From Bradyrhizobium sp. AZCC 2176 (GTDB taxonomy: Bacteria > Pseudomonadota > Alphaproteobacteria > Rhizobiales > Xanthobacteraceae): a stretch of DNA of 64,000 nucleotides. Under the pieces are notes generated by a model that saw only the letters and a list, made by a program, of their open reading frames with translations, made no database searches and was not told where the DNA came from. The position numbers and the translations under genes were made by a program. This document shows positions 1-64,000 of this stretch, one piece after another; positions within the stretch are counted from its first letter, which is position 1; each line of letters starts with the position of its first letter. The stretch spans positions 186,001 through 250,000 of the forward strand of contig NZ_JAZHRX010000001.1 of NCBI RefSeq assembly GCF_036924645.1, given 5' to 3'.

Positions 1-386
1 ATGATTTCGGCGACATCCCCCTCCCGAATGTTCACGCGGGGATCGCCGAGGCTGTCCCCAAAAATTTCCGCCATCGGGCCGCGTGCCCATGCAACGACAG
101 CGGGGACCAGTTCGACTTGCACGATCTGCGCTTTGCTTCCGAACGCGCCAAGCGCCGCGCGCAACGTAAAGCCCATGCCTAATCCGCCGATCAGTACGCG
201 GGGGTCTGTGACGTCAATCTTCTTTGCCGCAAGCGTGGCAAGCGCAGCCTCAGAACCTGACAGACGGCTGTTCATCAGCTCGTTGGTGCCGAGCATGATG
301 GAGAACTCCTTGCCGCGGCGCATCAGGCGGAGTTCATCGTCGGTGCCGGGAATACGGGCGGTGTCGATCTTTTCCCAGGGAATCAT
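1..386 (-). CDS. Spermidine synthase-like methyltransferase-fold protein (3' end outside window)
   Basis: The first 128 residues of a protein that runs off the left edge. Residues 67-72 (GGLGMG) form the glycine-rich nucleotide loop of spermidine synthase and SAM-dependent methyltransferase folds, and an acidic residue in VELVP about 25 residues later would contact the ribose. The segment MLGTNELMNSRLSGSE resembles the substrate-gate region of spermidine-synthase-like proteins. The start chosen is the ATG at 386; no convincing Shine-Dalgarno sequence precedes it. It lies 76 bases downstream of the P450 fusion gene on the same strand, separated by a palindromic repeat, so it may be transcribed separately. 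The active-site half is missing from the window, so it could be a true polyamine synthase or one of the many uncharacterised family members. Confidence 0.75.
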   Translation of the reverse strand, partial: MIPWEKIDTARIPGTDDELRLMRRGKEFSIMLGTNELMNSRLSGSEAALATLAAKKIDVTDPRVLIGGLGMGFTLRAALGAFGSKAQIVQVELVPAVVAWARGPMAEIFGDSLGDPRVNIREGDVAEI

Positions 387-416
387 CGATGGCTTTTAGC
401 ATGCTGTCTCAATGGT

Positions 417-454
417 CGTCGTCCCTGCGTTCGCACGCGTTCGCGGGGACGACG
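417..454. repeat. Palindromic intergenic repeat, terminator-like
   Basis: The arms CGTCGTCCC (417 onward) and GGGACGACG (to 454) face each other between the P450 fusion gene and the spermidine-synthase-like gene. The same CGTCGT...ACGACG palindrome family recurs at 41977, 49687, 57837 and 60945. Its position just after the P450 stop codon suggests a transcription-end or mRNA-stabilising hairpin; there is no T-run. Confidence 0.6.
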
Positions 455-462
455 GATAGGCG

Positions 463-3400
463 TTACCCGCCAGCCCACACATCAAGCACGTAGCGGTTCT
501 TGGTGCCGAGATCGTCGATCCAGCGCAGCCCGGCGTCGGCGTCCGCACCTGACTTTTCGCGATAGATCGCAACCAGCGCGGCCTTGACGTCCGGCTCCAT
601 CTTGCCGCCGTCACCGCAGACATAGACGATTGCGCCCTGCTCGATCAGGCTCCAGACGCGGTCCTTCTGCGCCGCCACCTGATGCTGCACATAGGTCTTC
701 GGCCCGTCGGCGCGAGAGAATGCGGTGTGCAGCTCGGCGATGCCGTCGGCGGCGAAGCCTTTCAGCTCTTGCGCATAGAGAAAATCCTGTTCGGGGTGCC
801 GGCAGCCGAAGAACAGCATCGCGGGGCCAAGCTTCGCGCCTTGCGCCTTGCGATGTGCGCGTTCCTGCAGGAAGCCGCGGAAGGGTGCCAGCCCCGTGCC
901 GGGGCCGATCATGATCACGGGTTGGGCCGCATCGTCCGGCAGGCGGAAGCCGGCCTTGGTCTCGCGTACCGTCGCATGCACGTTGTCGCCGACGCGGCGG
1001 CCGGCAAGATAGTTCGAGCAGACGCCCTTGTAGACGCCGCGGCCCGAGCTGGCGGGCGCTTCCACCACCCCGACGGTGACGCTGCAGCGCGCGGGATCGC
1101 CAGACGGCGACGACGAGATCGAATAGTAGCGCGGCGCCAGCAGCGACAGCATTTCCAGATAGGCGTGGAACGGCAATTCGCAGGCCGGATGCTCCTCCAG
1201 CAGATCGAATACCGATTTGCGCCGGGCCAGCACGTCCGAGCGGTAACGCTCCGCGGAAGCGTCATCGTCGCCGGTATAGGCGAGCAGTTTTGGCTTGGTG
1301 ACGGGACAGCGCGTGTGTTCCGACATGATCTGGATCTGCTTGCGGGTCGCGACCTGCTGCAGCTCCACGAACTCGGTCAGCAAGCGGCCGACCGAGACGG
1401 CATCACCCACCGGCAATTGTGCGCGGCGGCCTTCCGCGACCTGCAGCCGGATCTGGTCGGCCGGCAGGAAGCCAAAGCGGCGCGCGACGGAATCGACCAG
1501 CGCCGGATCATTGCGCGGCACGACGCTGAGATGGTCGCCGACGCGGTAAGTAGTACCCGGCGGCAGTTGCACCTCGACATGGCGGGTCGACCGGTCGGAA
1601 CCATTGGCGCCCGTCTTGTTCTGCAGCTCGGAATTGACCAGCACCTTCATCGGCGCGACGCCACCCTGCGCAACGAGTATGTTGACGGCGGACGGCGCCA
1701 CCGGTTCGATCGAATAAAGCGGGGCGTCGTCGGCGCTGCGGGCGAAGCCGGAATCGACGCCCAGTTCCTTCATCGCCGCGGGCGCCGCCTTCGCGAACCA
1801 TTTCTCGAACTGGCCGTCGAGATCGCTGCGGGCGTCGCCCTCGCCGCGGGCGTATAGGCTACGCGCGCCATGCGCCGCCAACTGTTCGTCGATCATGCGC
1901 GGCACGGATTGATAGGTCGCCGCCCAGTCGCTGTTGCCGCAGCCGAACACGGCGTAACGTACCTTGGCGAGCGCATCCTTCGGCAGCCCGCCGTCCAGCC
2001 ATTTGACGAATTGCGTGGCGTTGTCGGGCGCCGCGCCATTGTACGAAGCGCAGAAGATCAGGAGCCCGCCCTCTTCCGGCAGCTTGCCGACATAATCGTC
2101 GAGCGCGCCGAGCCTGGTCGCGAAGCCGTTGACCTCGGCGAGATCGGCGACCCGCGTTGCCAGTTCTTCCGCGGTGCCGAGGTTAGAGCCGTAGAGCACC
2201 AATAGCGGCGTGTTGTGGCCCGGACGGGTCCGCGCCTGCGGCACCGCCGCGTTCGAAGCGGCTGCCGCCACCGCAGCAGGGCCGGCGAAGGCGCCGCGAT
2301 CCTTGTCGGCGCGCGGCCGCACCTTGATCTTGAAGCCGTCGGGCTTGATCGTCAGCGTTTCCTTCAGGTGCATTTGGTAGCGGTGCACATCGAGCAGCTT
2401 GAAGCGCTGCAGGATCATGCCGATCGCCAGCGCCGCCTCGTGCATCGCAAAACCGCGGCCGATGCAGGCGCGCTGGCCGTTGCCGAAAGGCTTCCAGGCG
2501 TTGAGCGGCCGCTTGGCCTCGGCCTCGCGGCTGAAATTCTCGGGATCGAACGCGTCCGGGTTCGGACCCCAGACGCTGGGATCACGATGCAGCGCCATCA
2601 CCAGCACCGTGACGAAGGTGTTCTTCTTCAGTCTGTACTTGCCGCCGATGGTCTCGTCCTGAAGCGGCGCGATGCCGTAGGCGGGCGCCGGCGGCCACAG
2701 CCGCAGCGCCTCCTTCAAAATCTGCGTGATGTAGGTGAGCTGCGTGACCTGCTGATAGGTCGGCCTTGCGTCGATATCGGGCCCGAGCACCCGGTCGACC
2801 TCTTCATACGCCTTCTTGAGCACTTCCGGATGCTTGAGCAGCGCATAGATCGTGCACGACAAGAGCCCGCTGGTGGTCTCGTGGCCCGCGATCAGGAATG
2901 TGTTGATCTGGTAACGGATGTTGACGTCGTCGAGCTGCTCGCCAGTGGTACGGTCGACACCGGTCATCATGGCGCCGAGCATGTCCTTCTTGGCATCAGT
3001 GGCTTCCGCATTGCTGCGGCGCTCGGCGATGATCTCGTCGACCATCCTGTTCATGAACATGACGTCTTCGGCCAGCGTCTTGCGCCGCTTCTGCATCCAA
3101 AGATTTTCCAGCGGCAGGCCGCGGGTCATCATGATGGTCTCGAGCGAGCGTACCAGCGATTCGACGAACGGGTGATAGTCGCGGCGGTAGAACGAATTGA
3201 AGCGGTAATCGAAGCCGCAGAGACCAATAGTGTCGAGCGTCAGCGCCGTCATGTCGTGGACGACGTCGATCTCCTCGTCGGCGTTGAGCCGCTCCCATTT
3301 CTTCACGAGCTGATCGGCAATGTCGACCATGCTCGGGTGATAGGATTGCATGGCGCGGTTGCCGAACGGCTGCAGCAGGATGTTGTGCGCCTTGCTCCAG

Positions 3401-3699
3401 TTCGGCTCTGACGTGTCGGCGGTGAACAAGCCGTCGCCGCCAACGGCGCGAACCCGTCGCAGCGAGCCGCGCACCGCCTTGTCGAAACGCTTCTCGTCCG
3501 AGAGTTCGTCGATGAGATCGTGGCCGCCAACAATAACGAGCGGCGCACCCATCATGTCCAGCCAGAAGATCGGCCCCAGTTCCTTGGTGAGTCGCACCAG
3601 ATGCTGCACCGGCGCATTGGGATCCAGCGACAGCATATTGCCGACGACAGGCTTTTTCGGCGGATGCGGGATTGGACTAAGTTTATTGGGGGACGCCAT
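463..3699 (-). CDS. cyp102A: Self-sufficient cytochrome P450 / NADPH-P450 reductase fusion (CYP102A, BM3-like)
   Basis: A 1078-residue fusion that should carry out NADPH-dependent monooxygenation of fatty acids or related substrates in the cytoplasm. The N-terminal heme domain shows the I-helix AGHETTS, the ExxR of EALRLW and the heme loop FGNGQRACIG near residue 400. An Ala/Pro-rich linker follows, then a flavodoxin FMN domain (LYGSNLGTAEELA), an FAD domain (RYYSISSSPS) and an NADPH-binding end (GPGTGLAPFRGF). The GDGLFT segment carrying BM3 Phe87 is conserved. The beta-strand that carries Arg47 and Tyr51 in BM3 reads APLVIVGGHD here, so both carboxylate-anchoring residues appear absent. The frame stays open to 3819, but the ATG at 3699 is preferred: it has a GGAG upstream and begins where BM3 begins. 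The next downstream gene is spermidine-synthase-like. Confidence 0.95.
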   Translation of the reverse strand: MASPNKLSPIPHPPKKPVVGNMLSLDPNAPVQHLVRLTKELGPIFWLDMMGAPLVIVGGHDLIDELSDEKRFDKAVRGSLRRVRAVGGDGLFTADTSEPNWSKAHNILLQPFGNRAMQSYHPSMVDIADQLVKKWERLNADEEIDVVHDMTALTLDTIGLCGFDYRFNSFYRRDYHPFVESLVRSLETIMMTRGLPLENLWMQKRRKTLAEDVMFMNRMVDEIIAERRSNAEATDAKKDMLGAMMTGVDRTTGEQLDDVNIRYQINTFLIAGHETTSGLLSCTIYALLKHPEVLKKAYEEVDRVLGPDIDARPTYQQVTQLTYITQILKEALRLWPPAPAYGIAPLQDETIGGKYRLKKNTFVTVLVMALHRDPSVWGPNPDAFDPENFSREAEAKRPLNAWKPFGNGQRACIGRGFAMHEAALAIGMILQRFKLLDVHRYQMHLKETLTIKPDGFKIKVRPRADKDRGAFAGPAAVAAAASNAAVPQARTRPGHNTPLLVLYGSNLGTAEELATRVADLAEVNGFATRLGALDDYVGKLPEEGGLLIFCASYNGAAPDNATQFVKWLDGGLPKDALAKVRYAVFGCGNSDWAATYQSVPRMIDEQLAAHGARSLYARGEGDARSDLDGQFEKWFAKAAPAAMKELGVDSGFARSADDAPLYSIEPVAPSAVNILVAQGGVAPMKVLVNSELQNKTGANGSDRSTRHVEVQLPPGTTYRVGDHLSVVPRNDPALVDSVARRFGFLPADQIRLQVAEGRRAQLPVGDAVSVGRLLTEFVELQQVATRKQIQIMSEHTRCPVTKPKLLAYTGDDDASAERYRSDVLARRKSVFDLLEEHPACELPFHAYLEMLSLLAPRYYSISSSPSGDPARCSVTVGVVEAPASSGRGVYKGVCSNYLAGRRVGDNVHATVRETKAGFRLPDDAAQPVIMIGPGTGLAPFRGFLQERAHRKAQGAKLGPAMLFFGCRHPEQDFLYAQELKGFAADGIAELHTAFSRADGPKTYVQHQVAAQKDRVWSLIEQGAIVYVCGDGGKMEPDVKAALVAIYREKSGADADAGLRWIDDLGTKNRYVLDVWAGG

Positions 3700-3815
3700 T
3701 GTCGAAGTATCTCCTGCTCCGCTGCCGTCATCCCTGCATAACGGCTTCGCCGCTATTGCCGGAGGAGCGCGCCTCAGCGCGCGTCTCGAAGGATGCCCAT
3801 TTGCACCACTACCTC

Positions 3816-3859
3816 TCATCCTTCGAGGCGCGCCGAACGCGGCGCGCCCCTCAGGATGA
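3816..3859. repeat. Palindromic intergenic repeat (TCATCCTTCGAG...CTCAGGATGA type)
   Basis: An imperfect inverted repeat with outer arms TCATCC/GGATGA and inner arms GGCGCGCC/GGCGCGCC sits between the P450 fusion gene and the epoxide-hydrolase-like gene. A partial copy with GCGCGCCTC and CTCGAAGGATG precedes it at about 3761-3795. From memory this is a high-copy repeat type in Bradyrhizobium-like genomes. It lies four bases beyond the hydrolase stop codon, so it may act as a transcript-end hairpin. Confidence 0.6.
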
Positions 3860-3862
3860 CGT

Positions 3863-4858
3863 CTATCCGAATCGTCGCTTACGCCATTCGATCAGCTTGG
3901 CGCTGACCTCGTCCGGCTTTTCCTGCTGCGTCCAATGGCCGCTGTCGCGTACAAGATACTTCTCGAGATCCGGCACGAGCTTCTCCATTCCGTCCGCGGA
4001 CGATGGCGGCAGTACCGCATCATTCTCGGCCATGATCATCAGCGACGGCACGTGCACCGTATGGTCGAGTCCTTCGGAGCGTCGCCAGTTGCGCGAAAAA
4101 TTGCGGTACCAGTTGATGCCGCCGGTGAAGCCGGTCCTGGTGAAAGTATCGACGAAGACCTTCTTTTCCTCCGGCGACAGGATCGGCGTGCGCGGATCGT
4201 GCTTGGCATCGTAATTCGCGATCATCTGCGGAAACGCCAGATTGAGCCGCGGCGACGCGCCGACGCCGGCAATCGGCTGTTCCTCCGGCGTACCTTCGGG
4301 GCGCGCCACCGGCTTGCGCATGAACGCATCAAAGGTTTGCTCGACGCGGCTTGCGAAAATCCTGTCTGGCTCGCGGCCAGGGTCCTGAAATTGCACAATG
4401 TACATCTTGTCGCCGAACCGCTTTCGAAACAGCTCGATCGGGTCGGCCGGCAGGCGATCGTAATGCGGCGTGTTGACCCCGATCACGCCGGCGACGCGGT
4501 TGATGTGGCGCAGCGGCATCTGCCAGACGATGAAGCCGCCCCAGTCGTGGCCGACGAAGATCGCCTTGTCGATCTTGAGGTGATCGAGCAGCCCGACGAG
4601 GTCGCCGGTCAGATGCTCCATGTCGTAGGCCTCGACCGGCTCCGGTCGATCGGTCGCGCCATAGCCGCGCTGGTCCGGCGCGATTACCCGGATGCCGGCC
4701 TCGCTCAAGGCCTTGATCTGGTGACGCCAGGAAAACGCGAGCTCCGGCCAACCGTGGCAGAGAATGAGCGGCGGCGCGTCGGACTTGGGCCCCGCCTCGT
4801 AATAGCCCATGCGAATGCCGTTCACCTGGGCGAACTGCAGCGGTGGCATTTCAATCAT
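3863..4858 (-). CDS. Alpha/beta hydrolase, epoxide hydrolase-like
   Basis: A 331-residue alpha/beta-hydrolase. Near residue 35 is HGWPE, the oxyanion-hole HGxP motif of epoxide hydrolases; near residue 105 is GHDWGG, in which Asp replaces the usual Ser nucleophile. Cap-domain tyrosines (WYRNF) and a late His in DSGHWTQQEKP complete the expected set for the soluble epoxide hydrolase/haloalkane dehalogenase branch. The start is either GTG 4861 or ATG 4858; ATG is preferred and a GGGGT-type ribosome site lies just upstream. The gene begins 10 bases after the repaired stop codon of the wax ester synthase gene, so the two are probably co-transcribed. Next to a fatty-acid-type P450 it may open epoxides made from unsaturated lipids, but the substrate is unknown. 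Confidence 0.88.
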   Translation of the reverse strand: MIEMPPLQFAQVNGIRMGYYEAGPKSDAPPLILCHGWPELAFSWRHQIKALSEAGIRVIAPDQRGYGATDRPEPVEAYDMEHLTGDLVGLLDHLKIDKAIFVGHDWGGFIVWQMPLRHINRVAGVIGVNTPHYDRLPADPIELFRKRFGDKMYIVQFQDPGREPDRIFASRVEQTFDAFMRKPVARPEGTPEEQPIAGVGASPRLNLAFPQMIANYDAKHDPRTPILSPEEKKVFVDTFTRTGFTGGINWYRNFSRNWRRSEGLDHTVHVPSLMIMAENDAVLPPSSADGMEKLVPDLEKYLVRDSGHWTQQEKPDEVSAKLIEWRKRRFG

Positions 4859-4868
4859 CACCAGACCC

Positions 4869-6417
4869 CTATTCAGCCGCGCTGGTCATGCTCGGCGGCG
4901 GCGCGAACGCTGCCTCCAGCGCCTCAAACTCTACCGGCAGCATGTCGCACATGACCTGGACATGGGGAATGATGTTGGCGCCGGCGATGAAGCCGAAATC
5001 GAGCTTGGTCGCGGTAGCTCTGCACGGTAATGTTGAGCGCAATTCCGTGGGTCGAGATCGACACCGGGAAGATGTGCAGCAATTCCGCGCCCGCGGCATA
5101 AAGCGTCTGCCGCGGTCCGGGCACATTGGACACCGTGATGTTGGCCGATGGCGGCAACACGTTCGACAGGTCCGAGCGGCTGTAGAGCAGCGCCATAATC
5201 TGCACCAGAATCGGCGCTCCCAGCATTGAGACGTTCGAGACCTGCGGCATGAAGGCCCGCAGCGGATGCGACATCTCCTTCGATTTGGTGGATTGCGCGA
5301 TGATCGCTTCCAGCCGTTCCTTCGGATCCTCGATATTGGTGGCGATCGAGCAGATCATGCCGAACACCTGGTTGTTGGCCTCGGTGTTGCCCTCCTCGCG
5401 CAGCGAGATCGGCACCGCCGCTGTCATCGACTTGGCCGGCAAGGCGCCGCGCTCCAAGAGATAGCGCCGCACCACGCCGGAGGAGAGCGCCAGCACCACG
5501 TCGTTGAGCTTGCCGCCGGATTGCTTGGCGACCGCCTTGGCCCGCGACAGCGAAATCGAGGTGCCGGCAAAACTGCGCTCGGACGAAATCGCCTTGTTCA
5601 AAATGGTCGGCGGCGAGACCATGCTGGCGATACTATCGCGCGACTTCGGATCGGAGATCTTGCCGACCACATCCGAGACGCTCTTGAGCATCGCCGGAAT
5701 GCTGCCGGCGAACTTCACCGCGCTCTCGATCTGGAACATGGCGTTGTCGAACAGGATCGATCCGAGATCGCTCTTGCCCGAGCGCGGCAGATCAAGGCTC
5801 TTTGGTGTCGAGGAGCCATCGAACGGCTGGCGCCAGAGCTGCTGGTAGGAATCGATCAGGTTGGCGGCGATATCGCGCGGCTCGTTGCCGCCCTTCGCCT
5901 GCGGAACCGGTTTCTCGACCACGCGCGGCACGGGGGTGACGTCGTAGATCATGTTGGTCAGCGCAGCACCTGCACCGCCGTCGATGCAGGCGTGATGCAT
6001 CTTGGAATAGAGCCCGATCTCGTTGTCCTTCATGCCCTCGAAGACATAGAACTCCCAGAGCGGCCGGGCGCGGTTGAGGAGCTTGGCATGCATCCAGCCG
6101 ACGATTCGCTCGAGCGTGGCGCGGTCGTATGGCGCCGGAAGGCTGCCGCGGAAGATGTGACGATCGATGTCGAACTGGTCGTCCTCGACCCAGGACGGAT
6201 GATCGATGTCGAGCGGCGCCTTTTCCAGGCGCGCTTTGAGGATCGGCGCAATGTGCAGCCGCGAGGCGATCATCGCCTTGAAATCCTCGAAGAAGTTGCC
6301 GTTGTAATTCTCGGGCAGGCGGAAGATCGCCATGCTGCCGACATGCATCGGCATCTCCGGCGTTTCCAGATACAGAAACGACGCGTCCATCGAAGACAGC
6401 TTCTTGGCGTCCGCCAT
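4869..6417 (-). pseudogene. Wax ester synthase / diacylglycerol acyltransferase (WS/DGAT), frameshifted near 3' end
   Basis: A WS/DGAT acyltransferase that would esterify acyl-CoA to alcohols or diacylglycerol. The HHACIDG catalytic motif is at residues 141-147, preceded by the conserved PLWE at 119-122. The start is ATG 6417, behind a strong GGGAGGAA site. The reading frame is intact to about residue 468 (VQSYRD), where one extra G at 5007-5008 of the plus strand throws translation out of frame; the frame as written ends at 4924 with an unrelated Arg/His-rich tail. The next frame resumes exactly with KLDFGFIAG...VMCDMLPVEFEALE and stops at 4869. Removing one base gives 1548 nt, exactly 515 codons plus stop. 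Either the gene is recently damaged, the strain makes a protein with an altered last 28 residues, or the base is a sequencing error. Confidence 0.88.
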
Positions 6418-6577
6418 GTTATTTTCCTCCCGCAGTAGAAAACGCGGCGCCTTGGCGGCGCTTCTGGCGTCTAGAATGTCTTTATTATTGGAGCATATCC
6501 GAAAACCTCTCACCATCCCGCATCAATTGCAGGGCGGGATCTTTCGGGGTCATGCCCTTAAGCTCAGGACGTTGGGC

Positions 6578-7378
6578 TCAGGATTGTGCATTTTCAGGGG
6601 GGCCGTAGGCAATGGCAAATGGTCCTGATCGGTCAAAATGCTTGAATTCGCCCTCGGGCTGCGCCAGCCGGTCGGCCACCGCCCATAATGCTGCGGGGTT
6701 GACGCCGAGTCCGATATGGCTGGCGAAGTGCACCTCGATGTTTTCGGCGGTCTCGGAGGGCCGCAACAGGCTCGTGTGCCAGTTCACGATGCCGTCGGTA
6801 CGGGAATAGATCGAGGTTGCCGGCACCGGCAGGTCACCGGCGATCGCCTCCCGGATTTCCAGATTGTCGTCGACCGCCTCCCCCGACAGCGCCTCATAGA
6901 GTCGCGTGGCGTTGGTCGCGCGGATATCGTTGGCAAATGGACTGCCGAGCGTAATCACCGAGCGCACCATGTCCGGCATCTGCAATGCCAGATCGCGCGC
7001 ATAGACGCCGCCGAGACTCCAGCCGACCAGACTGACCTTGCGGCCGGTCTCATCGTGAATGCGCCGCAGAAGGTCGCGCAATGCTCCGCGCTTGGAAGCG
7101 ACGCCGCCGAAATTGCGGCCCATGCTCCACGCATGGGTATCGTAGCCGAGTTCTTTCAGATAGCGCCGCATCGGCGCCATCGACAGATCGCTGGCGAGAA
7201 AGCCTGGCAGCGCCAGCACCGGATGCCCGTCGCCCTTCGGCGCGCGCAACAATAGTGGCGACAACAGCAAGCTCGAATTCAGCTCGAACAATGCCCTCGC
7301 TTCGGCGAGCATCAGAAACAGGCTCGGCGGCCGCAGCCTTTGCTCGCCCATTGCTGCCTCGCCCTCCGCGACGGCCAC
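6578..7378 (-). CDS. Lipase-like alpha/beta hydrolase
   Basis: A 266-residue alpha/beta hydrolase. Residues 119-123 (GWSLG) are the nucleophile elbow with the catalytic Ser near 121, and VHFASHIGLG near residue 225 probably supplies the His. The segment VLALPGFLASD is the oxyanion strand typical of triacylglycerol-lipase-like and PGAP1-like proteins. The frame opens at GTG 7378, directly after the TAA of the preceding DUF6489 gene; an in-frame ATG at 7351 behind GGAGG is an equally reasonable start and would shorten it to 257 residues. The ORF ends 160 bases before the WS/DGAT start. No signal peptide is evident, so an intracellular esterase or lipase acting on stored lipid is plausible but not proven. 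Confidence 0.85.
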   Translation of the reverse strand: MAVAEGEAAMGEQRLRPPSLFLMLAEARALFELNSSLLLSPLLLRAPKGDGHPVLALPGFLASDLSMAPMRRYLKELGYDTHAWSMGRNFGGVASKRGALRDLLRRIHDETGRKVSLVGWSLGGVYARDLALQMPDMVRSVITLGSPFANDIRATNATRLYEALSGEAVDDNLEIREAIAGDLPVPATSIYSRTDGIVNWHTSLLRPSETAENIEVHFASHIGLGVNPAALWAVADRLAQPEGEFKHFDRSGPFAIAYGPPENAQS

Positions 7379-7633
7379 TTACTTTTTGTCCTTCTGGCCC
7401 ATGCCGCCGAGGCCGGCCATGGTCACGAACATATCCTGAAACCGCTCGGCGATCTTGGGATCGAACGTGAACCAGCTCTGGATCAGCGATTCCGGAGAAA
7501 CCTTTTCGATATTGGCCATCACCTGCTGCTGCATCTTGTCCATCACGGCGGTCTGCATCGGCGAGACGTCGGGCAATCCGAAAAACTGTCTGGCTTCCAG
7601 CGGCGTGCAATCGATTTCGACGTTAACTTTCAT
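7379..7633 (-). CDS. DUF6489 family small protein
   Basis: An 84-residue cytoplasmic protein beginning MKVNVEIDCTPLEARQFFGL, which I recognise as the DUF6489 pattern of alphaproteobacteria. It has no transmembrane segment or cysteines; the middle is amphipathic (DKMQQQVMANIEK) and the C-terminus is a Gly/Met/Lys-rich tail. A clear AAAAGGAGCGGTC site precedes the ATG. Its TAA abuts the GTG start of the lipase-like gene, which argues for co-expression. Function is unknown. The position at the head of a lipid-handling group resembles phasin-like small proteins, but the sequence does not prove that role. Confidence 0.8.
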   Translation of the reverse strand: MKVNVEIDCTPLEARQFFGLPDVSPMQTAVMDKMQQQVMANIEKVSPESLIQSWFTFDPKIAERFQDMFVTMAGLGGMGQKDKK

Positions 7634-7731
7634 GACCGCTCCTTTTGCTGGCTTGCTGCAGTATCGCCACGATGACCTCCGTCACGCAAGGACAAGACCG
7701 CTGCCTTATCCCCCTCAATCGTCCGATATGG

Positions 7732-8985
7732 TCAACCAAAACGTTCGACGGCAAAAGGCCTTGTATCGGCAAACGGGGTCTCGCCGGTCATCATTTCGGC
7801 CAGCAGGCGGCCGGTTGCAGGTCCGAGCGTCAGGCCGTGGTGCTGGTGGCCGAAATCGAACCATAGGCCGCCATGGCGGGGGGCCTTGCCGATGACCGGC
7901 AGCATATCGGGCAGACAGGGGCGCGCGCCCTTCCACGGCACGGCGTCGACCGGCGCCCCCAGCGGGAACAATTTATGCGCCCGCGGCAGCGCCCGCTCGA
8001 CCTGAACCGGCGTGGGCGGCGCATCACGGTGGGCGAACTCGGCGCCCGTGGTGAGACGAATGCCGCGGTTCATGGGCGCCAGCAGATAGCCGAGATCGGT
8101 GTCCAGCACGGGGTGGTTCAAAACCGCATTGCCGCGCGGCTTGAGGTGCAAATGGTAACCACGCTTGACCTGAAGCGGGATCGAATAGCCGAGCGGCGCA
8201 AAAATCTGATCGGACCACGGTCCCATCGCCACCACGACCTCGCGCGCGGTGATCGTGCCTTCCAGCGTCGCCACCCGCCACCGACCGCCGGATTGTTCGA
8301 GCGTTCGTGCGTCACCGACAAGATATCGCCCGCCCTTGCGGCCGAACAGCGCTGAGTAGGCTTTGGCCAGGCCGCCGGGATCCGGCACAAATCCCGGCGC
8401 CGGAAAATGGATTGCACCGCTGAAATCGCCGGTTAGATGCGGCTCGCGGGCCATGATCGCCGCCCTGTCCAGGATTTCGCCCGCGACCCCATACTGCTTG
8501 GCACGCTCCAGCTCCCCCACCGCGCCTGCAAGCGTCGCCTCGGAGCGAAACAGCTTGATCCAGCCGCTCCGCCGCAGCAGATCCGGCACGCCTGCTTCCG
8601 CAATCAGCGCCTCATGCTCGATCAGGCTGCGCTGGATCAGCGGCAATTCCGCCATCGCGCTGTGCAGTGCACGCTCCGGCGACGAGGCGAGGAAATAGCG
8701 CACCAGCCACGGCAGGAAGGCTGGCAAATCCCTGAAATGGTAACGCACCTGCGGCGCGCGAAGCAACGCGTAACGCAGGATCTGACCCAGGTCCCGTGGA
8801 AACATGTAGGGAAAGACAGAGGCGCATTCTATCAATCCGCCATTGCCGTGACTGGTTTCTTCGCCGGCAACCTCGTGCCGGTCGATCAGAACCACGTTCC
8901 GGCCGCGCTTCTGCAGGTGCAAAGCGGCGCTCACACCGACCATGCCCGCACCCAGGACGAGCACGTCGGCCTTCAGTTCCGCCAT
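7732..8985 (-). CDS. FAD-dependent D-amino-acid dehydrogenase-like oxidoreductase (DadA family)
   Basis: A 417-residue FAD oxidoreductase of the DAO/DadA family. The N-terminal VLVLGAGMVGVSAALHL is the dinucleotide-binding fold (glycines at about 12, 14 and 17), followed by an acidic residue in LIDRH. The C-terminal PCLPDMLPVIGKAPRHGGLWFDFGHQHHG matches the second flavin-contact region of DadA proteins. The length matches the family (about 410-430). ATG 8985 has GGAG seven bases upstream. It diverges from the first peptide ABC transporter with 196 bases between starts, so oxidative deamination of D-amino acids or N-alkyl amino acids released from imported peptides is a reasonable guess. Other DAO-family roles (sarcosine or hydroxyproline oxidation) remain possible. 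Confidence 0.85.
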   Translation of the reverse strand: MAELKADVLVLGAGMVGVSAALHLQKRGRNVVLIDRHEVAGEETSHGNGGLIECASVFPYMFPRDLGQILRYALLRAPQVRYHFRDLPAFLPWLVRYFLASSPERALHSAMAELPLIQRSLIEHEALIAEAGVPDLLRRSGWIKLFRSEATLAGAVGELERAKQYGVAGEILDRAAIMAREPHLTGDFSGAIHFPAPGFVPDPGGLAKAYSALFGRKGGRYLVGDARTLEQSGGRWRVATLEGTITAREVVVAMGPWSDQIFAPLGYSIPLQVKRGYHLHLKPRGNAVLNHPVLDTDLGYLLAPMNRGIRLTTGAEFAHRDAPPTPVQVERALPRAHKLFPLGAPVDAVPWKGARPCLPDMLPVIGKAPRHGGLWFDFGHQHHGLTLGPATGRLLAEMMTGETPFADTRPFAVERFG

Positions 8986-9181
8986 CTGGCACTCCGAAAG
9001 TTCAATGTAACGTGCTTGCGCGCACGGCTTATGGTGAAACTAGTCAATACTGCACCGCCGCGCAAACCGGCACGCGGTGCGGGATAATGATGCTTGCGCG
9101 GTGGCTGGACTCTGGCAACATGGCTCGGCAATATCCGGCGTGACTTGCGGAAGTTGCTGATCAGAGTGGGGAAATCCAACA

Positions 9182-10777
9182 ATGTCGGTACGTCAGAGTT
9201 TGCTTGCAGCGGCCACGGCTTCGATCCTCGCCCTGGCAATGGCGCCGGCATCGGCCCAGACCCTGCGCTACGCCAACCAAGGCGATCTCAAATCGCTCGA
9301 CCCGTACACGCTTAACGAGAGCACCACCCATGCCCATCTCGGACATGTCTTCGAAGGCCTGGTGGCGCGCGACAGGGACCTGAAGATCATCCCGGCGCTA
9401 GCGGAAAGCTGGGAAATTCCGGAGCCGACCCGCTGGCGCTTCCATTTGCGCAAGGGTGTGAAATTCCAGAACGGCGACCCCTTCACTGCCGACGACGTGG
9501 TTTTCTCGGCGGATCGCGTTCGTAAAAAAGGCTCGAACCTGCAGACCCGCATTCCGACCGACGCCAAGGTCGTCAAGGTTGACGACTACACGGTGGACTT
9601 CGTTCTGACCTCGCCTAATCCCATTCTCAATTCGCAATGGGATACCTGGTACATCATGAGCAAGAAATGGGCCGAGGCGAACAATTCGGTCGACCCGACG
9701 CCCGCCGCGGCGACGACGCCGAGCTTTGCCTCGCTCAACGCCAACGGCACCGGCGCCTTCAGCGTCGAGAGCCATCAGCCCGGCGTCAAGACCGTGTACA
9801 AGGCCAATCCAAACTGGTGGCGCAAGCCAGAGCATAATCTCAAGGAAATCATCTTCACGCCGATCGGCTCGGACGCCACGCGCGTCGCCGCATTGCTGTC
9901 GGGCGAAGTCGACGTCATCGAGCCGGTTCCGATCCAGGATATTACGCGCGTTGATTCCAGCGCGAACGCCCAGGTGCTGAAGGGACCGGAACTTCGCACC
10001 ATCTTCCTCGGCATGGATCAGGTGCGCGACGAACTGCTCTATTCCAACGTCAAGGGCAAGAACCCGTTCAAGGACATCAAGGTGCGCGAGGCCTTCTTCA
10101 AGGCCATCGACGTCGAACTGATCAAGACCCGCGTCATGCGTGGGCTGTCGACGCCCTCGGCGCTGATGATCGCGCCGCAACTTTTCAAGCTGTCCGGTGA
10201 CTTCACCCGCCCGAAATTCGATCCCGACGGCGCCAAGAAACTTTTGGCCGAAGCCGGCTACCCTGACGGTTTCGAAGTCACGATGGACTGCCCGAATGAT
10301 CGCTACGTCAACGACGCGGCGATCTGTCAGGCTGTCGTCGGCATGCTCGCCCGTATCGGCGTCAAGGTGACGCTCTTGGCCCAGCCCAAGGCGCAGTATT
10401 TCGCCAAGGTGCTGAAGCCCGGTGGCTACCAGACCTCCTTCTTCCTGCTCGGCTGGACACCCGGCACACTCGACTCCCATAACGTGCTGTTCGACATTAT
10501 GGGTTGCCGCGACGACCCGAAATCGGCGCGCGGCGAAGCCAATCTGGGCGGCTACTGCAACAAGAAGCTCGACGAACTCACCGACAAGGTGCTGCAGGAA
10601 TCCGACATGGCCAAGCGCGATCTTCTGATCAAGCAAGCGTACGAAATCGGCGCCAAGGACTTTGGATATATCCCGCTGCACCAGCAGGCGCTGGCGTGGG
10701 GCGTATCGAAGAAGGTGAAGCTGAGCCAGCGCGCCGACAACCAGGTCCTGCTGTACTGGGCGACCAAACAGGACTAG
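9182..10777 (+). CDS. ABC transporter substrate-binding protein, dipeptide/oligopeptide type (SBP_bac_5)
   Basis: A 531-residue periplasmic binding protein of the DppA/OppA class. The N-terminus MSVRQSLLAAATASILALAM, ending in PASAQ, is a signal peptide with a likely cleavage after ASA. The mature part begins TLRYANQGDLKSLDPYTLNE, the family pattern for cluster C binding proteins, and FHLRKGVKFQNGDPFTADDV is the usual family signature. GGGGAAA precedes the ATG. It is first in the plus-strand run that continues with two permeases and two ATPases, but a hairpin at 10794-10824 separates it from the permeases, as often seen when the binding protein is made in excess. The ligand cannot be read from the sequence. 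Confidence 0.95.
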   Translation: MSVRQSLLAAATASILALAMAPASAQTLRYANQGDLKSLDPYTLNESTTHAHLGHVFEGLVARDRDLKIIPALAESWEIPEPTRWRFHLRKGVKFQNGDPFTADDVVFSADRVRKKGSNLQTRIPTDAKVVKVDDYTVDFVLTSPNPILNSQWDTWYIMSKKWAEANNSVDPTPAAATTPSFASLNANGTGAFSVESHQPGVKTVYKANPNWWRKPEHNLKEIIFTPIGSDATRVAALLSGEVDVIEPVPIQDITRVDSSANAQVLKGPELRTIFLGMDQVRDELLYSNVKGKNPFKDIKVREAFFKAIDVELIKTRVMRGLSTPSALMIAPQLFKLSGDFTRPKFDPDGAKKLLAEAGYPDGFEVTMDCPNDRYVNDAAICQAVVGMLARIGVKVTLLAQPKAQYFAKVLKPGGYQTSFFLLGWTPGTLDSHNVLFDIMGCRDDPKSARGEANLGGYCNKKLDELTDKVLQESDMAKRDLLIKQAYEIGAKDFGYIPLHQQALAWGVSKKVKLSQRADNQVLLYWATKQD

Positions 10778-10793
10778 CCAGGCTGCAACACAG

Positions 10794-10824
10794 GTCCCGG
10801 CGGCTTGGCACTTCCGGGACTTTT
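10794..10824 (+). terminator. Hairpin plus T-run between binding-protein and permease genes
   Basis: GTCCCGG (10794-10800) pairs with CCGGGAC (10814-10820), followed by TTTT (10821-10824). It is a short intrinsic-terminator-like hairpin inside the transport operon and could lower expression of the downstream permease and ATPase genes relative to the binding protein. Confidence 0.5.
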
Positions 10825-10881
10825 CGCTTTCAGGCGACAGCGACGTCCGCCGCCGTACCGAAAGAGCAGTGAAAGGAATAC

Positions 10882-11862
10882 ATGCTCGCTTTCACTCTTC
10901 GCCGCGCTATTCAGGCCATCGGCGTCATGATCGCGGTCGGCGTCATCGCGTTCTCGATGTTCCGCTTCGCCGGCGACCCGGTCAACCAGATCGTCTCATT
11001 GGATACGCCTGCCGCCGAGCGCGAGGCGGTGCGCAAGTCGCTCGGCCTCGACGATCCCGTGCCGGTGCAGTTCGCCCGCTACTTCGCCAACGCCGCGCAA
11101 TTCAAGTTCGGCGTCTCCTATCAATTCCGCCAGCCGGTTTCGAACCTGTTGATGGAGCGGATGCCAGCAACGCTGGAACTGGCCGCCTGCGCCACCGTTT
11201 TCGCCATGGTGTTCGGCATCCTGATGGGGGTCTATTCGGCGCTGCGGCGTGACACCATTCTCACGAAATTCTTCCAGGCGGTGTCGCTGATCGGAATCTC
11301 GCTGCCGACGTTCCTGATCGGTATACTCCTGATCTATCTGTTCTCGGTGACGCTGGGCTGGCTGCCTTCCTTCGGGCGCGGCGACGTGGTGCGGATCGGC
11401 TGGTGGACGACCGGACTGCTGACGGTTTCCGGGCTGAAGGCGCTGATCATGCCGTCGATCACGCTCGGCCTGTTCCAGATGACCCTGATCATGCGGCTGG
11501 TGCGCGCCGAAATGCTCGAAGTTCTCCGCACCGATTACATCCGCTTCGCTCGCGCCCGCGGCCTGACCACGCGCGCCATCCATTTCGGCCACGCGCTGAA
11601 GAACACGCTGGTTCCTGTCATCACCGTTGCAGGGCTGCAGTTTGGCTCGGTAATTGCTTTCGCCATCATTACCGAGACCGTCTTCCAGTGGCCGGGTATG
11701 GGATTGTTGTTCGTGCAGGCGGTGCAAAATGTCGATATCCCGATCATGGCCGCCTACCTGCTGATGGTCTCGCTGATCTTCGTCACCATCAATCTGGTGG
11801 TCGACATCCTCTACACCATCGTCGATCCGCGCCTGCGCTCGACCATCAGCCGTCCGGCCTGA
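10882..11862 (+). CDS. Peptide ABC transporter permease, DppB-like
   Basis: A 326-residue inner-membrane permease. An N-terminal helix (RAIQAIGVMIAVGVIAFSMF) is followed by the periplasmic stretch typical of DppB/OppB, and then by five further hydrophobic segments. The cytoplasmic EAA loop reads DYIRFARARGLTTRAIHFGHALKN and contacts the ATPase. The C-terminus DILYTIVDPRLR is a family hallmark. AAAGGAA precedes the ATG. It is followed 13 bases later by the partner DppC-like permease, so the two form the heterodimeric channel for the binding protein at 9182. Confidence 0.95.
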   Translation: MLAFTLRRAIQAIGVMIAVGVIAFSMFRFAGDPVNQIVSLDTPAAEREAVRKSLGLDDPVPVQFARYFANAAQFKFGVSYQFRQPVSNLLMERMPATLELAACATVFAMVFGILMGVYSALRRDTILTKFFQAVSLIGISLPTFLIGILLIYLFSVTLGWLPSFGRGDVVRIGWWTTGLLTVSGLKALIMPSITLGLFQMTLIMRLVRAEMLEVLRTDYIRFARARGLTTRAIHFGHALKNTLVPVITVAGLQFGSVIAFAIITETVFQWPGMGLLFVQAVQNVDIPIMAAYLLMVSLIFVTINLVVDILYTIVDPRLRSTISRPA

Positions 11863-11875
11863 AGCGAGACATAAG

Positions 11876-12847
11876 ATGTCCGATGCCGTGGTCCCACATC
11901 GAGTAGAGCCCAGCGCGCCAGTGGCGCGTTCCGGCGCGAGCTGGCCGAAGCGCGCGCTCGACAGCGACATCTTCTATTCGTTCCGCCGTTCCCGGATGAC
12001 CATGGTTGCGGCGGCCGTCACCGTGCTGTTCTTTCTGCTGGCACTCTTTGCATCGCAGCTGGCGGTGCAGAATCCGTTCGATCCGGCGCAACTGCAGTTG
12101 ATGAATTCGCGGATCTCGCCGCTGTGGACGGCCGACGGCCAGAGCCCGTTCCTGCTCGGCACCGACGAACAGGGGCGCGACGTGTTTTCGGCCATTCTGT
12201 ACGGTTTGCGGATTTCGCTCGTGGTCGGCGTGCTCGGCGTCATCTTTGCCGGCGCGCTCGGCATCACGCTTGGCCTGATCGCGGGCTATGTCGGCGGCGC
12301 GGTCGACGGGCTGATCATGCGCATCGCCGACGTGCAGCTCACCTTCCCCGCGATCCTGATCGCGTTATTGGTCAATGGCGTTGCCAAATCCGTGTTCGGC
12401 GACCGATTGGACGCTATGAGCACGCTGGCGGTGCTGGTGGTCGCGATCGGCCTGAGTTTCTGGGTGCAGTATGCCCGCACCGTGCGCGGCTCGGTCATGG
12501 TTGAGAAGAACAAGGACTATGTCGCGGCGGCCCAATTGATCGGCCTTCCCGCGCCCAAGATCATTTTCCGGCACGTGCTGCCGAATACGACGGGCCCGAT
12601 CCTCGTGATCGCCACCATCAACCTCGCGCTCGCCATCATCACCGAGGCGACGCTGTCGTTCCTCGGCGCCGGCATGCCCGACACCATGCCCTCGCTCGGC
12701 ACGCTGATCCGGATCGGCAACAACTACCTGTTCGCCGGCGAATGGTGGATCGTCGCCTTCCCCGGCATTGCGCTGGCGGGCCTGATCCTCTCCATCAACC
12801 TGCTCGGCGACTGGCTGCGCGACGCGCTGAATCCAAAGCTCCGATGA
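11876..12847 (+). CDS. Peptide ABC transporter permease, DppC-like
   Basis: A 323-residue partner permease. An extended, Pro- and Arg-rich cytoplasmic N-terminus of about 40 residues leads into the first helix (MTMVAAAVTVLFFLLALFAS). The domain has LLGTDEQGRDVFSAILYGLR, the strongly conserved start of the DppC core, and the EAA loop DYVAAAQLIGLPAPKIIFRHVLPN. The C-terminal [13 protein letters not shown] is standard. Its TGA overlaps the ATG of the next ATPase gene (ATGA at 12844-12847), a sign of translational coupling. Confidence 0.95.
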   Translation: MSDAVVPHRVEPSAPVARSGASWPKRALDSDIFYSFRRSRMTMVAAAVTVLFFLLALFASQLAVQNPFDPAQLQLMNSRISPLWTADGQSPFLLGTDEQGRDVFSAILYGLRISLVVGVLGVIFAGALGITLGLIAGYVGGAVDGLIMRIADVQLTFPAILIALLVNGVAKSVFGDRLDAMSTLAVLVVAIGLSFWVQYARTVRGSVMVEKNKDYVAAAQLIGLPAPKIIFRHVLPNTTGPILVIATINLALAIITEATLSFLGAGMPDTMPSLGTLIRIGNNYLFAGEWWIVAFPGIALAGLILSINLLGDWLRDALNPKLR

Positions 12848-13842
12848 CCGTTCCCGTCCTCTCCGTGCGCAATCTCGAGGTGGAATTCCTCACCCGCCGT
12901 AGCACGCTGCGCGCGATCAACGGCGTGTCATTCGACATCGCCAAGGGCGAAGTGCTTGGCGTGGTCGGCGAGTCCGGCGCCGGCAAATCGGTCACGGGCC
13001 TTGCCGTGATCGGGCTGATCGATCCGCCCGGCCGGATCGCCGGCGGCGAGATCTATCTGTCAGGGACGCGGATCGACCATCTGCCGCCGGAAGACATCCG
13101 CCGCATCAGGGGCAAGCGGATCGGCATGATTTTTCAGGATCCGCTGACCAGCCTCAATCCGCTCTACCGGATCGGCGACCAGATCGTGGAGACGATCCGG
13201 ACCCACCTGAATCTGTCGGAGACCGCGGCGCGCAAGCGCGCGATCGACCTGCTCGCCGAGGTCGGAATCCCCGCGCCGGAAAAGCGCATCGACGCCTACC
13301 CGCATGAATTCTCAGGTGGTATGCGCCAGCGCGTCGTGATCGCGCTTGCGATCTGCGCCGAGCCGGAACTGATCATCGCCGACGAGCCGACCACGGCGCT
13401 CGACGTCTCCGTGCAGGCGCAGATCATCTCGCTGATCAAGCGCCTCGGGCGCGATCACGGCACCGCGGTGATGCTGGTGACCCACGACATGGGCGTGATT
13501 GCCGAGACCTCCGACCGGGTCGCGGTGATGTATTCGGGGCGGATCGCCGAGATCGGCCCGGTGCAGGACGTGGTACAGAATCCGCTGCATCCCTACGCCA
13601 AAGGACTGATGGGCGCGATCCCGACGCTTGCCGGCGAAGGCAAGCGGCTGGTGCAAATTCCGGGTTCGATGCCGCGGCTGTCGGCGATCCCGCCGGGCTG
13701 TTCGTTCAATCCGCGCTGCGCCTTCGCGTTCGACCGCTGCCGCGTCGAACGGCCGGAACCGCTCAAGCAAGGTTCGCATGCGGTGGCCTGCCATCTCTTC
13801 GATACCGCGCCCAACGAAGCCGCAAAGGAGACCGCGGCATGA
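12844..13842 (+). CDS. Peptide ABC transporter ATP-binding protein, DppD-like
   Basis: A 332-residue ATPase that powers the DppBC-like channel. Walker A is GESGAGKS, the Q-loop lies in [13 protein letters not shown], the signature is FSGGMRQR and Walker B is [12 protein letters not shown], with the switch His in LVTHDMG. The C-terminal oligopeptide-transporter extension, [17 protein letters not shown], carries spaced cysteines that suggest the Fe-S site found in some members. The frame is open further upstream, but the ATG at 12844 sits in an ATGA overlap with the permease stop and matches the family N-terminus. Confidence 0.95.
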
Positions 13843-14837
13843 CGGCCTCCTTTGTCGATGTGCGAAATCTGCGCCGCGTGTTCGACGTCTCAAAACCGTG
13901 GCTCAACCGTGTGCTGGAAGGCGGCCATCTGGAATTCCTGAAAGCCGTCGACGGGGTCACCTTCGATATCAGGAGGGGCGAAACCTTCGCGCTCGTCGGC
14001 GAGTCCGGTTCGGGCAAGACCACCGTGGCGCGGATGGTGGTGGGATTGCTGCCGCCGAGTTCGGGCGAGGTCGTGATCGACGGCGTGTCGATGACCAACG
14101 CCCGTCAGGCGCAAGCGCGCCAGCGGCTGCGCCGCCGTATCCAGATGATTTTTCAGGATCCCTATGCAAGCCTCAATCCCCGCTTCCGCGTCGATGCCAT
14201 CGTCTCCGAGCCGATCCGCGCCTTCGACCTGATCCAGGGCGAGCGCGATATCCGCTCGCGGGTCGGCGAATTGTTGAGCCTCGTCGGCCTGCATCCCGAC
14301 GACGGGCTCAAATATCCGCATGAATTTTCCGGCGGCCAACGCCAGCGCATCGCGATCGCACGCGCTCTCGCTTCGGAGGCCGAATTCATCGTCTGCGACG
14401 AGCCGACCTCGGCGCTGGACGTTTCCGTGCAGGCGCAGATCCTCAATCTGATGCGCGACCTGCAGGACAAGTTCGGGCTGACCTATCTGTTCATCAGCCA
14501 CAACCTCGCCGTGGTCCGCCACATGGCGACCCGGATCGGCGTGATGTATCTCGGCCGCATCGTCGAGATTGCGGAAGGGCGCGAGCTGTTCGCCAATCCG
14601 CGGATGCCTTACACCAGGATGCTGCTGGGCGCGGTTCCGGATCTCGCGATGTCCGGCCGCCAGCGGATTCCGGTCAAGGGCGAAATCCCTAATCCGATCG
14701 ATCCGCCGCCCGGTTGCGCCTTCAACCCGCGCTGCCCGCTGGCGTTCGATCTCTGCCGCAGGGAAGCGCCTGTCCTGATCGACGGCGTCGCCTGCCATGC
14801 CGTCAACCATCCGGTTGAGACCGCAGCCTTGGTATGA
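13839..14837 (+). CDS. Peptide ABC transporter ATP-binding protein, DppF-like
   Basis: A 332-residue second ATPase of the same transporter. Walker A is GESGSGKTT, the signature FSGGQRQR, Walker B FIVCDEPTSALD, and the C-terminal extension PPGCAFNPRCPLAFDLC. Unusually for the N-terminus, the conserved FDVSK is followed by a 12-residue insert (PWLNRVLEGGHL) before the first core strand, as in DppF-type proteins. The ATG overlaps the preceding stop (ATGA at 13839). The next coding sequence is the gamma-glutamyltransferase-like gene about 100 bases further on. Confidence 0.95.
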   Translation: MTASFVDVRNLRRVFDVSKPWLNRVLEGGHLEFLKAVDGVTFDIRRGETFALVGESGSGKTTVARMVVGLLPPSSGEVVIDGVSMTNARQAQARQRLRRRIQMIFQDPYASLNPRFRVDAIVSEPIRAFDLIQGERDIRSRVGELLSLVGLHPDDGLKYPHEFSGGQRQRIAIARALASEAEFIVCDEPTSALDVSVQAQILNLMRDLQDKFGLTYLFISHNLAVVRHMATRIGVMYLGRIVEIAEGRELFANPRMPYTRMLLGAVPDLAMSGRQRIPVKGEIPNPIDPPPGCAFNPRCPLAFDLCRREAPVLIDGVACHAVNHPVETAALV

Positions 14838-14854
14838 TCACGGAGATGGGTGCA

Positions 14855-14944
14855 ATGCGTGGCATCCCAGCGGTTGGCATCCAGCCTCGCCTGTGGTCAA
14901 GTGCGTCCGCCTCGCAATACCACCAGCGCATCGGACTCCCATGA
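14855..14944 (+). CDS. Possible leader peptide coupled to the gamma-glutamyltransferase gene
   Basis: A 29-codon frame starts at ATG 14855, eight or nine bases after GGAG (14842-14845); a further in-frame ATG lies at 14846. Its TGA (14942-14944) overlaps the ATG of the gamma-glutamyltransferase gene in an ATGA arrangement. The large gene has no Shine-Dalgarno sequence of its own, so translation may be handed over from this frame. The peptide (MRGIPAVGIQPRLWSSA...) has no recognisable domain. It could be chance, since short open frames are common in GC-rich DNA. Confidence 0.25.
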   Translation: MRGIPAVGIQPRLWSSASASQYHQRIGLP

Positions 14945-16746
14945 GCAACATCAATCCCGATCCATTCACCACAAGGCCGGAAATCGAAGGCACCTTTGGC
15001 GTGGTCACCTCGACCCACTGGATCGCGACCGCGGTCGGCATGGGCATCCTGGAAAAAGGCGGCAACGCGTTCGATGCCGGCGTCGCCACGGCCTTCACGC
15101 TGCAGGTGGTGGAGCCGCATCTCAACGGCCCCGGCGGCGACGTGCCGATCATCGTCCACGACACCAAGCGCGGCCGCACCGAGGTGATCTGCGGCCAGGG
15201 TCCCGCACCTGCGAAGGCCACCATCGCGCACTACAAAAGCGAAGGCCTCGAAATGGTGCCCGGCACCGGATTGCTCGCCGCCTGCGTGCCCGGCACGTTT
15301 GAATCCTGGATGCTGCTGCTTCGCGATTACGGCACGATGCGGCTGCGTGATGTGCTGGAGCCGGCGATTGCCTACGCTCGCGATGGCTATCCGCTGGTCG
15401 AGCGCGCGTCCGCGACCATTCAGGTCGTCGAGCAATTGTTCCGGAAGCACTGGACGACGTCGGCCGCCGTCTACCTGCCGAACAACGAGGTGCCGAGGCC
15501 CGGCACGCTGTTCACCAACAAAGCACTCTCGGAAACCTACGCCCGCATCCTCAAGGAAGCCGAAAGCGCCGGCGGCGATCGTGTCGCGCAGATCGAGCGT
15601 GCGCGAAAGTCCTGGTCGCAGGGATTTGTGGCAGAAGCGATCGACAAGTTCTGCCGCACGCAGGAAGTAATGGACGTCTCAGGCTCACCGCATCGCGGCG
15701 TGCTAAGCGCCGACGATATGGCGCGCTGGCAGCCGACGGTCGAGGCGCCGCTGACCTACGACTACGGCCGCTACACCGTTTGCAAGCCCGGCGTCTGGAG
15801 CCAGGGCCCGGTCATGCTGCAGCAGCTCGCGTTGCTGAAAGGCTTCGAACTCGACGGGCTCGATCCTGCCGGCCCCGAATTCATCCATCTGCAGATCGAG
15901 TGCGCAAAACTCGCATTCGCCGATCGTGAGAAGTTTTATGGCGACCCAAAGTTCACCGACATCCCGATCGCGACCTTGCTGTCGGACGCCTACAATGACG
16001 AACGCCGCAAGCTGATCTCCAGCGACAAGGCCTCGCTCGATTTCATCCCGGGCTCGGTGGAAGGTTTTGGCTCGATCGTAAAACTGCGCCGCGCCGAAGG
16101 GCATCGCGAGGCGGTCGGTGCCATGGGCGCAGGCGAGCCAACCGTCGGCCGGTTCGGCGAGGTGCGCGGCGATACCGTGCATTTCGATATCATCGACCAG
16201 GCCGGCAACATGGTCTCGGCGACGCCGTCCGGCGGCTGGCTGCAATCCTCGCCGGTCATTCCGGAACTCGGCTTCTGCCTCGGCAGCCGCGCGCAGATGT
16301 TCTGGCTGGAAGAAGATCACCCGGCGGCGCTCGCGCCGGGCAAGCGCCCGCGCACCACGCTCTCGCCGACCATGTGCTATCGCGACGGCGAGCCGTACAT
16401 GGCGTGGGGCTCGCCCGGTGGTGACCAGCAGGATCAATGGACCACGCAATTCTTCCTGCGCCATGTGCACGCCAAGCTGAACCTGCAGGAAGCGATCGAC
16501 GCGCCCGCTTGGCACTCCGAACATTTCCCGATCTCGTTCTGGCCGCGCACCGCGCGCCCCGGCGTGCTGGTGGTCGAGAACCGCGTGCCGAAGGCAACCG
16601 TTGACACCCTGAAGAGCCGCGGCCATGTCGTCGAGATCGGCCCCGACTGGTCGGAAGGCCGCCTCACCGCGGCCTCCAGGGTCGGCCGTCGCCGCCGCGC
16701 CGCTGCCAACCCAAGGGGCATGCAGGGCTACGCGGCCGGACGCTAG
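14941..16746 (+). CDS. Gamma-glutamyltransferase family protein (Ntn hydrolase)
   Basis: A 601-residue member of the gamma-glutamyltransferase family, which cleave gamma-glutamyl bonds and self-process at a conserved Thr. The N-terminal part (VVTSTHWIATAVGMGILEKGGNAFDAGVAT) matches the start of the large-subunit fold. The likely processing Thr is in GDTVHFDIIDQAGNMVSAT near residue 396, aligning with the TTHYSVVD region of E. coli Ggt. SPGGDQQDQW and the RTTLSPTM segment are small-subunit motifs. There is no signal peptide, unlike periplasmic Ggt, so the enzyme should act in the cytoplasm on imported material. The ATG at 14941 is chosen because the family homology starts there; an open frame continues upstream without support. 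It stands between two peptide ABC transporters. Confidence 0.9.
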   Translation: MSNINPDPFTTRPEIEGTFGVVTSTHWIATAVGMGILEKGGNAFDAGVATAFTLQVVEPHLNGPGGDVPIIVHDTKRGRTEVICGQGPAPAKATIAHYKSEGLEMVPGTGLLAACVPGTFESWMLLLRDYGTMRLRDVLEPAIAYARDGYPLVERASATIQVVEQLFRKHWTTSAAVYLPNNEVPRPGTLFTNKALSETYARILKEAESAGGDRVAQIERARKSWSQGFVAEAIDKFCRTQEVMDVSGSPHRGVLSADDMARWQPTVEAPLTYDYGRYTVCKPGVWSQGPVMLQQLALLKGFELDGLDPAGPEFIHLQIECAKLAFADREKFYGDPKFTDIPIATLLSDAYNDERRKLISSDKASLDFIPGSVEGFGSIVKLRRAEGHREAVGAMGAGEPTVGRFGEVRGDTVHFDIIDQAGNMVSATPSGGWLQSSPVIPELGFCLGSRAQMFWLEEDHPAALAPGKRPRTTLSPTMCYRDGEPYMAWGSPGGDQQDQWTTQFFLRHVHAKLNLQEAIDAPAWHSEHFPISFWPRTARPGVLVVENRVPKATVDTLKSRGHVVEIGPDWSEGRLTAASRVGRRRRAAANPRGMQGYAAGR

Positions 16747-16762
16747 TTAGAGAAGACACAAG

Positions 16763-17469
16763 ATGACCTGGTCGATCATCGCCCGCGATCCTTCAACCGG
16801 CCAAATCGGCATTGCGGTTGCGACCCGGTTTTTCGCGGTCGGCGCGCGCGTGCCGCATATCGCCCCCGGTATCGGCGGCGTCGCGACGCAGGCGCTGGTC
16901 AATCCATATTACGGCATCGACGGCGTGAAGCTGTTGCGCGAAGGGCGCAGCCCCCGCGAAGTGGTGGAGGCGTTGATTGCCACCGACGACGGCCGCGAGG
17001 CCCGGCAGCTTCATGTCATGGATATCAAGGGCCGGATCGCCGCGCATACCGGCAGCGAATGCGTCGACTGGTGCGGACATATTCAGGGCGACGGATTCTC
17101 GCTCGCCGGCAACATGCTGGCGGGCGCCGCCGTGCTGGACGATACCGCGCAAGCCTTTGTCGCCAATGCCAGCCTGCCCTTTGCGCAGCGGCTGATCACC
17201 GCCATGAAGGCCGGCGAAGCCGCCGGCGGCGACAAGCGCGGCAAGCAATCGGCCGCGCTGGTGATCCAGGGCGAGGAGGAATGGTCCGATCTCGACCTGC
17301 GCGTCGACGACCACACCGATCCACTCGCCGAGCTTGAACGGCTGGAACAGGTCAGCCGCGAGCGCTGGGTGCATTTCCGCCCGTTCCTGCCGACGCGGAA
17401 GAACCCGGCCGGAGTAACCGACCGCGCGGTCATCGACGCTAGCGTTCAAGCGGCGACGGCGGGCAAGGC

Positions 17470-17473
<4 letters not shown>
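16763..17473 (+). CDS. DUF1028 domain protein (Ntn-hydrolase-like)
   Basis: A 236-residue protein starting MTWSIIARDPSTGQIGIAVATRFFAVGA, the DUF1028 pattern. This family is thought to share the Ntn-hydrolase fold; the N-terminal Thr2 or the conserved Ser/Thr in the first strands would be the candidate nucleophile. A C-terminal stretch (WSDLDLRVDDHTDPLAELERL) is also typical. Its start is 16 bases after the gamma-glutamyltransferase stop, and its stop overlaps the next ATPase start (ATGA at 17470), so it is embedded in the transport operon. The substrate is unknown; the context suggests a peptide- or gamma-glutamyl-derived compound. Confidence 0.88.
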
Positions 17474-18455
<982 letters not shown>

Positions 18456-18459
<4 letters not shown>

Positions 18460-19562
18460 CCGCCCTTCTCGAGGTCGAAGGCCTGGTGAAGCATTTCGTC
18501 GCCGCGCGTTCGGTGTTCGGAACGCCCACCGCCTACGTCAAGGCGGTCGACGGCGTCAGCTTCACCGTCGAGGCCGGCAAGACGCTGGCGCTGGTCGGCG
18601 AATCCGGTTGCGGCAAATCCACCGTGAGCCGGCTGGTGCTGCGGTTGATCGAGCCGGATGCGGGTACTGTTCGCTTCGAAGGTCGCGACCTCGGCGCGCT
18701 CGGCGCCAACGAGTTGCGCGCCTTCCGCCGCGACGCGCAGATCATTTTTCAGGATCCCTATGCGTCGCTCAACCCGCGCATGACCGTCAGCCAGATTCTG
18801 ACCGAGCCGCTGGCGCTGCACGATCTGGTGTCGGCTGCGCGCCGCCCCGAGCGGGTTGCAGAGCTGCTGCGACTGGTCGGGCTCGAGCCGCGCTTTGCCC
18901 GCCGCTATCCGCATGAATTTTCCGGCGGCCAGCGCCAGCGCATTGCAATTGCGCGAGCGCTGGCGGTCGAGCCGAAACTCATTATCTGCGACGAGCCGGT
19001 GTCCGCGCTCGACGTCTCGATCCGTTCGCAGATCCTCAATTTGTTGCGCGATCTGCAGGACCGGCTTGGTCTCGCCTATATCTTCGTCAGCCACGATCTC
19101 GCGGTCGTAAAACACATCGCCGACCGCGTCGCTGTGATGAATCTCGGCGGCATTGTCGAGACCGCGGACGCCGAAAGCTTGTTCGCCGCGCCCCGGCACC
19201 CCTACAGCCGCGCGCTGTTGTCGGCTATTCCGGTGCCCAAACCGCAGGCGAAGCGCAGCCGCATCGTGCTGGAGGGCGAGATGCCGAGCGCGCTCAATCC
19301 GCCCTCCGGCTGCCGCTTCCATACCCGCTGCCCCTACGTCATCGAGCGCTGCCGCACCGAAATCCCGCTGCTACTTGCCGACGGCACGGGACACGCCACC
19401 GCCTGTCACCGCACGGCGGAATTGCCGGCGCCCGAAAGCATCGTTCCCGCCGATGGCGGCTTTTCGCCGGTGCTGGAAAAATTGGTCGCCGCCTTCAGCG
19501 GCGGCACGGAAGGTGCAGACCGCGCCGGGGTTGATATATCAGGGACACGGCCAACAGCGTAA
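18456..19562 (+). CDS. Peptide ABC transporter ATP-binding protein, DppF-like (second system)
   Basis: A 368-residue ATPase. Walker [10 protein letters not shown], signature FSGGQRQR and Walker [13 protein letters not shown] are intact, and the oligopeptide C-terminal extension ([18 protein letters not shown]) is present. A tail of about 40 residues ([20 protein letters not shown]...) goes beyond the usual end and is unlike the partner ATPase. It overlaps the preceding gene by ATGA and is followed 22 bases later by the second binding protein, so gene order in this system is ATPase-ATPase-binding protein-permease-permease. Confidence 0.94.
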
Positions 19563-19584
19563 TCGTGAATAAGGGGATGGCAGC

Positions 19585-21096
19585 ATGAAAATCTTTCGTT
19601 TGGCAGTCACGGCGGCGGCGCTGCTGCTGTCGCTTCCGGCAACCGTTCAGGCCCAGACCACGCTGCGGATCGGGCTCGCCGAGGATCCTGACATCCTCGA
19701 CCCGACCATGGCGCGCACCTATGTCGGCCGCATCGTGTTCGCCTCGTTCTGCGACAAGCTGTTCGACATCGACGAAAAGCTCAACATCGTGCCGCAGCTC
19801 GCGCTGAGCCACGAGACGTCGGCCGACGGCAAGGAAGTCACCATCAAGCTCCGGCCCGGCGTCAAGTTTCACGACGGCGAGGCCTTCAACGCCGAGGCTG
19901 CAAAGTTTTCGCTGGAGCGGCACCTGACATTTCCGGGCTCATTCCGGAAACCGGAACTGGCAGCCGTCGACCATATCGATGTCGTCGATCCCCTCACCAT
20001 CAAGCTGACATTGAAGGCGCCCTATTCGCCCCTGGTCGCACAGCTCACCGATCGCGCCGGGATGATGGTGTCGCCCAAGGCAGCAAAGGAGGCCGGCGAC
20101 AAGTTTGGACTGCGCCCGGTCTGCGCCGGCCCCTACAAATTCGTCGAACGCGTGCAGCAGGACCGCATGGTGTTCGAGAAATTCGCCGATTACTGGAACA
20201 AGGACAATATCCATATCGACCGCATCGTCTATCTGCCGCTGGTGGATGCGACGGTTCGCCTGGCCAATCTGAAGTCCGGCGGCCTTGATCTGATCGAACG
20301 CCTGCTCGCGACCGACCTCAAGGAAGTGCAGTCGGACTCGAAGCTGAAATTGTCCAGCGCGATCGAGCTGGGCTATCAGGGCGTGACGTTGAACGTCGGC
20401 AAGGACAAGGCCAAGGGACCGCTCAGCCAGTCCGCCAAGGTGCGGCAGGCGCTCGACCTCTCGCTCGACCGCGACGCGATCAGCCAGGTGGTATCCAACG
20501 GCGAGTTCAAGCCCGGCAACCAGTGGGTCAACCCCGATCATCCCTATTATCAGAAGGCCTTTCCGATACCGAAGCGCGACGTCGCCAAGGCCAAGGCGCT
20601 GTTGAAGGAAGCCGGCGTCACCCCGCCGGTCAGCGTCGACTTCATGGTTTCGAAAGGCGCGGAAACCGAAGCGGCAGCACAGGTGATCCAGTCGATGGCA
20701 GCGGAAGCCGGCTTCGACATGAAGCTCAGGGTCACCGAGTTCGCGACGTCGCTGAAGCAGGCCGAAGCCGGAGAATACCAGGCCTATCTTTTGGCCTGGA
20801 GCGGCCGGATCGATCCGGACGGCAATTCCTACATCTTCCAGAAGACCGACGCGCCGCAGAACTACAGTGACTGGTCCAACAAGGAGGCCGACAAGGCGCT
20901 CGATGACGGCCGCCTTGTGACGGATCAGGCGCAGCGCAAGGCGATCTATGAGAAGCTGGCCAAGATCGTGCTCGAAGAGAAACCGCTCCTCTACATCTAC
21001 CACCGGCGCATCCTGATCGCGCATACCACCAAACTCGAGGGCTACAAGCAGATGCCGGACGGCCTGGTGCGCGTGGTCGGGCTGAAGCTGAAGTGA
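19585..21096 (+). CDS. ABC transporter substrate-binding protein, dipeptide/oligopeptide type (second system)
   Basis: A 503-residue periplasmic binding protein. MKIFRLAVTAAALLLSLPAT, ending in VQAQ, is a signal peptide. The mature start TTLRIGLAEDPDILDPTMAR and the motif IKLRPGVKFHDGEAFNAEAAKFSLER identify SBP_bac_5. A GGGGATGG site precedes the ATG. Together with the two ATPases upstream and two permeases downstream it makes a complete second system. It differs from the protein at 9182 throughout, so the two transporters probably take different ligands. Confidence 0.95.
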   Translation: MKIFRLAVTAAALLLSLPATVQAQTTLRIGLAEDPDILDPTMARTYVGRIVFASFCDKLFDIDEKLNIVPQLALSHETSADGKEVTIKLRPGVKFHDGEAFNAEAAKFSLERHLTFPGSFRKPELAAVDHIDVVDPLTIKLTLKAPYSPLVAQLTDRAGMMVSPKAAKEAGDKFGLRPVCAGPYKFVERVQQDRMVFEKFADYWNKDNIHIDRIVYLPLVDATVRLANLKSGGLDLIERLLATDLKEVQSDSKLKLSSAIELGYQGVTLNVGKDKAKGPLSQSAKVRQALDLSLDRDAISQVVSNGEFKPGNQWVNPDHPYYQKAFPIPKRDVAKAKALLKEAGVTPPVSVDFMVSKGAETEAAAQVIQSMAAEAGFDMKLRVTEFATSLKQAEAGEYQAYLLAWSGRIDPDGNSYIFQKTDAPQNYSDWSNKEADKALDDGRLVTDQAQRKAIYEKLAKIVLEEKPLLYIYHRRILIAHTTKLEGYKQMPDGLVRVVGLKLK

Positions 21097-21117
21097 GCGC
21101 TGCAAACAGATCCTCGC

Positions 21118-21228
21118 GTCCCGGACGCGCTGCAGCGCGAAGCGGTGCAACGCTGCGCCGGGACCAACTTCTCTCGCGTGGGTCCCGGTTCTGCGGCGCA
21201 CCGTTGCACGCTGCGCTGCGACCGGGAC
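21118..21228. repeat. Two tandem GTCCCGG...CCGGGAC palindromic repeats
   Basis: Two inverted repeats lie head to tail between the second binding-protein gene and its permease: GTCCCGG at 21118-21124 with CCGGGAC at 21158-21164, and GTCCCGG at 21182-21188 with CCGGGAC at 21222-21228. Their inner sequences (GCTGCAGCG, GTGCAACGCTGCGC) are themselves partly complementary. They may form stable hairpins that separate binding-protein and permease expression. The shape matches dispersed palindromic repeats I associate with Bradyrhizobium. Confidence 0.65.
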
Positions 21229-21240
21229 ACGGATGACACC

Positions 21241-22182
21241 ATGCTGAATTTCCTCGCGCGGCGCGTGATCCAGCTCATCCCGACGCTGTTCTTCGTGTCG
21301 GTACTGATCTTCTCGCTGCAGCAATTGCTGCCAGGTGATCCGGCGCTTGTCATGGCGGGCGAGGAACGCGACCCTGATGTCATCGCGCAGATCCGCCAGC
21401 AGTACCGGCTCGATCAGCCGGTGCCGGTGCAGTATGTCTATTGGGTCAAGGGCGTGCTGTCGGGCGATTTTGGCGAGTCGCTGCGCAACAAGGTGCCGGT
21501 GCGCGAGCTGATCGCGCAGAAACTGCCGGTGACAATGCAACTGGCGTCGATGGCGATCGTCATCGCCTTCCTGATCGGCATCCCCGCGGGAATCATCTCG
21601 GCGGTAAAGAAAGGCACGGCCTGGGACTATGGCGCCAATTTCTTCGCGCTGTGGGGAATCTCGACGCCCAACTTCTGGCTTGGCATCATGCTGATCTTCC
21701 TGTTCTCGATCAAGCTCGGCTGGCTGCCGGCGTCGGGCTATGTGCCGCTGACCGAGAACTGGCGCGCCAGCATCGCCTCCACCATCATGCCGGCTTTCGT
21801 GCTCGGCAATGCGATTGCCGCGATCCTGATGCGCCATACCCGCAGCGCCATGCTGCAGGTCTTGGAAAGCGATTACGTCCGCACCGCCCGCGCCAAGGGT
21901 CTCCTTGAGCGCTCAGTCATCCTCAAGCACGCCATGCGCAACGCGCTGACGCCGGTCATTACTCTTGGCGCGCTCGAACTCGGCACGCTGCTGTCCGGCG
22001 CGGTTCTGACCGAGCAGATCTTTTCAATTCCGGGCTTTGGCAAGCTGATCGTCGACGCGGTCTTCAACCGCGATTATGCGGTCGTTCAAGGCGTCGTACT
22101 GACGACGGCGACGATCTACATCACACTCAATCTCATAGCCGATATCGCCTATGTCCTCGTCAATCCGCGGCTGAGGGCTTGA
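21241..22182 (+). CDS. Peptide ABC transporter permease, DppB-like (second system)
   Basis: A 313-residue permease. The ATG at 21241 is chosen because MLNFLARRVIQLIPTLFFVSVL is the standard family N-terminus; the open frame to 21145 runs through palindromic repeat DNA and is not credible. The cytoplasmic loop DYVRTARAKGLLERSVILKHAMRN is the EAA motif, and the C-terminus IADIAYVLVNPRLR is typical. The repeats in its 5' leader could attenuate expression. The partner permease starts four bases after its stop. Confidence 0.93.
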   Translation: MLNFLARRVIQLIPTLFFVSVLIFSLQQLLPGDPALVMAGEERDPDVIAQIRQQYRLDQPVPVQYVYWVKGVLSGDFGESLRNKVPVRELIAQKLPVTMQLASMAIVIAFLIGIPAGIISAVKKGTAWDYGANFFALWGISTPNFWLGIMLIFLFSIKLGWLPASGYVPLTENWRASIASTIMPAFVLGNAIAAILMRHTRSAMLQVLESDYVRTARAKGLLERSVILKHAMRNALTPVITLGALELGTLLSGAVLTEQIFSIPGFGKLIVDAVFNRDYAVVQGVVLTTATIYITLNLIADIAYVLVNPRLRA

Positions 22183-22185
22183 GCC

Positions 22186-23073
22186 ATGACCGACACGGCC
22201 CTCGGCACGATCAGGATGACCGCTTCCGACGAACTGGAGAGCCCGGCGCGGCGCGCGCTGCGGCGTCTGTTCAAGCGCAAGGGCGCGGTGGCGGGCCTTG
22301 TCGTGATCGCAGCCTTCATCCTGCTCGCGCTGTTTGCACCTCTGATCTCGCCTTACGAGCCGATCGCGACGAGTTGGTCGCTGGTACGCAAGCCGCCTTC
22401 CGCCCTGCATTGGTTCGGAACCGACGAGCTGGGCCGCGACATTCTTGCGCGTGTGATCTACGGCGCGCGGGCTTCGCTCTTGGCCGGCGCAATCTCGGTC
22501 GGGATCGCGCTTTCGATCGGCGTGCCGCTCGGCCTGTTGTCGGGCTACCGCGGCGGCTTCATCGACGCGCTGATCAGCCGCATCACCGATGCGATGCTGG
22601 CCTGCCCGTTTCTGATCCTCGCGATTGCGCTGGCCGCATTCCTAGGCCCCAGCCTCGGCAATGCCATGATCGCAATCGGCATATCGGCGACGCCGATCTT
22701 CGTGCGGCTGACCCGCGGCCAGGTGATGAGCGTCAAGGTCGAGGACTATGTCGAGGCCGCGCGCGCGATGGGTAATCCGCGCTGGCGCATCGCGCTGTTT
22801 CACATCCTGCCCAACATCATGCCGGCGCTATTGGTGCAGGCGACGCTGTCGATTGCGGCTGCGATCATTGCAGAGGCCGCGCTGTCCTTTCTCGGCCTTG
22901 GCCAGCAGCCGCCGGCGCCATCCTGGGGCAGCATGCTCAATGCCGCGCAACGCTTTCTCACCAACGCGCCCTGGATGGCGGTCTGGCCGGGCCTCGCGAT
23001 CTTCCTCGTGGTGCTGTCGTTCAATCTGGTCGGCGACGGCCTGCGCGACGCGCTGGACCCGAGGGAGCGGTAG
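22186..23073 (+). CDS. Peptide ABC transporter permease, DppC-like (second system)
   Basis: A 295-residue permease closing the second transporter operon. After a short cytoplasmic N-terminus comes the helix GAVAGLVVIAAFILLALFAP, then the DppC core signature HWFGTDELGRDILARVIYGAR and the EAA loop DYVEAARAMGNPRWRIALFHILPN. The C-terminus LVGDGLRDALDPRER is as expected. A palindromic repeat at 23086-23160 follows the stop codon and probably ends or stabilises the transcript. Confidence 0.95.
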   Translation: MTDTALGTIRMTASDELESPARRALRRLFKRKGAVAGLVVIAAFILLALFAPLISPYEPIATSWSLVRKPPSALHWFGTDELGRDILARVIYGARASLLAGAISVGIALSIGVPLGLLSGYRGGFIDALISRITDAMLACPFLILAIALAAFLGPSLGNAMIAIGISATPIFVRLTRGQVMSVKVEDYVEAARAMGNPRWRIALFHILPNIMPALLVQATLSIAAAIIAEAALSFLGLGQQPPAPSWGSMLNAAQRFLTNAPWMAVWPGLAIFLVVLSFNLVGDGLRDALDPRER

Positions 23074-23085
23074 CCGCCGGAGCCG

Positions 23086-23160
23086 TCATTGCGAGCAGCG
23101 AAGCAATCCATCGCGCCGCAGGAAAGGTGGACTGCTTCGTCGCTTCGCTCCTCGCAATGA
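23086..23160. repeat. Inverted repeat of the TCATTGCGAG...CTCGCAATGA family
   Basis: The left arm (23086-23110, TCATTGCGAGCAGCGAAGCAATCCA) and right arm (23128-23160) are imperfectly complementary over about 25 bases, around a short GC-rich centre. It lies between the convergent second transporter operon and the gene at 23178, where it can serve as a two-way transcript-end hairpin. From memory this is an abundant repeat in Bradyrhizobium and Rhodopseudomonas. A fragment of the same family (GTCATTGCGAGCCA) sits at about 61530. Confidence 0.7.
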
Positions 23161-23177
23161 TGGGCAATTCGCAGCCG

Positions 23178-23921
23178 CTAAATCACCACTTCCCGCAGCA
23201 CTCTCCGGCAATCCATCTCGTATTCGAGATCGATCACCGGCGGCCGCGCGAAATGCCAGGTCAGGCCCGAATGCGCGGCGCCACGGCGAATCAGCGCATC
23301 GGCAAAGACGTGGTGAAAATCGTGGATGGTGTAGGTCTGCACATCGGTCGCATCCTTCCAGCCAAAGCCAAACTCGCCCATGCGCCGCTCCATCACGCTC
23401 GCGACATAACGGACTTTCTCCGCAATGCCCTCCGGACTCGTGTCGCGATAGCGCACCGTCCGCTCCGCATAGCTCGCGTTGCCTTCCTGCGATTCACCGC
23501 TGCCAGCGATGATGAAACTCGGCGCCGTGCCCTGGCTCGGCCGCGTGAACGAAAACGCATGGAACGAAGGCTCGGCCGGCGGGTCGATCTCCGGACAGAC
23601 ATTGCTGCGCGCGACCGGATTGGTCTTGCCGTCATAGATACCCCACTCCGCCAGCGTCTTGACGTAGTGCAGGTTGAAGTTGCGAAATCCCTTGTCAGTG
23701 AAGGCGGCCGGCGAGCGCAGCTCGCAGGCGCAGAACGATGTGAGCGGCCTTCCCGCCGCCTGAATGTAGTTTGCGATTTGCGCGAATCCCTCGGCCAGCG
23801 GCACCCATTTGTCGAACCGCACCCGCTCGATCTCGTATCCGGGATCGGCGGCCACCCCGCCGGAATACTGAAACACGGCCGGAATGAAGCGGTAGTTGCC
23901 AGCGGCAAAGTCGCTCGTCAT
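23178..23921 (-). CDS. Conserved protein, possibly RidA/aminomuconate-deaminase-like
   Basis: A 247-residue cytoplasmic protein without signal peptide or membrane segments. The second half (GSGESQEGNASYAERTVRYR..., VRYVASVMERRMGEFGFGWKDATDVQTYTIHD) has the spacing of RidA/YjgF proteins, in which a GQ-type strand is followed by a helix and a VxxYxxD strand, but it is longer than classical RidA (about 130). The first half holds a Cys-containing segment (SFCACELRSPAAFTDKGFRNFN). I recall similar bradyrhizobial proteins being annotated as 2-aminomuconate-deaminase-like. ATG 23921 has GGGAG six bases upstream. Its neighbours give no pathway, and the function remains open. Confidence 0.6.
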   Translation of the reverse strand: MTSDFAAGNYRFIPAVFQYSGGVAADPGYEIERVRFDKWVPLAEGFAQIANYIQAAGRPLTSFCACELRSPAAFTDKGFRNFNLHYVKTLAEWGIYDGKTNPVARSNVCPEIDPPAEPSFHAFSFTRPSQGTAPSFIIAGSGESQEGNASYAERTVRYRDTSPEGIAEKVRYVASVMERRMGEFGFGWKDATDVQTYTIHDFHHVFADALIRRGAAHSGLTWHFARPPVIDLEYEMDCRRVLREVVI

Positions 23922-23996
23922 GTTGGCTCCCTGTTTTTTTCTTTCCTAGCATGGAGCGCCGCCGGCGTCGCCCAGCTGCGTGATCCCCGGGCACAC

Positions 23997-24029
23997 AAAA
24001 GCGACGGCAGCGGTGTCCGCTGCCGTCGC
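23997..24029 (-). terminator. Rho-independent terminator of the RND efflux operon
   Basis: A perfect 13-bp stem, GCGACGGCAGCGG (24001-24013) with CCGCTGCCGTCGC (24017-24029), closes over a three-base loop. Read on the minus strand it is followed by TTTT (complement of AAAA at 23997-24000). It lies 25 bases beyond the stop codon of the RND transporter gene and is the clearest intrinsic terminator in the window. Confidence 0.9.
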
Positions 24030-24054
24030 CCGTAACTTCTACCTCTGGAAAGAC

Positions 24055-27000
24055 TCAAGTCGGCCTGAGCGCCTTCCCTCCGAGATCGAAATCGGCGATC
24101 TCCTTGGTCCGCTGCGAACCGGCTTTGGCCTGATGGTCGGTGGCCAGCCAGACATAGACCGCCGGCAGCACAAACAGCGTGAACAGCGTGCCGATCGACA
24201 TGCCCGCGACCACCACGAGACCGATCGAGAAGCGGCTCGCCGCGCCCGCGCCCGTTGCTGTCAGCAGCGGGATCAGGCCGGTGACCATCGCCGCCGTCGT
24301 CATCAGGATCGGACGCAGCCGGATGCGGGCCGCCATTTCGATCGCCGAACGCTTGTCGAGACCTTCGTTGAGCTGCAATTCGTTGGCAAACTCGACCATC
24401 AGAATGCCGTGCTTGGTGATAAGGCCGACCAGCGTCAGCAACCCGACCTGGGTATAGATGTTGATGGTGGCCACGCCGAAGAACAGCGGGATCAACGCAC
24501 CGACGATCGCCATGGGAACGCTGATCATGATCACCAGCGGATCCCGCAAGCTTTCGAACTGCGCCGCCAGCACCAGGAAGATGATGATCAGCGCGAAGCC
24601 GAAGGTGATCGCGAGTTGGTTGCCTTCCTGCACATATTGGCGGGAATCGGCCAGATAGTCGTGGCCGAAACCGGCGGGCAACTTTTTCGCTTCACCCTCC
24701 AGGAACTCCACCGCCTGCCCAACAGTTACACCCGGCATCGGCACCGCCTGGAAGGTCGCGGAGTTGAGCTGATTATAATGCGTCAGCGAATTCGGATCGG
24801 TAGCGGTCTCGATCGACACGATGGTCGAAAGCGGCACCAGCTGCCCGGTATTGGTCGGGACGTAGTAGCCGCCGAGCGATTCCGGCGACAGCCGCTTGTC
24901 CCGCGACACCTGCGGGATGACCTGATACGAACGTCCCTCGAGATTGAAGCGATTGACGTAATTGCCGCCCAGCAGCGTCTGCAAGGTGGCGCCGACCTGC
25001 GACATGTTGATGCCGAGATCACTCGCCTTGGAACGGTCGATGGAGACGCGCACCACCGGCTGGTTGAACTCGAGATCGCTGTCGGACACGATGAACAGCC
25101 CGCTCTTGCGCGCGGCGTCTTTCAGCTTCGCCATCTCGTCATAAACGGCCCGGAAGCCGGCGGTGGAATTGATCACCATCTGTATCGGCAGCCCGCCGGG
25201 TCCGCCCGGGAGCGGCGGCAGGTTGAACGCGAACGCCTGGACGCCTTCGATCTTGCTGATCTCCGCCTGCACCAGCGGCTTCAGTTTGATCGAGGAACGC
25301 TCGCGCTCATCCCACGGCTTGAGCAGCATGCCGGCAATGCCGCCCTGCGGGCCGGTGATGCCGTTCAGGACGAAGCGCAGGTCGGTTTCCGGAAATTTGG
25401 CAAATGCCTTGTCGAGCTTGTCGCCGTAGAAGTCGACATAGTCGATGTTGGCGTATTTCGGCGCCTTGGTCACCGAGAACACGATGCCCTGGTCCTCTTC
25501 GGGCGCGAGTTCCTTGGAAGTGTTCATATAGAGGAAGCCGACCAGACCGAGGATCGTCAGCGCGAACAGCCCGGTGATCGGACGGTAGTCGAGCGAGCGG
25601 TCGAGCTGACGTCCGTACCAGCGCGTCATCGCGCCGAACACCCGGTTGACCAGCCTGGAGAATCGCCCCTCGTCCGCGCTCTTCAGGAGGACCGAGCACA
25701 TCATCGGCGACAGCGTCAGCGCGATCACGCCGGAAACGATCACGGAACCCGCGAGCGTGAAGGCGAATTCGCGGAACAGCGAACCGGTCAGGCCACCGAG
25801 GAAGCCGATCGGCGCATACACCGCCGCCAGCGTGATCGTCATCGAGATCACGGGGCCGACGATTTCGCGCGCGCCCTGCAGTGACGCTTGCACCGGGGTT
25901 TTTCCCTCCTCCAGATGACGGTGGATGTTCTCGACCACCACGATGGCGTCGTCGACCACGAGCCCGATCGCGAGCACCATCGCCAGCAGCGTCAGCAGGT
26001 TGAAGCTAAAGCCCATCGCCAGCATCAGGCTGCAAACGCCGATCAGCGACAGTGGAATCGTAACCACGGGAATGATGACCGAGCGGAACGAGGCCAGGAA
26101 CAGGAAGATCACGACCACGACGATCAGCACGGCCTCGATCAGCGTGTTCTTCACCTCGTCGATCGATGACTGAATGAACTTGGTGGAATCGTAGGCCACC
26201 TTCATCTTCATCGATGGCGGCAGGTTGCGTTCCAGCTCCGGAAACAGCGCGCGCACGCCCTTGACCAGCGTCAGCGGATTGCCTTGCGGGGTCGCCTGCA
26301 CGCCGATGAAGATCGCGCGCTCGCCGCTGAACGCGACGCTCGCGTCGGTGCTTTGGGCAGCAAGTTCGACGGTCGCGATATCCTCGACCCGCACGAAGCC
26401 GCCGTCCTTGGATTTGACGATCATCTTCTTGAACTGATCGAGGTTCCGAAGGTCGGTATTGGTCTGGACGTTCGAGACGATAAAATAGCCCTTGGACTGA
26501 CCGGCCGCTGCCTGGAAGTTGTTGGCGGCGATCGCCGCGGAAACATCGCTCGGCGACACGCCGCGGCCCGCCATTCGTATCGGATCGAGCCACAGCCGCA
26601 TCGCAAAAGTCTGGCCGCCGAGAATGTCGGCCGACGCCACACCATCGACCGTCGACAGCACCGGCTGCACCACGCGTGTCAGATAGTCTGAAATCGCCGA
26701 CCCCGAGAGTTCTTCGCTGGAGAAGCCCAGATACATCACGGCCGTGGTTTGGCCGGTCGTCTTGGTTATGACCGGGTCGTTCGATTCCTTCGGGATCAGG
26801 TATTTGACCGAGTTCACCTTGGCGAGAACTTCGGTCAGCGCCTGATTCGGATCGAAATTCAGCTTGATGTAGACCTGGATCGTGCTGGTACCCTGCACGG
26901 ACGACGAGGTGATGTAGTCGACGCCCTCGGCGGAGGCGACCGCCTGCTCGATCGGCGTGGTGATGAAGCCCTGAATGAGGTTGGCCGACGCGCCCGGATA

Positions 27001-27150
27001 AGAGGTGGTGATGTTGACCAGCGTGTTCGACAGCTTCGGATATTGCCGGATCGGCAATACGCTGGCGGCCCTGAGACCGATCAGGAGGATCAGCAGGCTG
27101 ACGACGACCGAGAGGACCGGACGCTTGATGAAAATATCGGTTAAGGCCAT
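24055..27150 (-). CDS. RND multidrug efflux transporter, AcrB/HAE1-like inner-membrane pump
   Basis: A 1031-residue proton-driven efflux pump. The N-terminus MALTDIFIKRPVLSVVVSLL is the usual first helix. Two large periplasmic loops alternate with two groups of helices, and GLVVDDAIVVVENIHRH carries the paired Asp residues in TM4 needed for proton relay. The length matches AcrB (about 1045). It follows the membrane-fusion gene by 96 bases that contain a hairpin, and a strong terminator closes the operon. No outer-membrane TolC-like gene is next to it, so the pump must borrow one. Substrates cannot be read from the sequence. Confidence 0.96.
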   Translation of the reverse strand: MALTDIFIKRPVLSVVVSLLILLIGLRAASVLPIRQYPKLSNTLVNITTSYPGASANLIQGFITTPIEQAVASAEGVDYITSSSVQGTSTIQVYIKLNFDPNQALTEVLAKVNSVKYLIPKESNDPVITKTTGQTTAVMYLGFSSEELSGSAISDYLTRVVQPVLSTVDGVASADILGGQTFAMRLWLDPIRMAGRGVSPSDVSAAIAANNFQAAAGQSKGYFIVSNVQTNTDLRNLDQFKKMIVKSKDGGFVRVEDIATVELAAQSTDASVAFSGERAIFIGVQATPQGNPLTLVKGVRALFPELERNLPPSMKMKVAYDSTKFIQSSIDEVKNTLIEAVLIVVVVIFLFLASFRSVIIPVVTIPLSLIGVCSLMLAMGFSFNLLTLLAMVLAIGLVVDDAIVVVENIHRHLEEGKTPVQASLQGAREIVGPVISMTITLAAVYAPIGFLGGLTGSLFREFAFTLAGSVIVSGVIALTLSPMMCSVLLKSADEGRFSRLVNRVFGAMTRWYGRQLDRSLDYRPITGLFALTILGLVGFLYMNTSKELAPEEDQGIVFSVTKAPKYANIDYVDFYGDKLDKAFAKFPETDLRFVLNGITGPQGGIAGMLLKPWDERERSSIKLKPLVQAEISKIEGVQAFAFNLPPLPGGPGGLPIQMVINSTAGFRAVYDEMAKLKDAARKSGLFIVSDSDLEFNQPVVRVSIDRSKASDLGINMSQVGATLQTLLGGNYVNRFNLEGRSYQVIPQVSRDKRLSPESLGGYYVPTNTGQLVPLSTIVSIETATDPNSLTHYNQLNSATFQAVPMPGVTVGQAVEFLEGEAKKLPAGFGHDYLADSRQYVQEGNQLAITFGFALIIIFLVLAAQFESLRDPLVIMISVPMAIVGALIPLFFGVATINIYTQVGLLTLVGLITKHGILMVEFANELQLNEGLDKRSAIEMAARIRLRPILMTTAAMVTGLIPLLTATGAGAASRFSIGLVVVAGMSIGTLFTLFVLPAVYVWLATDHQAKAGSQRTKEIADFDLGGKALRPT

Positions 27151-27219
27151 CGCAAAATTATCCCGCTGAGTTCAGCATTTTTCGGGCGCGGTCAAGACCG
27201 CTGCCCGTCTTTCGTGAGC

Positions 27220-27238
27220 GCGGCCCCTTTGGGGCCGC
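27220..27238. repeat. Short perfect hairpin between membrane-fusion and RND genes
   Basis: GCGGCCCC (27220-27227) and GGGGCCGC (27231-27238) form an 8-bp perfect stem with a TTT loop, eight bases downstream of the membrane-fusion stop codon. No T-run follows on the minus strand, so it is more likely an intercistronic stabilising or pausing hairpin than a full terminator. Confidence 0.55.
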
Positions 27239-27246
27239 ATCACGTG

Positions 27247-28440
27247 TCAGTAGCGCGGCGGCTTCGCCGGAATTGGCGGCACCGCATCGTTCGAGATCGT
27301 CACGGCCGCTCCCGATTGCAGCTTGAGCTGGCCCACGGCCACGACACGGTCACCATCCTTCAACCCTTTGAGGATTTCGGCGCGTCCACCGATACGGTTG
27401 CCGGTCTGCACGAAGGTCCGCGTCACCGTGAGGCTGGTCTTGCCGTCCTCTTCCTTCTTCTCGTTGATGAGGTAGACCGAGTCGCCATAGAGCGTGTAGT
27501 CGACCGCAGTTTCGGGCACGGTGATGACCGGCGGCTTGTCCGGCAGCACCACGGTGGTGGTCACGAACATGCCGGGCTTGAGGATCTTGTCCGGATTCTG
27601 GATCGTTGCCTGCACGCGGATGTTGCGCGTCTCGGTCGCGATCTGCGGCTCGATGGTGGTGATCTTGCCCTCGAAGCTACGGCCCGGATAGGCATCGACC
27701 GCGATGCGAACGATCTGGCCGACCTTGAGCTGGCCGGAATCCTTTTCCGTCACGGTGAAGTTCGCATACAGCGCCGACAGATCGGTCAGCGAGACGATCT
27801 GCGTGCCTGCCGTGAGATATTGTCCAACCTCGACCTTGCGAACGCCGAGTTCGCCATCGAACGGCGCCCGCACCAGCTTCTGCGAGATGATGGCTTCCGT
27901 TTTTGCGATGCCGGCGCTGGCCTGATCGAACGCGGCCTGCGCGGAATCCACCGTCGCCTGCGGCCCGAACTGGCGTTCAGCCAGTTGCTTGGCGCGATCC
28001 AGCGAAAGCTGCGCCACCCGCTGCTGCGCCTTATAGTTTGCGAGGTCGCCCTGCTCCGGACCGTCGAACATCTGCACCAGCGGCGTGCCCGCCTTCACGC
28101 TTGCACCAGCGGTAAATTGGATGTCGGTGATGCGGCCGTTCACGTCGGAAGTGACGTTGACCTGATGCACGGCGGCGAGATCACCGACCGCGGTCAGGAG
28201 GTTCGGAATGGTCTCGGACTTCGCCGTGGCAACGTTGACGCTCATCGCCGGCGGCTTGTTGTTCGCGAAGAACTGCGCGATCATCTTGCCGCGGAAGTAA
28301 TTGAACCAGACGAGGCCACCGACCAGCAAGGCCAGCAGCAGCCCCACGACCATGAACCAGCGCACCAACCGGACCGGCCGCTTGTGCGGCTTGTCGGAAA
28401 TCGGCTTGCCCGAAATTTTGGGTTCAGTCACGATGTTCAT
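27247..28440 (-). CDS. RND efflux periplasmic adaptor (membrane-fusion protein, AcrA/MdtA-like)
   Basis: A 397-residue adaptor that links the inner-membrane pump to an outer-membrane channel. A cytoplasmic N-terminal stretch is followed by one membrane anchor (FMVVGLLLALLVGGLVWFNYF, residues about 28-48), then a biotinyl-lipoyl-like domain, a helical hairpin (KAQQRVAQLSLDRAKQLAERQ...) and a beta-barrel domain (TVTEKDSGQLKVGQIVRI). No lipobox Cys is present, so it is held by the helix. ATG 28440 is preferred; the frame extends to GTG 28449 inside the tetR gene. The tetR stop codon (28442-28444) lies one base before this start, which indicates coupled translation. Confidence 0.94.
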   Translation of the reverse strand: MNIVTEPKISGKPISDKPHKRPVRLVRWFMVVGLLLALLVGGLVWFNYFRGKMIAQFFANNKPPAMSVNVATAKSETIPNLLTAVGDLAAVHQVNVTSDVNGRITDIQFTAGASVKAGTPLVQMFDGPEQGDLANYKAQQRVAQLSLDRAKQLAERQFGPQATVDSAQAAFDQASAGIAKTEAIISQKLVRAPFDGELGVRKVEVGQYLTAGTQIVSLTDLSALYANFTVTEKDSGQLKVGQIVRIAVDAYPGRSFEGKITTIEPQIATETRNIRVQATIQNPDKILKPGMFVTTTVVLPDKPPVITVPETAVDYTLYGDSVYLINEKKEEDGKTSLTVTRTFVQTGNRIGGRAEILKGLKDGDRVVAVGQLKLQSGAAVTISNDAVPPIPAKPPRY

Positions 28441-28441
28441 G

Positions 28442-29143
28442 TCATGCACTTTCTGCAGTTACCGATTGTCCCGAATTCGGTGACAGCTCGCCGTCCAAAT
28501 GAGAAGCAATTGCGGCGTCGGTAAGTCCGATGCCACGCAGGATGAATTGAGATAGCTGCCGCTCCAGATCGGCGGCGTTGCCGTAGGCAAGACAGGGCAC
28601 GGCCGGAAGCCGCGTGAGCGCCGACATCAGCACGGTGTGGTGAGCGAACCAGAACAGGTTGAGCGGATCGCTACCGATCCGCGCCGCGTCACCGGCCCTT
28701 ACAGCGCGTTCGATCGATGCGGTGAATACCGGCCCGATCAGACCGCTGATTTTGTCGTAGAGCAGTCGCGCGAACTCGCCATCGTCGAGATGGCTCGTCG
28801 TCATCAGCCGCAGCCGCTGCGCTTCCTCCTGATCCGATCCGTCGGATACTTCCATGAAATGGCCGACCATGCCCTTGACCAATTCGACCAGTGTGGCAGT
28901 TGAAGGCTCCTGGCCGAGCAGGTGCGCGAAGTCCGGATCGGCCTCGCACTCCTCGGCGAGGATCTCCGCATAGAGCGCAGCCTTGGAGGGGAAGTGCTTG
29001 AACAACAGCCCTTCCGAAATGGCAGCGGCCGCCGCCACGCTCTTGGTCGTGGTGCCGGCAAAGCCGTTGCGGGCAAAGCATCGCTTGGCGGCGCTCAAGA
29101 TCAATTGCCGCCGCAAGTCACTGGTCATGCGCAGGGTAGACAT
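28442..29143 (-). CDS. TetR/AcrR family repressor of the RND efflux operon
   Basis: A 233-residue regulator. Residues about 10-55 form the helix-turn-helix (ILSAAKRCFARNGFAGTTTKSVAAAAAISEGLLFKHFPSK), the standard TetR DNA-binding domain; the rest is a helical ligand-binding and dimerisation domain. It is the first gene of the tetR - adaptor - pump operon, and its start lies six bases from a perfect 16-bp palindrome at 29150-29165, so autoregulation of the entire operon is likely. The inducer is unknown. It is divergent from the P450 gene at 29438, whose expression it might also influence. Confidence 0.93.
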   Translation of the reverse strand: MSTLRMTSDLRRQLILSAAKRCFARNGFAGTTTKSVAAAAAISEGLLFKHFPSKAALYAEILAEECEADPDFAHLLGQEPSTATLVELVKGMVGHFMEVSDGSDQEEAQRLRLMTTSHLDDGEFARLLYDKISGLIGPVFTASIERAVRAGDAARIGSDPLNLFWFAHHTVLMSALTRLPAVPCLAYGNAADLERQLSQFILRGIGLTDAAIASHLDGELSPNSGQSVTAESA

Positions 29144-29149
29144 GGGCGC

Positions 29150-29165
29150 GTGAGTAATTACTCAC
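29150..29165. promoter_or_regulatory. Perfect 16-bp palindrome, probable TetR operator
   Basis: GTGAGTAATTACTCAC reads the same on both strands and lies immediately upstream of the tetR start codon (six bases away) in the divergent region with the P450 gene. Size, symmetry and position are typical for an autoregulatory TetR/AcrR operator. Confidence 0.75.
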
Positions 29166-29355
29166 CTTGACGAAGTCAAGGATCTATTGCAGCGCACCAA
29201 GCGGATTCTGTTGCGGGGTGACGTCAAAGACACAGCCTCATCGCCTTGTTCGACCACGATTTTTCCAGGAATCGAGCACTCACCTTTTCGGTACATTCTA
29301 AATCGGCCGCAACCCCAGGGCGCCCGCGCGCCGTTTGGACGGCCGACTGTGCGGC

Positions 29356-29383
29356 TTGACGCCTCCGCGCCGGCATTTAAGAT
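29356..29383 (+). promoter_or_regulatory. Possible sigma-70 promoter of the P450 gene
   Basis: TTGACG (29356-29361) and TAAGAT (29378-29383) are separated by 16 bases and lie about 55 bases before the P450 start. The -35 is a 5/6 match and the -10 a 4/6 match to consensus. The rest of the 29166-29437 gap shows no other clear feature. Confidence 0.35.
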
Positions 29384-29437
29384 AGTTGCAAATGCGACTA
29401 ATTTGATGTTCGTGTTTTCCAGAGCATATGGCGAGCC

Positions 29438-30658
29438 ATGGATTTGAATGCGCACGAACTGGCGGCGACCTTCGATCTCGAAAAGCTGACGCCGGAGTTC
29501 TATGCCAACCCCTACCCGACCTACCGCGCGCTGCGTGAGACCGCGCCGGTCAAGCAGCTACCGAACGGGTCGTATTTCCTGACCCGCTACGACGATCTGG
29601 TTGCGGCCTACAAGAACACCAAAGCCTTCTCCTCGGACAAGAAGAAGGAGTTCTCGCCGAAATACGGTGCCTCCCTGCTCTACGAGCATCACACCACGAG
29701 CCTCGTCTTCAACGATCCCCCCGCTCACACCCGCGTCCGGCGGCTGATCATGGGGGCGCTCTCGCCGCGGGCGATTGCGAGCATGGAGCCAGACCTGATC
29801 CGCCTGGTCGACCGCCTGCTCGACGGCATCGCCGCCAAGGGCAAGGTGGACCTGATCGACGACTTCGCCGCCGCGATCCCGATCGAGGTGATCGGCAATC
29901 TGCTTGACGTGCCCGGGGACGAGCGTGAGCCCTTGCGCGACTGGTCGCTGGCCATCCTCGGCGCGCTGGAGCCGGTGATCGGCCCGGACGCCTTCGCCCG
30001 CGGCAACAGGGCGGTACAGGACTTCCTGTCGTACCTCGAAGGGCTGGTGGCGCGGCGACGTGCCAAACCCGGCAATCCCGACCGCGACGTGCTGACCCGG
30101 CTCATTCAGGGCGAAGATAATGGCGAGCGACTGACCGAAAAGGAGCTGCTGCACAACTGCATCTTCCTGCTCAATGCCGGCCACGAGACCACCACCAATC
30201 TGATCGGCAACGGGCTGGTGGCGTTGTCGAATCACGCCAGCGAGAAACGGCGGTTGATCGAGAACCCTTCGCTGATCAAGACCGCGGTCGAGGAAATGCT
30301 GCGGTTCGAGAGCTCCAACCAGCTCGGCAACCGCATGACGGTCGAGCCGTTCGAACTCGGCGGCATCGTGATGCCACCGGGCACGCCGGTGACGCTGTGC
30401 ATCGGCGCCGCCAACCGCGACCCCGCGCAGTTCGCCGACCCCGAACGTTTCGACATCGGCCGTTCGCCGAACCGGCATCTGGCGTTCGGCACTGGCGCGC
30501 ATCAATGCGCCGGCATGGCCCTGGCGCGGCTCGAGGGCACAATCGCGATCTCGCGCTTCCTCGCGCGCTTTCCGGATTATTCGCTCGACGGCGAACCGGT
30601 GCGCGGTGGCCGCGTGCGTTTCCGCGGATATTTGAGCGTGCCTTGCACGGTCGGCTAG
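29438..30658 (+). CDS. Cytochrome P450 (stand-alone bacterial class I type)
   Basis: A 406-residue soluble P450. The I-helix shows NAGHETTTN, the K-helix EEMLRFES provides ExxR, and the heme loop FGTGAHQCAGMALAR carries the axial Cys near residue 355. The NPYPTYRALRETAPV opening and the NDPPAHTRVRR motif are characteristic of bacterial class I enzymes, which need a ferredoxin and reductase. No ferredoxin gene is adjacent; the rhodocoxin-reductase-like flavoprotein at 47293 is the only reductase candidate in the window. The start at 29438 has only a weak GCGAG site. The substrate is unknown. Confidence 0.93.
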   Translation: MDLNAHELAATFDLEKLTPEFYANPYPTYRALRETAPVKQLPNGSYFLTRYDDLVAAYKNTKAFSSDKKKEFSPKYGASLLYEHHTTSLVFNDPPAHTRVRRLIMGALSPRAIASMEPDLIRLVDRLLDGIAAKGKVDLIDDFAAAIPIEVIGNLLDVPGDEREPLRDWSLAILGALEPVIGPDAFARGNRAVQDFLSYLEGLVARRRAKPGNPDRDVLTRLIQGEDNGERLTEKELLHNCIFLLNAGHETTTNLIGNGLVALSNHASEKRRLIENPSLIKTAVEEMLRFESSNQLGNRMTVEPFELGGIVMPPGTPVTLCIGAANRDPAQFADPERFDIGRSPNRHLAFGTGAHQCAGMALARLEGTIAISRFLARFPDYSLDGEPVRGGRVRFRGYLSVPCTVG

Positions 30659-30783
30659 CGCCTAGGCGAATTGCACCGGTCCTGCGTCGCAACATCGCAA
30701 TCTAAGCCACGGACTCCAGGCGAACGATTTCTGCGCTTGCGCGTTGACATTTCCGGGCGATGAAGCACGAGGGAGTTGAGATC

Positions 30784-32661
30784 ATGCTTCCGCGCGTCGC
30801 TCGCGTTGCAGCGCTTTTTCTCGGTGTCTCCGCGATCGCGGTGAGCACCGGCTCGTTTGCCCAAGTGGGAAGAGGTCACGGCCCGGGTGGCGTGGCTGCG
30901 CCAGCAGCCCGTCCGGCAGCACCACCTGCCATGTCCCGTCCAGCGGGACCACCACCTGCCATGTCCCGTCCAGCGGGACCACCGCCGGCGATGGCCCGCC
31001 CAGCAGCACCGCCCGCGATGGCTCGTCCTGCAGCGCCTCCGGCCATGGCGCGGCCCGCCGCACCAGCAATCCGTGCGGCTCCCGCGCCGCAGCGTCCAGC
31101 CATGATCCCGCATGCGGCGCCGCGTATCGCCGCGCCATCGCGACCGGAGATCCATCGTGCCGCGCCGCCGCAGCGACCAGCCATGACGGGGCGCCCGGGA
31201 CCGCGCATCACCGCACCATCCAGCCCACGCACATCGCCCGCCGTGGGCGCGGGGCCGTCGCGCAAGGAACAAATCGAAACGCGTGCCCAGCAGCGTGAGC
31301 AGCGCATCCAGCAGCGGCAGCAAATCGTGCAGGAGCGGCAGCGTGACATGCTGTCGCGCCAGAGCACAGAGCGGCAGAGCCGCATCGATCGCCTGCAGCA
31401 GCGCGTGCAGCAATTGCAGTCGCAAAAACCGGAAGGTCTGCGGGCACAGCGCGCGCAGCAAAGGCTGCTGCAGACACAGAACCGCCTGCTCCAGCGCGAG
31501 CAGCGTATGCAGCAGACCGATCAGGCGCGCCTGCAGCGGCTCGCACCACCGCCTTCGGCTGAACGATCCGCCGCTGCTGCCGCCGCGCAGGCTGCGGCCC
31601 GCGGACGGTTTGCCGCGCACTTCCGCAGCAATGATGCAATGCAAGCCCGAACCGCGCTCATGGCCCGCGAGAACCGCTGGGCTCCCCGCCACGCTTGGCG
31701 GCACGGGCACCGCGCCGCGTTTGTGGCCTGGCTGGGCCCGGTATTCTGGCCCTACGCCTATTCCGACATCTTCGAGTATACGTTCTGGCCCACCGCCTAC
31801 GACCCCGGCTATTGGGCCTACGCTTATGACGACTTCGTCGACACGGTGTTCTGGGGTACCGACAGCCCGTATTCCGCTTACGCCCGATATCCGGACCCCG
31901 GCGCGGCGATCACCGATTTTCGAGCGCGCGGACGCGCAAGTGTGAGCCCGCGGACTCTCCGGCAATTGTGCGCAGATCCGGATAAGGGCGTGACCGCCTG
32001 GCCGATCGCGGAGATCACGCGGGCCGTACGGCCGACGCCCAAGCAGCGCACCCTGCTCGACGAATTGAAGGCCGCTGCGGCAAAGGCCGCCAACGTGTTC
32101 AGGGAATCCTGCGCCGATTCCTATGCGATGACGCCGCCCGGTCGCTTGCGGGCAATGACGAACCGCGTCAGCGCAACGCTCGACGCGGTAAGGATCGTGC
32201 GTCCGGCACTCGAGCAGTTCTATAATTCGCTGAACGACGAACAAAAGGCGCGCTTCAACGCGCTCGGCCCGAATGTCGGCGACCGTTCGCAACAACAGCC
32301 CCAGCAGGAAGCGAACGCGCAAGCCGAGCGCTGCGGCGAGCCGAAATCCAGCCTCACGCAGCTTCCGATCGAGCGGATCGAGGCCGTGATTCATCCGGCA
32401 GGCAAGCAAAAGGAAGCGCTCGACCGCTTGAGCACGGCGACGAGGAGTGCAGTTGAGAAATTGCAAGCCGCCTGCCCGGACGAGGTACCGCTCACCCCGC
32501 TCGGACGTCTGGAGGCAATGGAAAGGCGGCTCGACGCCATGCTGGAGGCGGCCGCGCTGGTGCAGCCGGCATTGGATGAGTTTTATGCCGCGCTGGGCAA
32601 CGAGCAGAAGGCGCGATTCAACACGCTGCCGCAGATCGCGGGCCCCTCAACGCAACCTTGA
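30784..32661 (+). CDS. Large secreted protein with Pro-rich repeats, Gln/Arg coiled coil and two LTxxQ-like domains
   Basis: A 625-residue exported protein. MLPRVARVAALFLGVSAIAV, ending in SFAQ, is the signal peptide, and GAGGGAG ten bases upstream supports ATG 30784 over the one at 30760. Residues about 40-160 are Pro/Ala-rich with repeated (R)PAGPPPAMSRP and RPAAPPAMA units. Residues about 160-265 are a Gln/Arg-rich coiled coil. A Trp/Tyr-rich stretch follows (FWPYAYSDIFEYTFWPTAYD near 320). The end holds two tandem domains (about 385-497 and 515-620), each with TPxGRLxAM, PALxxFYxxL and EQKARFN, resembling the LTxxQ motif of Spy/CpxP periplasmic chaperones. It is probably envelope-associated; the exact function is unknown. 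Confidence 0.8.
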   Translation: MLPRVARVAALFLGVSAIAVSTGSFAQVGRGHGPGGVAAPAARPAAPPAMSRPAGPPPAMSRPAGPPPAMARPAAPPAMARPAAPPAMARPAAPAIRAAPAPQRPAMIPHAAPRIAAPSRPEIHRAAPPQRPAMTGRPGPRITAPSSPRTSPAVGAGPSRKEQIETRAQQREQRIQQRQQIVQERQRDMLSRQSTERQSRIDRLQQRVQQLQSQKPEGLRAQRAQQRLLQTQNRLLQREQRMQQTDQARLQRLAPPPSAERSAAAAAAQAAARGRFAAHFRSNDAMQARTALMARENRWAPRHAWRHGHRAAFVAWLGPVFWPYAYSDIFEYTFWPTAYDPGYWAYAYDDFVDTVFWGTDSPYSAYARYPDPGAAITDFRARGRASVSPRTLRQLCADPDKGVTAWPIAEITRAVRPTPKQRTLLDELKAAAAKAANVFRESCADSYAMTPPGRLRAMTNRVSATLDAVRIVRPALEQFYNSLNDEQKARFNALGPNVGDRSQQQPQQEANAQAERCGEPKSSLTQLPIERIEAVIHPAGKQKEALDRLSTATRSAVEKLQAACPDEVPLTPLGRLEAMERRLDAMLEAAALVQPALDEFYAALGNEQKARFNTLPQIAGPSTQP

Positions 32662-32690
32662 CCCAGCCCGTCAGCTCACGAGGTGATCGA

Positions 32691-33158
32691 ATGAAGCAAT
32701 GGCACTTCACCACGCTCCGCGCCCCGCCAGCGTCCAGCCGGCGAGACGTATCCGTGCGACACCGCGACCGGGCGTTCTTGATCCTGGCATTGAGCGGAAT
32801 GGCGTATGTGCTTTCGTCGCCTTCCGCCCTGCCCCAGGCATCGCAGGGCACCGAGGGCGTTTCAGGACAGCAGGCGTTCAACAATGCCTGTCGAACGTGC
32901 CACATGGTAAGGCAGGGCGACAATCGGCTGGGGCCCAACCTGCACGGCATTATCGGACGGAAAGCAGGATCGCTGCCGGATTACGCGTTTTCCAGCGCGA
33001 TGAAGGAGGCAGGTTTCGTCTGGGACGAGGAGAAGCTCGATCGCTTCATCGCAAACCCGGATGAGGTCGTGCCGGGCAACGGCATGAAGCCGTATGGCGG
33101 CCTCCCATCGAGCGACGAGCGAAAGAAGATCATCGCCTTCCTTGCCCAACCGCGATAA
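32691..33158 (+). CDS. Cytochrome c, class I (c2-like)
   Basis: A 155-residue exported c-type cytochrome. An N-terminal region of about 45 residues with a hydrophobic stretch (FLILALSGMAYVLSS) serves as signal or anchor. The heme site is CRTCH, followed by GPNLHGIIGRKAG, and the distal ligand Met is in NGMKPYGGL. The order matches class I soluble cytochromes of alphaproteobacteria. ATG 32691 is chosen because GAGGTGATCGA precedes it; a longer frame begins at 32658. It starts 29 bases after the LTxxQ-like gene and may be co-transcribed with it. The role could be periplasmic electron transfer, for example to an oxidase. Confidence 0.9.
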   Translation: MKQWHFTTLRAPPASSRRDVSVRHRDRAFLILALSGMAYVLSSPSALPQASQGTEGVSGQQAFNNACRTCHMVRQGDNRLGPNLHGIIGRKAGSLPDYAFSSAMKEAGFVWDEEKLDRFIANPDEVVPGNGMKPYGGLPSSDERKKIIAFLAQPR

Positions 33159-33313
33159 CGCTGCGGCCTCGAGCAGTGCAGATCGTGCCGGCACTTTTTG
33201 AGCCGCACGAGAGCTATCCGGAACAATGCTTCCCTACTTCCCCGCGCGCACCGATGCAACCGGACTGCCGGTTCGCAGCAGGCCGCCAGATTCCGCCCTA
33301 ATGTGCGGCTGGT

Positions 33314-33694
33314 TTAATTGCCGGCGGTGTTGAAGCGGGAGAGATCGCAATCCCGTTCGGCATATCTCACGCGGCGCAAACCCTCGCGGTCTTCGACCAC
33401 GGTCGGCCGGCAGCGTTCGTTCCAGGCGGCCTGGGCGGCTTCATCGGCCTTCAGTTCTTCCGCGGTCCGGGGCGCGATCTTCACGGTGCCGCCGCTGCCG
33501 ACGTAGAAGTTGGTTTGCTGGCTCGGAAGCAGCGGCGCGCCGGAGGCGATGGCCGCGGCCTTGGCATCCGCGGCAGCCCGCGCCGTGCGGGCGGCCTGGG
33601 CGGCGTCTGCGGCGTGGCCGTGATCCATCGCGAATTGCGCGGACGCGGACGATACCGAAGCGACGACAATCGAGATTGCGATGAAGACGCGCAT
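33314..33694 (-). CDS. Small secreted protein with C-terminal WNERCRP domain
   Basis: A 126-residue protein. MRVFIAISIVVASVSSASAQ is a signal peptide; the ATG at 33694 is chosen for that reason over 33742. An Ala-rich helical segment (AADAAQAARTARAAADAKAAA) precedes the C-terminal domain, in which WNERCRPTVVEDREGLRRVRYAERDCDLSRF carries two cysteines, probably a disulfide. The protein encoded at 33892-34182 has the same arrangement (WEAFCKPRRTYDDEGVVRLIYARKGCEFGR), so the pair are paralogs. No function is recognised. Both are probably periplasmic. Confidence 0.75.
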   Translation of the reverse strand: MRVFIAISIVVASVSSASAQFAMDHGHAADAAQAARTARAAADAKAAAIASGAPLLPSQQTNFYVGSGGTVKIAPRTAEELKADEAAQAAWNERCRPTVVEDREGLRRVRYAERDCDLSRFNTAGN

Positions 33695-33891
33695 TGACAC
33701 TGCCTCTTGAAATGAATGCCGAACGTCAGGAATGACCGACAAGCATTGAGGCGCCGTAAAGCGGCGTGACTAACCGGGTCGCAATTTGGTCGATAAAGAT
33801 TTAGCGGTCTTTCGGGCGCGACAAGGCGCCGGAATTCGTCGAGCCAGCGAGCTCCGAATGCTCCTCGCTGGTTGCGAGAAGCGAAAGCGCG

Positions 33892-34182
33892 TTATTCGCT
33901 GCGGCCGAACTCGCAGCCCTTGCGCGCGTAAATCAAGCGGACGACGCCTTCGTCATCGTAGGTGCGCCTCGGCTTGCAGAACGCTTCCCACTTCTCGATG
34001 CTGGCGCGTCGTGCCCGTTCGTCTTCCTGCTCCTGCGCGGTGTTGCGCACAGGGTCGTCCAGGTAGGAGGTCGTGCACACCCTGCCATAGAACTTGCTGT
34101 AGGTGCAGCGTTCCACGATCTGCCACGCCTGTGCCGACGTCGACAGCAGGGCGAGGGTCGCAATTGCGTAAAGGATTTTCAT
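33892..34182 (-). CDS. Small secreted protein, paralog of the neighbouring gene
   Basis: A 96-residue protein with signal peptide MKILYAIATLALLSTSAQA. The mature part has CTYSKFYGRVCTTSY near its start and the C-terminal W-x3-CKP...DDEG...YARKGCEFGR domain it shares with the protein at 33314-33694. Four mature cysteines would allow two disulfides. It lacks the Ala-rich helical insert of its paralog. The two genes lie in the same orientation with about 200 bases between them, in which I see no other gene. Function unknown. Confidence 0.75.
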   Translation of the reverse strand: MKILYAIATLALLSTSAQAWQIVERCTYSKFYGRVCTTSYLDDPVRNTAQEQEDERARRASIEKWEAFCKPRRTYDDEGVVRLIYARKGCEFGRSE

Positions 34183-34260
34183 GTTTGTCGCTCATCGCTC
34201 GCGGAGACGTCCTCCGTGCGGTGTAGCTAGCGCCGGAGTTCGCGGGGGCGCAACGGTAAC

Positions 34261-34291
34261 CCTTTGTTAAGCTAAATACCCTCAACAAAGG
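34261..34291. promoter_or_regulatory. Inverted repeat CCTTTGTT...AACAAAGG in a gene-free gap
   Basis: CCTTTGTT (34261-34268) and AACAAAGG (34284-34291) are perfect inverted arms 15 bases apart in the AT-richer part of the 236-base gap 34183-34418. It could be a regulatory site for the small secreted protein gene at 33892-34182. The rest of the gap shows nothing I can name. Confidence 0.3.
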
Positions 34292-34418
34292 TTAAATCTG
34301 GAACCTGCATACTGTCGCGTTCTGCTACGCCATTCGAAAAATGGCGCGCACCAGTTCGACAACGAGACAACATCGTCCGTCGATGACACAGCGAGCATGC
34401 GACTAACGCACGCCCTTG

Positions 34419-35282
34419 CTACACCACAGTCCGGTGCCGCTCGATGCAAGTCTTCAAGACCGCATCCATCGACTTGTTCCACCAGTCGTTGGAAAAAATT
34501 TCGATCTCGGAATAGCCGGCAAACCCCTGTGCCTCGACCGCCGATCGCACAGAGGTGATGTCGATGACGCCGTCGCCCATCATGCCGCGGTCGTTGAGAA
34601 TGTCCTTGGTCGGCACCAGCCAGTCGCAGACGTGAAACGCCAGCAAGCGATCCTTTCCCGCGCGCGCGATCTGCGGCATCAATTCCGGATCCCACCAGAT
34701 GTGATAGACGTCGAGCGCGACGCCGAGCGCGCCGGTGCGCTGTGGATCGAGCTGGTCGCAAATATCCAGCGCCTGCTTCGTCGTGTTCACGCAGGCGCGA
34801 TCGGCGGCATAGACCGGGTGCAGCGGCTCGATCGCCAGCGGCATGCTGGCCTGCTTCGCATATTCGAGCATTTCGGCGATGCCGTCATGCACCTGCGTAC
34901 GCGCAGCCGCGATGTCTTTCGAGGTTGCGCTTCCCGGCCGCGAATATTGCGGCAGGCCGCCGACGACCAGCACGATGCACGGCGCGCCCAGCGCCTTGGC
35001 TTCGTCGACGGCGCGGCGATTGTCGTCGCGCGCCTCGATGCGGTGCGCCGCATCGGCGGTGAACATCCCGCCGCGGCAGTAGCCCGACAGCTCGAGCCCG
35101 GCGTCGTGCACGGCCCTCACCGCACGCTCAAGGCCAACGGCAGCGACCTGATCGCGCCAGGGATCGATGGCGCGGATGCCATGGCGCGCGCAGGCCTCGA
35201 TGATGGCTGTAAGATCGCCCTGCTTGCGGACGGTTGCCGTATTCAGCGACAGCCACCGATGATCGGAAGAAAAATCGCGCAT
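34419..35282 (-). CDS. Sugar phosphate isomerase/epimerase-like TIM-barrel protein
   Basis: A 287-residue xylose-isomerase-like TIM barrel. Acidic and His metal-ligand candidates occur in the expected strands: AIEPLHP (Glu), ALDVYHIWWD (Asp/His), AFHVCDW (His) and EIEIF (Glu). Such proteins isomerise or epimerise sugars, keto-sugars or inosose intermediates. The start is ATG 35282, which overlaps the stop of the DUF993 gene (TGATG), so it is translationally coupled and last in the operon. The frame extends upstream to 35327 inside DUF993, without support. The substrate is presumably the product of the Gfo/Idh-DUF993 steps. Confidence 0.88.
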   Translation of the reverse strand: MRDFSSDHRWLSLNTATVRKQGDLTAIIEACARHGIRAIDPWRDQVAAVGLERAVRAVHDAGLELSGYCRGGMFTADAAHRIEARDDNRRAVDEAKALGAPCIVLVVGGLPQYSRPGSATSKDIAAARTQVHDGIAEMLEYAKQASMPLAIEPLHPVYAADRACVNTTKQALDICDQLDPQRTGALGVALDVYHIWWDPELMPQIARAGKDRLLAFHVCDWLVPTKDILNDRGMMGDGVIDITSVRSAVEAQGFAGYSEIEIFSNDWWNKSMDAVLKTCIERHRTVV

Positions 35283-36475
35283 CAGGACTCGATGCCGCGC
35301 GTTGCCAGCACCGTCTTCATGCGCCATGTCGCCCGTTCGGGGTTGGAGAGCAGCCCGGCCTTGTCGGCGAGGCGAAACAGTTCGGCCAGATGCAGCGTGG
35401 AGCGCGTGCTCTCCTGCCCGCCGACCATGGTGAAATGATCCTGGTGGCCGTTGAGATAGGCCATGAACACGATACCGGTCTTGTAGAACCGCGTCGGTGC
35501 CCGGAAGATATGCCGCGACAGCGGCACCGTCGGCCCCAGCACGTCGTGGAAGCCGGCCTCGTCGCCGGCGGCCAGCCGCGACAGCGCATAGGACGCCGCC
35601 GGCGCGATGGCGTCGAAGATGCCGAGCAGTGCGTGCGAAAATCCGCTGTCGTCACCGGCGATCAGTTCGGCATAATTGAAATCGTCGCCGGTATACATCT
35701 TGACGTTCTTGTCCAGCCGCCGGCGCATGTCGATCTCGCGCTGCTTGTCGAGCAGCGAAACTTTTACGCCATCGACCTTGGCGGCGTTGGCGTTGATGAT
35801 GGCAACAGCCGTGTCCATCGCCTTGTCGAGGTTGCTGGTGCCCCAATAGCCAGCCAGCGCCGGGTCGAACATGTCGCCCAGCCAGTGGATGACCACGGGT
35901 TCGCGGACCTGTGACAGCACGCGGTTATAGACTTTTGCGTAGTCGTCGGCACTGCGGCCGAGCTTTGCCAGCGCGCGCGAGGCCATCAGGATGATGCGGC
36001 CGCCCGCCTTCTCCACCGCCGCGATCTGTTCCTCATAGGCGTGAATGACGTCATCAATCGTCCTGGCATCTTCCACCGCGAGATGATCGGTGCCGGCGCC
36101 GGAAAACACCAGCGCGTTGCCCTTTGCCTTGGCGGCCTTCACCGAACGCTGGATCAATTCCAGCGAAGTCGGCCAGTCCAGCCCCATGCCGCGCTGCGCG
36201 GTGTCCATCGCTTCGGCGACGCCGAGGCCGAGATCCCAGACATGCTCGCGGAACGCAATGGTGCGGTCCCAGTCGATCGCGGATGACAGCCACGGGTCGT
36301 TATCGGCAAGAGGATCCGCCACGACATGCGCGGCCGAGAAAGCCACGCGGTTGAGCGTGCCGTCAAGCCTTGCCGGAAACGTCCGCGACGCCGCCAGGCG
36401 ATAGGTTTCGATCGAACGATCCGCGGTCGGCAGCCTCAAGGACAGCGATGACATCGGCAGGACGGGCTTGTTCAT
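35282..36475 (-). CDS. DUF993 family protein, dihydrodipicolinate-synthase-like aldolase
   Basis: A 397-residue protein that I recognise as DUF993, a divergent branch of the dihydrodipicolinate synthase/N-acetylneuraminate lyase TIM-barrel class. Segments such as GGRIILMASRALAKLG and VVIHWLGDMFDPALAGYWG occupy the places of active-site strands, and KVSLLDKQREIDMRRRL includes the Lys expected to form a Schiff base. It would therefore cleave or dehydrate a keto-sugar acid, but I know of no characterised member. It lies 12 bases after the Gfo/Idh gene and overlaps the isomerase gene by one base. Confidence 0.85.
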   Translation of the reverse strand: MNKPVLPMSSLSLRLPTADRSIETYRLAASRTFPARLDGTLNRVAFSAAHVVADPLADNDPWLSSAIDWDRTIAFREHVWDLGLGVAEAMDTAQRGMGLDWPTSLELIQRSVKAAKAKGNALVFSGAGTDHLAVEDARTIDDVIHAYEEQIAAVEKAGGRIILMASRALAKLGRSADDYAKVYNRVLSQVREPVVIHWLGDMFDPALAGYWGTSNLDKAMDTAVAIINANAAKVDGVKVSLLDKQREIDMRRRLDKNVKMYTGDDFNYAELIAGDDSGFSHALLGIFDAIAPAASYALSRLAAGDEAGFHDVLGPTVPLSRHIFRAPTRFYKTGIVFMAYLNGHQDHFTMVGGQESTRSTLHLAELFRLADKAGLLSNPERATWRMKTVLATRGIES

Positions 36476-36487
36476 GGCTAGGCCTCC

Positions 36488-37639
36488 TCACACCTTGATC
36501 GGGGCAACGTCGATCCAGCGCCGCTCGCGCCAGCTCTGCAGCGCGCATTCGGCAAGCTGCACGCCCTTGGCACCCTCCAGCAGCGTGTATTTATAGGGCG
36601 CATCCTCGCAGACATGGCGGATGAACATTTCCCACTGCTCCTTGAAACCGTTGTCGTAGACGACGTTCTCCGGAACTTTCTGCCAGTCAGCATAGAAATC
36701 ATGGGTGCGCTTCTCGTCCGGATTCCAGACCGGGCGCGGCGTCGCCTGGCGTGCCTGGATCACGCAATCGGTCAGGCCCGCCACGGCCGAGCCGAGCGTG
36801 CCGTCGACCTGGAAAGTGACGAGGTCGTCGCGGTAGACCCGCGTCACCCAGCTCATGTTGATGTGCGCGATCACGCCGCCCTTGAGGCGGAAGGTGGCAT
36901 AGGCGGAGTCATCGGCGGTCGCCGTGTATTTCTTGCCCTTCTCGTCGAAACGCTCGGGGATATCGGTCGTGCCGAGGCAGGAGATGCTTTCGACCTCGCC
37001 GAAGAGATTGTCCAGCACGTAGCGCCAGTGGCAGACCATGTCGAGAATGATGCCGCCGCCGTCCTCGCTGCGGTAATTCCACGACGGCCGCTGCGCCTCC
37101 TGCCAGCCCCCTTCGAACACCCAATAGCCGAACTCGCCGCGCACCGAGAGCATGCGGCCGAAGAAGCCGGAATCGCGCAGGAAAGCCAGCTTCTTCAGGC
37201 CCGGCAGGAACAGCTTGTCCTGCACCGTGCCGTGCTTGACGCCCCTGGAATTGGCGAGTTTGAGCACCGCGACCGCCTCATCGAGATTGGTCGCGATCGG
37301 CTTCTCGCAATAGACGTGCTTGCCCGCATTGATCGCCTTGGTCAGCAATGACGGACGGGCCTGCGTCGTGGCGGCGTCGAAGAAGATCGTATCGTTCTTG
37401 TCGGCCAGCGCCTTGTCGAGATCGGTCGACCAGCGCTCGACGTTGAAGCTCCTGGCGAGGCGCTCGACCTTTTCTGCGTCGCGGCCGATCAGGATCGGGT
37501 CGGGCAGCATGCGGTCGCCGTTGGACAGCAGCACGCCGCCCTGGTCGCGGATCGCGATGATAGAGCGGATCAGGTGCTGGTTGAGCCCCATGCGGCCGGT
37601 CACGCCGTTCATGATCAGGCCGAGGCGTTTGGTCGTCAT
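36488..37639 (-). CDS. Gfo/Idh/MocA family NAD(P)-dependent oxidoreductase
   Basis: A 383-residue dehydrogenase. The N-terminal LGLIMNGVTGRMGLNQHL is a Rossmann-like loop of unusual form (NGVTGRMG rather than GxGxxG). The catalytic EKP of the family is intact in VYCEKPIATN, and a late His-containing segment (LDMVCHWRYVLDNLFGE) matches the active site. Such enzymes oxidise sugar hydroxyls to keto-sugars. ATG 37639 has GGAGAAAG upstream and overlaps the enolase-family stop codon (ATGA). It is the third step of a four-enzyme operon headed by an ABC transporter. Confidence 0.9.
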   Translation of the reverse strand: MTTKRLGLIMNGVTGRMGLNQHLIRSIIAIRDQGGVLLSNGDRMLPDPILIGRDAEKVERLARSFNVERWSTDLDKALADKNDTIFFDAATTQARPSLLTKAINAGKHVYCEKPIATNLDEAVAVLKLANSRGVKHGTVQDKLFLPGLKKLAFLRDSGFFGRMLSVRGEFGYWVFEGGWQEAQRPSWNYRSEDGGGIILDMVCHWRYVLDNLFGEVESISCLGTTDIPERFDEKGKKYTATADDSAYATFRLKGGVIAHINMSWVTRVYRDDLVTFQVDGTLGSAVAGLTDCVIQARQATPRPVWNPDEKRTHDFYADWQKVPENVVYDNGFKEQWEMFIRHVCEDAPYKYTLLEGAKGVQLAECALQSWRERRWIDVAPIKV

Positions 37640-39039
37640 ACTGCTTTCTCCAAGGGAATTCTGGCTGTGGGCTGCGCGAGCGGCGACATCGCCGACCAAT
37701 CCGGATGAACTGAGGTGGCGAAGCCCGGTGTGGTCAGCGACCCCGTCAGGAGATCGCCGTCATGAATCGCGAGCCGGACCTTGCCGCTGTCGCCGACATA
37801 GAGATCGGGATGCGCCGATAAAAACGCGTCCGCCTCGGCAGCGGGCGTATCGCCGAAGCCGTCGACATAGTGATGGCCGTTGCGCTCGGCATGGGTAACG
37901 CCGATCAGCGCGCCGAGCGCGAGATCCTGCTGCACCGCCAGTCCCGCCTGGCAGGTGAGATCCTCGCCGGCGATGAAGCACTTTTCGCCGGCTGCGCTCC
38001 ACTTGACCGCGCGCGTAGCGTTGATGGCCGACTTGTAGATGCCCTTGCAGGATTTCGAGGAAATGCCGCGATAACCGAGCGCCCGGGCCACCGGGAATGC
38101 CTCATAGGAATCGTCAGCCTCGTCGACGATGAAGTCGCGCCGAGCCAGTGCGCCGAGCGGTGTTTGACGCGTGATGTCGCGCGGCATCGGCTGCTCGATG
38201 TAGAGCAATTTTTCCGCGATCGGCCGCAGCGTGGCGTCGCGATCGAGCCGCTCGACCAGCGAGTTCAAGCCAGCAAGATCGGCATACTGCTCATTGGCAT
38301 CGAGCGTGACGCGGTAGTCATAGGGCAGCGTGGCGAGCTCCTTGCCGATCCTTATCAGGCGATCCGCATCATGTGCGGGATCGCCGTTGAGCTTGAGCTT
38401 GAAGTAGCGTGCGCAAGCGTTTTCCTTCTGGTCGGCGACGCCGCCCTTGCCTTCGACCTTGTCATCCATCCCGACCGTGTGCCGGATCGCCACGCGCTCC
38501 AGCCGCTTGCGGCCTGCAAGAAACTGCGACACGTCGGCATCGGCCAGATCGCGCGACAGCCGCGCATCGACGCCAGCGATATTGGCCGCCATGCCATCGA
38601 AGAAATTGGTCCCGGTACAGCGCAGCAGTGCATCCAGGATCGCCTTGTCGATTTCAGCCGGCCCATAAGCCGCGGCCAGCGGCGGAATGTCTTCCCTGGC
38701 GCAGGCCGCCACCTGCGCGCCGATACACGCCGTGTGTAGACCGAATGCGGTCTCGAAGGTGGAATGCGCCAGATAGAGCTCGCGCGCGATCATCAGCGAG
38801 CGCCGCAATTCCGTGACTGTTTCCTCCGGCGAGAGGTGCGGCCGCTTGTCGAACCATTTTGCGACCAGGAATTCGGCGCTGGCGCCCGTCGCCCTGCCCT
38901 TGCCTTCGACCTCGATCTCGACGCGCACGAAAGCCTGCGGCGTCGCGTTGATAACGACCGCGCCGAACCGGAACGGCCGGGCGAAGCGCACCGGACGTTC
39001 AAAGAAGGAAATGTCCTTTACGGTCAAGCGATAAGGCAT
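37636..39039 (-). CDS. Enolase superfamily (mandelate racemase/muconate lactonizing type) protein
   Basis: A 467-residue enolase-superfamily protein, longer than the usual 360-400 residues. The KxK motif (YFKLKLNGD) supplies the acid/base Lys, the Mg ligands occur in TLDANEQY (Asp), YIEQPM (Glu) and VDEADDS (Asp/Glu), and GISSKSCKG offers a second Lys on the opposite face. This pattern suggests dehydration or epimerisation of a sugar acid through an enediolate. It lies 11 bases after the ABC ATPase gene and overlaps the dehydrogenase gene by ATGA, so it should act on the imported substrate or its first product. Confidence 0.85.
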   Translation of the reverse strand: MPYRLTVKDISFFERPVRFARPFRFGAVVINATPQAFVRVEIEVEGKGRATGASAEFLVAKWFDKRPHLSPEETVTELRRSLMIARELYLAHSTFETAFGLHTACIGAQVAACAREDIPPLAAAYGPAEIDKAILDALLRCTGTNFFDGMAANIAGVDARLSRDLADADVSQFLAGRKRLERVAIRHTVGMDDKVEGKGGVADQKENACARYFKLKLNGDPAHDADRLIRIGKELATLPYDYRVTLDANEQYADLAGLNSLVERLDRDATLRPIAEKLLYIEQPMPRDITRQTPLGALARRDFIVDEADDSYEAFPVARALGYRGISSKSCKGIYKSAINATRAVKWSAAGEKCFIAGEDLTCQAGLAVQQDLALGALIGVTHAERNGHHYVDGFGDTPAAEADAFLSAHPDLYVGDSGKVRLAIHDGDLLTGSLTTPGFATSVHPDWSAMSPLAQPTARIPLEKAV

Positions 39040-39050
39040 CGAGCCAGCTT

Positions 39051-39899
39051 TCAGTCCAGCGCGCTTTGGGTGAAAAAGTGCTTGCGAATCCGCTGCACCA
39101 GTTCGGTGAAGGCGGGATCCGCCATCGCATCCAGCGAGCGCGGGCGCGGCAGCGGCACGTCGTAGATCGCCGCGATCGCGCCGGGACGTTCGGTCATGAC
39201 CAGCACGCGGTCGGCGAGAAACACGGCTTCCGGGATAGAATGCGTGATCAGCAGCACGGTCTTGCCGGTTTCGCGCTGGATCCGCATCAGCTCGACATTC
39301 ATCTTCTCGCGCGTCATGGCGTCGAGCGCGCCGAACGGCTCGTCCATCAGCATGATCTTGGGGTCATGCACCAGCGCGCGGCAGATCGAGGCGCGTTGCT
39401 GCATGCCGCCGGACAATTGCCACGGCAGTTTCTTTTCGAAGCCTTCGAGGCCGACCAGCTTCAGCAGCGCTTTCGCCCGCGGCAGATACTCGTCGCGCGG
39501 CAACTTCTTCATGTCGATCGGCAACATCACGTTGGACAGAATGTTGCGCCAGGGCAGCAACAGCGCGTTCTGGAACACGATGCCGACATTGCCGTGCGGC
39601 TTCGTCACCTGCTCGCCTTCGACCAGGATTTCACCGGTCGACGGCGCCAGCAGCCCGGAGATCATTTTCAACAGCGTGGACTTGCCGCAGCCGGACGGCC
39701 CGACCACGACAAAGAACTCGCCCTCGTTGATGTGGAAATCCAGCGGCCGCAGCGACGGCACGTCGCCATCGCGCGAGCGATAGGTTTTTGAGACGCCGGA
39801 CAGCGTGATGCCCGGCGCCGCGGCGCCGGCGCGATCGGACACCAGGCGCAGATGCGCGCCTGGCTGATCGATCTCGATTGGTTTGGTCGCCGGGTTCAT
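39051..39899 (-). CDS. ABC transporter ATP-binding protein, nitrate/taurine/sulfonate type
   Basis: A 282-residue ATPase of the SsuB/TauB/NrtD class. Walker A is GPSGCGKST, the signature LSGGMQQR, Walker B IMLMDEPFGALD, and the H-loop is LLITHSIPEA, with the VFLADRVLVMTERPG that marks this subfamily. An extra N-terminal stretch of about 30 residues precedes the first strand. It pairs with the permease at 41073 and binding protein at 40016. A palindromic repeat lies in the 116-base gap before it. Confidence 0.94.
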   Translation of the reverse strand: MNPATKPIEIDQPGAHLRLVSDRAGAAAPGITLSGVSKTYRSRDGDVPSLRPLDFHINEGEFFVVVGPSGCGKSTLLKMISGLLAPSTGEILVEGEQVTKPHGNVGIVFQNALLLPWRNILSNVMLPIDMKKLPRDEYLPRAKALLKLVGLEGFEKKLPWQLSGGMQQRASICRALVHDPKIMLMDEPFGALDAMTREKMNVELMRIQRETGKTVLLITHSIPEAVFLADRVLVMTERPGAIAAIYDVPLPRPRSLDAMADPAFTELVQRIRKHFFTQSALD

Positions 39900-39926
39900 T
39901 TAGCTCATTCCGTTGTCGAGATGCCC

Positions 39927-40006
39927 GTCATTCCGGGATGGTCCGAAGGACCAGACCCGGAATCTCGAGATTCCGGGTTCGATGCTGCGCATCGCCCCGG
40001 AATGAC
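39927..40006. repeat. Inverted repeat GTCATTCCGGG...CCCCGGAATGAC
   Basis: The outer arms GTCATTCCGGG (39927 onward) and CCCCGGAATGAC (to 40006), and an inner palindromic ACCCGGAATCTCGAGATTCCGGGT, form a branched hairpin between the binding-protein and ATPase genes. It is a dispersed-repeat type typical of this group of genomes (memory). It interrupts an operon, so it may set the ratio of binding protein to ATPase. Confidence 0.65.
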
Positions 40007-40015
40007 CGCTTGTGT

Positions 40016-41014
40016 TCACGAACCGCCCTGCGGCAGGTAGTCGTTGGTATAAAACGCCTTCGGGTTATCCTTGGCCTTGGCATCCAACCCGCCATACTCA
40101 ACCATCAGATTGACGGTGTCGGTCATGTTCTGGTCCGTCACCTGGAACGGCCGCTTGGCCTTGGTTTCAGCCGTGCGGTAGAGCGGGATCGTCAACTCAA
40201 AGCCCTGCGTCAGCGTTTCGATCTTGCCGCCCTTCGGGTTGGCGTCGAGGATCGACTGCGCCGCGCCCTTCGGGTCCTTCTCGGCGGCTTCGACCGCTTT
40301 CGTCGTTGCCGACATGAAGCGCTTGACGAGATCGGCATTTGCCTTGACGAACTCGGTGTTGGCGACGACGCCCGAGCAGACCATGTTGATGCCGTAGTCG
40401 GCGAACTTGATCGCGTTGACGTCCTTGCCGGTGGCGTCCTTGATCTTCATCGACTGGTCCATGACGTAGCCGAGCAACAGGTCAGCCTGGCCGTTGATGA
40501 CGGCGTTCAGCTTGGTCTGGCCGTCGCCCGCCACGGTCTGGAAATCGCTTTCCTTCAGGCCGGTCTTCTTCAGGAACAGCGGCCAGATCTGCGTCATCGA
40601 GTCGGCCGGCGTGATCGCCACCGTCTTGCCCTTGATGTCCTCGGGCTTCTTGATGTTCTTTTCGACAAAGCCCATCGCCGACATCGGGCTGGTCTGCAGC
40701 AATACGCCGGTGGCAACGATCGGTGCGCCCTTCACGGCCGCGCGCATCATGGTGGGCACGTCGACATAGCCGAAATTGGCGGTCTTGGCCGCAACGGCCT
40801 GCGTGGTCGCCGCCGAACCGCGGCCTTCCTGGATTTCGAGATCGATGCCCTCGGCGGCATAGATGCCCTTGGCCTTGCCGTAATAGAACGGCGCGTGCTC
40901 GCCATAGACGTACCAGTTCAGCATCAGCACCACCTTGTCAGCGGCCGATGCCGGCAGCACTGAAAGCGCGGTCCAGATCAAGGCGGCGGAAATCGCCGCT
41001 ATCGTTCGTATCAT
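40016..41014 (-). CDS. ABC transporter substrate-binding protein, NMT1/SsuA-like
   Basis: A 332-residue periplasmic binding protein. MIRTIAAISAALIWTALSVL, ending in PASAA, is the signal peptide. The mature start VVLMLNWYVYGEHAPFYYGKAKGIYAAEGIDLEIQ is the THI5/NMT1 pattern (nitrate, sulfonate, pyrimidine-precursor binding). ATG 41014 is preferred over 41020 because GGGAGG lies six bases before it and directly abuts the other. The permease gene ends 58 bases upstream. In this operon the ligand is more likely a sugar acid or related carboxylate than a sulfonate, because all downstream enzymes are sugar-acid types. Confidence 0.92.
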   Translation of the reverse strand: MIRTIAAISAALIWTALSVLPASAADKVVLMLNWYVYGEHAPFYYGKAKGIYAAEGIDLEIQEGRGSAATTQAVAAKTANFGYVDVPTMMRAAVKGAPIVATGVLLQTSPMSAMGFVEKNIKKPEDIKGKTVAITPADSMTQIWPLFLKKTGLKESDFQTVAGDGQTKLNAVINGQADLLLGYVMDQSMKIKDATGKDVNAIKFADYGINMVCSGVVANTEFVKANADLVKRFMSATTKAVEAAEKDPKGAAQSILDANPKGGKIETLTQGFELTIPLYRTAETKAKRPFQVTDQNMTDTVNLMVEYGGLDAKAKDNPKAFYTNDYLPQGGS

Positions 41015-41072
41015 GGTCATCCTCCCGTTGGTGTTGATGCGGCCCTTGAGGCGGGCCGATTTCTGGTTTGGC

Positions 41073-41882
41073 TTACGAAGCAAATATGACGTCGTCGCGC
41101 TGGCTGACGTGCCAGGGAATCACGAGGCGTTCGATACGGTCGACGACCCAGAACAGGATCACGCCGAGTAGCGCCAGAATCACCAGTGCGGCAAACATCG
41201 TCGGCAGGTCGAACGTTCCGATCGAGCGCTGCATCACATAGCCGATGCCGGAATTGGAGCCGACGAATTCACCGACCACGGCGCCGACGACGGCGAGCGT
41301 CACCGACACTTTCAGACCGGAAAAGATCGCGGGCATCGCATGCGGCAGATTGACCGCGCAAAATACCTGGAAGCGGCTGCCCTGCATCGCGCGCGCCAGA
41401 TCGACCATGTCAGGATCGACCGATTTGAACCCCTGAACGGCCGACACGACGACGGGGAAGAATCCGAGCAGAAACGCCGAAATCACCTTCGGAATGATGC
41501 CGAAACCGAACCACACCACGAACAGCGGCGCGATCGCGATCTTCGGCACGGACTGCGAAAACACCAGCAGCGGATAGACATAGCTTTCCACCGTCTTCGA
41601 TCCCGCGATCAGCATGGCAATGGGAATGCCGAACACGGCCGACAGCAGAAAGCCGCAAATGGTCGCGTAGGTGGTGGGCCAGGCCTGCCGCAACAGTTCC
41701 GGCCACTCCGTCCGCAGCACTGCCACGACATCGCCGGGCGCGGGGATCTGATAGGCCGGAATCTGGAACAGGCGAATGGTGACGTCCCAGGCCACCACGA
41801 TGAACAGCAGGAACAGAAACGGCCGCACCCACGCTGCATTCAGCGCTTTCGACACGCCACTCTCGCGCTTCAACTCCGCCAC
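41073..41882 (-). CDS. ABC transporter permease, SsuC/TauC-like
   Basis: A 269-residue inner-membrane permease with about six hydrophobic helices, starting with FLFLLFIVVAWDVTIRLF. The cytoplasmic EAA loop reads DLARAMQGSRFQVFCAVNLPHAMP. GTG 41882 has GGGAG seven bases upstream. It is the first of the transport genes and follows the TetR gene by about 220 bases containing a palindromic repeat. Together with the binding protein and ATPase it makes a complete importer. Confidence 0.93.
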   Translation of the reverse strand: MAELKRESGVSKALNAAWVRPFLFLLFIVVAWDVTIRLFQIPAYQIPAPGDVVAVLRTEWPELLRQAWPTTYATICGFLLSAVFGIPIAMLIAGSKTVESYVYPLLVFSQSVPKIAIAPLFVVWFGFGIIPKVISAFLLGFFPVVVSAVQGFKSVDPDMVDLARAMQGSRFQVFCAVNLPHAMPAIFSGLKVSVTLAVVGAVVGEFVGSNSGIGYVMQRSIGTFDLPTMFAALVILALLGVILFWVVDRIERLVIPWHVSQRDDVIFAS

Positions 41883-41976
41883 GTCCCGCTCCCTGGTGAT
41901 CCTCTCTTGGGGAGAATTTAACCCGTTGGATAAATACTGGCAAGCGGGTTTTCGTGCGGCAACTTGTGACTCGGTC

Positions 41977-42095
41977 GTCGTTCCTGCGAACGCAGGAACC
42001 CATAACCATCGGCGTCAATTGTTACTGCAGGATCAAAGGCTACCGCCTGACATCGAGGGGCCGCGGCGTATGGGTCCCTGCTTCGCAGGGACGAC
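41977..42095. repeat. Inverted repeat GTCGTTCCTGCG...CGCAGGGACGAC with long centre
   Basis: Between the TetR gene and the permease gene, arms GTCGTTCCTGCGAACGCAGGAACCCATA (41977 onward) and TATGGGTCCCTGCTTCGCAGGGACGAC (to 42095) face each other and each arm is itself a small hairpin. The family recurs at 417, 49687, 57837 and 60945. Confidence 0.65.
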
Positions 42096-42099
42096 AAAA

Positions 42100-42807
42100 T
42101 TAGACCGGCTGATGCGCCGGCGACCGCACGGCCGGCGCCTCGGCCTTGCCGAAATCCGCGGTCGATTTGCCCGTCAGCGCCGCCAGTACCAGCGCCACCA
42201 TGTGGGCGAGGCGCTCGTCCCGCGCCTCCTTTTTCAGAAGATCGCGGCCGAAGATCACCGAGAGGGTCGCACTGTTGGAAAGATAGAAGAAGCATAGCCC
42301 GGCGATCGAAATGTAGAGCTGCACCGGATCGACCGCGACGCGAAAATCGCCGCTTTCGACGCCGCGCGTCACCACCGTGCGGATCATCTCGACGAACGGC
42401 GAGTGCATCGATTTAACCTTGGTCGAGCGCTTAAGATGGCGCGCTTTCGCAAGATTTTCGGTGTTTAGCAGGGCCAGAAACTCCGGGTTGCGGAGGAAAT
42501 AGTTCCAGGTGAAGTCGATCAGCCGCTCGATCGCCTCGGGCGGATCGAGATGTTCGAGGTCTAGGCCGCGCTCTTCGGAGCGGATCTTTTCATAAGCACC
42601 TTCCAGCACCGCAAGGTAGAGATTTTCCTTGTTGCCGACGTGATAGTACAGCATGCGCTTGTTGGCACCGGCATTGACCGCGATGCGGTCGACGCGCGCG
42701 CCGGCCAGGCCATGGGCGGCGAACTCCTGCTTGGCGGCCTCGAGAATGCGGATCCGCATCCCCTCAGGGTCGCGCTGCCATTTCTGAACGTGTTTTGCCT
42801 TTGCCAA
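42100..42807 (-). CDS. TetR family regulator, probable controller of the downstream transport/catabolic operon
   Basis: A 235-residue regulator as started here. The helix-turn-helix lies in MRIRILEAAKQEFAAHGLAGARVDRIAVNAGANKRMLYYHVGNKENL, followed by a helical effector domain. The open frame continues to GTG 42879, but that codon lies inside the arm of a long inverted repeat; the TTG at 42807 (MAKAKHVQKWQRDPEG) matches how relatives begin, though its ribosome site is weak. The C-terminal tail (KAEAPAVRSPAHQPV) is Pro-rich. It is upstream of and in line with the ABC transporter and enzyme genes, so it probably regulates them. Confidence 0.88.
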   Translation of the reverse strand: MAKAKHVQKWQRDPEGMRIRILEAAKQEFAAHGLAGARVDRIAVNAGANKRMLYYHVGNKENLYLAVLEGAYEKIRSEERGLDLEHLDPPEAIERLIDFTWNYFLRNPEFLALLNTENLAKARHLKRSTKVKSMHSPFVEMIRTVVTRGVESGDFRVAVDPVQLYISIAGLCFFYLSNSATLSVIFGRDLLKKEARDERLAHMVALVLAALTGKSTADFGKAEAPAVRSPAHQPV

Positions 42808-42874
42808 ATCAATCGCCCGATGGTCGTACGAAGCAAGCTGTAGCACGCAAGGTGCGGTTTGAGAATGAAGGTTG

Positions 42875-43051
42875 TTCACCCTCCCCTGGAGGGGGAGGGT
42901 CGGCTCACGTTGAGCGAAGCGAAATGTGAGACCGGGTGGGGTGATCTCTCCACTCGCACCACCGCCTCAATGGAGAGACTGTCACCCCACCCCGTATCGC
43001 ATCTTGCTTCGTGCGATACGATACGACCCTCCCCCTCCAGGGGAGGGTGAA
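42875..43051. repeat. 177-bp element with perfect 28-bp terminal inverted repeats
   Basis: The left arm 42875-42902 and right arm 43024-43051 are perfect reverse complements over 28 bases (TTCACCCTCCCCTGGAGGGG then GAGGGTCG and its mirror). A second inner pair (GGGTGGGGTGATCTCTCCA versus TGGAGAGACTGTCACCCCACCC) continues the fold, so the full element makes a long hairpin. It lies between the TetR gene and the VOC-protein gene, covering the apparent GTG start of the TetR frame. No transposase frame is inside. It behaves like a MITE or a mobile palindromic repeat. Confidence 0.8.
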
Positions 43052-43058
43052 CTTCGCC

Positions 43059-43907
43059 TCACGCATCCTTCCCCGCCGACGGCTGCACCAGTAGCGTCGG
43101 GACGCCGCTGGTGCCGCTGCGTACCGTCATGACCCGCGTTCCCGGCTTGCGGCCGGTGCGGACTTCCGAGACATCGGCCCCTGCCTGAACGAGCCGCGCA
43201 TGGGTGGCGTCGATGTCGGAGACGCGCCAGCACAGGCCGCGCAGCCAGTCCTGTGACGTATCCGTCTCCTTGCCCGGCCGGTGCGTCACCTCGACAATGA
43301 GATCGCCGCAGCGGAAGAACATCAGCCGGCCCCAATCGGGGTGCGAACGGTCGAGCGCCATGTCGAGGCCGAGCCGCGCGCCATAGAGCGCTGCGGCCCG
43401 TTCGGGATCCGACGTCGAAACCACGACATGGTCCATCGCCGTGATCGATCCGGGCGTGGTTCGCACCGACAGCGGCCGCTCCTTGTCGCGCTCGAGGAAG
43501 AACATGCGGACGCCGCGCGTGGCCTCTGTTGCGGCGCGCGTGCGCTTCCATGACAGCGTCGCGCCTGAGATCGCGTCCTGGCTTTCGACGTCGGCAATGG
43601 CATCGGGCTTCAGCGTCAGCCGGTCGAGCCTGCGATGCATCCTGGCGATGTCGCTGGTTCGGAAGCAGATGCTTGCGAGCCCCTCGCCCTGTGCGGCCAG
43701 CACGGCGCGAATGCGCTCCGCACTGGCGCCCTCGCCGCTCGGCGCCATCAATTCCAGCGTCGTGTTGTCGAGTGTGAACAGGACGCGGTCGGCGCCCTCG
43801 CCGCTGTTCCGCCAAGCCGGCATGCGGGCAAACAAGGTCTGGTAAGCGGCGGCGGCTGCGTTGATGTCGCCGGTGAGAACGACGACGTGATCGAGGCCGG
43901 TGATCAC
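43059..43907 (-). CDS. VOC (glyoxalase-like) protein with two domains
   Basis: A 282-residue protein made of two vicinal-oxygen-chelate modules: the first starts ITGLDHVVVLTGDINAAAAAYQ and the second, near residue 160, AMDHVVVSTSDPERAAALYGARLGL. The conserved His in each DHVVV and late Glu residues (EVTHRPG) are possible metal ligands. GTG 43907 is the start, overlapping the TGA of the glutamate dehydrogenase gene in a GTGA arrangement, so it is translationally coupled to an amino-acid dehydrogenase. Lyase, dioxygenase and resistance functions all occur in this fold; the substrate is not evident. Confidence 0.82.
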   Translation of the reverse strand: MITGLDHVVVLTGDINAAAAAYQTLFARMPAWRNSGEGADRVLFTLDNTTLELMAPSGEGASAERIRAVLAAQGEGLASICFRTSDIARMHRRLDRLTLKPDAIADVESQDAISGATLSWKRTRAATEATRGVRMFFLERDKERPLSVRTTPGSITAMDHVVVSTSDPERAAALYGARLGLDMALDRSHPDWGRLMFFRCGDLIVEVTHRPGKETDTSQDWLRGLCWRVSDIDATHARLVQAGADVSEVRTGRKPGTRVMTVRSGTSGVPTLLVQPSAGKDA

Positions 43908-45163
43908 GGAAAAAGCCCCCGCACGTTCTTGGCGGCGCGCACCTTCTCGACGCCGATCGCCATCGCAGCCGTGCGGTGCGGAACCTTGTCGGCCCTGGCC
44001 CGCTGCAGCATCTGGTCGAAGGCGCGATCTAGGATCGCATACTCGCGCCGCGTCACCTCCTCTTCCTCCCAGAACAATTGCTGCAGGTCCTGCACCCATT
44101 CGAAGTAGCTGACCACGACGCCGCCGGAATTGCAGAGAATGTCGGGGATCAGGAACAATTCATCTTGACGCTTCTCCAGCACCAGATCGGCTTCCGGCGT
44201 GGTCGGCCCATTGGCGCCCTCGGCCAGCACGCGGCACTTGAGATTTTCGGCGACCTTGGCGTCGATCACGCGCTCCATCGCCGCCGGCACCAGCACTTCG
44301 CAAGGCAGCGTGAGAATCTGTTCGGGGTCGAAGGCGAGCTCGTTGGAGAATCCGGCGATGCTGCCATGCTTGCCGGCATGCCGCATCAGCGCAGGAATAT
44401 CGAGCCCGGCCGGATCATGCAGTGCGCCAGTGTGATCGCTGACGGCGATGATCTTCAGGCCATATTGTTGTAGTTCCAGCGCGGCGTAGGAGCCGACATT
44501 GCCAAAGCCCTGGATCACGGCGGTCGCGGTGCCGGGATTGATCGACAACTCCTTCAACACGCGCTTGGCGAGATAGGCGACACCGCGGCCGGTTGCTTCG
44601 CGCCGGCCGAGCGTGCCGCCGGATGAGACCGGCTTGCCGGTGACGATCTCGGTCACGGTTTGGCCCTGATACATCGAATAGGTATCCATGAACCAGGCCA
44701 TCACCTGCTCGTTGGTGCCCATGTCGGGCGCCATCACATCGGTGTGCGGACCGACGAACGGGATCATCTCCTGCATATAGCGCCGCGACAGCCCTTCCAA
44801 CTCGCGCTTGGAAATGGTGGAGAGATCGACATTGACGCCGCCCTTGGCACCGCCATAGGGCAAACCGACAAGGGCACATTTCCAGCTCATCCAGATCGCG
44901 AGCGCCGCGACCTCGCCGATGTCGACCGAGGGTGCAAACCGCGTGCCGCCTTTGGTCGGACCGAGGGTGAGGTGGTGCTGGACACGATAGCCTTCGAACA
45001 CCGCGACGGTACCGTCGTCGCGGTGGATCGGGCAAGAGACAGTCACTGCCCGCTTCGGCATCAGGATGCGGTCGCGCTCGTCCATCGGGATTTCGAGATG
45101 GTTGGCGATGACACCAAACTGGTTAACCGCCATGTCGAACACCGGACCGGAATAAACCGTCAT
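43904..45163 (-). CDS. Glu/Leu/Phe/Val dehydrogenase, glutamate dehydrogenase-like
   Basis: A 419-residue NAD(P)-dependent glutamate dehydrogenase. GGTRFAPSVD and the catalytic PYGGAKGGVNVD (the Lys that binds substrate) are present; the nucleotide fold is AVIQGFGNVGSYAA, followed by IIAVSDHTGA. NGPTTPEAD completes the family pattern. ATG 45163 has GGAGG five bases upstream; ATG 45166 is an alternative. It probably interconverts glutamate and 2-oxoglutarate. The stop overlaps the VOC gene. The 45164-45392 gap holds divergent promoters for this gene and the sugar kinase; I see no clear hairpin. Confidence 0.93.
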   Translation of the reverse strand: MTVYSGPVFDMAVNQFGVIANHLEIPMDERDRILMPKRAVTVSCPIHRDDGTVAVFEGYRVQHHLTLGPTKGGTRFAPSVDIGEVAALAIWMSWKCALVGLPYGGAKGGVNVDLSTISKRELEGLSRRYMQEMIPFVGPHTDVMAPDMGTNEQVMAWFMDTYSMYQGQTVTEIVTGKPVSSGGTLGRREATGRGVAYLAKRVLKELSINPGTATAVIQGFGNVGSYAALELQQYGLKIIAVSDHTGALHDPAGLDIPALMRHAGKHGSIAGFSNELAFDPEQILTLPCEVLVPAAMERVIDAKVAENLKCRVLAEGANGPTTPEADLVLEKRQDELFLIPDILCNSGGVVVSYFEWVQDLQQLFWEEEEVTRREYAILDRAFDQMLQRARADKVPHRTAAMAIGVEKVRAAKNVRGLFP

Positions 45164-45392
45164 CATTTCCTCCACTTTTGTCGCGCCGCTGGGGAAACCC
45201 GGGCAGCCGTCAGCCGTTATACGACGGTATGCCCAAGCCCCCCTTAAGGACGGTCGCAGTTTCCTCTATACTCCCATCTCAAGCTGCAAAGACGGCACGG
45301 TTGCGAATAATTTCAGCGAATGCATCCGATAACCGGTGCTAATGTACGCGCGCCGGGCCGGGACCACCCCTAAAGCTCATGACGGAAAACGA

Positions 45393-46304
45393 ATGCAGGC
45401 TCTCTTCATCGGACAGACCTATATCGACGTTACCTTCATCACCGACCACATGCCGACCGGCGACGAAAAACATGTGGCGTCCGCCTATGCGGTGTCGTTT
45501 GGCGGCAACGCCGTCACGGCGGCATTCTGCTGCGCCAAGCTCGGCATCGTGCCGGACCTGATCGCGACTATGGCCAACGACTGGCTCGGCCGCATGTTTC
45601 AGGACATGGCCGCGAAATACGGAATCTCGATCCATCCGCGCAAGGTCAACTCCTCGTCACTGTCCTTCATCATGCCGAAGGAGGGCAAGCGCGCCATCGT
45701 GCGCTGTCGCGACGACGAGCACATTCATCCTTTCCCGATGCTGAATTTGAAGGGCTGCCGCGCTCTGCATATCGACGGCCACCAGCCGGACGCCGCAATC
45801 CACTACGCAAAGCTCTGCCGCGAGGACGGCATTCTGACATCGCTCGACGGTGGCGGCCTGCGCACCAATACCCACGAGCTGTTGGAGTTCATAGATGTCG
45901 CCATCGTTGCCGAGCGGCTGTGCGAGCAGATGGACAAGACGCCGGAGGCCATGCTCGACTATCTCAAGAGCCGCGGCTGCAGGGTCGGCGGCGTCACCAT
46001 GGGAGAGCAAGGCCTGCTCTGGTATGACGAGACCGGCGCGGTCCGCAAGCTGCCCGCGCTGCCAATGGCGCCCGAGCGCGTGATCGATACCAACGGCGCC
46101 GGTGACGTATTTCATGGCGCTTACGTGTTTTCGTATCTCAACAATCCCGCGAAAGGCTGGCACGACCATTTCGAGTTTGCGCGCGCCGCCTCGACCTATA
46201 AGATCCAGCGCCTCGGCAACGAGGCCGGATTGCCGACGCTTGCCGATATCGAAGCCGTCAAGCAGGAGTTCCAGACCGGGCGTAAGAAGGAGTTTTGGGA
46301 TTAG
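45393..46304 (+). CDS. PfkB family sugar kinase
   Basis: A 303-residue carbohydrate kinase. An N-terminal FIGQTYIDVTFITDHMPTGDEKHVAS replaces the usual GxNxxD loop, the anionic-hole motif is NGAGDVFHGAY, and the FGGNAVTAAFCCAKLG segment is the PfkB glycine-rich signature. ATG 45393 follows GGAAAACGA; an upstream open frame from 45336 lacks a ribosome site. It is followed after 19 bases by a second, ribokinase-like PfkB gene. The sugar or nucleoside phosphorylated is unknown. Confidence 0.9.
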   Translation: MQALFIGQTYIDVTFITDHMPTGDEKHVASAYAVSFGGNAVTAAFCCAKLGIVPDLIATMANDWLGRMFQDMAAKYGISIHPRKVNSSSLSFIMPKEGKRAIVRCRDDEHIHPFPMLNLKGCRALHIDGHQPDAAIHYAKLCREDGILTSLDGGGLRTNTHELLEFIDVAIVAERLCEQMDKTPEAMLDYLKSRGCRVGGVTMGEQGLLWYDETGAVRKLPALPMAPERVIDTNGAGDVFHGAYVFSYLNNPAKGWHDHFEFARAASTYKIQRLGNEAGLPTLADIEAVKQEFQTGRKKEFWD

Positions 46305-46323
46305 GCAATCCTTGAGAAGTAAT

Positions 46324-47238
46324 TTGGGGCGCGTCTTCATCGCCGGCAGCATCAATATGGATGTGGTGGCGACAGCCAGCCGGCATCCCAGGGTCGGCGA
46401 AACCGTCGCAGGCCAAGCCGTGCATTATTTTCCGGGCGGCAAGGGCGCAAACCAGGCGGTGGCCGCCGCGAAGCTCGGCGCGACAGCCACGCTGATCGGC
46501 CGGCTCGGCACGGATGCTTTTGGGCAGCAGTTGCGCACGTTTCTTAGCCTGCAAGGCGTCGACCTCGCTCTGGTCAAGGACACCGCGGACATTCACACCG
46601 GAACGGCCATCATCACCATCGCCGATGCCGACAACACCATCGTGGTCGTTCCCGGCGCCAATGCACTTGTCAGTGCCGAGGATGTCGCGCTTGCCGCCCT
46701 TACAAAGGGCGACGTCGCCGTCAGCCAATTCGAAATCCCCTTGCCCACGATCGGCGCCTTCTTCAGACAGGCGCGCGCGGCAGGTGCCACCACGATCCTC
46801 AACCCGGCGCCGGCCATCGCCTGTGGGCCCGAGTTGCTCGACCTCGTTGACATCCTGATCCTCAACGAGACGGAGTTGGGGTTTCTCGCGCAGACCGAGC
46901 TTCACGATACCGACGAGCCCGCCCGTTTCATTGAAGCAGCGCGACGCCTGCCAACCGCTTCAGACAAGATCATCTGCGTCACGCTGGGCAAGCGCGGAGT
47001 GCTCGCGCTTGTAGGCGGCGAGCCTTCGCTGATTGCGGGACGTGCCGTGAAGGCGGTGGACACCACCGGTGCCGGCGATTGCCTCGTCGGCGCGCTCGCC
47101 GCGCAGCTCGCCAATGGAAAGGCGATCCGCGACGCGCTCGAATACGCCAATGCCGCCGCATCGATCTGCGTGCAGCGCATGGGCGCCGCACCATCGATGC
47201 CGACAGCGGCCGAGGTGGCGAGCGTCGTCGATTCGTAG
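46324..47238 (+). CDS. Ribokinase-like PfkB family kinase
   Basis: A 304-residue protein much closer to ribokinase than its neighbour: AGSINMD, PGGKGANQAVAAAKLGA and the catalytic DTTGAGDCLVGALAA are all present. No ATG fits the family N-terminus; TTG 46324, four bases after GAGAAG, gives a protein starting GRVFIAGSINMD. The open frame up to 46102 overlaps the preceding kinase in another frame and is not credible. Its TAG lies inside a perfect hairpin at 47235-47269. It probably phosphorylates ribose or a related sugar after uptake. Confidence 0.9.
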   Translation: MGRVFIAGSINMDVVATASRHPRVGETVAGQAVHYFPGGKGANQAVAAAKLGATATLIGRLGTDAFGQQLRTFLSLQGVDLALVKDTADIHTGTAIITIADADNTIVVVPGANALVSAEDVALAALTKGDVAVSQFEIPLPTIGAFFRQARAAGATTILNPAPAIACGPELLDLVDILILNETELGFLAQTELHDTDEPARFIEAARRLPTASDKIICVTLGKRGVLALVGGEPSLIAGRAVKAVDTTGAGDCLVGALAAQLANGKAIRDALEYANAAASICVQRMGAAPSMPTAAEVASVVDS

Positions 47239-47269
47239 CCCGGATAGAGCGAAGCGCAATCCGGGCTAC
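47235..47269. terminator. 11-bp perfect hairpin containing the kinase stop codon
   Basis: GTAGCCCGGAT (47235-47245) and ATCCGGGCTAC (47259-47269) are perfect inverted arms between the convergent kinase and flavoprotein genes; the TAG stop of the kinase is within the left arm. No T-run follows, but its convergent location suits a bidirectional transcript end. The sequence belongs to a frequent GTAGCCCGGAT repeat type (memory). Confidence 0.6.
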
Positions 47270-47292
47270 GTGCTCGCGCTCCGCTTGTCAAT

Positions 47293-48513
47293 TTAAGCCA
47301 GCGCGCTCTTCAGATCGAAGCTGCTATCAGCCGCCTGCTCAGGCGTGATCGACCCGTGGGCGGCGAGCAGTCTCCGGCCGAACATGTGGTCGCCAGCGCG
47401 GTTGACCGACTCGATACCGACGAGTTGCCCGGCCTTGTAGCAGAAGGCGGAGAACGCTCCCTGCGCGCGATCGCCACGCACCACCACGCGGTCGTAGCCG
47501 GTGGTCAGTCCCACCATCTGCAGCTTGTCGGGCCCCTGATCGCTCCAGAACCAGGGCAAGCCGTCGTAGGGCTTGGCATCGCCGGTCAGCCGGGCCGCAA
47601 CGCAACGCGCGTGGTCGGTGGCGTTCTGCACTGACTCCAGCCGCAACGAGCCGCCGAACCGTGGGCTCGCATACAGCGCGCAATCGCCTATCGCCGAGAT
47701 GTTCGGATCGGAGGTCAGCAAATGCTCGTCGACCACGATGCCGGCCGCAACCTTCAGCCCAGCCTCCGCCGCCAGTTCGACATTGGGCAGGACGCCGACG
47801 CCGACTACGATCAGATCGGCTTTGATATGCCGCCCGTCGCTGAGGCTCACACCGGTGACCTTGCTGCCGTCGCTCTCGATGCTGGTGACCTGGACGCCGA
47901 GATGAATCCGGATGCCGGCCGCGGTGTGCCGCGATTGAAAGTATTCCGAGATTTCCGCCGTCACCGCGCGTGCCATTACCCGCGGGGCGAGTTCGATGAC
48001 GTCGACTTCAAGGCCTTTGGCCCGGGCGGTCGCCGCGAACTCCAGGCCGATGAATCCGGCACCGATGACGACGACGCGCTGGCCCGCCGTGATGTAGTCG
48101 CGCAGGGATTGGCTTTCGTCGAGCGTGCGCAGATAGCGCACGCTGTCGAGATTGGCGTTCGGGATATCGAGCAGGCGATTGCGCGCGCCGGTCGCCAGCA
48201 CCAGGTGGCCGTAGTCGAGCGAAGCGCCGGAGGCGAGCGACACCTTGCGCGCGGCGCGGTCGATCGATACCGCGCGATCGGACATCAGGTCGAGGTTCTG
48301 GTCATGATAAAATTTTTCCGGCCGGAACATCAGGCTGTCGGGTCCGCCGGTACCCTTCAGATAAGCCTTCGAGAGCGGCGGCCGCTGATACGGCAGATGG
48401 CCTTCGTCGTTCAGCAGCGAGATGCGTTCGCAAAACCCGTGCTGACGCAGCGACATCGCAAGCTGAAAGCCCGCGTGGCCCGCGCCAATGATGACAACCG
48501 GTCCTGTCGTCAT
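47293..48513 (-). CDS. FAD-dependent ferredoxin reductase, rhodocoxin/putidaredoxin reductase-like
   Basis: A 406-residue NAD(P)H oxidoreductase. VVIIGAGHAGFQLAMSL binds FAD, the second Rossmann fold VVVIGAGFIGLEFAATA binds NAD(P)H, and ISAIGDCALY is the second FAD contact. There is no redox CxxC, as expected of ferredoxin reductases that feed P450 or dioxygenase systems. The PYQRPPLSKAYLKG segment is a family marker. It could reduce a ferredoxin for the P450 at 29438, although no ferredoxin gene is in the window and the two genes are 17 kb apart. Confidence 0.92.
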   Translation of the reverse strand: MTTGPVVIIGAGHAGFQLAMSLRQHGFCERISLLNDEGHLPYQRPPLSKAYLKGTGGPDSLMFRPEKFYHDQNLDLMSDRAVSIDRAARKVSLASGASLDYGHLVLATGARNRLLDIPNANLDSVRYLRTLDESQSLRDYITAGQRVVVIGAGFIGLEFAATARAKGLEVDVIELAPRVMARAVTAEISEYFQSRHTAAGIRIHLGVQVTSIESDGSKVTGVSLSDGRHIKADLIVVGVGVLPNVELAAEAGLKVAAGIVVDEHLLTSDPNISAIGDCALYASPRFGGSLRLESVQNATDHARCVAARLTGDAKPYDGLPWFWSDQGPDKLQMVGLTTGYDRVVVRGDRAQGAFSAFCYKAGQLVGIESVNRAGDHMFGRRLLAAHGSITPEQAADSSFDLKSALA

Positions 48514-48751
48514 GGGAACATCCTACGTTCGAGCACACGGGAATGACCCATGTCGTTTCCTCTCCGCTGATTTTGGCTTGCCTGTCTCGTCCTTTGGGCG
48601 CGGCGCTCGTGTCCGTCCCGAACGATGACAGGCCCTATCTGACCTCATGGCGCGAGCAGACGCAAGAGCGCCGTGGCCCAGGAGGGAAGATCGCGGCGCA
48701 TTTTGCGGGCCTTGCCGGGGATTGTCACCTCTTGCCTTCTGCTATTTAAAT

Positions 48752-48780
48752 GCTGGGCCCGTTCAGAGCCGAGGCCCAGC
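48752..48780 (+). promoter_or_regulatory. Hairpin enclosing the ribosome site of the enoyl-CoA hydratase gene
   Basis: GCTGGGCC (48752-48759) pairs perfectly with GGCCCAGC (48773-48780), ending one base before the ATG at 48782. The likely ribosome site GAGG (48771-48774) is half buried in the stem. An AT-rich TATTTAAAT (48743-48751) directly upstream may be the -10 element. The upstream 48514-48742 holds nothing else I can name. Confidence 0.45.
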
Positions 48781-48781
48781 C

Positions 48782-49579
48782 ATGCCGACCTCCGATGATA
48801 CCGCCGCCAGCGACCCTGCCCTGCTCCGGATCGAGGGTCCGATTGCCACCATCACCCTGAACCGGCCTGCGGCCTTCAATTCCATCAACCTGTCGATCGC
48901 GCAAAAGCTCGAGCAGCTCGGCGCGGAGGTCGAGGGCAACGACGATATCCGCGTGCTTGTCATCGAGGGCGAGGGCCGCGCCTTCTCCGCCGGCGGCGAT
49001 CTGCAAACCATCGGCGCGGCCGCCGCCAATGATGCCATCGCGCCCGTGGTCGGCGAGTTGCTGAAGCACTACCACGCCTTTATCGAGACGGTGCGGCGGA
49101 TGCCAAAGATCGTTCTGTCCAGCGTCCACGGCTCCGCCGCCGGCGCCGGGATGGGGCTGGCCTTCGTTGCCGACCTCTGCATTGCCGCCGACGACGCCCG
49201 CTTCACGCCGGCCTATGCCAAGATCGGCGTCTCGCCGGATGGCGGCAGCACGGTCGGCATGGTCGGCACCGTCGGCACGCGCCGCGCGCTGCAGCTATTC
49301 TTGGCCGAAGACAGTTTTACCGCGCAACAGGCCTATGAATGGGGCCTGGTCGCCCGCGTCGTTCCGGCAGCAGAGTTGAAAGCAGAAACGCGCAAATTCG
49401 CCGAGCGGCTGGCGCAGAACCCGCCCGCGGCGATCGCAGGCACCAAGTCGCTGGTCTATCAGGCAGCGGTCACGCCGACCAGGCAGCAACTCGATGCCGA
49501 GGAAGCGAAGATCATCGACGCCATGCAGACCGAGGATTTTCGCGTCGCGGTGAAGAAGTTCACCAGCAAGTCGAAGTGA
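48782..49579 (+). CDS. Enoyl-CoA hydratase/isomerase family protein
   Basis: A 265-residue crotonase-fold enzyme. The oxyanion holes are formed by EGRAFSAGGDLQTIG and SVHGSAAGAGMGLAF. The position of the first catalytic Glu is replaced by other residues (DDARFTPAYAKIGVSPDGGST), and Asp in PDGGST takes the second acidic position, as in isomerase-type members. The start at ATG 48782 is fixed by the family N-terminus after a short Pro/Ser/Thr lead. The gene stands alone. Beta-oxidation of a CoA thioester is the likely role; the substrate is unclear. Confidence 0.88.
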   Translation: MPTSDDTAASDPALLRIEGPIATITLNRPAAFNSINLSIAQKLEQLGAEVEGNDDIRVLVIEGEGRAFSAGGDLQTIGAAAANDAIAPVVGELLKHYHAFIETVRRMPKIVLSSVHGSAAGAGMGLAFVADLCIAADDARFTPAYAKIGVSPDGGSTVGMVGTVGTRRALQLFLAEDSFTAQQAYEWGLVARVVPAAELKAETRKFAERLAQNPPAAIAGTKSLVYQAAVTPTRQQLDAEEAKIIDAMQTEDFRVAVKKFTSKSK

Positions 49580-49686
49580 CCGGTGGCGGCGCCATCGGGC
49601 TCTTTCATCACGGCGCACCGTTTAGATTTGAAGCACCGGCGATGTGTGGACTGTCGATGAGTGGGTTAGTGGCGCCCACCCTCGGT

Positions 49687-49714
49687 GTCGTCGCTGCGAG
49701 CTCGCAGGGACGAC
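49687..49714. repeat. Near-perfect 14-bp palindrome between convergent genes
   Basis: GTCGTCGCTGCGAG (49687-49700) and CTCGCAGGGACGAC (49701-49714) are reverse complements with one mismatch. It lies between the stops of the enoyl-CoA hydratase and dehydratase genes and is one more copy of the GTCGT...ACGAC family. Confidence 0.55.
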
Positions 49715-49720
49715 ATTGAC

Positions 49721-51427
49721 CTACCCCTTGCCCTGCCCGCGCATGAAATCGAAGTCGCAGCCCTCGTCGGCCTGCAAAATCGTCTCGTTGAACAGGTGGG
49801 CGTAGCCGCGCCTGGCCCAATCGGGCGTCACAGCCGGCGCCAGCGCCGCGCGGCGTTTTTCCAACTCCGCGTTGTCGACGAGCAGATCGATGCTGCGCTT
49901 CGCGACATCGAGGCGGATCATGTCCCCGTTCTTGACCAGCGCCAGCGGACCGCCCACGGCGGATTCAGGCGTGATGTGCAGCACGATGGTGCCGAACGCC
50001 GTGCCACTCATGCGCGCGTCCGAGATCCGCACCATGTCCTTGGTGCCGCCGCGTGCGAGCTTCTTCGGGATCGGGAGATAGCCCGCCTCCGGCATGCCGG
50101 GCGCGCCCTTGGGACCGGCATTGCGCAGCACCAGCACGTCATCGGCGTTGACGTCGAGATCGGGATCGTCGACCCGCAGCGTCATGTCTTCGACGGATTC
50201 GAACACCACGGCACGGCCGGTATGCTGCAGCAGTTTCGGGCTCGCCGCCGATTGCTTGATGACGGCGCCGCGCGGCGCAAGGTTGCCATGCAGCACCGCC
50301 ATCGCACCTTCGCTCTTGATCGGATTGTTGCGCGGACGGATGGCGTCCTGTCCCGGCACCTCCTCGGCGAGGGCTACGACATCGCGCAGCGTTTGCCCCG
50401 TAATGGTCTTGGCATCGAGGTCGACAAGATCGCCAAGCTGCGCCATCAGTTTGGGCACGCCGCCGGCATGATGGAAATGCTCCATGTAGTGCTCGCCTGA
50501 GGGCTTCAGGTCGATCAGCACGGGCACCTCGCGGCCGAGCTTGTCGAACGCTTCGAGATCGATGCGGTGTTTGGTGCGGTTGGCGATTGCCGTCAGATGA
50601 ATGAGCCCGTTGGTCGAGCCGCCGATCGCCTGCAGCACCACTTGCGCGTTTTGGAATGAGGCCGCCGTGAGCAATTCGCTCGGCTTTGGCCCCTTCGCCT
50701 TGGCCATCGCGGCTGCGACCTTGCCGCTCGCCTCCGCCGAGCGAAAACGCTCGGCATGCGGCGCGGGAATCGTCGCGCTCATCGGCAGCGACAGGCCGAG
50801 CGCCTCGGTGATGCACGCCATGGTCGAGGCCGTACCCATCACCATGCAGGTGCCGACCGAAGGCGCAAGCCGGCCGTTGACGGCTTCGATCTCGACATCG
50901 TCTATTTCGCCGGCGCGATATTTTCCCCACAGCCTCCGGCAATCCGTGCATGCCCCGAGCACCTCGCCCTTGTGATGCCCGACCACCATCGGCCCCACCG
51001 GAATGACGACGGTCGGCAGATCGGCGCTGACCGCCGCCATGATCTGTGCCGGCAAGGTCTTGTCGCAGCCGCCGATCACGACCACGGCGTCCATCGGCTG
51101 CGCGCGGATCATCTCCTCGGTATCCATCGCCATCAGATTGCGCAGATACATCGAGGTCGGAAACGCAAAGCTCTCGGCGATCGAGATGGTCGGGAACACC
51201 ATCGGCATGGCGCCCGACAGCATCACGCCGCGCTTCACCGCTTCGATGATCTGCGGAACGTTGCCGTGACAGGGATTGTAGTCGCTGTAGGTATTGGTGA
51301 TGCCGACGATCGGCCTGTTCAGCGCATCGTCCGAATATCCCATCGCCTTGATGAAGGCCTTGCGCAGGAACAGCGAGAAGCCAGCGTCGCCATAACTCGT
51401 CAGTCCCTTGCGAAGTCCGTCGGCCAT
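49721..51427 (-). CDS. IlvD/Edd family dehydratase, probably a sugar-acid dehydratase
   Basis: A 568-residue Fe-S dehydratase. The three conserved Cys positions are in YNPCHGN, GGCDKTLPA and GTASTMACITEA, the pattern of the [2Fe-2S] pentonate/hexonate dehydratases, and the C-terminal SDARMSGTAFGTIVLHI is standard. IlvD proper and sugar-acid dehydratases are hard to separate by eye; the neighbouring uronate dehydrogenase, lactonase and GntR regulator favour a sugar acid (arabinonate, xylonate or galactonate type) converted to a 2-keto-3-deoxy acid. It diverges from the Gfo/Idh gene over a control region with two operator-like sites. AGGAAG precedes ATG 51427. Confidence 0.92.
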   Translation of the reverse strand: MADGLRKGLTSYGDAGFSLFLRKAFIKAMGYSDDALNRPIVGITNTYSDYNPCHGNVPQIIEAVKRGVMLSGAMPMVFPTISIAESFAFPTSMYLRNLMAMDTEEMIRAQPMDAVVVIGGCDKTLPAQIMAAVSADLPTVVIPVGPMVVGHHKGEVLGACTDCRRLWGKYRAGEIDDVEIEAVNGRLAPSVGTCMVMGTASTMACITEALGLSLPMSATIPAPHAERFRSAEASGKVAAAMAKAKGPKPSELLTAASFQNAQVVLQAIGGSTNGLIHLTAIANRTKHRIDLEAFDKLGREVPVLIDLKPSGEHYMEHFHHAGGVPKLMAQLGDLVDLDAKTITGQTLRDVVALAEEVPGQDAIRPRNNPIKSEGAMAVLHGNLAPRGAVIKQSAASPKLLQHTGRAVVFESVEDMTLRVDDPDLDVNADDVLVLRNAGPKGAPGMPEAGYLPIPKKLARGGTKDMVRISDARMSGTAFGTIVLHITPESAVGGPLALVKNGDMIRLDVAKRSIDLLVDNAELEKRRAALAPAVTPDWARRGYAHLFNETILQADEGCDFDFMRGQGKG

Positions 51428-51471
51428 TTTTTCTTCCTGTCGTTGTGGATGGCACTTAAGGAGGCGGTCGA

Positions 51472-51548
51472 ATTATTGTCAATGCTTGATTATTGTGCGC
51501 AGAAATAACTCATTTCGCCGCATCTGGCGCGATATTATTGACAATAAT
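51472..51548. promoter_or_regulatory. Two operator-like sites in the divergent control region
   Basis: ATTATTGACAATAAT (51534-51548) is a perfect 15-bp palindrome around a central A, and ATTATTGTCAAT (51472-51483) is a second copy with the same left half, 62 bases apart. They lie 45-120 bases from the dehydratase start and 42-118 bases before the Gfo/Idh start. FCD-type GntR regulators bind short palindromes of this kind, and such a regulator is encoded at 52594. Confidence 0.65.
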
Positions 51549-51589
51549 GCGAGTGCGTGCTGACTTTCGCCCATGATCGGAACGCGCCC

Positions 51590-52597
51590 ATGAACCAACC
51601 TTTGCGCATTGGCCTGATCGGCGCCGGCATGGTGAGCCGCCACCATCTGATCGCCTGGGCGACTATACCAGATCAAGCCCGCGTCGTGGCGATCGCCGAT
51701 CCCTCCGCCGAAAACGCGGCGCGGCGCGCGACCGAGTTCGGGATTTCGCAAACCTATGCCGACGCCGAGGCGATGCTCGCGGCCGTGGCGCTCGACGCCA
51801 TCGATATCGCAGCTCCCCGCGAGATGCACGCGCCACTGGTGCGCCTCGCCGCCAAGCACCGGCTGCCGGTGCTTTGCCAGAAGCCGCTCGCGTCCAACCT
51901 GCACGAGGCAATCGAACTCGCCGCCGAGGTCGAGGGTTCAACGCGGCTGATGGTGCACGAGAACTGGCGCTTCCGCGGCTATTACCGTGACGCGGCGGCA
52001 TGGCTGCGCGAGGGTCGCATCGGCCAAGTCAAACAGGCGCATCTCACGCTTTTGACATCGGGCGTGCTGCCGGGGTCGGACGGGCTTTGCCCGGCGCTGG
52101 AGCGGCAGCCCTTCATGCGCCGTGAGCGGCGCATGCTCCTCGCGGAAGTGTTGATCCATCATCTCGATGCGCTGCGCATGCTGCTCGGGCCGCTGCAGGT
52201 GACTGCGGCGCAACTCTCCCGTTCGAGTGAGCAACTCGTCGGCGAGGACGGCGCGGTGATTCAGCTTCGGACCGGCAGCGGCGCGGGCGTTGCGGTCTTT
52301 GCAAGCTTCGCCGCCCACGGGCATCCGGCCGTTCAGGTCGACCGGCTGGAGATTCTCGGCGACAAGGGCGCCATCAGGCTCGACGGGCCATCGCTGACTT
52401 GCTCGGGGGCGTCTGCCGGCGAGCACACCTACGATCTCGCGACCGAATATCAGGGCTCCTATAACCGGACGATCGCGCATTTCGTGAAATCGCTCCGCGA
52501 CGTCTCGCCCTTCGAGACGGCACCGCAGGACAACCTCGAGACCTTGCGCCTGGTCGAGGATTGCTATCGGCTGTCGGGCTGGGAGGCTTCGCGATGA
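51590..52597 (+). CDS. Gfo/Idh/MocA family oxidoreductase (sugar-acid dehydrogenase candidate)
   Basis: A 335-residue NAD(P)-dependent oxidoreductase. IGLIGAGMVSRHHLIAW is the Rossmann loop; the usual EKP reads QKP here (CQKPLASN), a recognised variant in part of the family, keeping the catalytic Lys. The domain then runs through the conserved active-site His region EVLIHHLDALRM. ATG 51590 is chosen from the family N-terminus. The stop overlaps the regulator start (ATGA at 52594), so dehydrogenase and regulator are coupled. It probably oxidises a hydroxyl of the same sugar acid handled by the dehydratase. Confidence 0.9.
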   Translation: MNQPLRIGLIGAGMVSRHHLIAWATIPDQARVVAIADPSAENAARRATEFGISQTYADAEAMLAAVALDAIDIAAPREMHAPLVRLAAKHRLPVLCQKPLASNLHEAIELAAEVEGSTRLMVHENWRFRGYYRDAAAWLREGRIGQVKQAHLTLLTSGVLPGSDGLCPALERQPFMRRERRMLLAEVLIHHLDALRMLLGPLQVTAAQLSRSSEQLVGEDGAVIQLRTGSGAGVAVFASFAAHGHPAVQVDRLEILGDKGAIRLDGPSLTCSGASAGEHTYDLATEYQGSYNRTIAHFVKSLRDVSPFETAPQDNLETLRLVEDCYRLSGWEASR

Positions 52598-53286
52598 AGC
52601 CACAGGAATCATCGACCGAAACTCCCGCGCTGACGCGTGAGGAGGAGCAGGCCGAGGTCATCCGCCGGCTGGAGGAGGACATCATCTTCGGCCGCTTCGC
52701 GCCGGGTTCGCGGCTGGTCGAAGACACGCTGATGCAGCGCTACGGCGCCAGCCGGCATTTCGTGCGGCAGGCGCTGTTCCAGCTCGAGCGCCAGGGCATC
52801 GTGCTGCGCGAGAAAAACATCGGCGCCACGGTGCGGTTCTATTCGGCCGAGGAGGTGCGCCAGATCTACGAGGTGCGGGAAATGCTGACGCGGCAGGCGG
52901 CGTTGATGATCGCCCTGCCCGCCCCCGCCGGCCTGATCGCGCAGTTGAACGAATTGCAGCGGCAATACTGCGCCAGGGCCGACGCGCAGGATCTGCGCGG
53001 CATCCACGAGACCAATGACGCCTTCCACGTCGCGCTGTTTTCCGCCTGCGGCAACCCGTATCTGGTCCGCTCGCTGCAGGACTACATGAACCTGACGCTG
53101 CCGATGCGCGCCAAGAATCTCGCCGACCGAGAGGGGCTGACGCTATCCTGGCGCCAGCACGAACTCATGATCGAACTTTTGAAGGGCCGCGACAGTTGGG
53201 CGCTGGCGCAGCTCTGCGTCGATCACATGCAGTACAGCAAGTCTGACTATCTCGCCCGCATCGCCGGGGATGAGGACAAGCGCTAG
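52594..53286 (+). CDS. GntR family (FCD subfamily) transcription regulator
   Basis: A 230-residue regulator. The winged helix-turn-helix lies in VIRRLEEDIIFGRFAPGSRLVEDTLMQRYGASRHFVRQALFQLERQGIV, and the helical FCD effector domain contains the metal-binding His residues in IHETNDAFH and the later SWRQHELMI. Its stop codon shares a CTAG with the convergent uronate dehydrogenase gene (53283-53286). It probably binds the ATTATTG-N-CAAT sites at 51472-51548 and responds to a sugar-acid effector. Confidence 0.92.
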   Translation: MKPQESSTETPALTREEEQAEVIRRLEEDIIFGRFAPGSRLVEDTLMQRYGASRHFVRQALFQLERQGIVLREKNIGATVRFYSAEEVRQIYEVREMLTRQAALMIALPAPAGLIAQLNELQRQYCARADAQDLRGIHETNDAFHVALFSACGNPYLVRSLQDYMNLTLPMRAKNLADREGLTLSWRQHELMIELLKGRDSWALAQLCVDHMQYSKSDYLARIAGDEDKR

Positions 53287-54107
53287 CGCTTGCTCCAGTC
53301 CACGATGCGGTCCTTGTCGCCATCGAACTCCATGCTGCAGAACGTGCCGCCCTGGTAGTAATCGCCGACCGGATCCGGCTTCAGCTTGGCCTGCTCGGCC
53401 ATGGCGTGTTCGCGGAAATCCTCGCCGCGGCCGGTCGGCCGATAGCCGAGCTCGTAGGCGCGATGATTGTCCCACCAGGCGCGCTCATTGTGGGAGGCGC
53501 CGTAGAAGATTTCGAAGTGAATATCGGGATGGTCGAGCCCGATGCGGCAGAGCTGCACCAGATCCTCCGGTTTCAGCCAGATCGACAGGCGGCGGTGGTC
53601 GAGCGGCATCTCGCCGAAATTGCCGATCCGGATGCAGGTGACGCCAAGCCCGTGCTTGTCGGCATAGAGCGCGCCGACCGCCTCGCCGAACACCTTGCTG
53701 ACACCATAGCGGCTGTCGGGGCGCGCGGTGACGTCGGTGCCGATGCGGTGATGGCGCGGGTAGAAGCCGACCGCATGGTTCGAGGAGGCGAACACCACGC
53801 GCTTGACGCCCTTTTTGCGTGCGGCCTCAAACAGATTGTAGCCGCCGATGATGTTGGACTGCAGGATCGAATCCCAGGGCCCTTCCACCGAATAGCCGCC
53901 AAAATGCAGGATGCCGTCGACGCCTTCGCAGATCGCCTCGACCTGGGCGAGATCGGCGAGATCGGCCGCCTTGAACTTCTCGTCCTTGCCGAGATCGGCC
54001 GGCGCCTTCAGATCGCTCAGCAGCAGGTCCGGATAGATCGGCGGCAGCAGCTTGCGCAAGGACGTGCCGATCCCGCCGGCGGCGCCAGTCATCAATATGC
54101 GTGGCAT
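53283..54107 (-). CDS. Uronate dehydrogenase-like NAD-dependent epimerase/dehydrogenase
   Basis: A 274-residue SDR protein. GAAGGIGTSL is the NAD-binding loop, and ASSNHAVGFYPR followed by DVTARPDSRYGVSKVFGE (with Tyr-x3-Lys) is, to my memory, the uronate dehydrogenase signature (SSNH, ARPD, YGVSK). Further matches include VRIG-type IRIGNFGEMP and WWDNHRAYELGYRP. Such enzymes oxidise galacturonate or glucuronate to the aldarolactone. Divergent from it is an SMP-30 lactonase, a natural next step. The stop overlaps that of the GntR gene. Confidence 0.88.
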   Translation of the reverse strand: MPRILMTGAAGGIGTSLRKLLPPIYPDLLLSDLKAPADLGKDEKFKAADLADLAQVEAICEGVDGILHFGGYSVEGPWDSILQSNIIGGYNLFEAARKKGVKRVVFASSNHAVGFYPRHHRIGTDVTARPDSRYGVSKVFGEAVGALYADKHGLGVTCIRIGNFGEMPLDHRRLSIWLKPEDLVQLCRIGLDHPDIHFEIFYGASHNERAWWDNHRAYELGYRPTGRGEDFREHAMAEQAKLKPDPVGDYYQGGTFCSMEFDGDKDRIVDWSKR

Positions 54108-54201
54108 TTCGTTCCTCTTAATCTCACGACCGATTTGCGGTCAATACCCGGGAATGATAGCAAACTCAAACGCTCAGGGAACGCAACAACGAGAACAGCA
54201 A

Positions 54202-55170
<969 letters not shown>

Positions 55171-55192
55171 GTCAGCGCCGACCAGCGCCAGT

Positions 55193-56083
55193 TCACCCCT
55201 TCTTCTCCTGTGCGGCGGCGGTTTGCTTGACCAGCGCGTCTTCGAACGCCTTCTCCAGCGTCGCCGCGTAGGCGTTGAACTCGCCGGGATTGACGAACGG
55301 ATTGGGCGCGCCATCCGAGATCAAGGCTCGCTTGTCCTGCATCCTGTACATCTCCGGATGCGGCGCAAGCAGCACGTCCACCTTCATGTCCTTCGCCCGT
55401 GCGAACGTCTTCCTGTAATCGGTAACGATCCCGGGATAGGTCGGGTTGGGGACGAGCCGGTTCAGCGCGACGGTGCCGCTGCAGAAGATGAGCACGGAGC
55501 GCGTTGCGTCGCCATCCTTCACGGAGAATTCCCAACTCGTGCAGCCCGGCGAATGACCGGGGGTTTCGCGGGCGATCAGCGTGACATCCCCCACGGTGAC
55601 CTTATCGCCTTCGCGCACCGTGCGATCCACCTTCACTGGCGGAAAATTGAGCGCGGTATCTTCCTTCGCGCCCGGATAGTAGCCGCCTTCGAGCAGCGGC
55701 TTGTCGGCTTCGCCGGCCACGAGCTGACCACCGCTGGCCTGCTTCAATTCGGCAAGACCGCCGGTGTGATCGATATGCGCGTGGGTGTTGAGGAGATATT
55801 TGATGTCGGTGACCTTGAAGCCGAGTTTCTCGATGCTCGCCTTGATCTGCGAGGTTGCTTCCGGCATCACCGTGTCCACCAGGATGTGGCCCTGTGGCGA
55901 CGTGATCAGGTAGGACGCCAGACCGTCGGTTCCGACATAATAGACGTTGCCGATCATCTTGAACGGCTCTGTTGGCGTGTTCCACTTTACCTTGAGGGTC
56001 TCAAGCAGATCCTTGACGGTCTGGGCCTGCACTGTCCCGGCAAGCGGCAGCAGCGCGACAAGCGCAGCGACGATTTTCTTCAT
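55193..56083 (-). CDS. Subclass B3 metallo-beta-lactamase, BJP-1-like
   Basis: A 296-residue secreted metallo-hydrolase. MKKIVAALVALLPLAGTVQA is the signal peptide. The zinc ligands are NTHAHIDH (H-x-H-x-DH), the His of GHSPGCTSW and the His of APHPEMY; the position taken by Cys in B1 enzymes is Ser (FCSGTVALNRL), as in B3. The stretch EPFKMIGNVYYVGTDGLASY and the PGDxxx-like GGYYPGAKEDTALNFPPVKVDR closely follow what I remember of BJP-1 from Bradyrhizobium japonicum. ATG 56083 has AGAGG six bases upstream. It probably resides in the periplasm and may hydrolyse beta-lactams; activity cannot be read from sequence. Confidence 0.92.
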   Translation of the reverse strand: MKKIVAALVALLPLAGTVQAQTVKDLLETLKVKWNTPTEPFKMIGNVYYVGTDGLASYLITSPQGHILVDTVMPEATSQIKASIEKLGFKVTDIKYLLNTHAHIDHTGGLAELKQASGGQLVAGEADKPLLEGGYYPGAKEDTALNFPPVKVDRTVREGDKVTVGDVTLIARETPGHSPGCTSWEFSVKDGDATRSVLIFCSGTVALNRLVPNPTYPGIVTDYRKTFARAKDMKVDVLLAPHPEMYRMQDKRALISDGAPNPFVNPGEFNAYAATLEKAFEDALVKQTAAAQEKKG

Positions 56084-56129
56084 CTCCACCCTCTATTCTT
56101 CTTGCGACTTCACGTCGATGCGATCGTAA

Positions 56130-56210
56130 GGTGGGCAAAGCGAAGCATGCCCACCATTTCCTTGCGATGCGCGTGATGGTGGGCACGGCGCAAGCGCGCC
56201 TTTGCCCACC
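56130..56210. repeat. Inverted repeat GGTGGGCAAAG...CTTTGCCCACC
   Basis: GGTGGGCAAAG (56130-56140) pairs with TTTGCCCACC (56201-56210), with an inner GCCCACCAT/ATGGTGGGC pair. It lies between the metallo-beta-lactamase and aldehyde dehydrogenase genes and is another dispersed palindromic repeat. Confidence 0.65.
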
Positions 56211-56240
56211 CTGCGAAGCTACGTCATTGCGGCGGAGGCT

Positions 56241-57671
56241 TTACGCCGCGTTGTAGCCGGCGACGGCCTTCACCTCGAGATATTCCTCGAGGCCATACTT
56301 GCCCCACTCGCGGCCGTTGCCGGACTGCTTGTAGCCGCCGAACGGCGCGGTGCGGTCGTTCGGCACGCCCTGCAGGTTGACGTTGCCGGCGCGGATCTGG
56401 CGGGCCACGCGGCGCGCGCTTTCCACCGTATCGCCCGAGACATAACCGGCGAGACCATAGGGCGTGTCGTTGGCGATCTTCACCGCATCGGCTTCATCCT
56501 TGGCACCGATGATCGTCAGCACCGGCCCGAAGATTTCCTCCCGCGCAATCGTCATGTCGTTGGTGACGTCGGCGAAGATGGTCGGGCGGACATAGAAGCC
56601 CTTGTTGACGCCTTCGGGGAGCCCAGGACCGCCGGCGACCAAGGTTGCGCCTTCATCGATGCCTTTCTTGATCAGCGCCTGGATCTTGTCCCACTGGATG
56701 CGCGACACCACCGGGCCGATGGTGGTGCCTTCGGCGCGGGGATCGCCCGCCTTGGTCTTGTCGGCGACGCCCTTGGCGATGGCTGCGACTTCCTTCATCT
56801 TCGACAGCGGCACGATCATTCGCGACGGCGCGTTGCAGGACTGTCCGGAGTTGTTGAACATGTGCATCACGCCGCCAGTGACGGCCTTGGTCAGGTCGGC
56901 GCCTTCGAGGATGACGTTCGGCGACTTGCCGCCCAGTTCCTGGCTGACGCGCTTCACGGTCGGCGCGGCGCGCTTGGCGACGTCGACGCCGGCGCGGGTC
57001 GAGCCGGTGAACGAGATCATGTCGATATCAGGGTGTTCGCTCATGGCGGCGCCGACTTCCGGGCCGAGGCCGTTGACGAGGTTGAACACGCCCTTCGGCA
57101 CGCCGGCTTCATGGAGGATTTCCGCGAAAATCAGCGCCGAGCTCGGCGTGAATTCCGAGGGCTTGAGGATCATGGTGCAGCCGGCGGCGAGCGCGGGCGC
57201 GACCTTGCAGGCGATCTGGTTCAGCGGCCAGTTCCAGGGCGTGATCATGCCGATGACGCCGACTGGCTCGCGCACGACCACGGCCGAGGGGAGCGTCTCT
57301 TCGAAGTGATAGTTCTTCAAGACTTCCAGCGTCGACATGATGTGGCCCAGGCCGGCACCGGCCTGCAGCTTTTCCGCCATCGGCAGCGGCGCGCCCATCT
57401 CGTCGGATACGGCAGCGCCGATGTCCTTCATGCGGCCCTTGTAGATCGCAATGATCTTTTCCAGCAGCGCAACGCGCTCTTCGCGGCTGGTCTGCGAGAA
57501 GGTCACGAAGGCGCGCTTGGCGGCGGCCACTGCCTTGTCGACGTCGGCCTTGGAGCCGAGCGCAACTTCATACATCGCCTCTTCGGTCGCCGGATTGACG
57601 ACGGGCGTGGACTTCTTGACGGCGGGATCGACCCAGGCGCCGTCGATGTAGAATTGCATGCGGTTGACCAT
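56241..57671 (-). CDS. Aldehyde dehydrogenase family protein
   Basis: A 476-residue NAD(P)-dependent aldehyde dehydrogenase. The cofactor motif FTGSTRAG, the general-base Glu in QELGGKSPN and the nucleophilic Cys in NNSGQSCNAPSR are present, with a late EEIFGPVL and FGGYKQSGNGRE. The length is typical. ATG 57671 has AGAGG six bases upstream; the upstream frame to 57749 is not supported. It stands alone between palindromic repeats; the substrate is not evident. Confidence 0.94.
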   Translation of the reverse strand: MVNRMQFYIDGAWVDPAVKKSTPVVNPATEEAMYEVALGSKADVDKAVAAAKRAFVTFSQTSREERVALLEKIIAIYKGRMKDIGAAVSDEMGAPLPMAEKLQAGAGLGHIMSTLEVLKNYHFEETLPSAVVVREPVGVIGMITPWNWPLNQIACKVAPALAAGCTMILKPSEFTPSSALIFAEILHEAGVPKGVFNLVNGLGPEVGAAMSEHPDIDMISFTGSTRAGVDVAKRAAPTVKRVSQELGGKSPNVILEGADLTKAVTGGVMHMFNNSGQSCNAPSRMIVPLSKMKEVAAIAKGVADKTKAGDPRAEGTTIGPVVSRIQWDKIQALIKKGIDEGATLVAGGPGLPEGVNKGFYVRPTIFADVTNDMTIAREEIFGPVLTIIGAKDEADAVKIANDTPYGLAGYVSGDTVESARRVARQIRAGNVNLQGVPNDRTAPFGGYKQSGNGREWGKYGLEEYLEVKAVAGYNAA

Positions 57672-57836
57672 CGTAAACCTCTTTATTTCGGGGCGAATGA
57701 AGGGGAACGGAAGCGTTCTGCAGGCATCCTTGCACGAAAGCCCTGACAAATGAACCCGCCATATGCGGGATGCCGCGATGCGGCAGGCGCTGCATATAAG
57801 GTCGGGGAGGTGAAGGTGGCAAGGCTCCTCCCTTCA

Positions 57837-57977
57837 CCGTCGTCCCTGCCTAGTGCGCAATTGCGCACGGGCGCAGAGACCCATACGCCGGGTCCTCTCT
57901 TGGGGCACGCGGGCAGACACTTCCTTGAACAACTACTCCCTGTGATTATGGGTTCCTGCGGTTCGCAAGGACGACGG
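57837..57977. repeat. Inverted repeat CCGTCGTCCCTGC...AAGGACGACGG with internal GTGCGCAATTGCGCAC
   Basis: The outer arms CCGTCGTCCC (57837 onward) and GACGACGG (to 57977) abut the stop codon of the transketolase-like gene. Inside lies a perfect 16-bp palindrome, GTGCGCAATTGCGCAC (57853-57868). It belongs to the same GTCGT...ACGAC family as the repeats at 41977 and 60945. Confidence 0.6.
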
Positions 57978-60344
57978 CTATACCGCCATCTTGCGGTGCC
58001 GCACCGGGGCGCCGACGGTCAGGGCTTCGGCCGCATCGATGATGGCGTTGGCGTCGACGCCGTGGTGGCGGTAGAGGTCGCCGATCGTGCCGGTCTGGCC
58101 GAACTGCTCGACGCCGAGCGCCTCGACCCGGTGACCGCGCACGCTGCCAAGCCAGCCCAGCGCCGCCGGGTGGCCGTCGATCACGGTCACAATGCCGCAG
58201 TCGCGCGACAGCGGCGCCAGCAATCTTTCGACATGGCTGAGATGCGCCACGCCGCGGCGGTCGCGGCGCAAATTCCGTGCGGCGGTCCATCCGGCATGCA
58301 GCCGGTCGGCGGAGGTTACCGCCAGGAGACCGACGTCGCGATGGCTTTCGCCGATGAAGCCTGTTGCCTCGATCGCTTCCGGCGCGACCGCGCCGGTATA
58401 GGCGATCACGAGATCGCAATTCGCCCCCGGCTCCCGCAGCCAATAGGCGCCCCCGGTGATATTCTTTTGCAGGTCCGGCGTCATGATCCGCTGCGGCTGG
58501 TCCAGCGTGCGGGTCGAGAGCCGCAAATAAACCGAACCGCCCTCGCCGCCTTCGCGCTGCATGTGGCGAAAGCCGAACGCCATGATCACGGCGAGTTCAT
58601 CGACGAACGCCGGCTCGAACGAGGCCAGCCCGTCCTGCGCCATGCCGATCAGGGGCGTCGCGATCGATTGATGCGCGCCGCCTTCCGGCGCCAGCGTGAT
58701 GCCCGACGGCGTCGCCACCACCATGAAGCGGGCGTCCTGGTAGCAGGCATAATTCAGCGCATCGAGGCCGCGCTCGATGAAGGGATCGTACAGCGTGCCG
58801 ACCGGCAGCAGCCTTTCGCCGTTGATCTGATGCGACAGGCCGAGCGCCGATAGCATAATGAACAGGTTCATCTCGGCGATGCCGAGTTCGAGGTGCTGCC
58901 CCTTCGGCGAGAACTCCCAGGTGTAGGCGGACGGGATCTTCTCCTGGCGGAACAGGTCGTGGTTCTCGGCTTTGGCGAACAGCCCGCGGCGGTTGACCCA
59001 GGCGCCGAGATTGGTCGAGACGGTGACATCAGGCGACGCGGTGACGATCCGCGCGGCCAGTTCGGTATCGCCGCGCGCGAGTTCGTTGAGCACCAGCCCA
59101 AAGCCCTGCTGCGTCGACATCTGCGCCGCCGGCTTGAAGGTGAGCTGTTGCGGAACGTCGATCACCGGCGCGGTCAGGCGACGGCGGCCCTCCTGGTTGA
59201 ACGGCGCTGCCGCGAGAAACGCTTCGAGCTCGGCCGGCGCCTGCGACAGGCCTTCGAACTTGTCCCACTCATGGCCCGGGCGGATGTTCTGCGCACCGCG
59301 CCACTTCTCCATCTGCGCAACCGTCATCAGGCCCGCATGGTTATCCTTGTGACCCTGCATCGGCAGGCCGACGCCCTTGATGGTGTAGGCGATGAAGCAC
59401 ACCGGGCGATCATGATCGATCGCCTCGAAAGCTTCGATCATGCTGGCCATGTCGTGGCCGCCGAGATTGGACATCAACGCCAGCAGTTCGTCATCGCTGC
59501 GGCGTTCGATCAGTTGTGACACCTGCCCCTGATCGCCGATGTCGTCCTGCAGATGCTTGCGGAAGGCGGCGCCGCCCTGGAAGCACAGCGCCGCATACAT
59601 CTGGTTCGGGCAGTTATCGATCCAGCGCCGCAAGGCTTCGCCGCCGGGTTCGGCGAACGCCGCCTGCATCAGGCGGCCGTATTTCACGATCACCACGTCC
59701 CAGCCGAAATTGCGGAACATGGTCTCAAATTTCTCCCACAGCCCTTCCCGCACGACGGCATCGAGGCTCTGGCGGTTGTAATCGACCACCCACCAGGTGT
59801 TGCGCAGTGCGTGCTTCCACCCCTCCAGCAGCGCCTCGAAAATGTTGCCCTCGTCCATCTCGGCATCGCCGACCAGCGCGATCATCCGCCCCTCGGGGCG
59901 GTCCTTCATCCAGCCATGCGCGGTGACGTAGTCCTGCACCAGCGAGGAGAACAGGGTTTGCGCGACACCGAGGCCGACCGAGCCGGTGGAGAAGTCGACG
60001 TCGTCGGCATCCTTGGTGCGCGACGGATAGGACTGCGCGCCCTTGTAGCCGCGAAAATTCTCCAGCTTCTCGCGGGTCTGATGCCCGAACAGATACTGGA
60101 TGGCGTGAAACACCGGGCTTGCGTGCGGCTTCACCGCGACGCGATCCTGCGGCCGCAGCACGGAGAAATACAGCGCCGACATGATGTTGGCGAGCGAGGC
60201 GGACGAGGCCTGATGGCCGCCGACCTTCAGCCCATCCGCGTTGGAGCGGATGTGGTTGGCGTGATGAATCGTCCACGACGACAGCCAGAGAACCTTAGCC
60301 GCCAGCGCGGACAACAGCTCAAGGCGTGCGGGCTCGATGGGCAT
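57978..60344 (-). CDS. AceE/transketolase-like thiamine diphosphate enzyme (2-oxoacid dehydrogenase E1-like)
   Basis: A 788-residue ThDP enzyme. The cofactor motif is GDAEMDEGNIFEALLEG followed about 20 residues later by DYNRQSLD, as in transketolase and homodimeric pyruvate dehydrogenase E1. The N-terminal SNADGLKVGGHQASSASLANIMSALYF and the GxGxxE-like IAEMNLFIMLSALGLS follow AceE. It is shorter than AceE (about 890) and longer than transketolase (about 660). ATG 60344 is preferred, with GGAG seven bases upstream. An Lrp-family gene diverges from it, a pairing like that of MdeB/MdeR of Pseudomonas putida (2-oxobutyrate E1 plus Lrp regulator), so a 2-oxoacid from amino-acid breakdown is a possible substrate. 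Confidence 0.85.
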   Translation of the reverse strand: MPIEPARLELLSALAAKVLWLSSWTIHHANHIRSNADGLKVGGHQASSASLANIMSALYFSVLRPQDRVAVKPHASPVFHAIQYLFGHQTREKLENFRGYKGAQSYPSRTKDADDVDFSTGSVGLGVAQTLFSSLVQDYVTAHGWMKDRPEGRMIALVGDAEMDEGNIFEALLEGWKHALRNTWWVVDYNRQSLDAVVREGLWEKFETMFRNFGWDVVIVKYGRLMQAAFAEPGGEALRRWIDNCPNQMYAALCFQGGAAFRKHLQDDIGDQGQVSQLIERRSDDELLALMSNLGGHDMASMIEAFEAIDHDRPVCFIAYTIKGVGLPMQGHKDNHAGLMTVAQMEKWRGAQNIRPGHEWDKFEGLSQAPAELEAFLAAAPFNQEGRRRLTAPVIDVPQQLTFKPAAQMSTQQGFGLVLNELARGDTELAARIVTASPDVTVSTNLGAWVNRRGLFAKAENHDLFRQEKIPSAYTWEFSPKGQHLELGIAEMNLFIMLSALGLSHQINGERLLPVGTLYDPFIERGLDALNYACYQDARFMVVATPSGITLAPEGGAHQSIATPLIGMAQDGLASFEPAFVDELAVIMAFGFRHMQREGGEGGSVYLRLSTRTLDQPQRIMTPDLQKNITGGAYWLREPGANCDLVIAYTGAVAPEAIEATGFIGESHRDVGLLAVTSADRLHAGWTAARNLRRDRRGVAHLSHVERLLAPLSRDCGIVTVIDGHPAALGWLGSVRGHRVEALGVEQFGQTGTIGDLYRHHGVDANAIIDAAEALTVGAPVRHRKMAV

Positions 60345-60481
60345 GGCCATGCTCCGGACAGAGTCAGTATGCGCCGATTTTAGCGGGCGGTGGGGCGCCA
60401 AAATTCTCAATTTCCTGCAACATACCACCTAATATTGGGATAATTTACTACGCTGCGCCCCAAAACTATGAGTTCATCCCA
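60345..60481. promoter_or_regulatory. Divergent AT-rich control region between transketolase-like and Lrp genes
   Basis: The 137-base gap turns AT-rich at 60400-60480, with ATTCTCAATTTCCTGCAA and CTAATATTGGGATAATTT. Lrp-type regulators often bind such sites upstream of divergent targets. I cannot define an exact box by eye. Confidence 0.4.
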
Positions 60482-60943
60482 ATGCCTACTCTCGACGCTA
60501 TCGACCGCAAGATCCTCAGCCTGCTGCAGACCGACAGCCGCATGACCATGCAGGAGTTGGCCGACAAGGTCGGCTTGTCTGTCTCGCCCTGCCATCGCCG
60601 GGTCAAGCTGCTGGAAGAGCGCGGCGTCATCACGCGCTACATCGCGACCGTCGACCAGAAATCGTTGGGGCTCCATGTCAGCGTCTTCATCTCGATCAAG
60701 CTGGCGCGGCAGAAGGAAGAGGACCTCAATCGCTTTGCCAAAGCGATTTCGAAATGGGACGAGGTGCTGGAATGCTATCTGATGACCGGCAACCGCGATT
60801 ATCTCCTGCGCGTCGTCGCCGCCGACCTCTCCTCCTACGAAGCGTTCCTGAAGAACAAGCTGACGCGGCTCGACGGCATCGCCTCGATCGAGTCGAGTTT
60901 TGCGTTGAGCCAGGTGAAGTATTCGATCGCGCTGCCGGTGTAA
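60482..60943 (+). CDS. Lrp/AsnC family transcription regulator
   Basis: A 153-residue regulator. Residues about 5-55 form the helix-turn-helix (LDAIDRKILSLLQTDSRMTMQELADKVGLSVSPCHRRVKLLEERGVI), and the rest is the RAM ligand-binding domain (VSVFISIKLARQKEE..., ECYLMTGNRDYLLRVV). ATG 60482 matches the family N-terminus. It is divergent from the transketolase/E1-like gene and most likely activates it in response to an amino acid. A palindromic hairpin starts two bases after its stop. Confidence 0.94.
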   Translation: MPTLDAIDRKILSLLQTDSRMTMQELADKVGLSVSPCHRRVKLLEERGVITRYIATVDQKSLGLHVSVFISIKLARQKEEDLNRFAKAISKWDEVLECYLMTGNRDYLLRVVAADLSSYEAFLKNKLTRLDGIASIESSFALSQVKYSIALPV

Positions 60944-60944
60944 C

Positions 60945-60972
60945 CGTCGTTCCTGCGAACGCAGGGACGACG
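60945..60972. terminator. Near-perfect hairpin just after the Lrp gene
   Basis: CGTCGTTCCTGCG (60945-60957) pairs with CGCAGGGACGACG (60960-60972), with one T-G wobble and an AA loop. It starts two bases after the Lrp stop codon and presumably ends the transcript; there is no T-run. The same palindrome family occurs at 417, 41977, 49687 and 57837. Confidence 0.6.
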
Positions 60973-60997
60973 GAAGAATTTCAGATTCATCGTCAGA

Positions 60998-61385
60998 GCT
61001 GCCGCGCCTTCGCGTTCTCGCGGCGCATCTCGCCCGAGGTGTGCATCTTCGTTTGCCCTCTTCGAAATAGAGGGCGCAGGGAAGACCGGGTGCTTGCTGC
61101 ACCCGCGGTCTCGCGTGCGATTTGCGCAAACAAAACTGCACACGAGCATACAGGGCAGCGGGAGCATTCCGGCCTTCCCTGCGCAATGGCTTTACGGCTT
61201 ACTTCGTGCTCTCCCTGGTGAACGGCTCTTTTGCCACCATCGTTACGCAGAACTTCCGCGCAACTTAACGCCAGCACCGCGGCGTCCAGACCACACGACT
61301 TCGCCGTACGCGTCCGGCGCGTACGTCTAGCGCGCCATCAGCGTCCATCGCATCTCACCGCACGTTCGTGACGATCGCGAGCGCC
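60998..61385 (+). repeat. Structured intergenic element of about 390 bp, probable dispersed repeat
   Basis: A non-coding stretch with several perfect hairpins: GCCCTC/GAGGGC (61055-61060 and 61070-61075), GACCGGGTGC...GCACCCGCGGTC with a two-base bulge (61085-61109 region) and CGTACGCG/CGCGTACG (61305-61312 and 61318-61325). Short open frames on both strands lack ribosome sites and family character. From memory, near-identical sequence with GAAATAGAGGGCGCAGGGA and CTTACTTCGTGCTC recurs many times in Bradyrhizobium genomes. The boundaries are approximate. It fills most of the gene-free gap between the Lrp and LysR genes; the remaining bases to 61619 include a fragment of the TCATTGCGAG repeat near 61530. 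Confidence 0.6.
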
Positions 61386-61619
61386 CCTCTTCTTACGGTG
61401 AGACGAGCGGAGTTATGCGACTGATTTGGGTGAGAACGAAAGCAGAATATTTTTGCAAAGGAGACTGGACAGGTTTTGACTGATTTGCCCGACAAGTGGT
61501 TTTTGTCGCATCCACTGGCCTCCACATCGTCATTGCGAGCCACACCTGCCGGCCTTGCAATTGGCTGCATGTTCGATACAGCATCGCAAGGGGCGGTATA
61601 TCAGAAGCGGTATATCGAA

Positions 61620-62513
61620 TTGGAACGGTTGGACGATCTCGAAGCCTTTCTGGCAGTCATCGAGAAGGGCAGCCAGGCGGCGGCCTCACGTCATCTTCGG
61701 CGCCCGTTGCAATCGCTCAACCGGTCGCTGCTGGCGCTGGAGCGCGCCCTCGGCGTCGAGCTCGTGAAACGCACCACGCGGCGATCGGAACCAACCCAGG
61801 CCGGGCGGATGTTCTACGAGCGCATCAAGCCGGCGGTTGCAGCGATCATCGAGGCTCGGGCCGAGGCAGCCAATCTGCGCGGCGAAGTTCTGGGCTCGCT
61901 GAAAGTCGGCGCGCCAATTCTGTTTGCGTCATCCTACGTCGCGCCGATCGTCAGCCGCTTTCTAAAACTCTATCCCAATGTAGACGTCGAACTCCGCGCC
62001 TCCGATGAACAGGCCGATCTCGTGGCGGAGGGACTCGATATCGCCGTGCGGATCGGCGACACGATCGATGAGTCCCTGACTGCCCGGCGGTTGCATACGC
62101 TGCGCGTCGTTATCGTTGGCGCGCCGTCCTATTTCGCCGAACATGGCCGGCCGAAGCATCCAGGCGATCTCGAACAGCACGCCTGCATCCTGCGGGCCGC
62201 CACTGATGTGATCGACAAATGGCCGTTTCGCATCGACGGCCGGCTCGAGTCGGTCAGGGTACACGGCCGCTTTCGCTCAAACAGCGCGGCTTCGATCCGC
62301 GCGGCCGCGAGCGAAGGCTCGGGCCTTGCCCGGCTGCCGCTATGGCAAGTCGGCGATCTCGTCGCGCAGGGCGCGCTTGCAATCGTTCTGCCGGAATTCG
62401 AAGCCGAGGGCATGCCGATTCGGCTCGTCTGGCCGCCGACGCGGGCGCCGCTGGAACGCGTCCGGCGGTTCGGCGATTTTCTGACGAGCAGCCTGAAGAC
62501 CGACCTGCTCTAG
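61620..62513 (+). CDS. LysR family transcription regulator
   Basis: A 297-residue regulator as started here. The helix-turn-helix is LDDLEAFLAVIEKGSQAAASRHLRRPLQSLNRSLLALERALGVELVKRTTR, followed by the substrate-binding-like domain (LKVGAPILFASSYVAPIVSRFLKLYPNVDVELRASD). No ATG fits: TTG 61620 gives ERLDDLEAFL, as relatives begin, while ATG 61569 would add 17 residues and 61476 another 31, through a stretch carrying a repeat fragment. The target is unknown; the flavoprotein gene at 62536 is convergent, not divergent, so this is not a classic divergent LysR pair. Confidence 0.88.
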   Translation: MERLDDLEAFLAVIEKGSQAAASRHLRRPLQSLNRSLLALERALGVELVKRTTRRSEPTQAGRMFYERIKPAVAAIIEARAEAANLRGEVLGSLKVGAPILFASSYVAPIVSRFLKLYPNVDVELRASDEQADLVAEGLDIAVRIGDTIDESLTARRLHTLRVVIVGAPSYFAEHGRPKHPGDLEQHACILRAATDVIDKWPFRIDGRLESVRVHGRFRSNSAASIRAAASEGSGLARLPLWQVGDLVAQGALAIVLPEFEAEGMPIRLVWPPTRAPLERVRRFGDFLTSSLKTDLL

Positions 62514-62535
62514 CACCTCGTAAGACACTTGCACG

Positions 62536-63975
62536 TCAGACTACATTATAGCCGGGCGTCAGCAGATGTCCGGGATCATAACGCCGTTTGGCGTCGCGAA
62601 GCTGTGGCCAGCCAGACTCAAAATGAATCTCCCAGTCGGCGGGCGACATGGCAAAGGCACCGACCGGATACTGAACGCCGCCGGCTTCTCGAATACGATC
62701 GAACAGCGTGCGGTTTTCCGCGACCATCCGCTCCGCCGTTGCCGCATCGTTCGGTGCCGGAATCCGAATGAGATTGAAGACAAAGACGATGTCTTCCGCC
62801 GGCAGGCGAACCAGCGGGGTATGAAATGCCTTCGTCAGCAAAGGATACAACGTTATCCGCCCGAACGGACCAACCGCATCGCCCTTCAGGCCGGCGAGGA
62901 TGTCGCCGGCGACCCGTTCGGCATTGCTGCCGCGCAGGAACGTCAAAAGCCAGGGCTGCGGGTTGAACCACTGGCCTTTCGAGCGGAGCAGACTTTCGAA
63001 CTTTCCAAACGCCAGGGCATCCTCGTGATAGGTCAGGTCGGCGATCACGGCGGCGCCGCGCTCATCCGACAACCCGGAAAGCACGGCCTTGTCGTCGGGA
63101 GCCGAGCCGTTCGCGTGATATACCGCGCCGTCGAGTTGATACCGCCAACCGCCGCTTCCGTCGGGAAGAACGGCGCCCTGCAACTGCTCGAAGCGTCCTT
63201 CCGTCAGCACGCGCCGCTGGTCTGCCATCAGCGATGGCAAATCGCGGTAGAAAAGCTGAAAGCGCCTGATACGCTCGGGCGCGCGCGTCAGGCGCAGCGT
63301 CGCCCGCGTGACAATGCCGCATTGGCCGAGGCCGGCGCGGACAGCGTTAAAGAGATCGGGATTTTCGGCCGCCGAGCAGCTTACCTCGTTCCCGTCACCG
63401 GTCACCACGTCCAGCGCGATGACGTTGTCGGTTTGCATGCCATGCCGGGATGATGTCGCGCCGATGCCGCCCACCGCGATCGTTCCGCCGATCGAGAGAC
63501 CGAGATAGTTGGTCAGCACCGGCGGCGTGAGCGCTGGCGCCAATGTCGCATCCAGCAGATCTCGCCACGTCGCTCCGGCGTCGACCACGACGCGATCCGG
63601 CTTGATATCGCGGATCGCGCTCATTGCGCTCATGTCGACCACGACGCCGTCCTCAGCCAAGGCACGGCCATAGATCGAATGGCCCTGCCCGCGCGCTGCG
63701 ACCTTGACGCCCTGCACTTTGGCCCAGCGCATCAGGCTCGCAATGTCCGCGCTCGACGCGGGCTTTAGTACGCCGCGCGGTTGCCTGTGAATGAGGCGGC
63801 CAAAATCGTTGGCCGCTGCGGCGCGAACCTCCGCGTCAGGGCTGACGTGGCCAGGGAGCGGCGGGCTTTCGGACGAGACCGCTTGCGCCGCGGTCGTGAG
63901 CCCAGTGGCGCGCGAAGCGAGCGTGGCGGTGGCGCCGAGGCCTGCGCTCAAAAACATTCGCCTGTCCGATGGCAT
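62536..63975 (-). CDS. Tat-exported FAD oxidoreductase, cytokinin dehydrogenase-like
   Basis: A 479-residue flavoprotein. SDRRMFLSAGLGATATLA is a twin-arginine signal (RRxFL). The PCMH-type FAD domain has GQGHS with His99 as candidate covalent FAD attachment, then YLGLSIGGTIAVGGIGATSSRHGMQ, LDVVTG and LGQCGIVTRATLRL. The following RAPERIRRFQLFYRDLPSLMADQRRVL and the C-terminal YDPGHLLTPGYNV resemble plant and Rhodococcus cytokinin dehydrogenases more than other FAD_binding_4 oxidases. The position of catalytic Asp169 of maize CKX1 (in TDYL) is Asn156 here (TNYL). AAGGAGGGG precedes the ATG. Side-chain cleavage of a cytokinin in the periplasm is possible; a different alcohol or amine substrate is not excluded. 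Confidence 0.85.
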   Translation of the reverse strand: MPSDRRMFLSAGLGATATLASRATGLTTAAQAVSSESPPLPGHVSPDAEVRAAAANDFGRLIHRQPRGVLKPASSADIASLMRWAKVQGVKVAARGQGHSIYGRALAEDGVVVDMSAMSAIRDIKPDRVVVDAGATWRDLLDATLAPALTPPVLTNYLGLSIGGTIAVGGIGATSSRHGMQTDNVIALDVVTGDGNEVSCSAAENPDLFNAVRAGLGQCGIVTRATLRLTRAPERIRRFQLFYRDLPSLMADQRRVLTEGRFEQLQGAVLPDGSGGWRYQLDGAVYHANGSAPDDKAVLSGLSDERGAAVIADLTYHEDALAFGKFESLLRSKGQWFNPQPWLLTFLRGSNAERVAGDILAGLKGDAVGPFGRITLYPLLTKAFHTPLVRLPAEDIVFVFNLIRIPAPNDAATAERMVAENRTLFDRIREAGGVQYPVGAFAMSPADWEIHFESGWPQLRDAKRRYDPGHLLTPGYNVV

Positions 63976-64000
63976 GAAACCCCTCCTTGTCCAGAGGCCG

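Follow-up and report, generated by a model that had tools for sequence, protein, structure and literature searches.

The question raised by this locus is which compound is imported and degraded by a set of eight genes that combines a TetR-type regulator and an NMT1-type importer with an enolase-like protein, a Gfo/Idh dehydrogenase, a DUF993 protein and a TIM-barrel enzyme. The window, the whole stretch of 64,000 nucleotides that was analysed, carries the following features.

42100..42879, minus strand: TetR/RutR-like regulator (Pfam TetR_C_29 4.6e-43, TetR_N 1.6e-10)
41914..41939, minus strand: conserved 26-base motif in the TetR-permease gap, consensus CAGTATTTATCCAACGGGTTAATTTC; candidate operator/promoter element
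41073..41882, minus strand: ABC permease, TauC/SsuC type (BPD_transp_1 5.3e-34; best NCBIfam model SaoP, 107.3 bits, cut-off 295)
about 40016..41020, minus strand: NMT1-type periplasmic binding protein (NMT1 6.6e-45)
39051..39899, minus strand: ABC ATPase (ABC_tran 2.1e-33)
37636..39039, minus strand: probable enolase-superfamily protein, 467 aa (fold model, and PF13378 in homologues)
36488..37639, minus strand: Gfo/Idh/MocA dehydrogenase (Pfam GFO_IDH_MocA)
35282..36475, minus strand: DUF993 protein, DHDPS/NAL-fold class I aldolase candidate (PF06187, 630 bits)
34419..35282, minus strand: AP_endonuc_2 TIM-barrel isomerase/epimerase (AP_endonuc_2 1.1e-37)

Gene set and upstream motif

The list of open reading frames of the window contained eight intact frames, all in one direction, from 42879 to 34419 on the minus strand, in agreement with the unidirectional set described in an earlier sequence-only reading; the domains named there were backed by Pfam (TetR, BPD_transp_1, NMT1, ABC_tran, GFO_IDH_MocA, DUF993 and AP_endonuc_2), the enolase-like gene excepted. 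The regulator gene was present, but the start given for it, 42807, proved to be an inner codon of a frame beginning at 42879. The couplings claimed for the last four genes were all borne out: from the coordinates, gaps of 11 and 12 bases separate the ATPase from the enolase-like gene and the Gfo/Idh from the DUF993 gene, respectively, the enolase-like and Gfo/Idh genes overlap at ATGA, and the DUF993 and TIM-barrel genes meet at TGATG. A survey of gene-order conservation, which the same reading had proposed, found all eight genes in the stated order at 69 of the 80 loci taken from close relatives. In 78 of 79 Gfo-type loci from other genera, the nearest labelled gene ahead of DUF993 on the same strand was Gfo/Idh. 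The gene set is therefore more than a chance assembly, and it is real and widespread among soil bacteria. A 775-residue protein, P0046, was rejected as a fusion, since by eye its N-terminal 300 residues probably stem from reading the ATPase gene in a wrong frame.

The 26-base motif was evaluated in 54 intergenic sequences, which are those of 82 (the 80 loci, the window and locus L128) with both genes and a gap below 400 bases. Mismatches to the consensus numbered 0 in 38 sequences, 1 in 15 and 2 in one, the window's own copy, counted among the 54, having one (by eye), and the motif started 45-64 bases upstream of the permease gene. With up to 3 mismatches allowed, the genome contained its 20-base core a single time, and a reversed control likewise once. 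A -35/-10-like pair with six-base inverted arms was seen at 41915-41950, but only 7 of the 54 sequences kept the arms and a single one the exact hexamer pair; the palindrome was therefore dropped and the 26-base block alone retained. The eight genes look like one operon, and their co-expression is supported as far as junctions and a conserved motif can support it.

Candidate active sites of the enzymes

The sequence-only reading had called the DUF993 protein aldolase-like, and fold and alignment both point the same way. Its placement in the DHDPS/N-acetylneuraminate lyase (NAL) superfamily (DapA, NanA, KdgD, MosA) rests on a comparison of the predicted fold, a TIM barrel of this superfamily, and on hhalign, in which Lys238, invariant in 18 DUF993 sequences, was aligned with an invariant lysine of the DHDPS-family profile; Lys238 is accordingly a candidate Schiff-base lysine. 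The fold model is modest (pLDDT 66), fold alignments to DHDPS/NAL structures gave 11-19% identity, lower Foldseek ranks included other TIM barrels, and a second hhalign run gave E=1.1e-4 at a probability of 56%. Among PDB sequences, the protein matched 4dnh (SMc04132) at E=1.8e-161, the only entry that a DUF993 profile retrieved at E<=0.01, DHDPS being absent there; in a single-sequence search, DHDPS entries appeared at E 0.04-0.07, ranked under four designed/repeat proteins (E 1e-6 to 0.006) that were taken for chance. DHDPS/NAL enzymes carry the motifs GTTGE, for the carboxylate, and YNxPG with its Tyr. Unlike these members, DUF993 is about 100 residues longer, and in the hhalign alignment GTTGE and the Tyr of YNxPG were not kept, the stretches reading D-T92-A93-Q-R and I-H197-W-L-G, with Ala93 for the second Thr and His197 for the Tyr. 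The label 'dihydrodipicolinate synthase family protein' given to DUF993 in plasmid records was not taken as evidence for DHDPS activity.

The enolase-like protein had no Pfam match at E<=0.001 and no PDB sequence match at E<=1, and its identity rests on a fold model, which shows the capping domain and barrel of the MR/MLE-type enolase superfamily, and on PF13378, precomputed for many Sinorhizobium homologues about 44% identical to it. K214/K216, D247, E282, D306 and K329 were invariant in 46 sequences, which corresponds to the muconate-lactonising pattern of KxK, Asp/Glu/Asp metal ligands and a second Lys; we take Lys216 and Lys329 to be the candidate acid/base pair and Asp247, Glu282 and Asp306 the candidate metal ligands. 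The top Foldseek rank of the model was a mandelate-complexed Bradyrhizobium enzyme (3tte), so the subgroup is not settled by fold.

In the Gfo/Idh protein, Lys113, Asp200 and His204 were invariant across ten sequences, and the protein matched PDB 3oqb ('Oxidoreductase', E=4.7e-240). In the TIM-barrel protein, Glu152, Asp191 and Glu259 were invariant and His217 nearly invariant in 15 sequences; it matched 3ju2 ('uncharacterized protein SMc04130') at E=3.3e-100, and further 3qc0 ('sugar isomerase') and 7vpf ('Xylose isomerase'). The names of the structural relatives 3ju2, 4dnh and 3oqb give no pathway.

A Gfo/Idh-DUF993-TIM core behind interchangeable entry parts

A census outside the window's genus comprised 123 DUF993 loci, drawn by search, 47 of them from a one-family sample; the counts still include close relatives and loci that may be present in more than one collection. 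Genes were labelled by six-frame tblastn with reference proteins from 17 annotated plasmid loci (of 147 plasmid records, and themselves counted), the window, further fetched loci and P0341, and a match had to reach 33% identity and half the query length to be counted; gene calling by longest ORF and codon position was abandoned because GC-rich DNA yielded numerous shadow ORFs and DUF993 itself was overlooked at some loci. The loci fell into 79 of the Gfo type, 25 of the SDR type, 2 of a shikimate-dehydrogenase type and 17 unclassified. The 'ThiF' of locus L084 proved shikimate-dehydrogenase-like in a Pfam scan of ten proteins, mostly unlabelled longest-ORF calls of which several without a match may be shadows.

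The Gfo/Idh-DUF993-TIM core was found in 79 of the 123 loci. It is not universal for DUF993, since a TIM-barrel gene stood near only 10/25 SDR-type and 3/17 unclassified loci and a labelled dehydrogenase was absent at 17/123. The enolase-like gene occurred in 39/79 Gfo-type and 0/25 SDR-type loci, so it looks like an adaptor rather than the fixed step of the pathway that had been assumed. Importers varied likewise: related cores adjoined NMT1, tripartite-tricarboxylate (TTT) or sugar ABC systems, and the NMT1 importer is thus not diagnostic. Carboxylate-type importer parts were near 63/79 Gfo-type loci, 18 of these calls being orphan TTT proteins, which are common and weak evidence when sighted singly, and near 0/25 SDR-type loci. 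A TetR relative was near 60/79 Gfo-type loci; TetR genes are common too, so lone sightings carry little weight. LtnD-like beta-HAD genes stood near ten DUF993 loci, and single sightings could be chance, since all ten are from one bacterial family and the window's genome alone has ten matches to the model.

The proposed route and its alternatives

We consider it about an even call that the eight genes form a regulated system for taking up and degrading a small polyhydroxylated carboxylic acid, following a non-phosphorylative route of oxidation, isomerisation and retro-aldol cleavage. The importer types and the enolase-type enzyme make a carboxylated substrate likely, as had been claimed; we know of no NMT1 importer for sugar acids, which counts against a sugar-acid reading. 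What follows is our inference throughout, from the substrate through each reaction and its place in the sequence to the end products. The NMT1-type importer would take up the acid, and the Lys/Lys pair of the enolase-like enzyme may abstract the proton next to its carboxylate, most likely for epimerisation (less likely dehydration) that lets stereoisomers enter. Gfo/Idh would use NAD(P) to turn a hydroxyl group into a ketone, and the metal-dependent TIM-barrel enzyme may shift or epimerise the carbonyl, a step modelled on ketose epimerases, 2-oxo-tetronate isomerase or hydroxypyruvate isomerase. DUF993 would then form a Schiff base at Lys238 and cleave the keto acid without prior phosphorylation; one product would probably be C3, at the level of tartronate semialdehyde, hydroxypyruvate or glyceraldehyde, and pass through glycerate to 2-phosphoglycerate. 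Glycerate kinase and beta-HAD genes are absent from the window operon, which counts against this reading; elsewhere in the genome, one glycerate-kinase match lay below and one tartronate-semialdehyde-reductase match above the cut-off.

More broadly, and with somewhat less confidence than even odds, DUF993 could be the first known member of a branch of class I aldolases or C-C lyases with a changed substrate-binding site, providing the common cleavage step of a family of undescribed catabolic routes that has recruited unrelated dehydrogenases (Gfo/Idh, SDR or shikimate-dehydrogenase-like) and several importer types, with enolase, second TIM, DHDPS-like and beta-HAD proteins as entry adaptors for different stereoisomers of the substrate. 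If true, this would assign a reaction to a domain found in 36/398 sampled genomes of the window's phylum, and soil bacteria, rhizobia and Burkholderia-type bacteria would gain an additional route for carbon.

An unlikely but not negligible alternative is a cyclitol or cyclic acid, whose ring hydroxyl would be oxidised by Gfo/Idh as by inositol dehydrogenase, with the keto-ring dehydrated or epimerised by the TIM enzyme (as by IolE or 3-dehydroshikimate dehydratase) and opened by DUF993 through retro-aldol cleavage. Inositol 2-dehydrogenase was indeed the best NCBIfam model for the Gfo/Idh protein, at a score far below cut-off (68.6 against 355 bits). At L084 and L196 a shikimate-dehydrogenase-like protein stands in for the dehydrogenase, sugar importers with extra Gfo/Idh genes stand near 8/79 Gfo-type loci, and an acyl-CoA dehydrogenase of L118 matched acryloyl-CoA reductase best and cyclohexane-1-carbonyl-CoA dehydrogenase second, both below cut-off. 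Against this, a scan of nine proteins of the window turned up none of IolB/C/D/J, and glycerate kinase would be unexpected on such a route.

Improbable is a glycoside or uronide, which Gfo/Idh would convert to a 3-keto sugar for aglycone elimination by the TIM enzyme and cleavage of the freed keto sugar by DUF993. The Gfo/Idh protein also matched the models of levoglucosan dehydrogenase, at 52.6 bits, and of disaccharide 3-dehydrogenase, at 19.2 bits; AP_endonuc_2 proteins serve steps of this type, and carbohydrate ABC genes were near 10/79 Gfo-type loci. Both scores fell far below the cut-off of 650 for each model, so that levoglucosan catabolism finds no support here; carboxylate-type importers predominate, and an enolase-type enzyme requires a carboxylate.

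Still harder to credit is a role of DUF993 in breaking down ring-derived alicyclic or aromatic acids alongside CoA-dependent steps. SDR-type loci had CoA-transferase (12/25), enoyl-CoA hydratase (11/25) and acyl-CoA dehydrogenase (6/25) genes nearby, the first two of which have no place in a plain sugar-acid route and count against the main reading, and boxB lay near DUF993 in L166, L169, L172 and L179, with boxC in three of these; all four are from one genus, and CoA-transferase was near 0/79 loci of the window's own Gfo type. Scavenging of sulfonates, nitrogen heterocycles or pyrimidine precursors, suggested by the NMT1 domain, the RutR similarity and THI5-type proteins ranking second to 4nmy among PDB matches of the binding protein, is very improbable, because the SsuA_fam (63.5 bits, cut-off 163.5), TauA taurine (30.2, cut-off 304.25) and RutR (55.6, cut-off 368) models scored far below cut-off, sulfonate monooxygenase or other desulfonating and amidohydrolase domains were absent from the eight operon proteins, and the importer is swapped in other clusters.

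The hydroxy-acid route proposed here resembles the L-threonate/D-erythronate pathway (LtnD/DenD, OtnI, OtnK, OtnC) in its sequence of hydroxy-acid oxidation, AP_endonuc_2 isomerisation and C-C cleavage. Unlike that pathway, the operon has no class II aldolase and no DUF1537 kinase, a domain absent by Pfam from the nine proteins scanned; its dehydrogenase is Gfo/Idh and its cleavage candidate the putatively DHDPS-fold DUF993. Inositol and rhizopine catabolism (IolG/MocA with IolE/MocC) likewise places a Gfo/Idh dehydrogenase beside an AP_endonuc_2 TIM-barrel enzyme; the operon differs by adding DUF993 and an enolase-like gene, and IolE, too, was absent among the nine proteins, which argues against membership in the iol group. 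As had been claimed, neither an assigned reaction for DUF993 nor a characterised pathway with such a gene set was found in the open-licence literature, whose scope leaves out most subscription papers. PMC9795676 deals with non-phosphorylative aldopentose enzymes.

The closest counterpart is the SMc04130/SMc04132 cluster of Sinorhizobium meliloti (PDB 3ju2, 4dnh), compared here as in strain Ak57 (locus L085); in the parts of the open-licence literature available, no function assignment was found for the SMc0413x/SMc04140 genes. It shares TetR, Gfo/Idh, DUF993, enolase-like and TIM genes with the window, at 59-66% identity for Gfo/Idh, DUF993 and TIM and 43% for the enolase-like protein. Where the window has NMT1, it carries an importer of the sugar type (CUT1) together with three further Gfo/Idh genes, and its order is Gfo-DUF993-enolase-TIM.

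The eight-gene operon and its upstream region

The genome around the window is a single contig of 7.15 Mb. On the minus strand, at 42879..34419, the window carries in order the genes for a TetR regulator, an ABC permease, an NMT1 binding protein, an ATPase, an enolase-like protein, a Gfo/Idh dehydrogenase, a DUF993 (PF06187) protein and an AP_endonuc_2 isomerase/epimerase-like protein (TIM). This eight-gene operon had been proposed by a sequence-only reading, and it was borne out by the gene order in the window and by the Pfam and NCBIfam families; the gene junctions were likewise the same as those described. The families of the operon proteins were backed by both databases, except for the enolase-like protein, which no Pfam model matched. 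For the regulator, the binding protein and the catabolic proteins, every listed NCBIfam match stayed below its curated cut-off.

The gene-order survey suggested by that reading was made on the best 80 of 550 loci for close DUF993 relatives, the closest of which are mostly titled Bradyrhizobium. All eight genes occurred in the same order in 69 of these 80, and the remaining 11 were without one or more of them, perhaps in part owing to contig ends. The TetR-permease gap was poorly conserved apart from one 26-base block located 45-64 bases before the permease, which was matched in all 54 intergenic sequences compared, the window's included, with 0 mismatches in 38, 1 in 15 and 2 in 1. The core of the block had one occurrence in the genome at ≤3 mismatches, and so did a reversed control pattern. 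Judged from sequence, the block would suit a local operator or promoter element; a longer palindrome in the gap, the first idea, failed on comparison.

Upstream of TetR, a two-domain glyoxalase-like (VOC) gene was found at window 43059-44099, whose start probably lies further in because ORFs overlap at 43904-44099. It was labelled in 50 of the 80 close-relative loci, and an overlapping glutamate-dehydrogenase-like label stood instead in 17 more. DUF993 proteins 88-89% identical to the window's also came from L073 and L021, whose contigs bear the titles Frankia sp. RB7 and Reyranella MAG, possibly through naming or binning errors.

Core and exchangeable parts of DUF993 loci

In three overlapping samples, DUF993 was matched above cut-off in 36/398 phylum-sample genomes, 35/385 class-sample genomes and 84/399 genomes from a single bacterial family; none of 14 control genomes gave such a match. 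A census of 123 DUF993 loci from outside the window's genus was assembled from 17 annotated plasmid loci (of 147 matching plasmid records), 26 phylum-sample loci and 80 class- and family-sample loci, the last being part of the places where DUF993 matched. With neighbour genes labelled by tblastn, 79 loci were classed by dehydrogenase as Gfo-type, 25 as SDR-type and 2 as shikimate-DH-type, and 17 were unclassified.

Gfo/Idh was the next labelled same-strand gene before DUF993 in 78/79 Gfo-type loci, with TIM near 77/79 and TetR near 60/79; TIM was near 10/25 SDR-type and 3/17 unclassified loci. The enolase-like gene was present in 39/79 Gfo-type versus 0/25 SDR-type loci, and the entry parts varied as follows.

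Entry sets of Gfo-type loci
Window: NMT1 importer and enolase-like enzyme
20/79 loci: tripartite-tricarboxylate (TTT) importer, second TIM and enolase-like enzyme
14/79 loci: DHDPS-like protein, often with other NMT1 parts
10/79 loci: SDR and beta-hydroxyacid dehydrogenase (beta-HAD)
8/79 loci: sugar ABC importer and extra Gfo/Idh genes

A quick DUF993 tree (FastTree) was built from 122 of the 123 census loci plus the window, with 42/120 inner branches drawn open. On it, the type label required 4 changes when Gfo- and SDR-type rows only were counted, or 8 for the Gfo group versus all others, whereas enolase presence within the Gfo type required 20. Therefore, the enolase-like gene seems to have been gained and lost while the core was kept. 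Gfo/Idh-DUF993-TIM is the core of the Gfo type, and around it the enolase-like gene and the NMT1-type importer are exchangeable entry parts. The observation of the operon was confirmed, and its pathway reading was supported in part. The enolase-like protein (window 37636-39039) belongs to a large family, 7995 of the 8000 candidates scored having E≤0.001; a Pfam domain was absent from the 120 closest listed members, and PF13378 was matched by many Sinorhizobium relatives.

Several loci outside the Gfo type had other neighbours. Shikimate-dehydrogenase-like genes fill a dehydrogenase place near DUF993 at L084:8119-8943 (labelled ThiF adenylyltransferase; Shikimate_dh_N 3e-19) and L196:6360-7175 (Shikimate_dh_N 6e-17). 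Benzoyl-CoA epoxidase boxB lies near DUF993 in L166, L169, L172 and L179, all of one genus code, with boxC in three of the four and no labelled Gfo/Idh. Eight loci of one bacterial family (L131, L134, L137-L142) carry CoA-transferase, enoyl-CoA hydratase and ALDH genes divergent from DUF993, an adjoining LacI-like gene and no labelled dehydrogenase; L137 also has an N-formylglutamate amidohydrolase-like gene downstream.

Relatives in Sinorhizobium meliloti

S. meliloti (L085, strain Ak57) has the same core as the window operon. By PDB titles, its DUF993 protein is SMc04132 and its TIM protein SMc04130; from gene order and the papers' labels, we infer that its Gfo/Idh is SMc04133 and its TetR SMc04134. 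Three of the four enzymes have close relatives of solved structure, which bear names such as 'Uncharacterized protein', 'Oxidoreductase' and 'sugar isomerase', and no paper in the open-licence library searched mentions 'DUF993'. SMc04132, SMc04133 and SMc04135 are tabulated in a section on PhaR-regulated genes (PMC12542648), and a predicted network (PMC11387232) includes SMc04134 as a regulator, the passages seen giving no pathway. We therefore class the operon's pathway as unassigned, with a general scheme that is already known: oxidation, isomerisation and cleavage.

Proposed substrate type and product

TTT or NMT1 parts were near 63/79 Gfo-type loci (45/79 without orphan TTT binding proteins) versus 0/25 SDR-type loci. 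Carbohydrate ABC parts followed the opposite trend (10/79 versus 16/25), and GMC oxidases were near 1/79 Gfo-type versus 17/25 SDR-type loci. This distribution leads us to place an acid at the point where the two types meet: the Gfo type would take it up, and the SDR type would form it from a neutral precursor. The class of importer is not in itself diagnostic.

Glycerate kinase was near 4/79 Gfo-type and 14/25 SDR-type loci; such a kinase was matched once in the window's genome, so that the probability of a chance sighting within 17 kb would be well under 1%, an estimate based on this one genome. Beta-HAD was near ten Gfo-type loci, all of one bacterial family, and was the labelled gene next before TIM in nine. 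The best models of the three scanned were tartronate semialdehyde reductase and L-threonate dehydrogenase, all far below cut-offs, and for single beta-HAD sightings chance is not negligible because the former model is matched ten times in the window's genome. For TIM, L-ribulose-5-phosphate epimerase ranked best, followed by 5-keto-gluconate epimerase and fructoselysine and psicose epimerases, with 2-oxo-tetronate isomerase and hydroxypyruvate isomerase lower, all far below cut-off. Taken together, the neighbouring glycerate kinase and beta-HAD genes and the model matches of TIM point to a C3 unit at glycerate level as a product.

Two beta-HAD matches were unusual in form. The 696 aa protein P0341 joins a beta-hydroxyacid dehydrogenase domain to DUF993; it may be a genuine fusion, or two adjacent genes with no stop codon separating them. 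The match at G000:C1:5287719-5288591 in the window's genome contains one TGA and is possibly a pseudogene.
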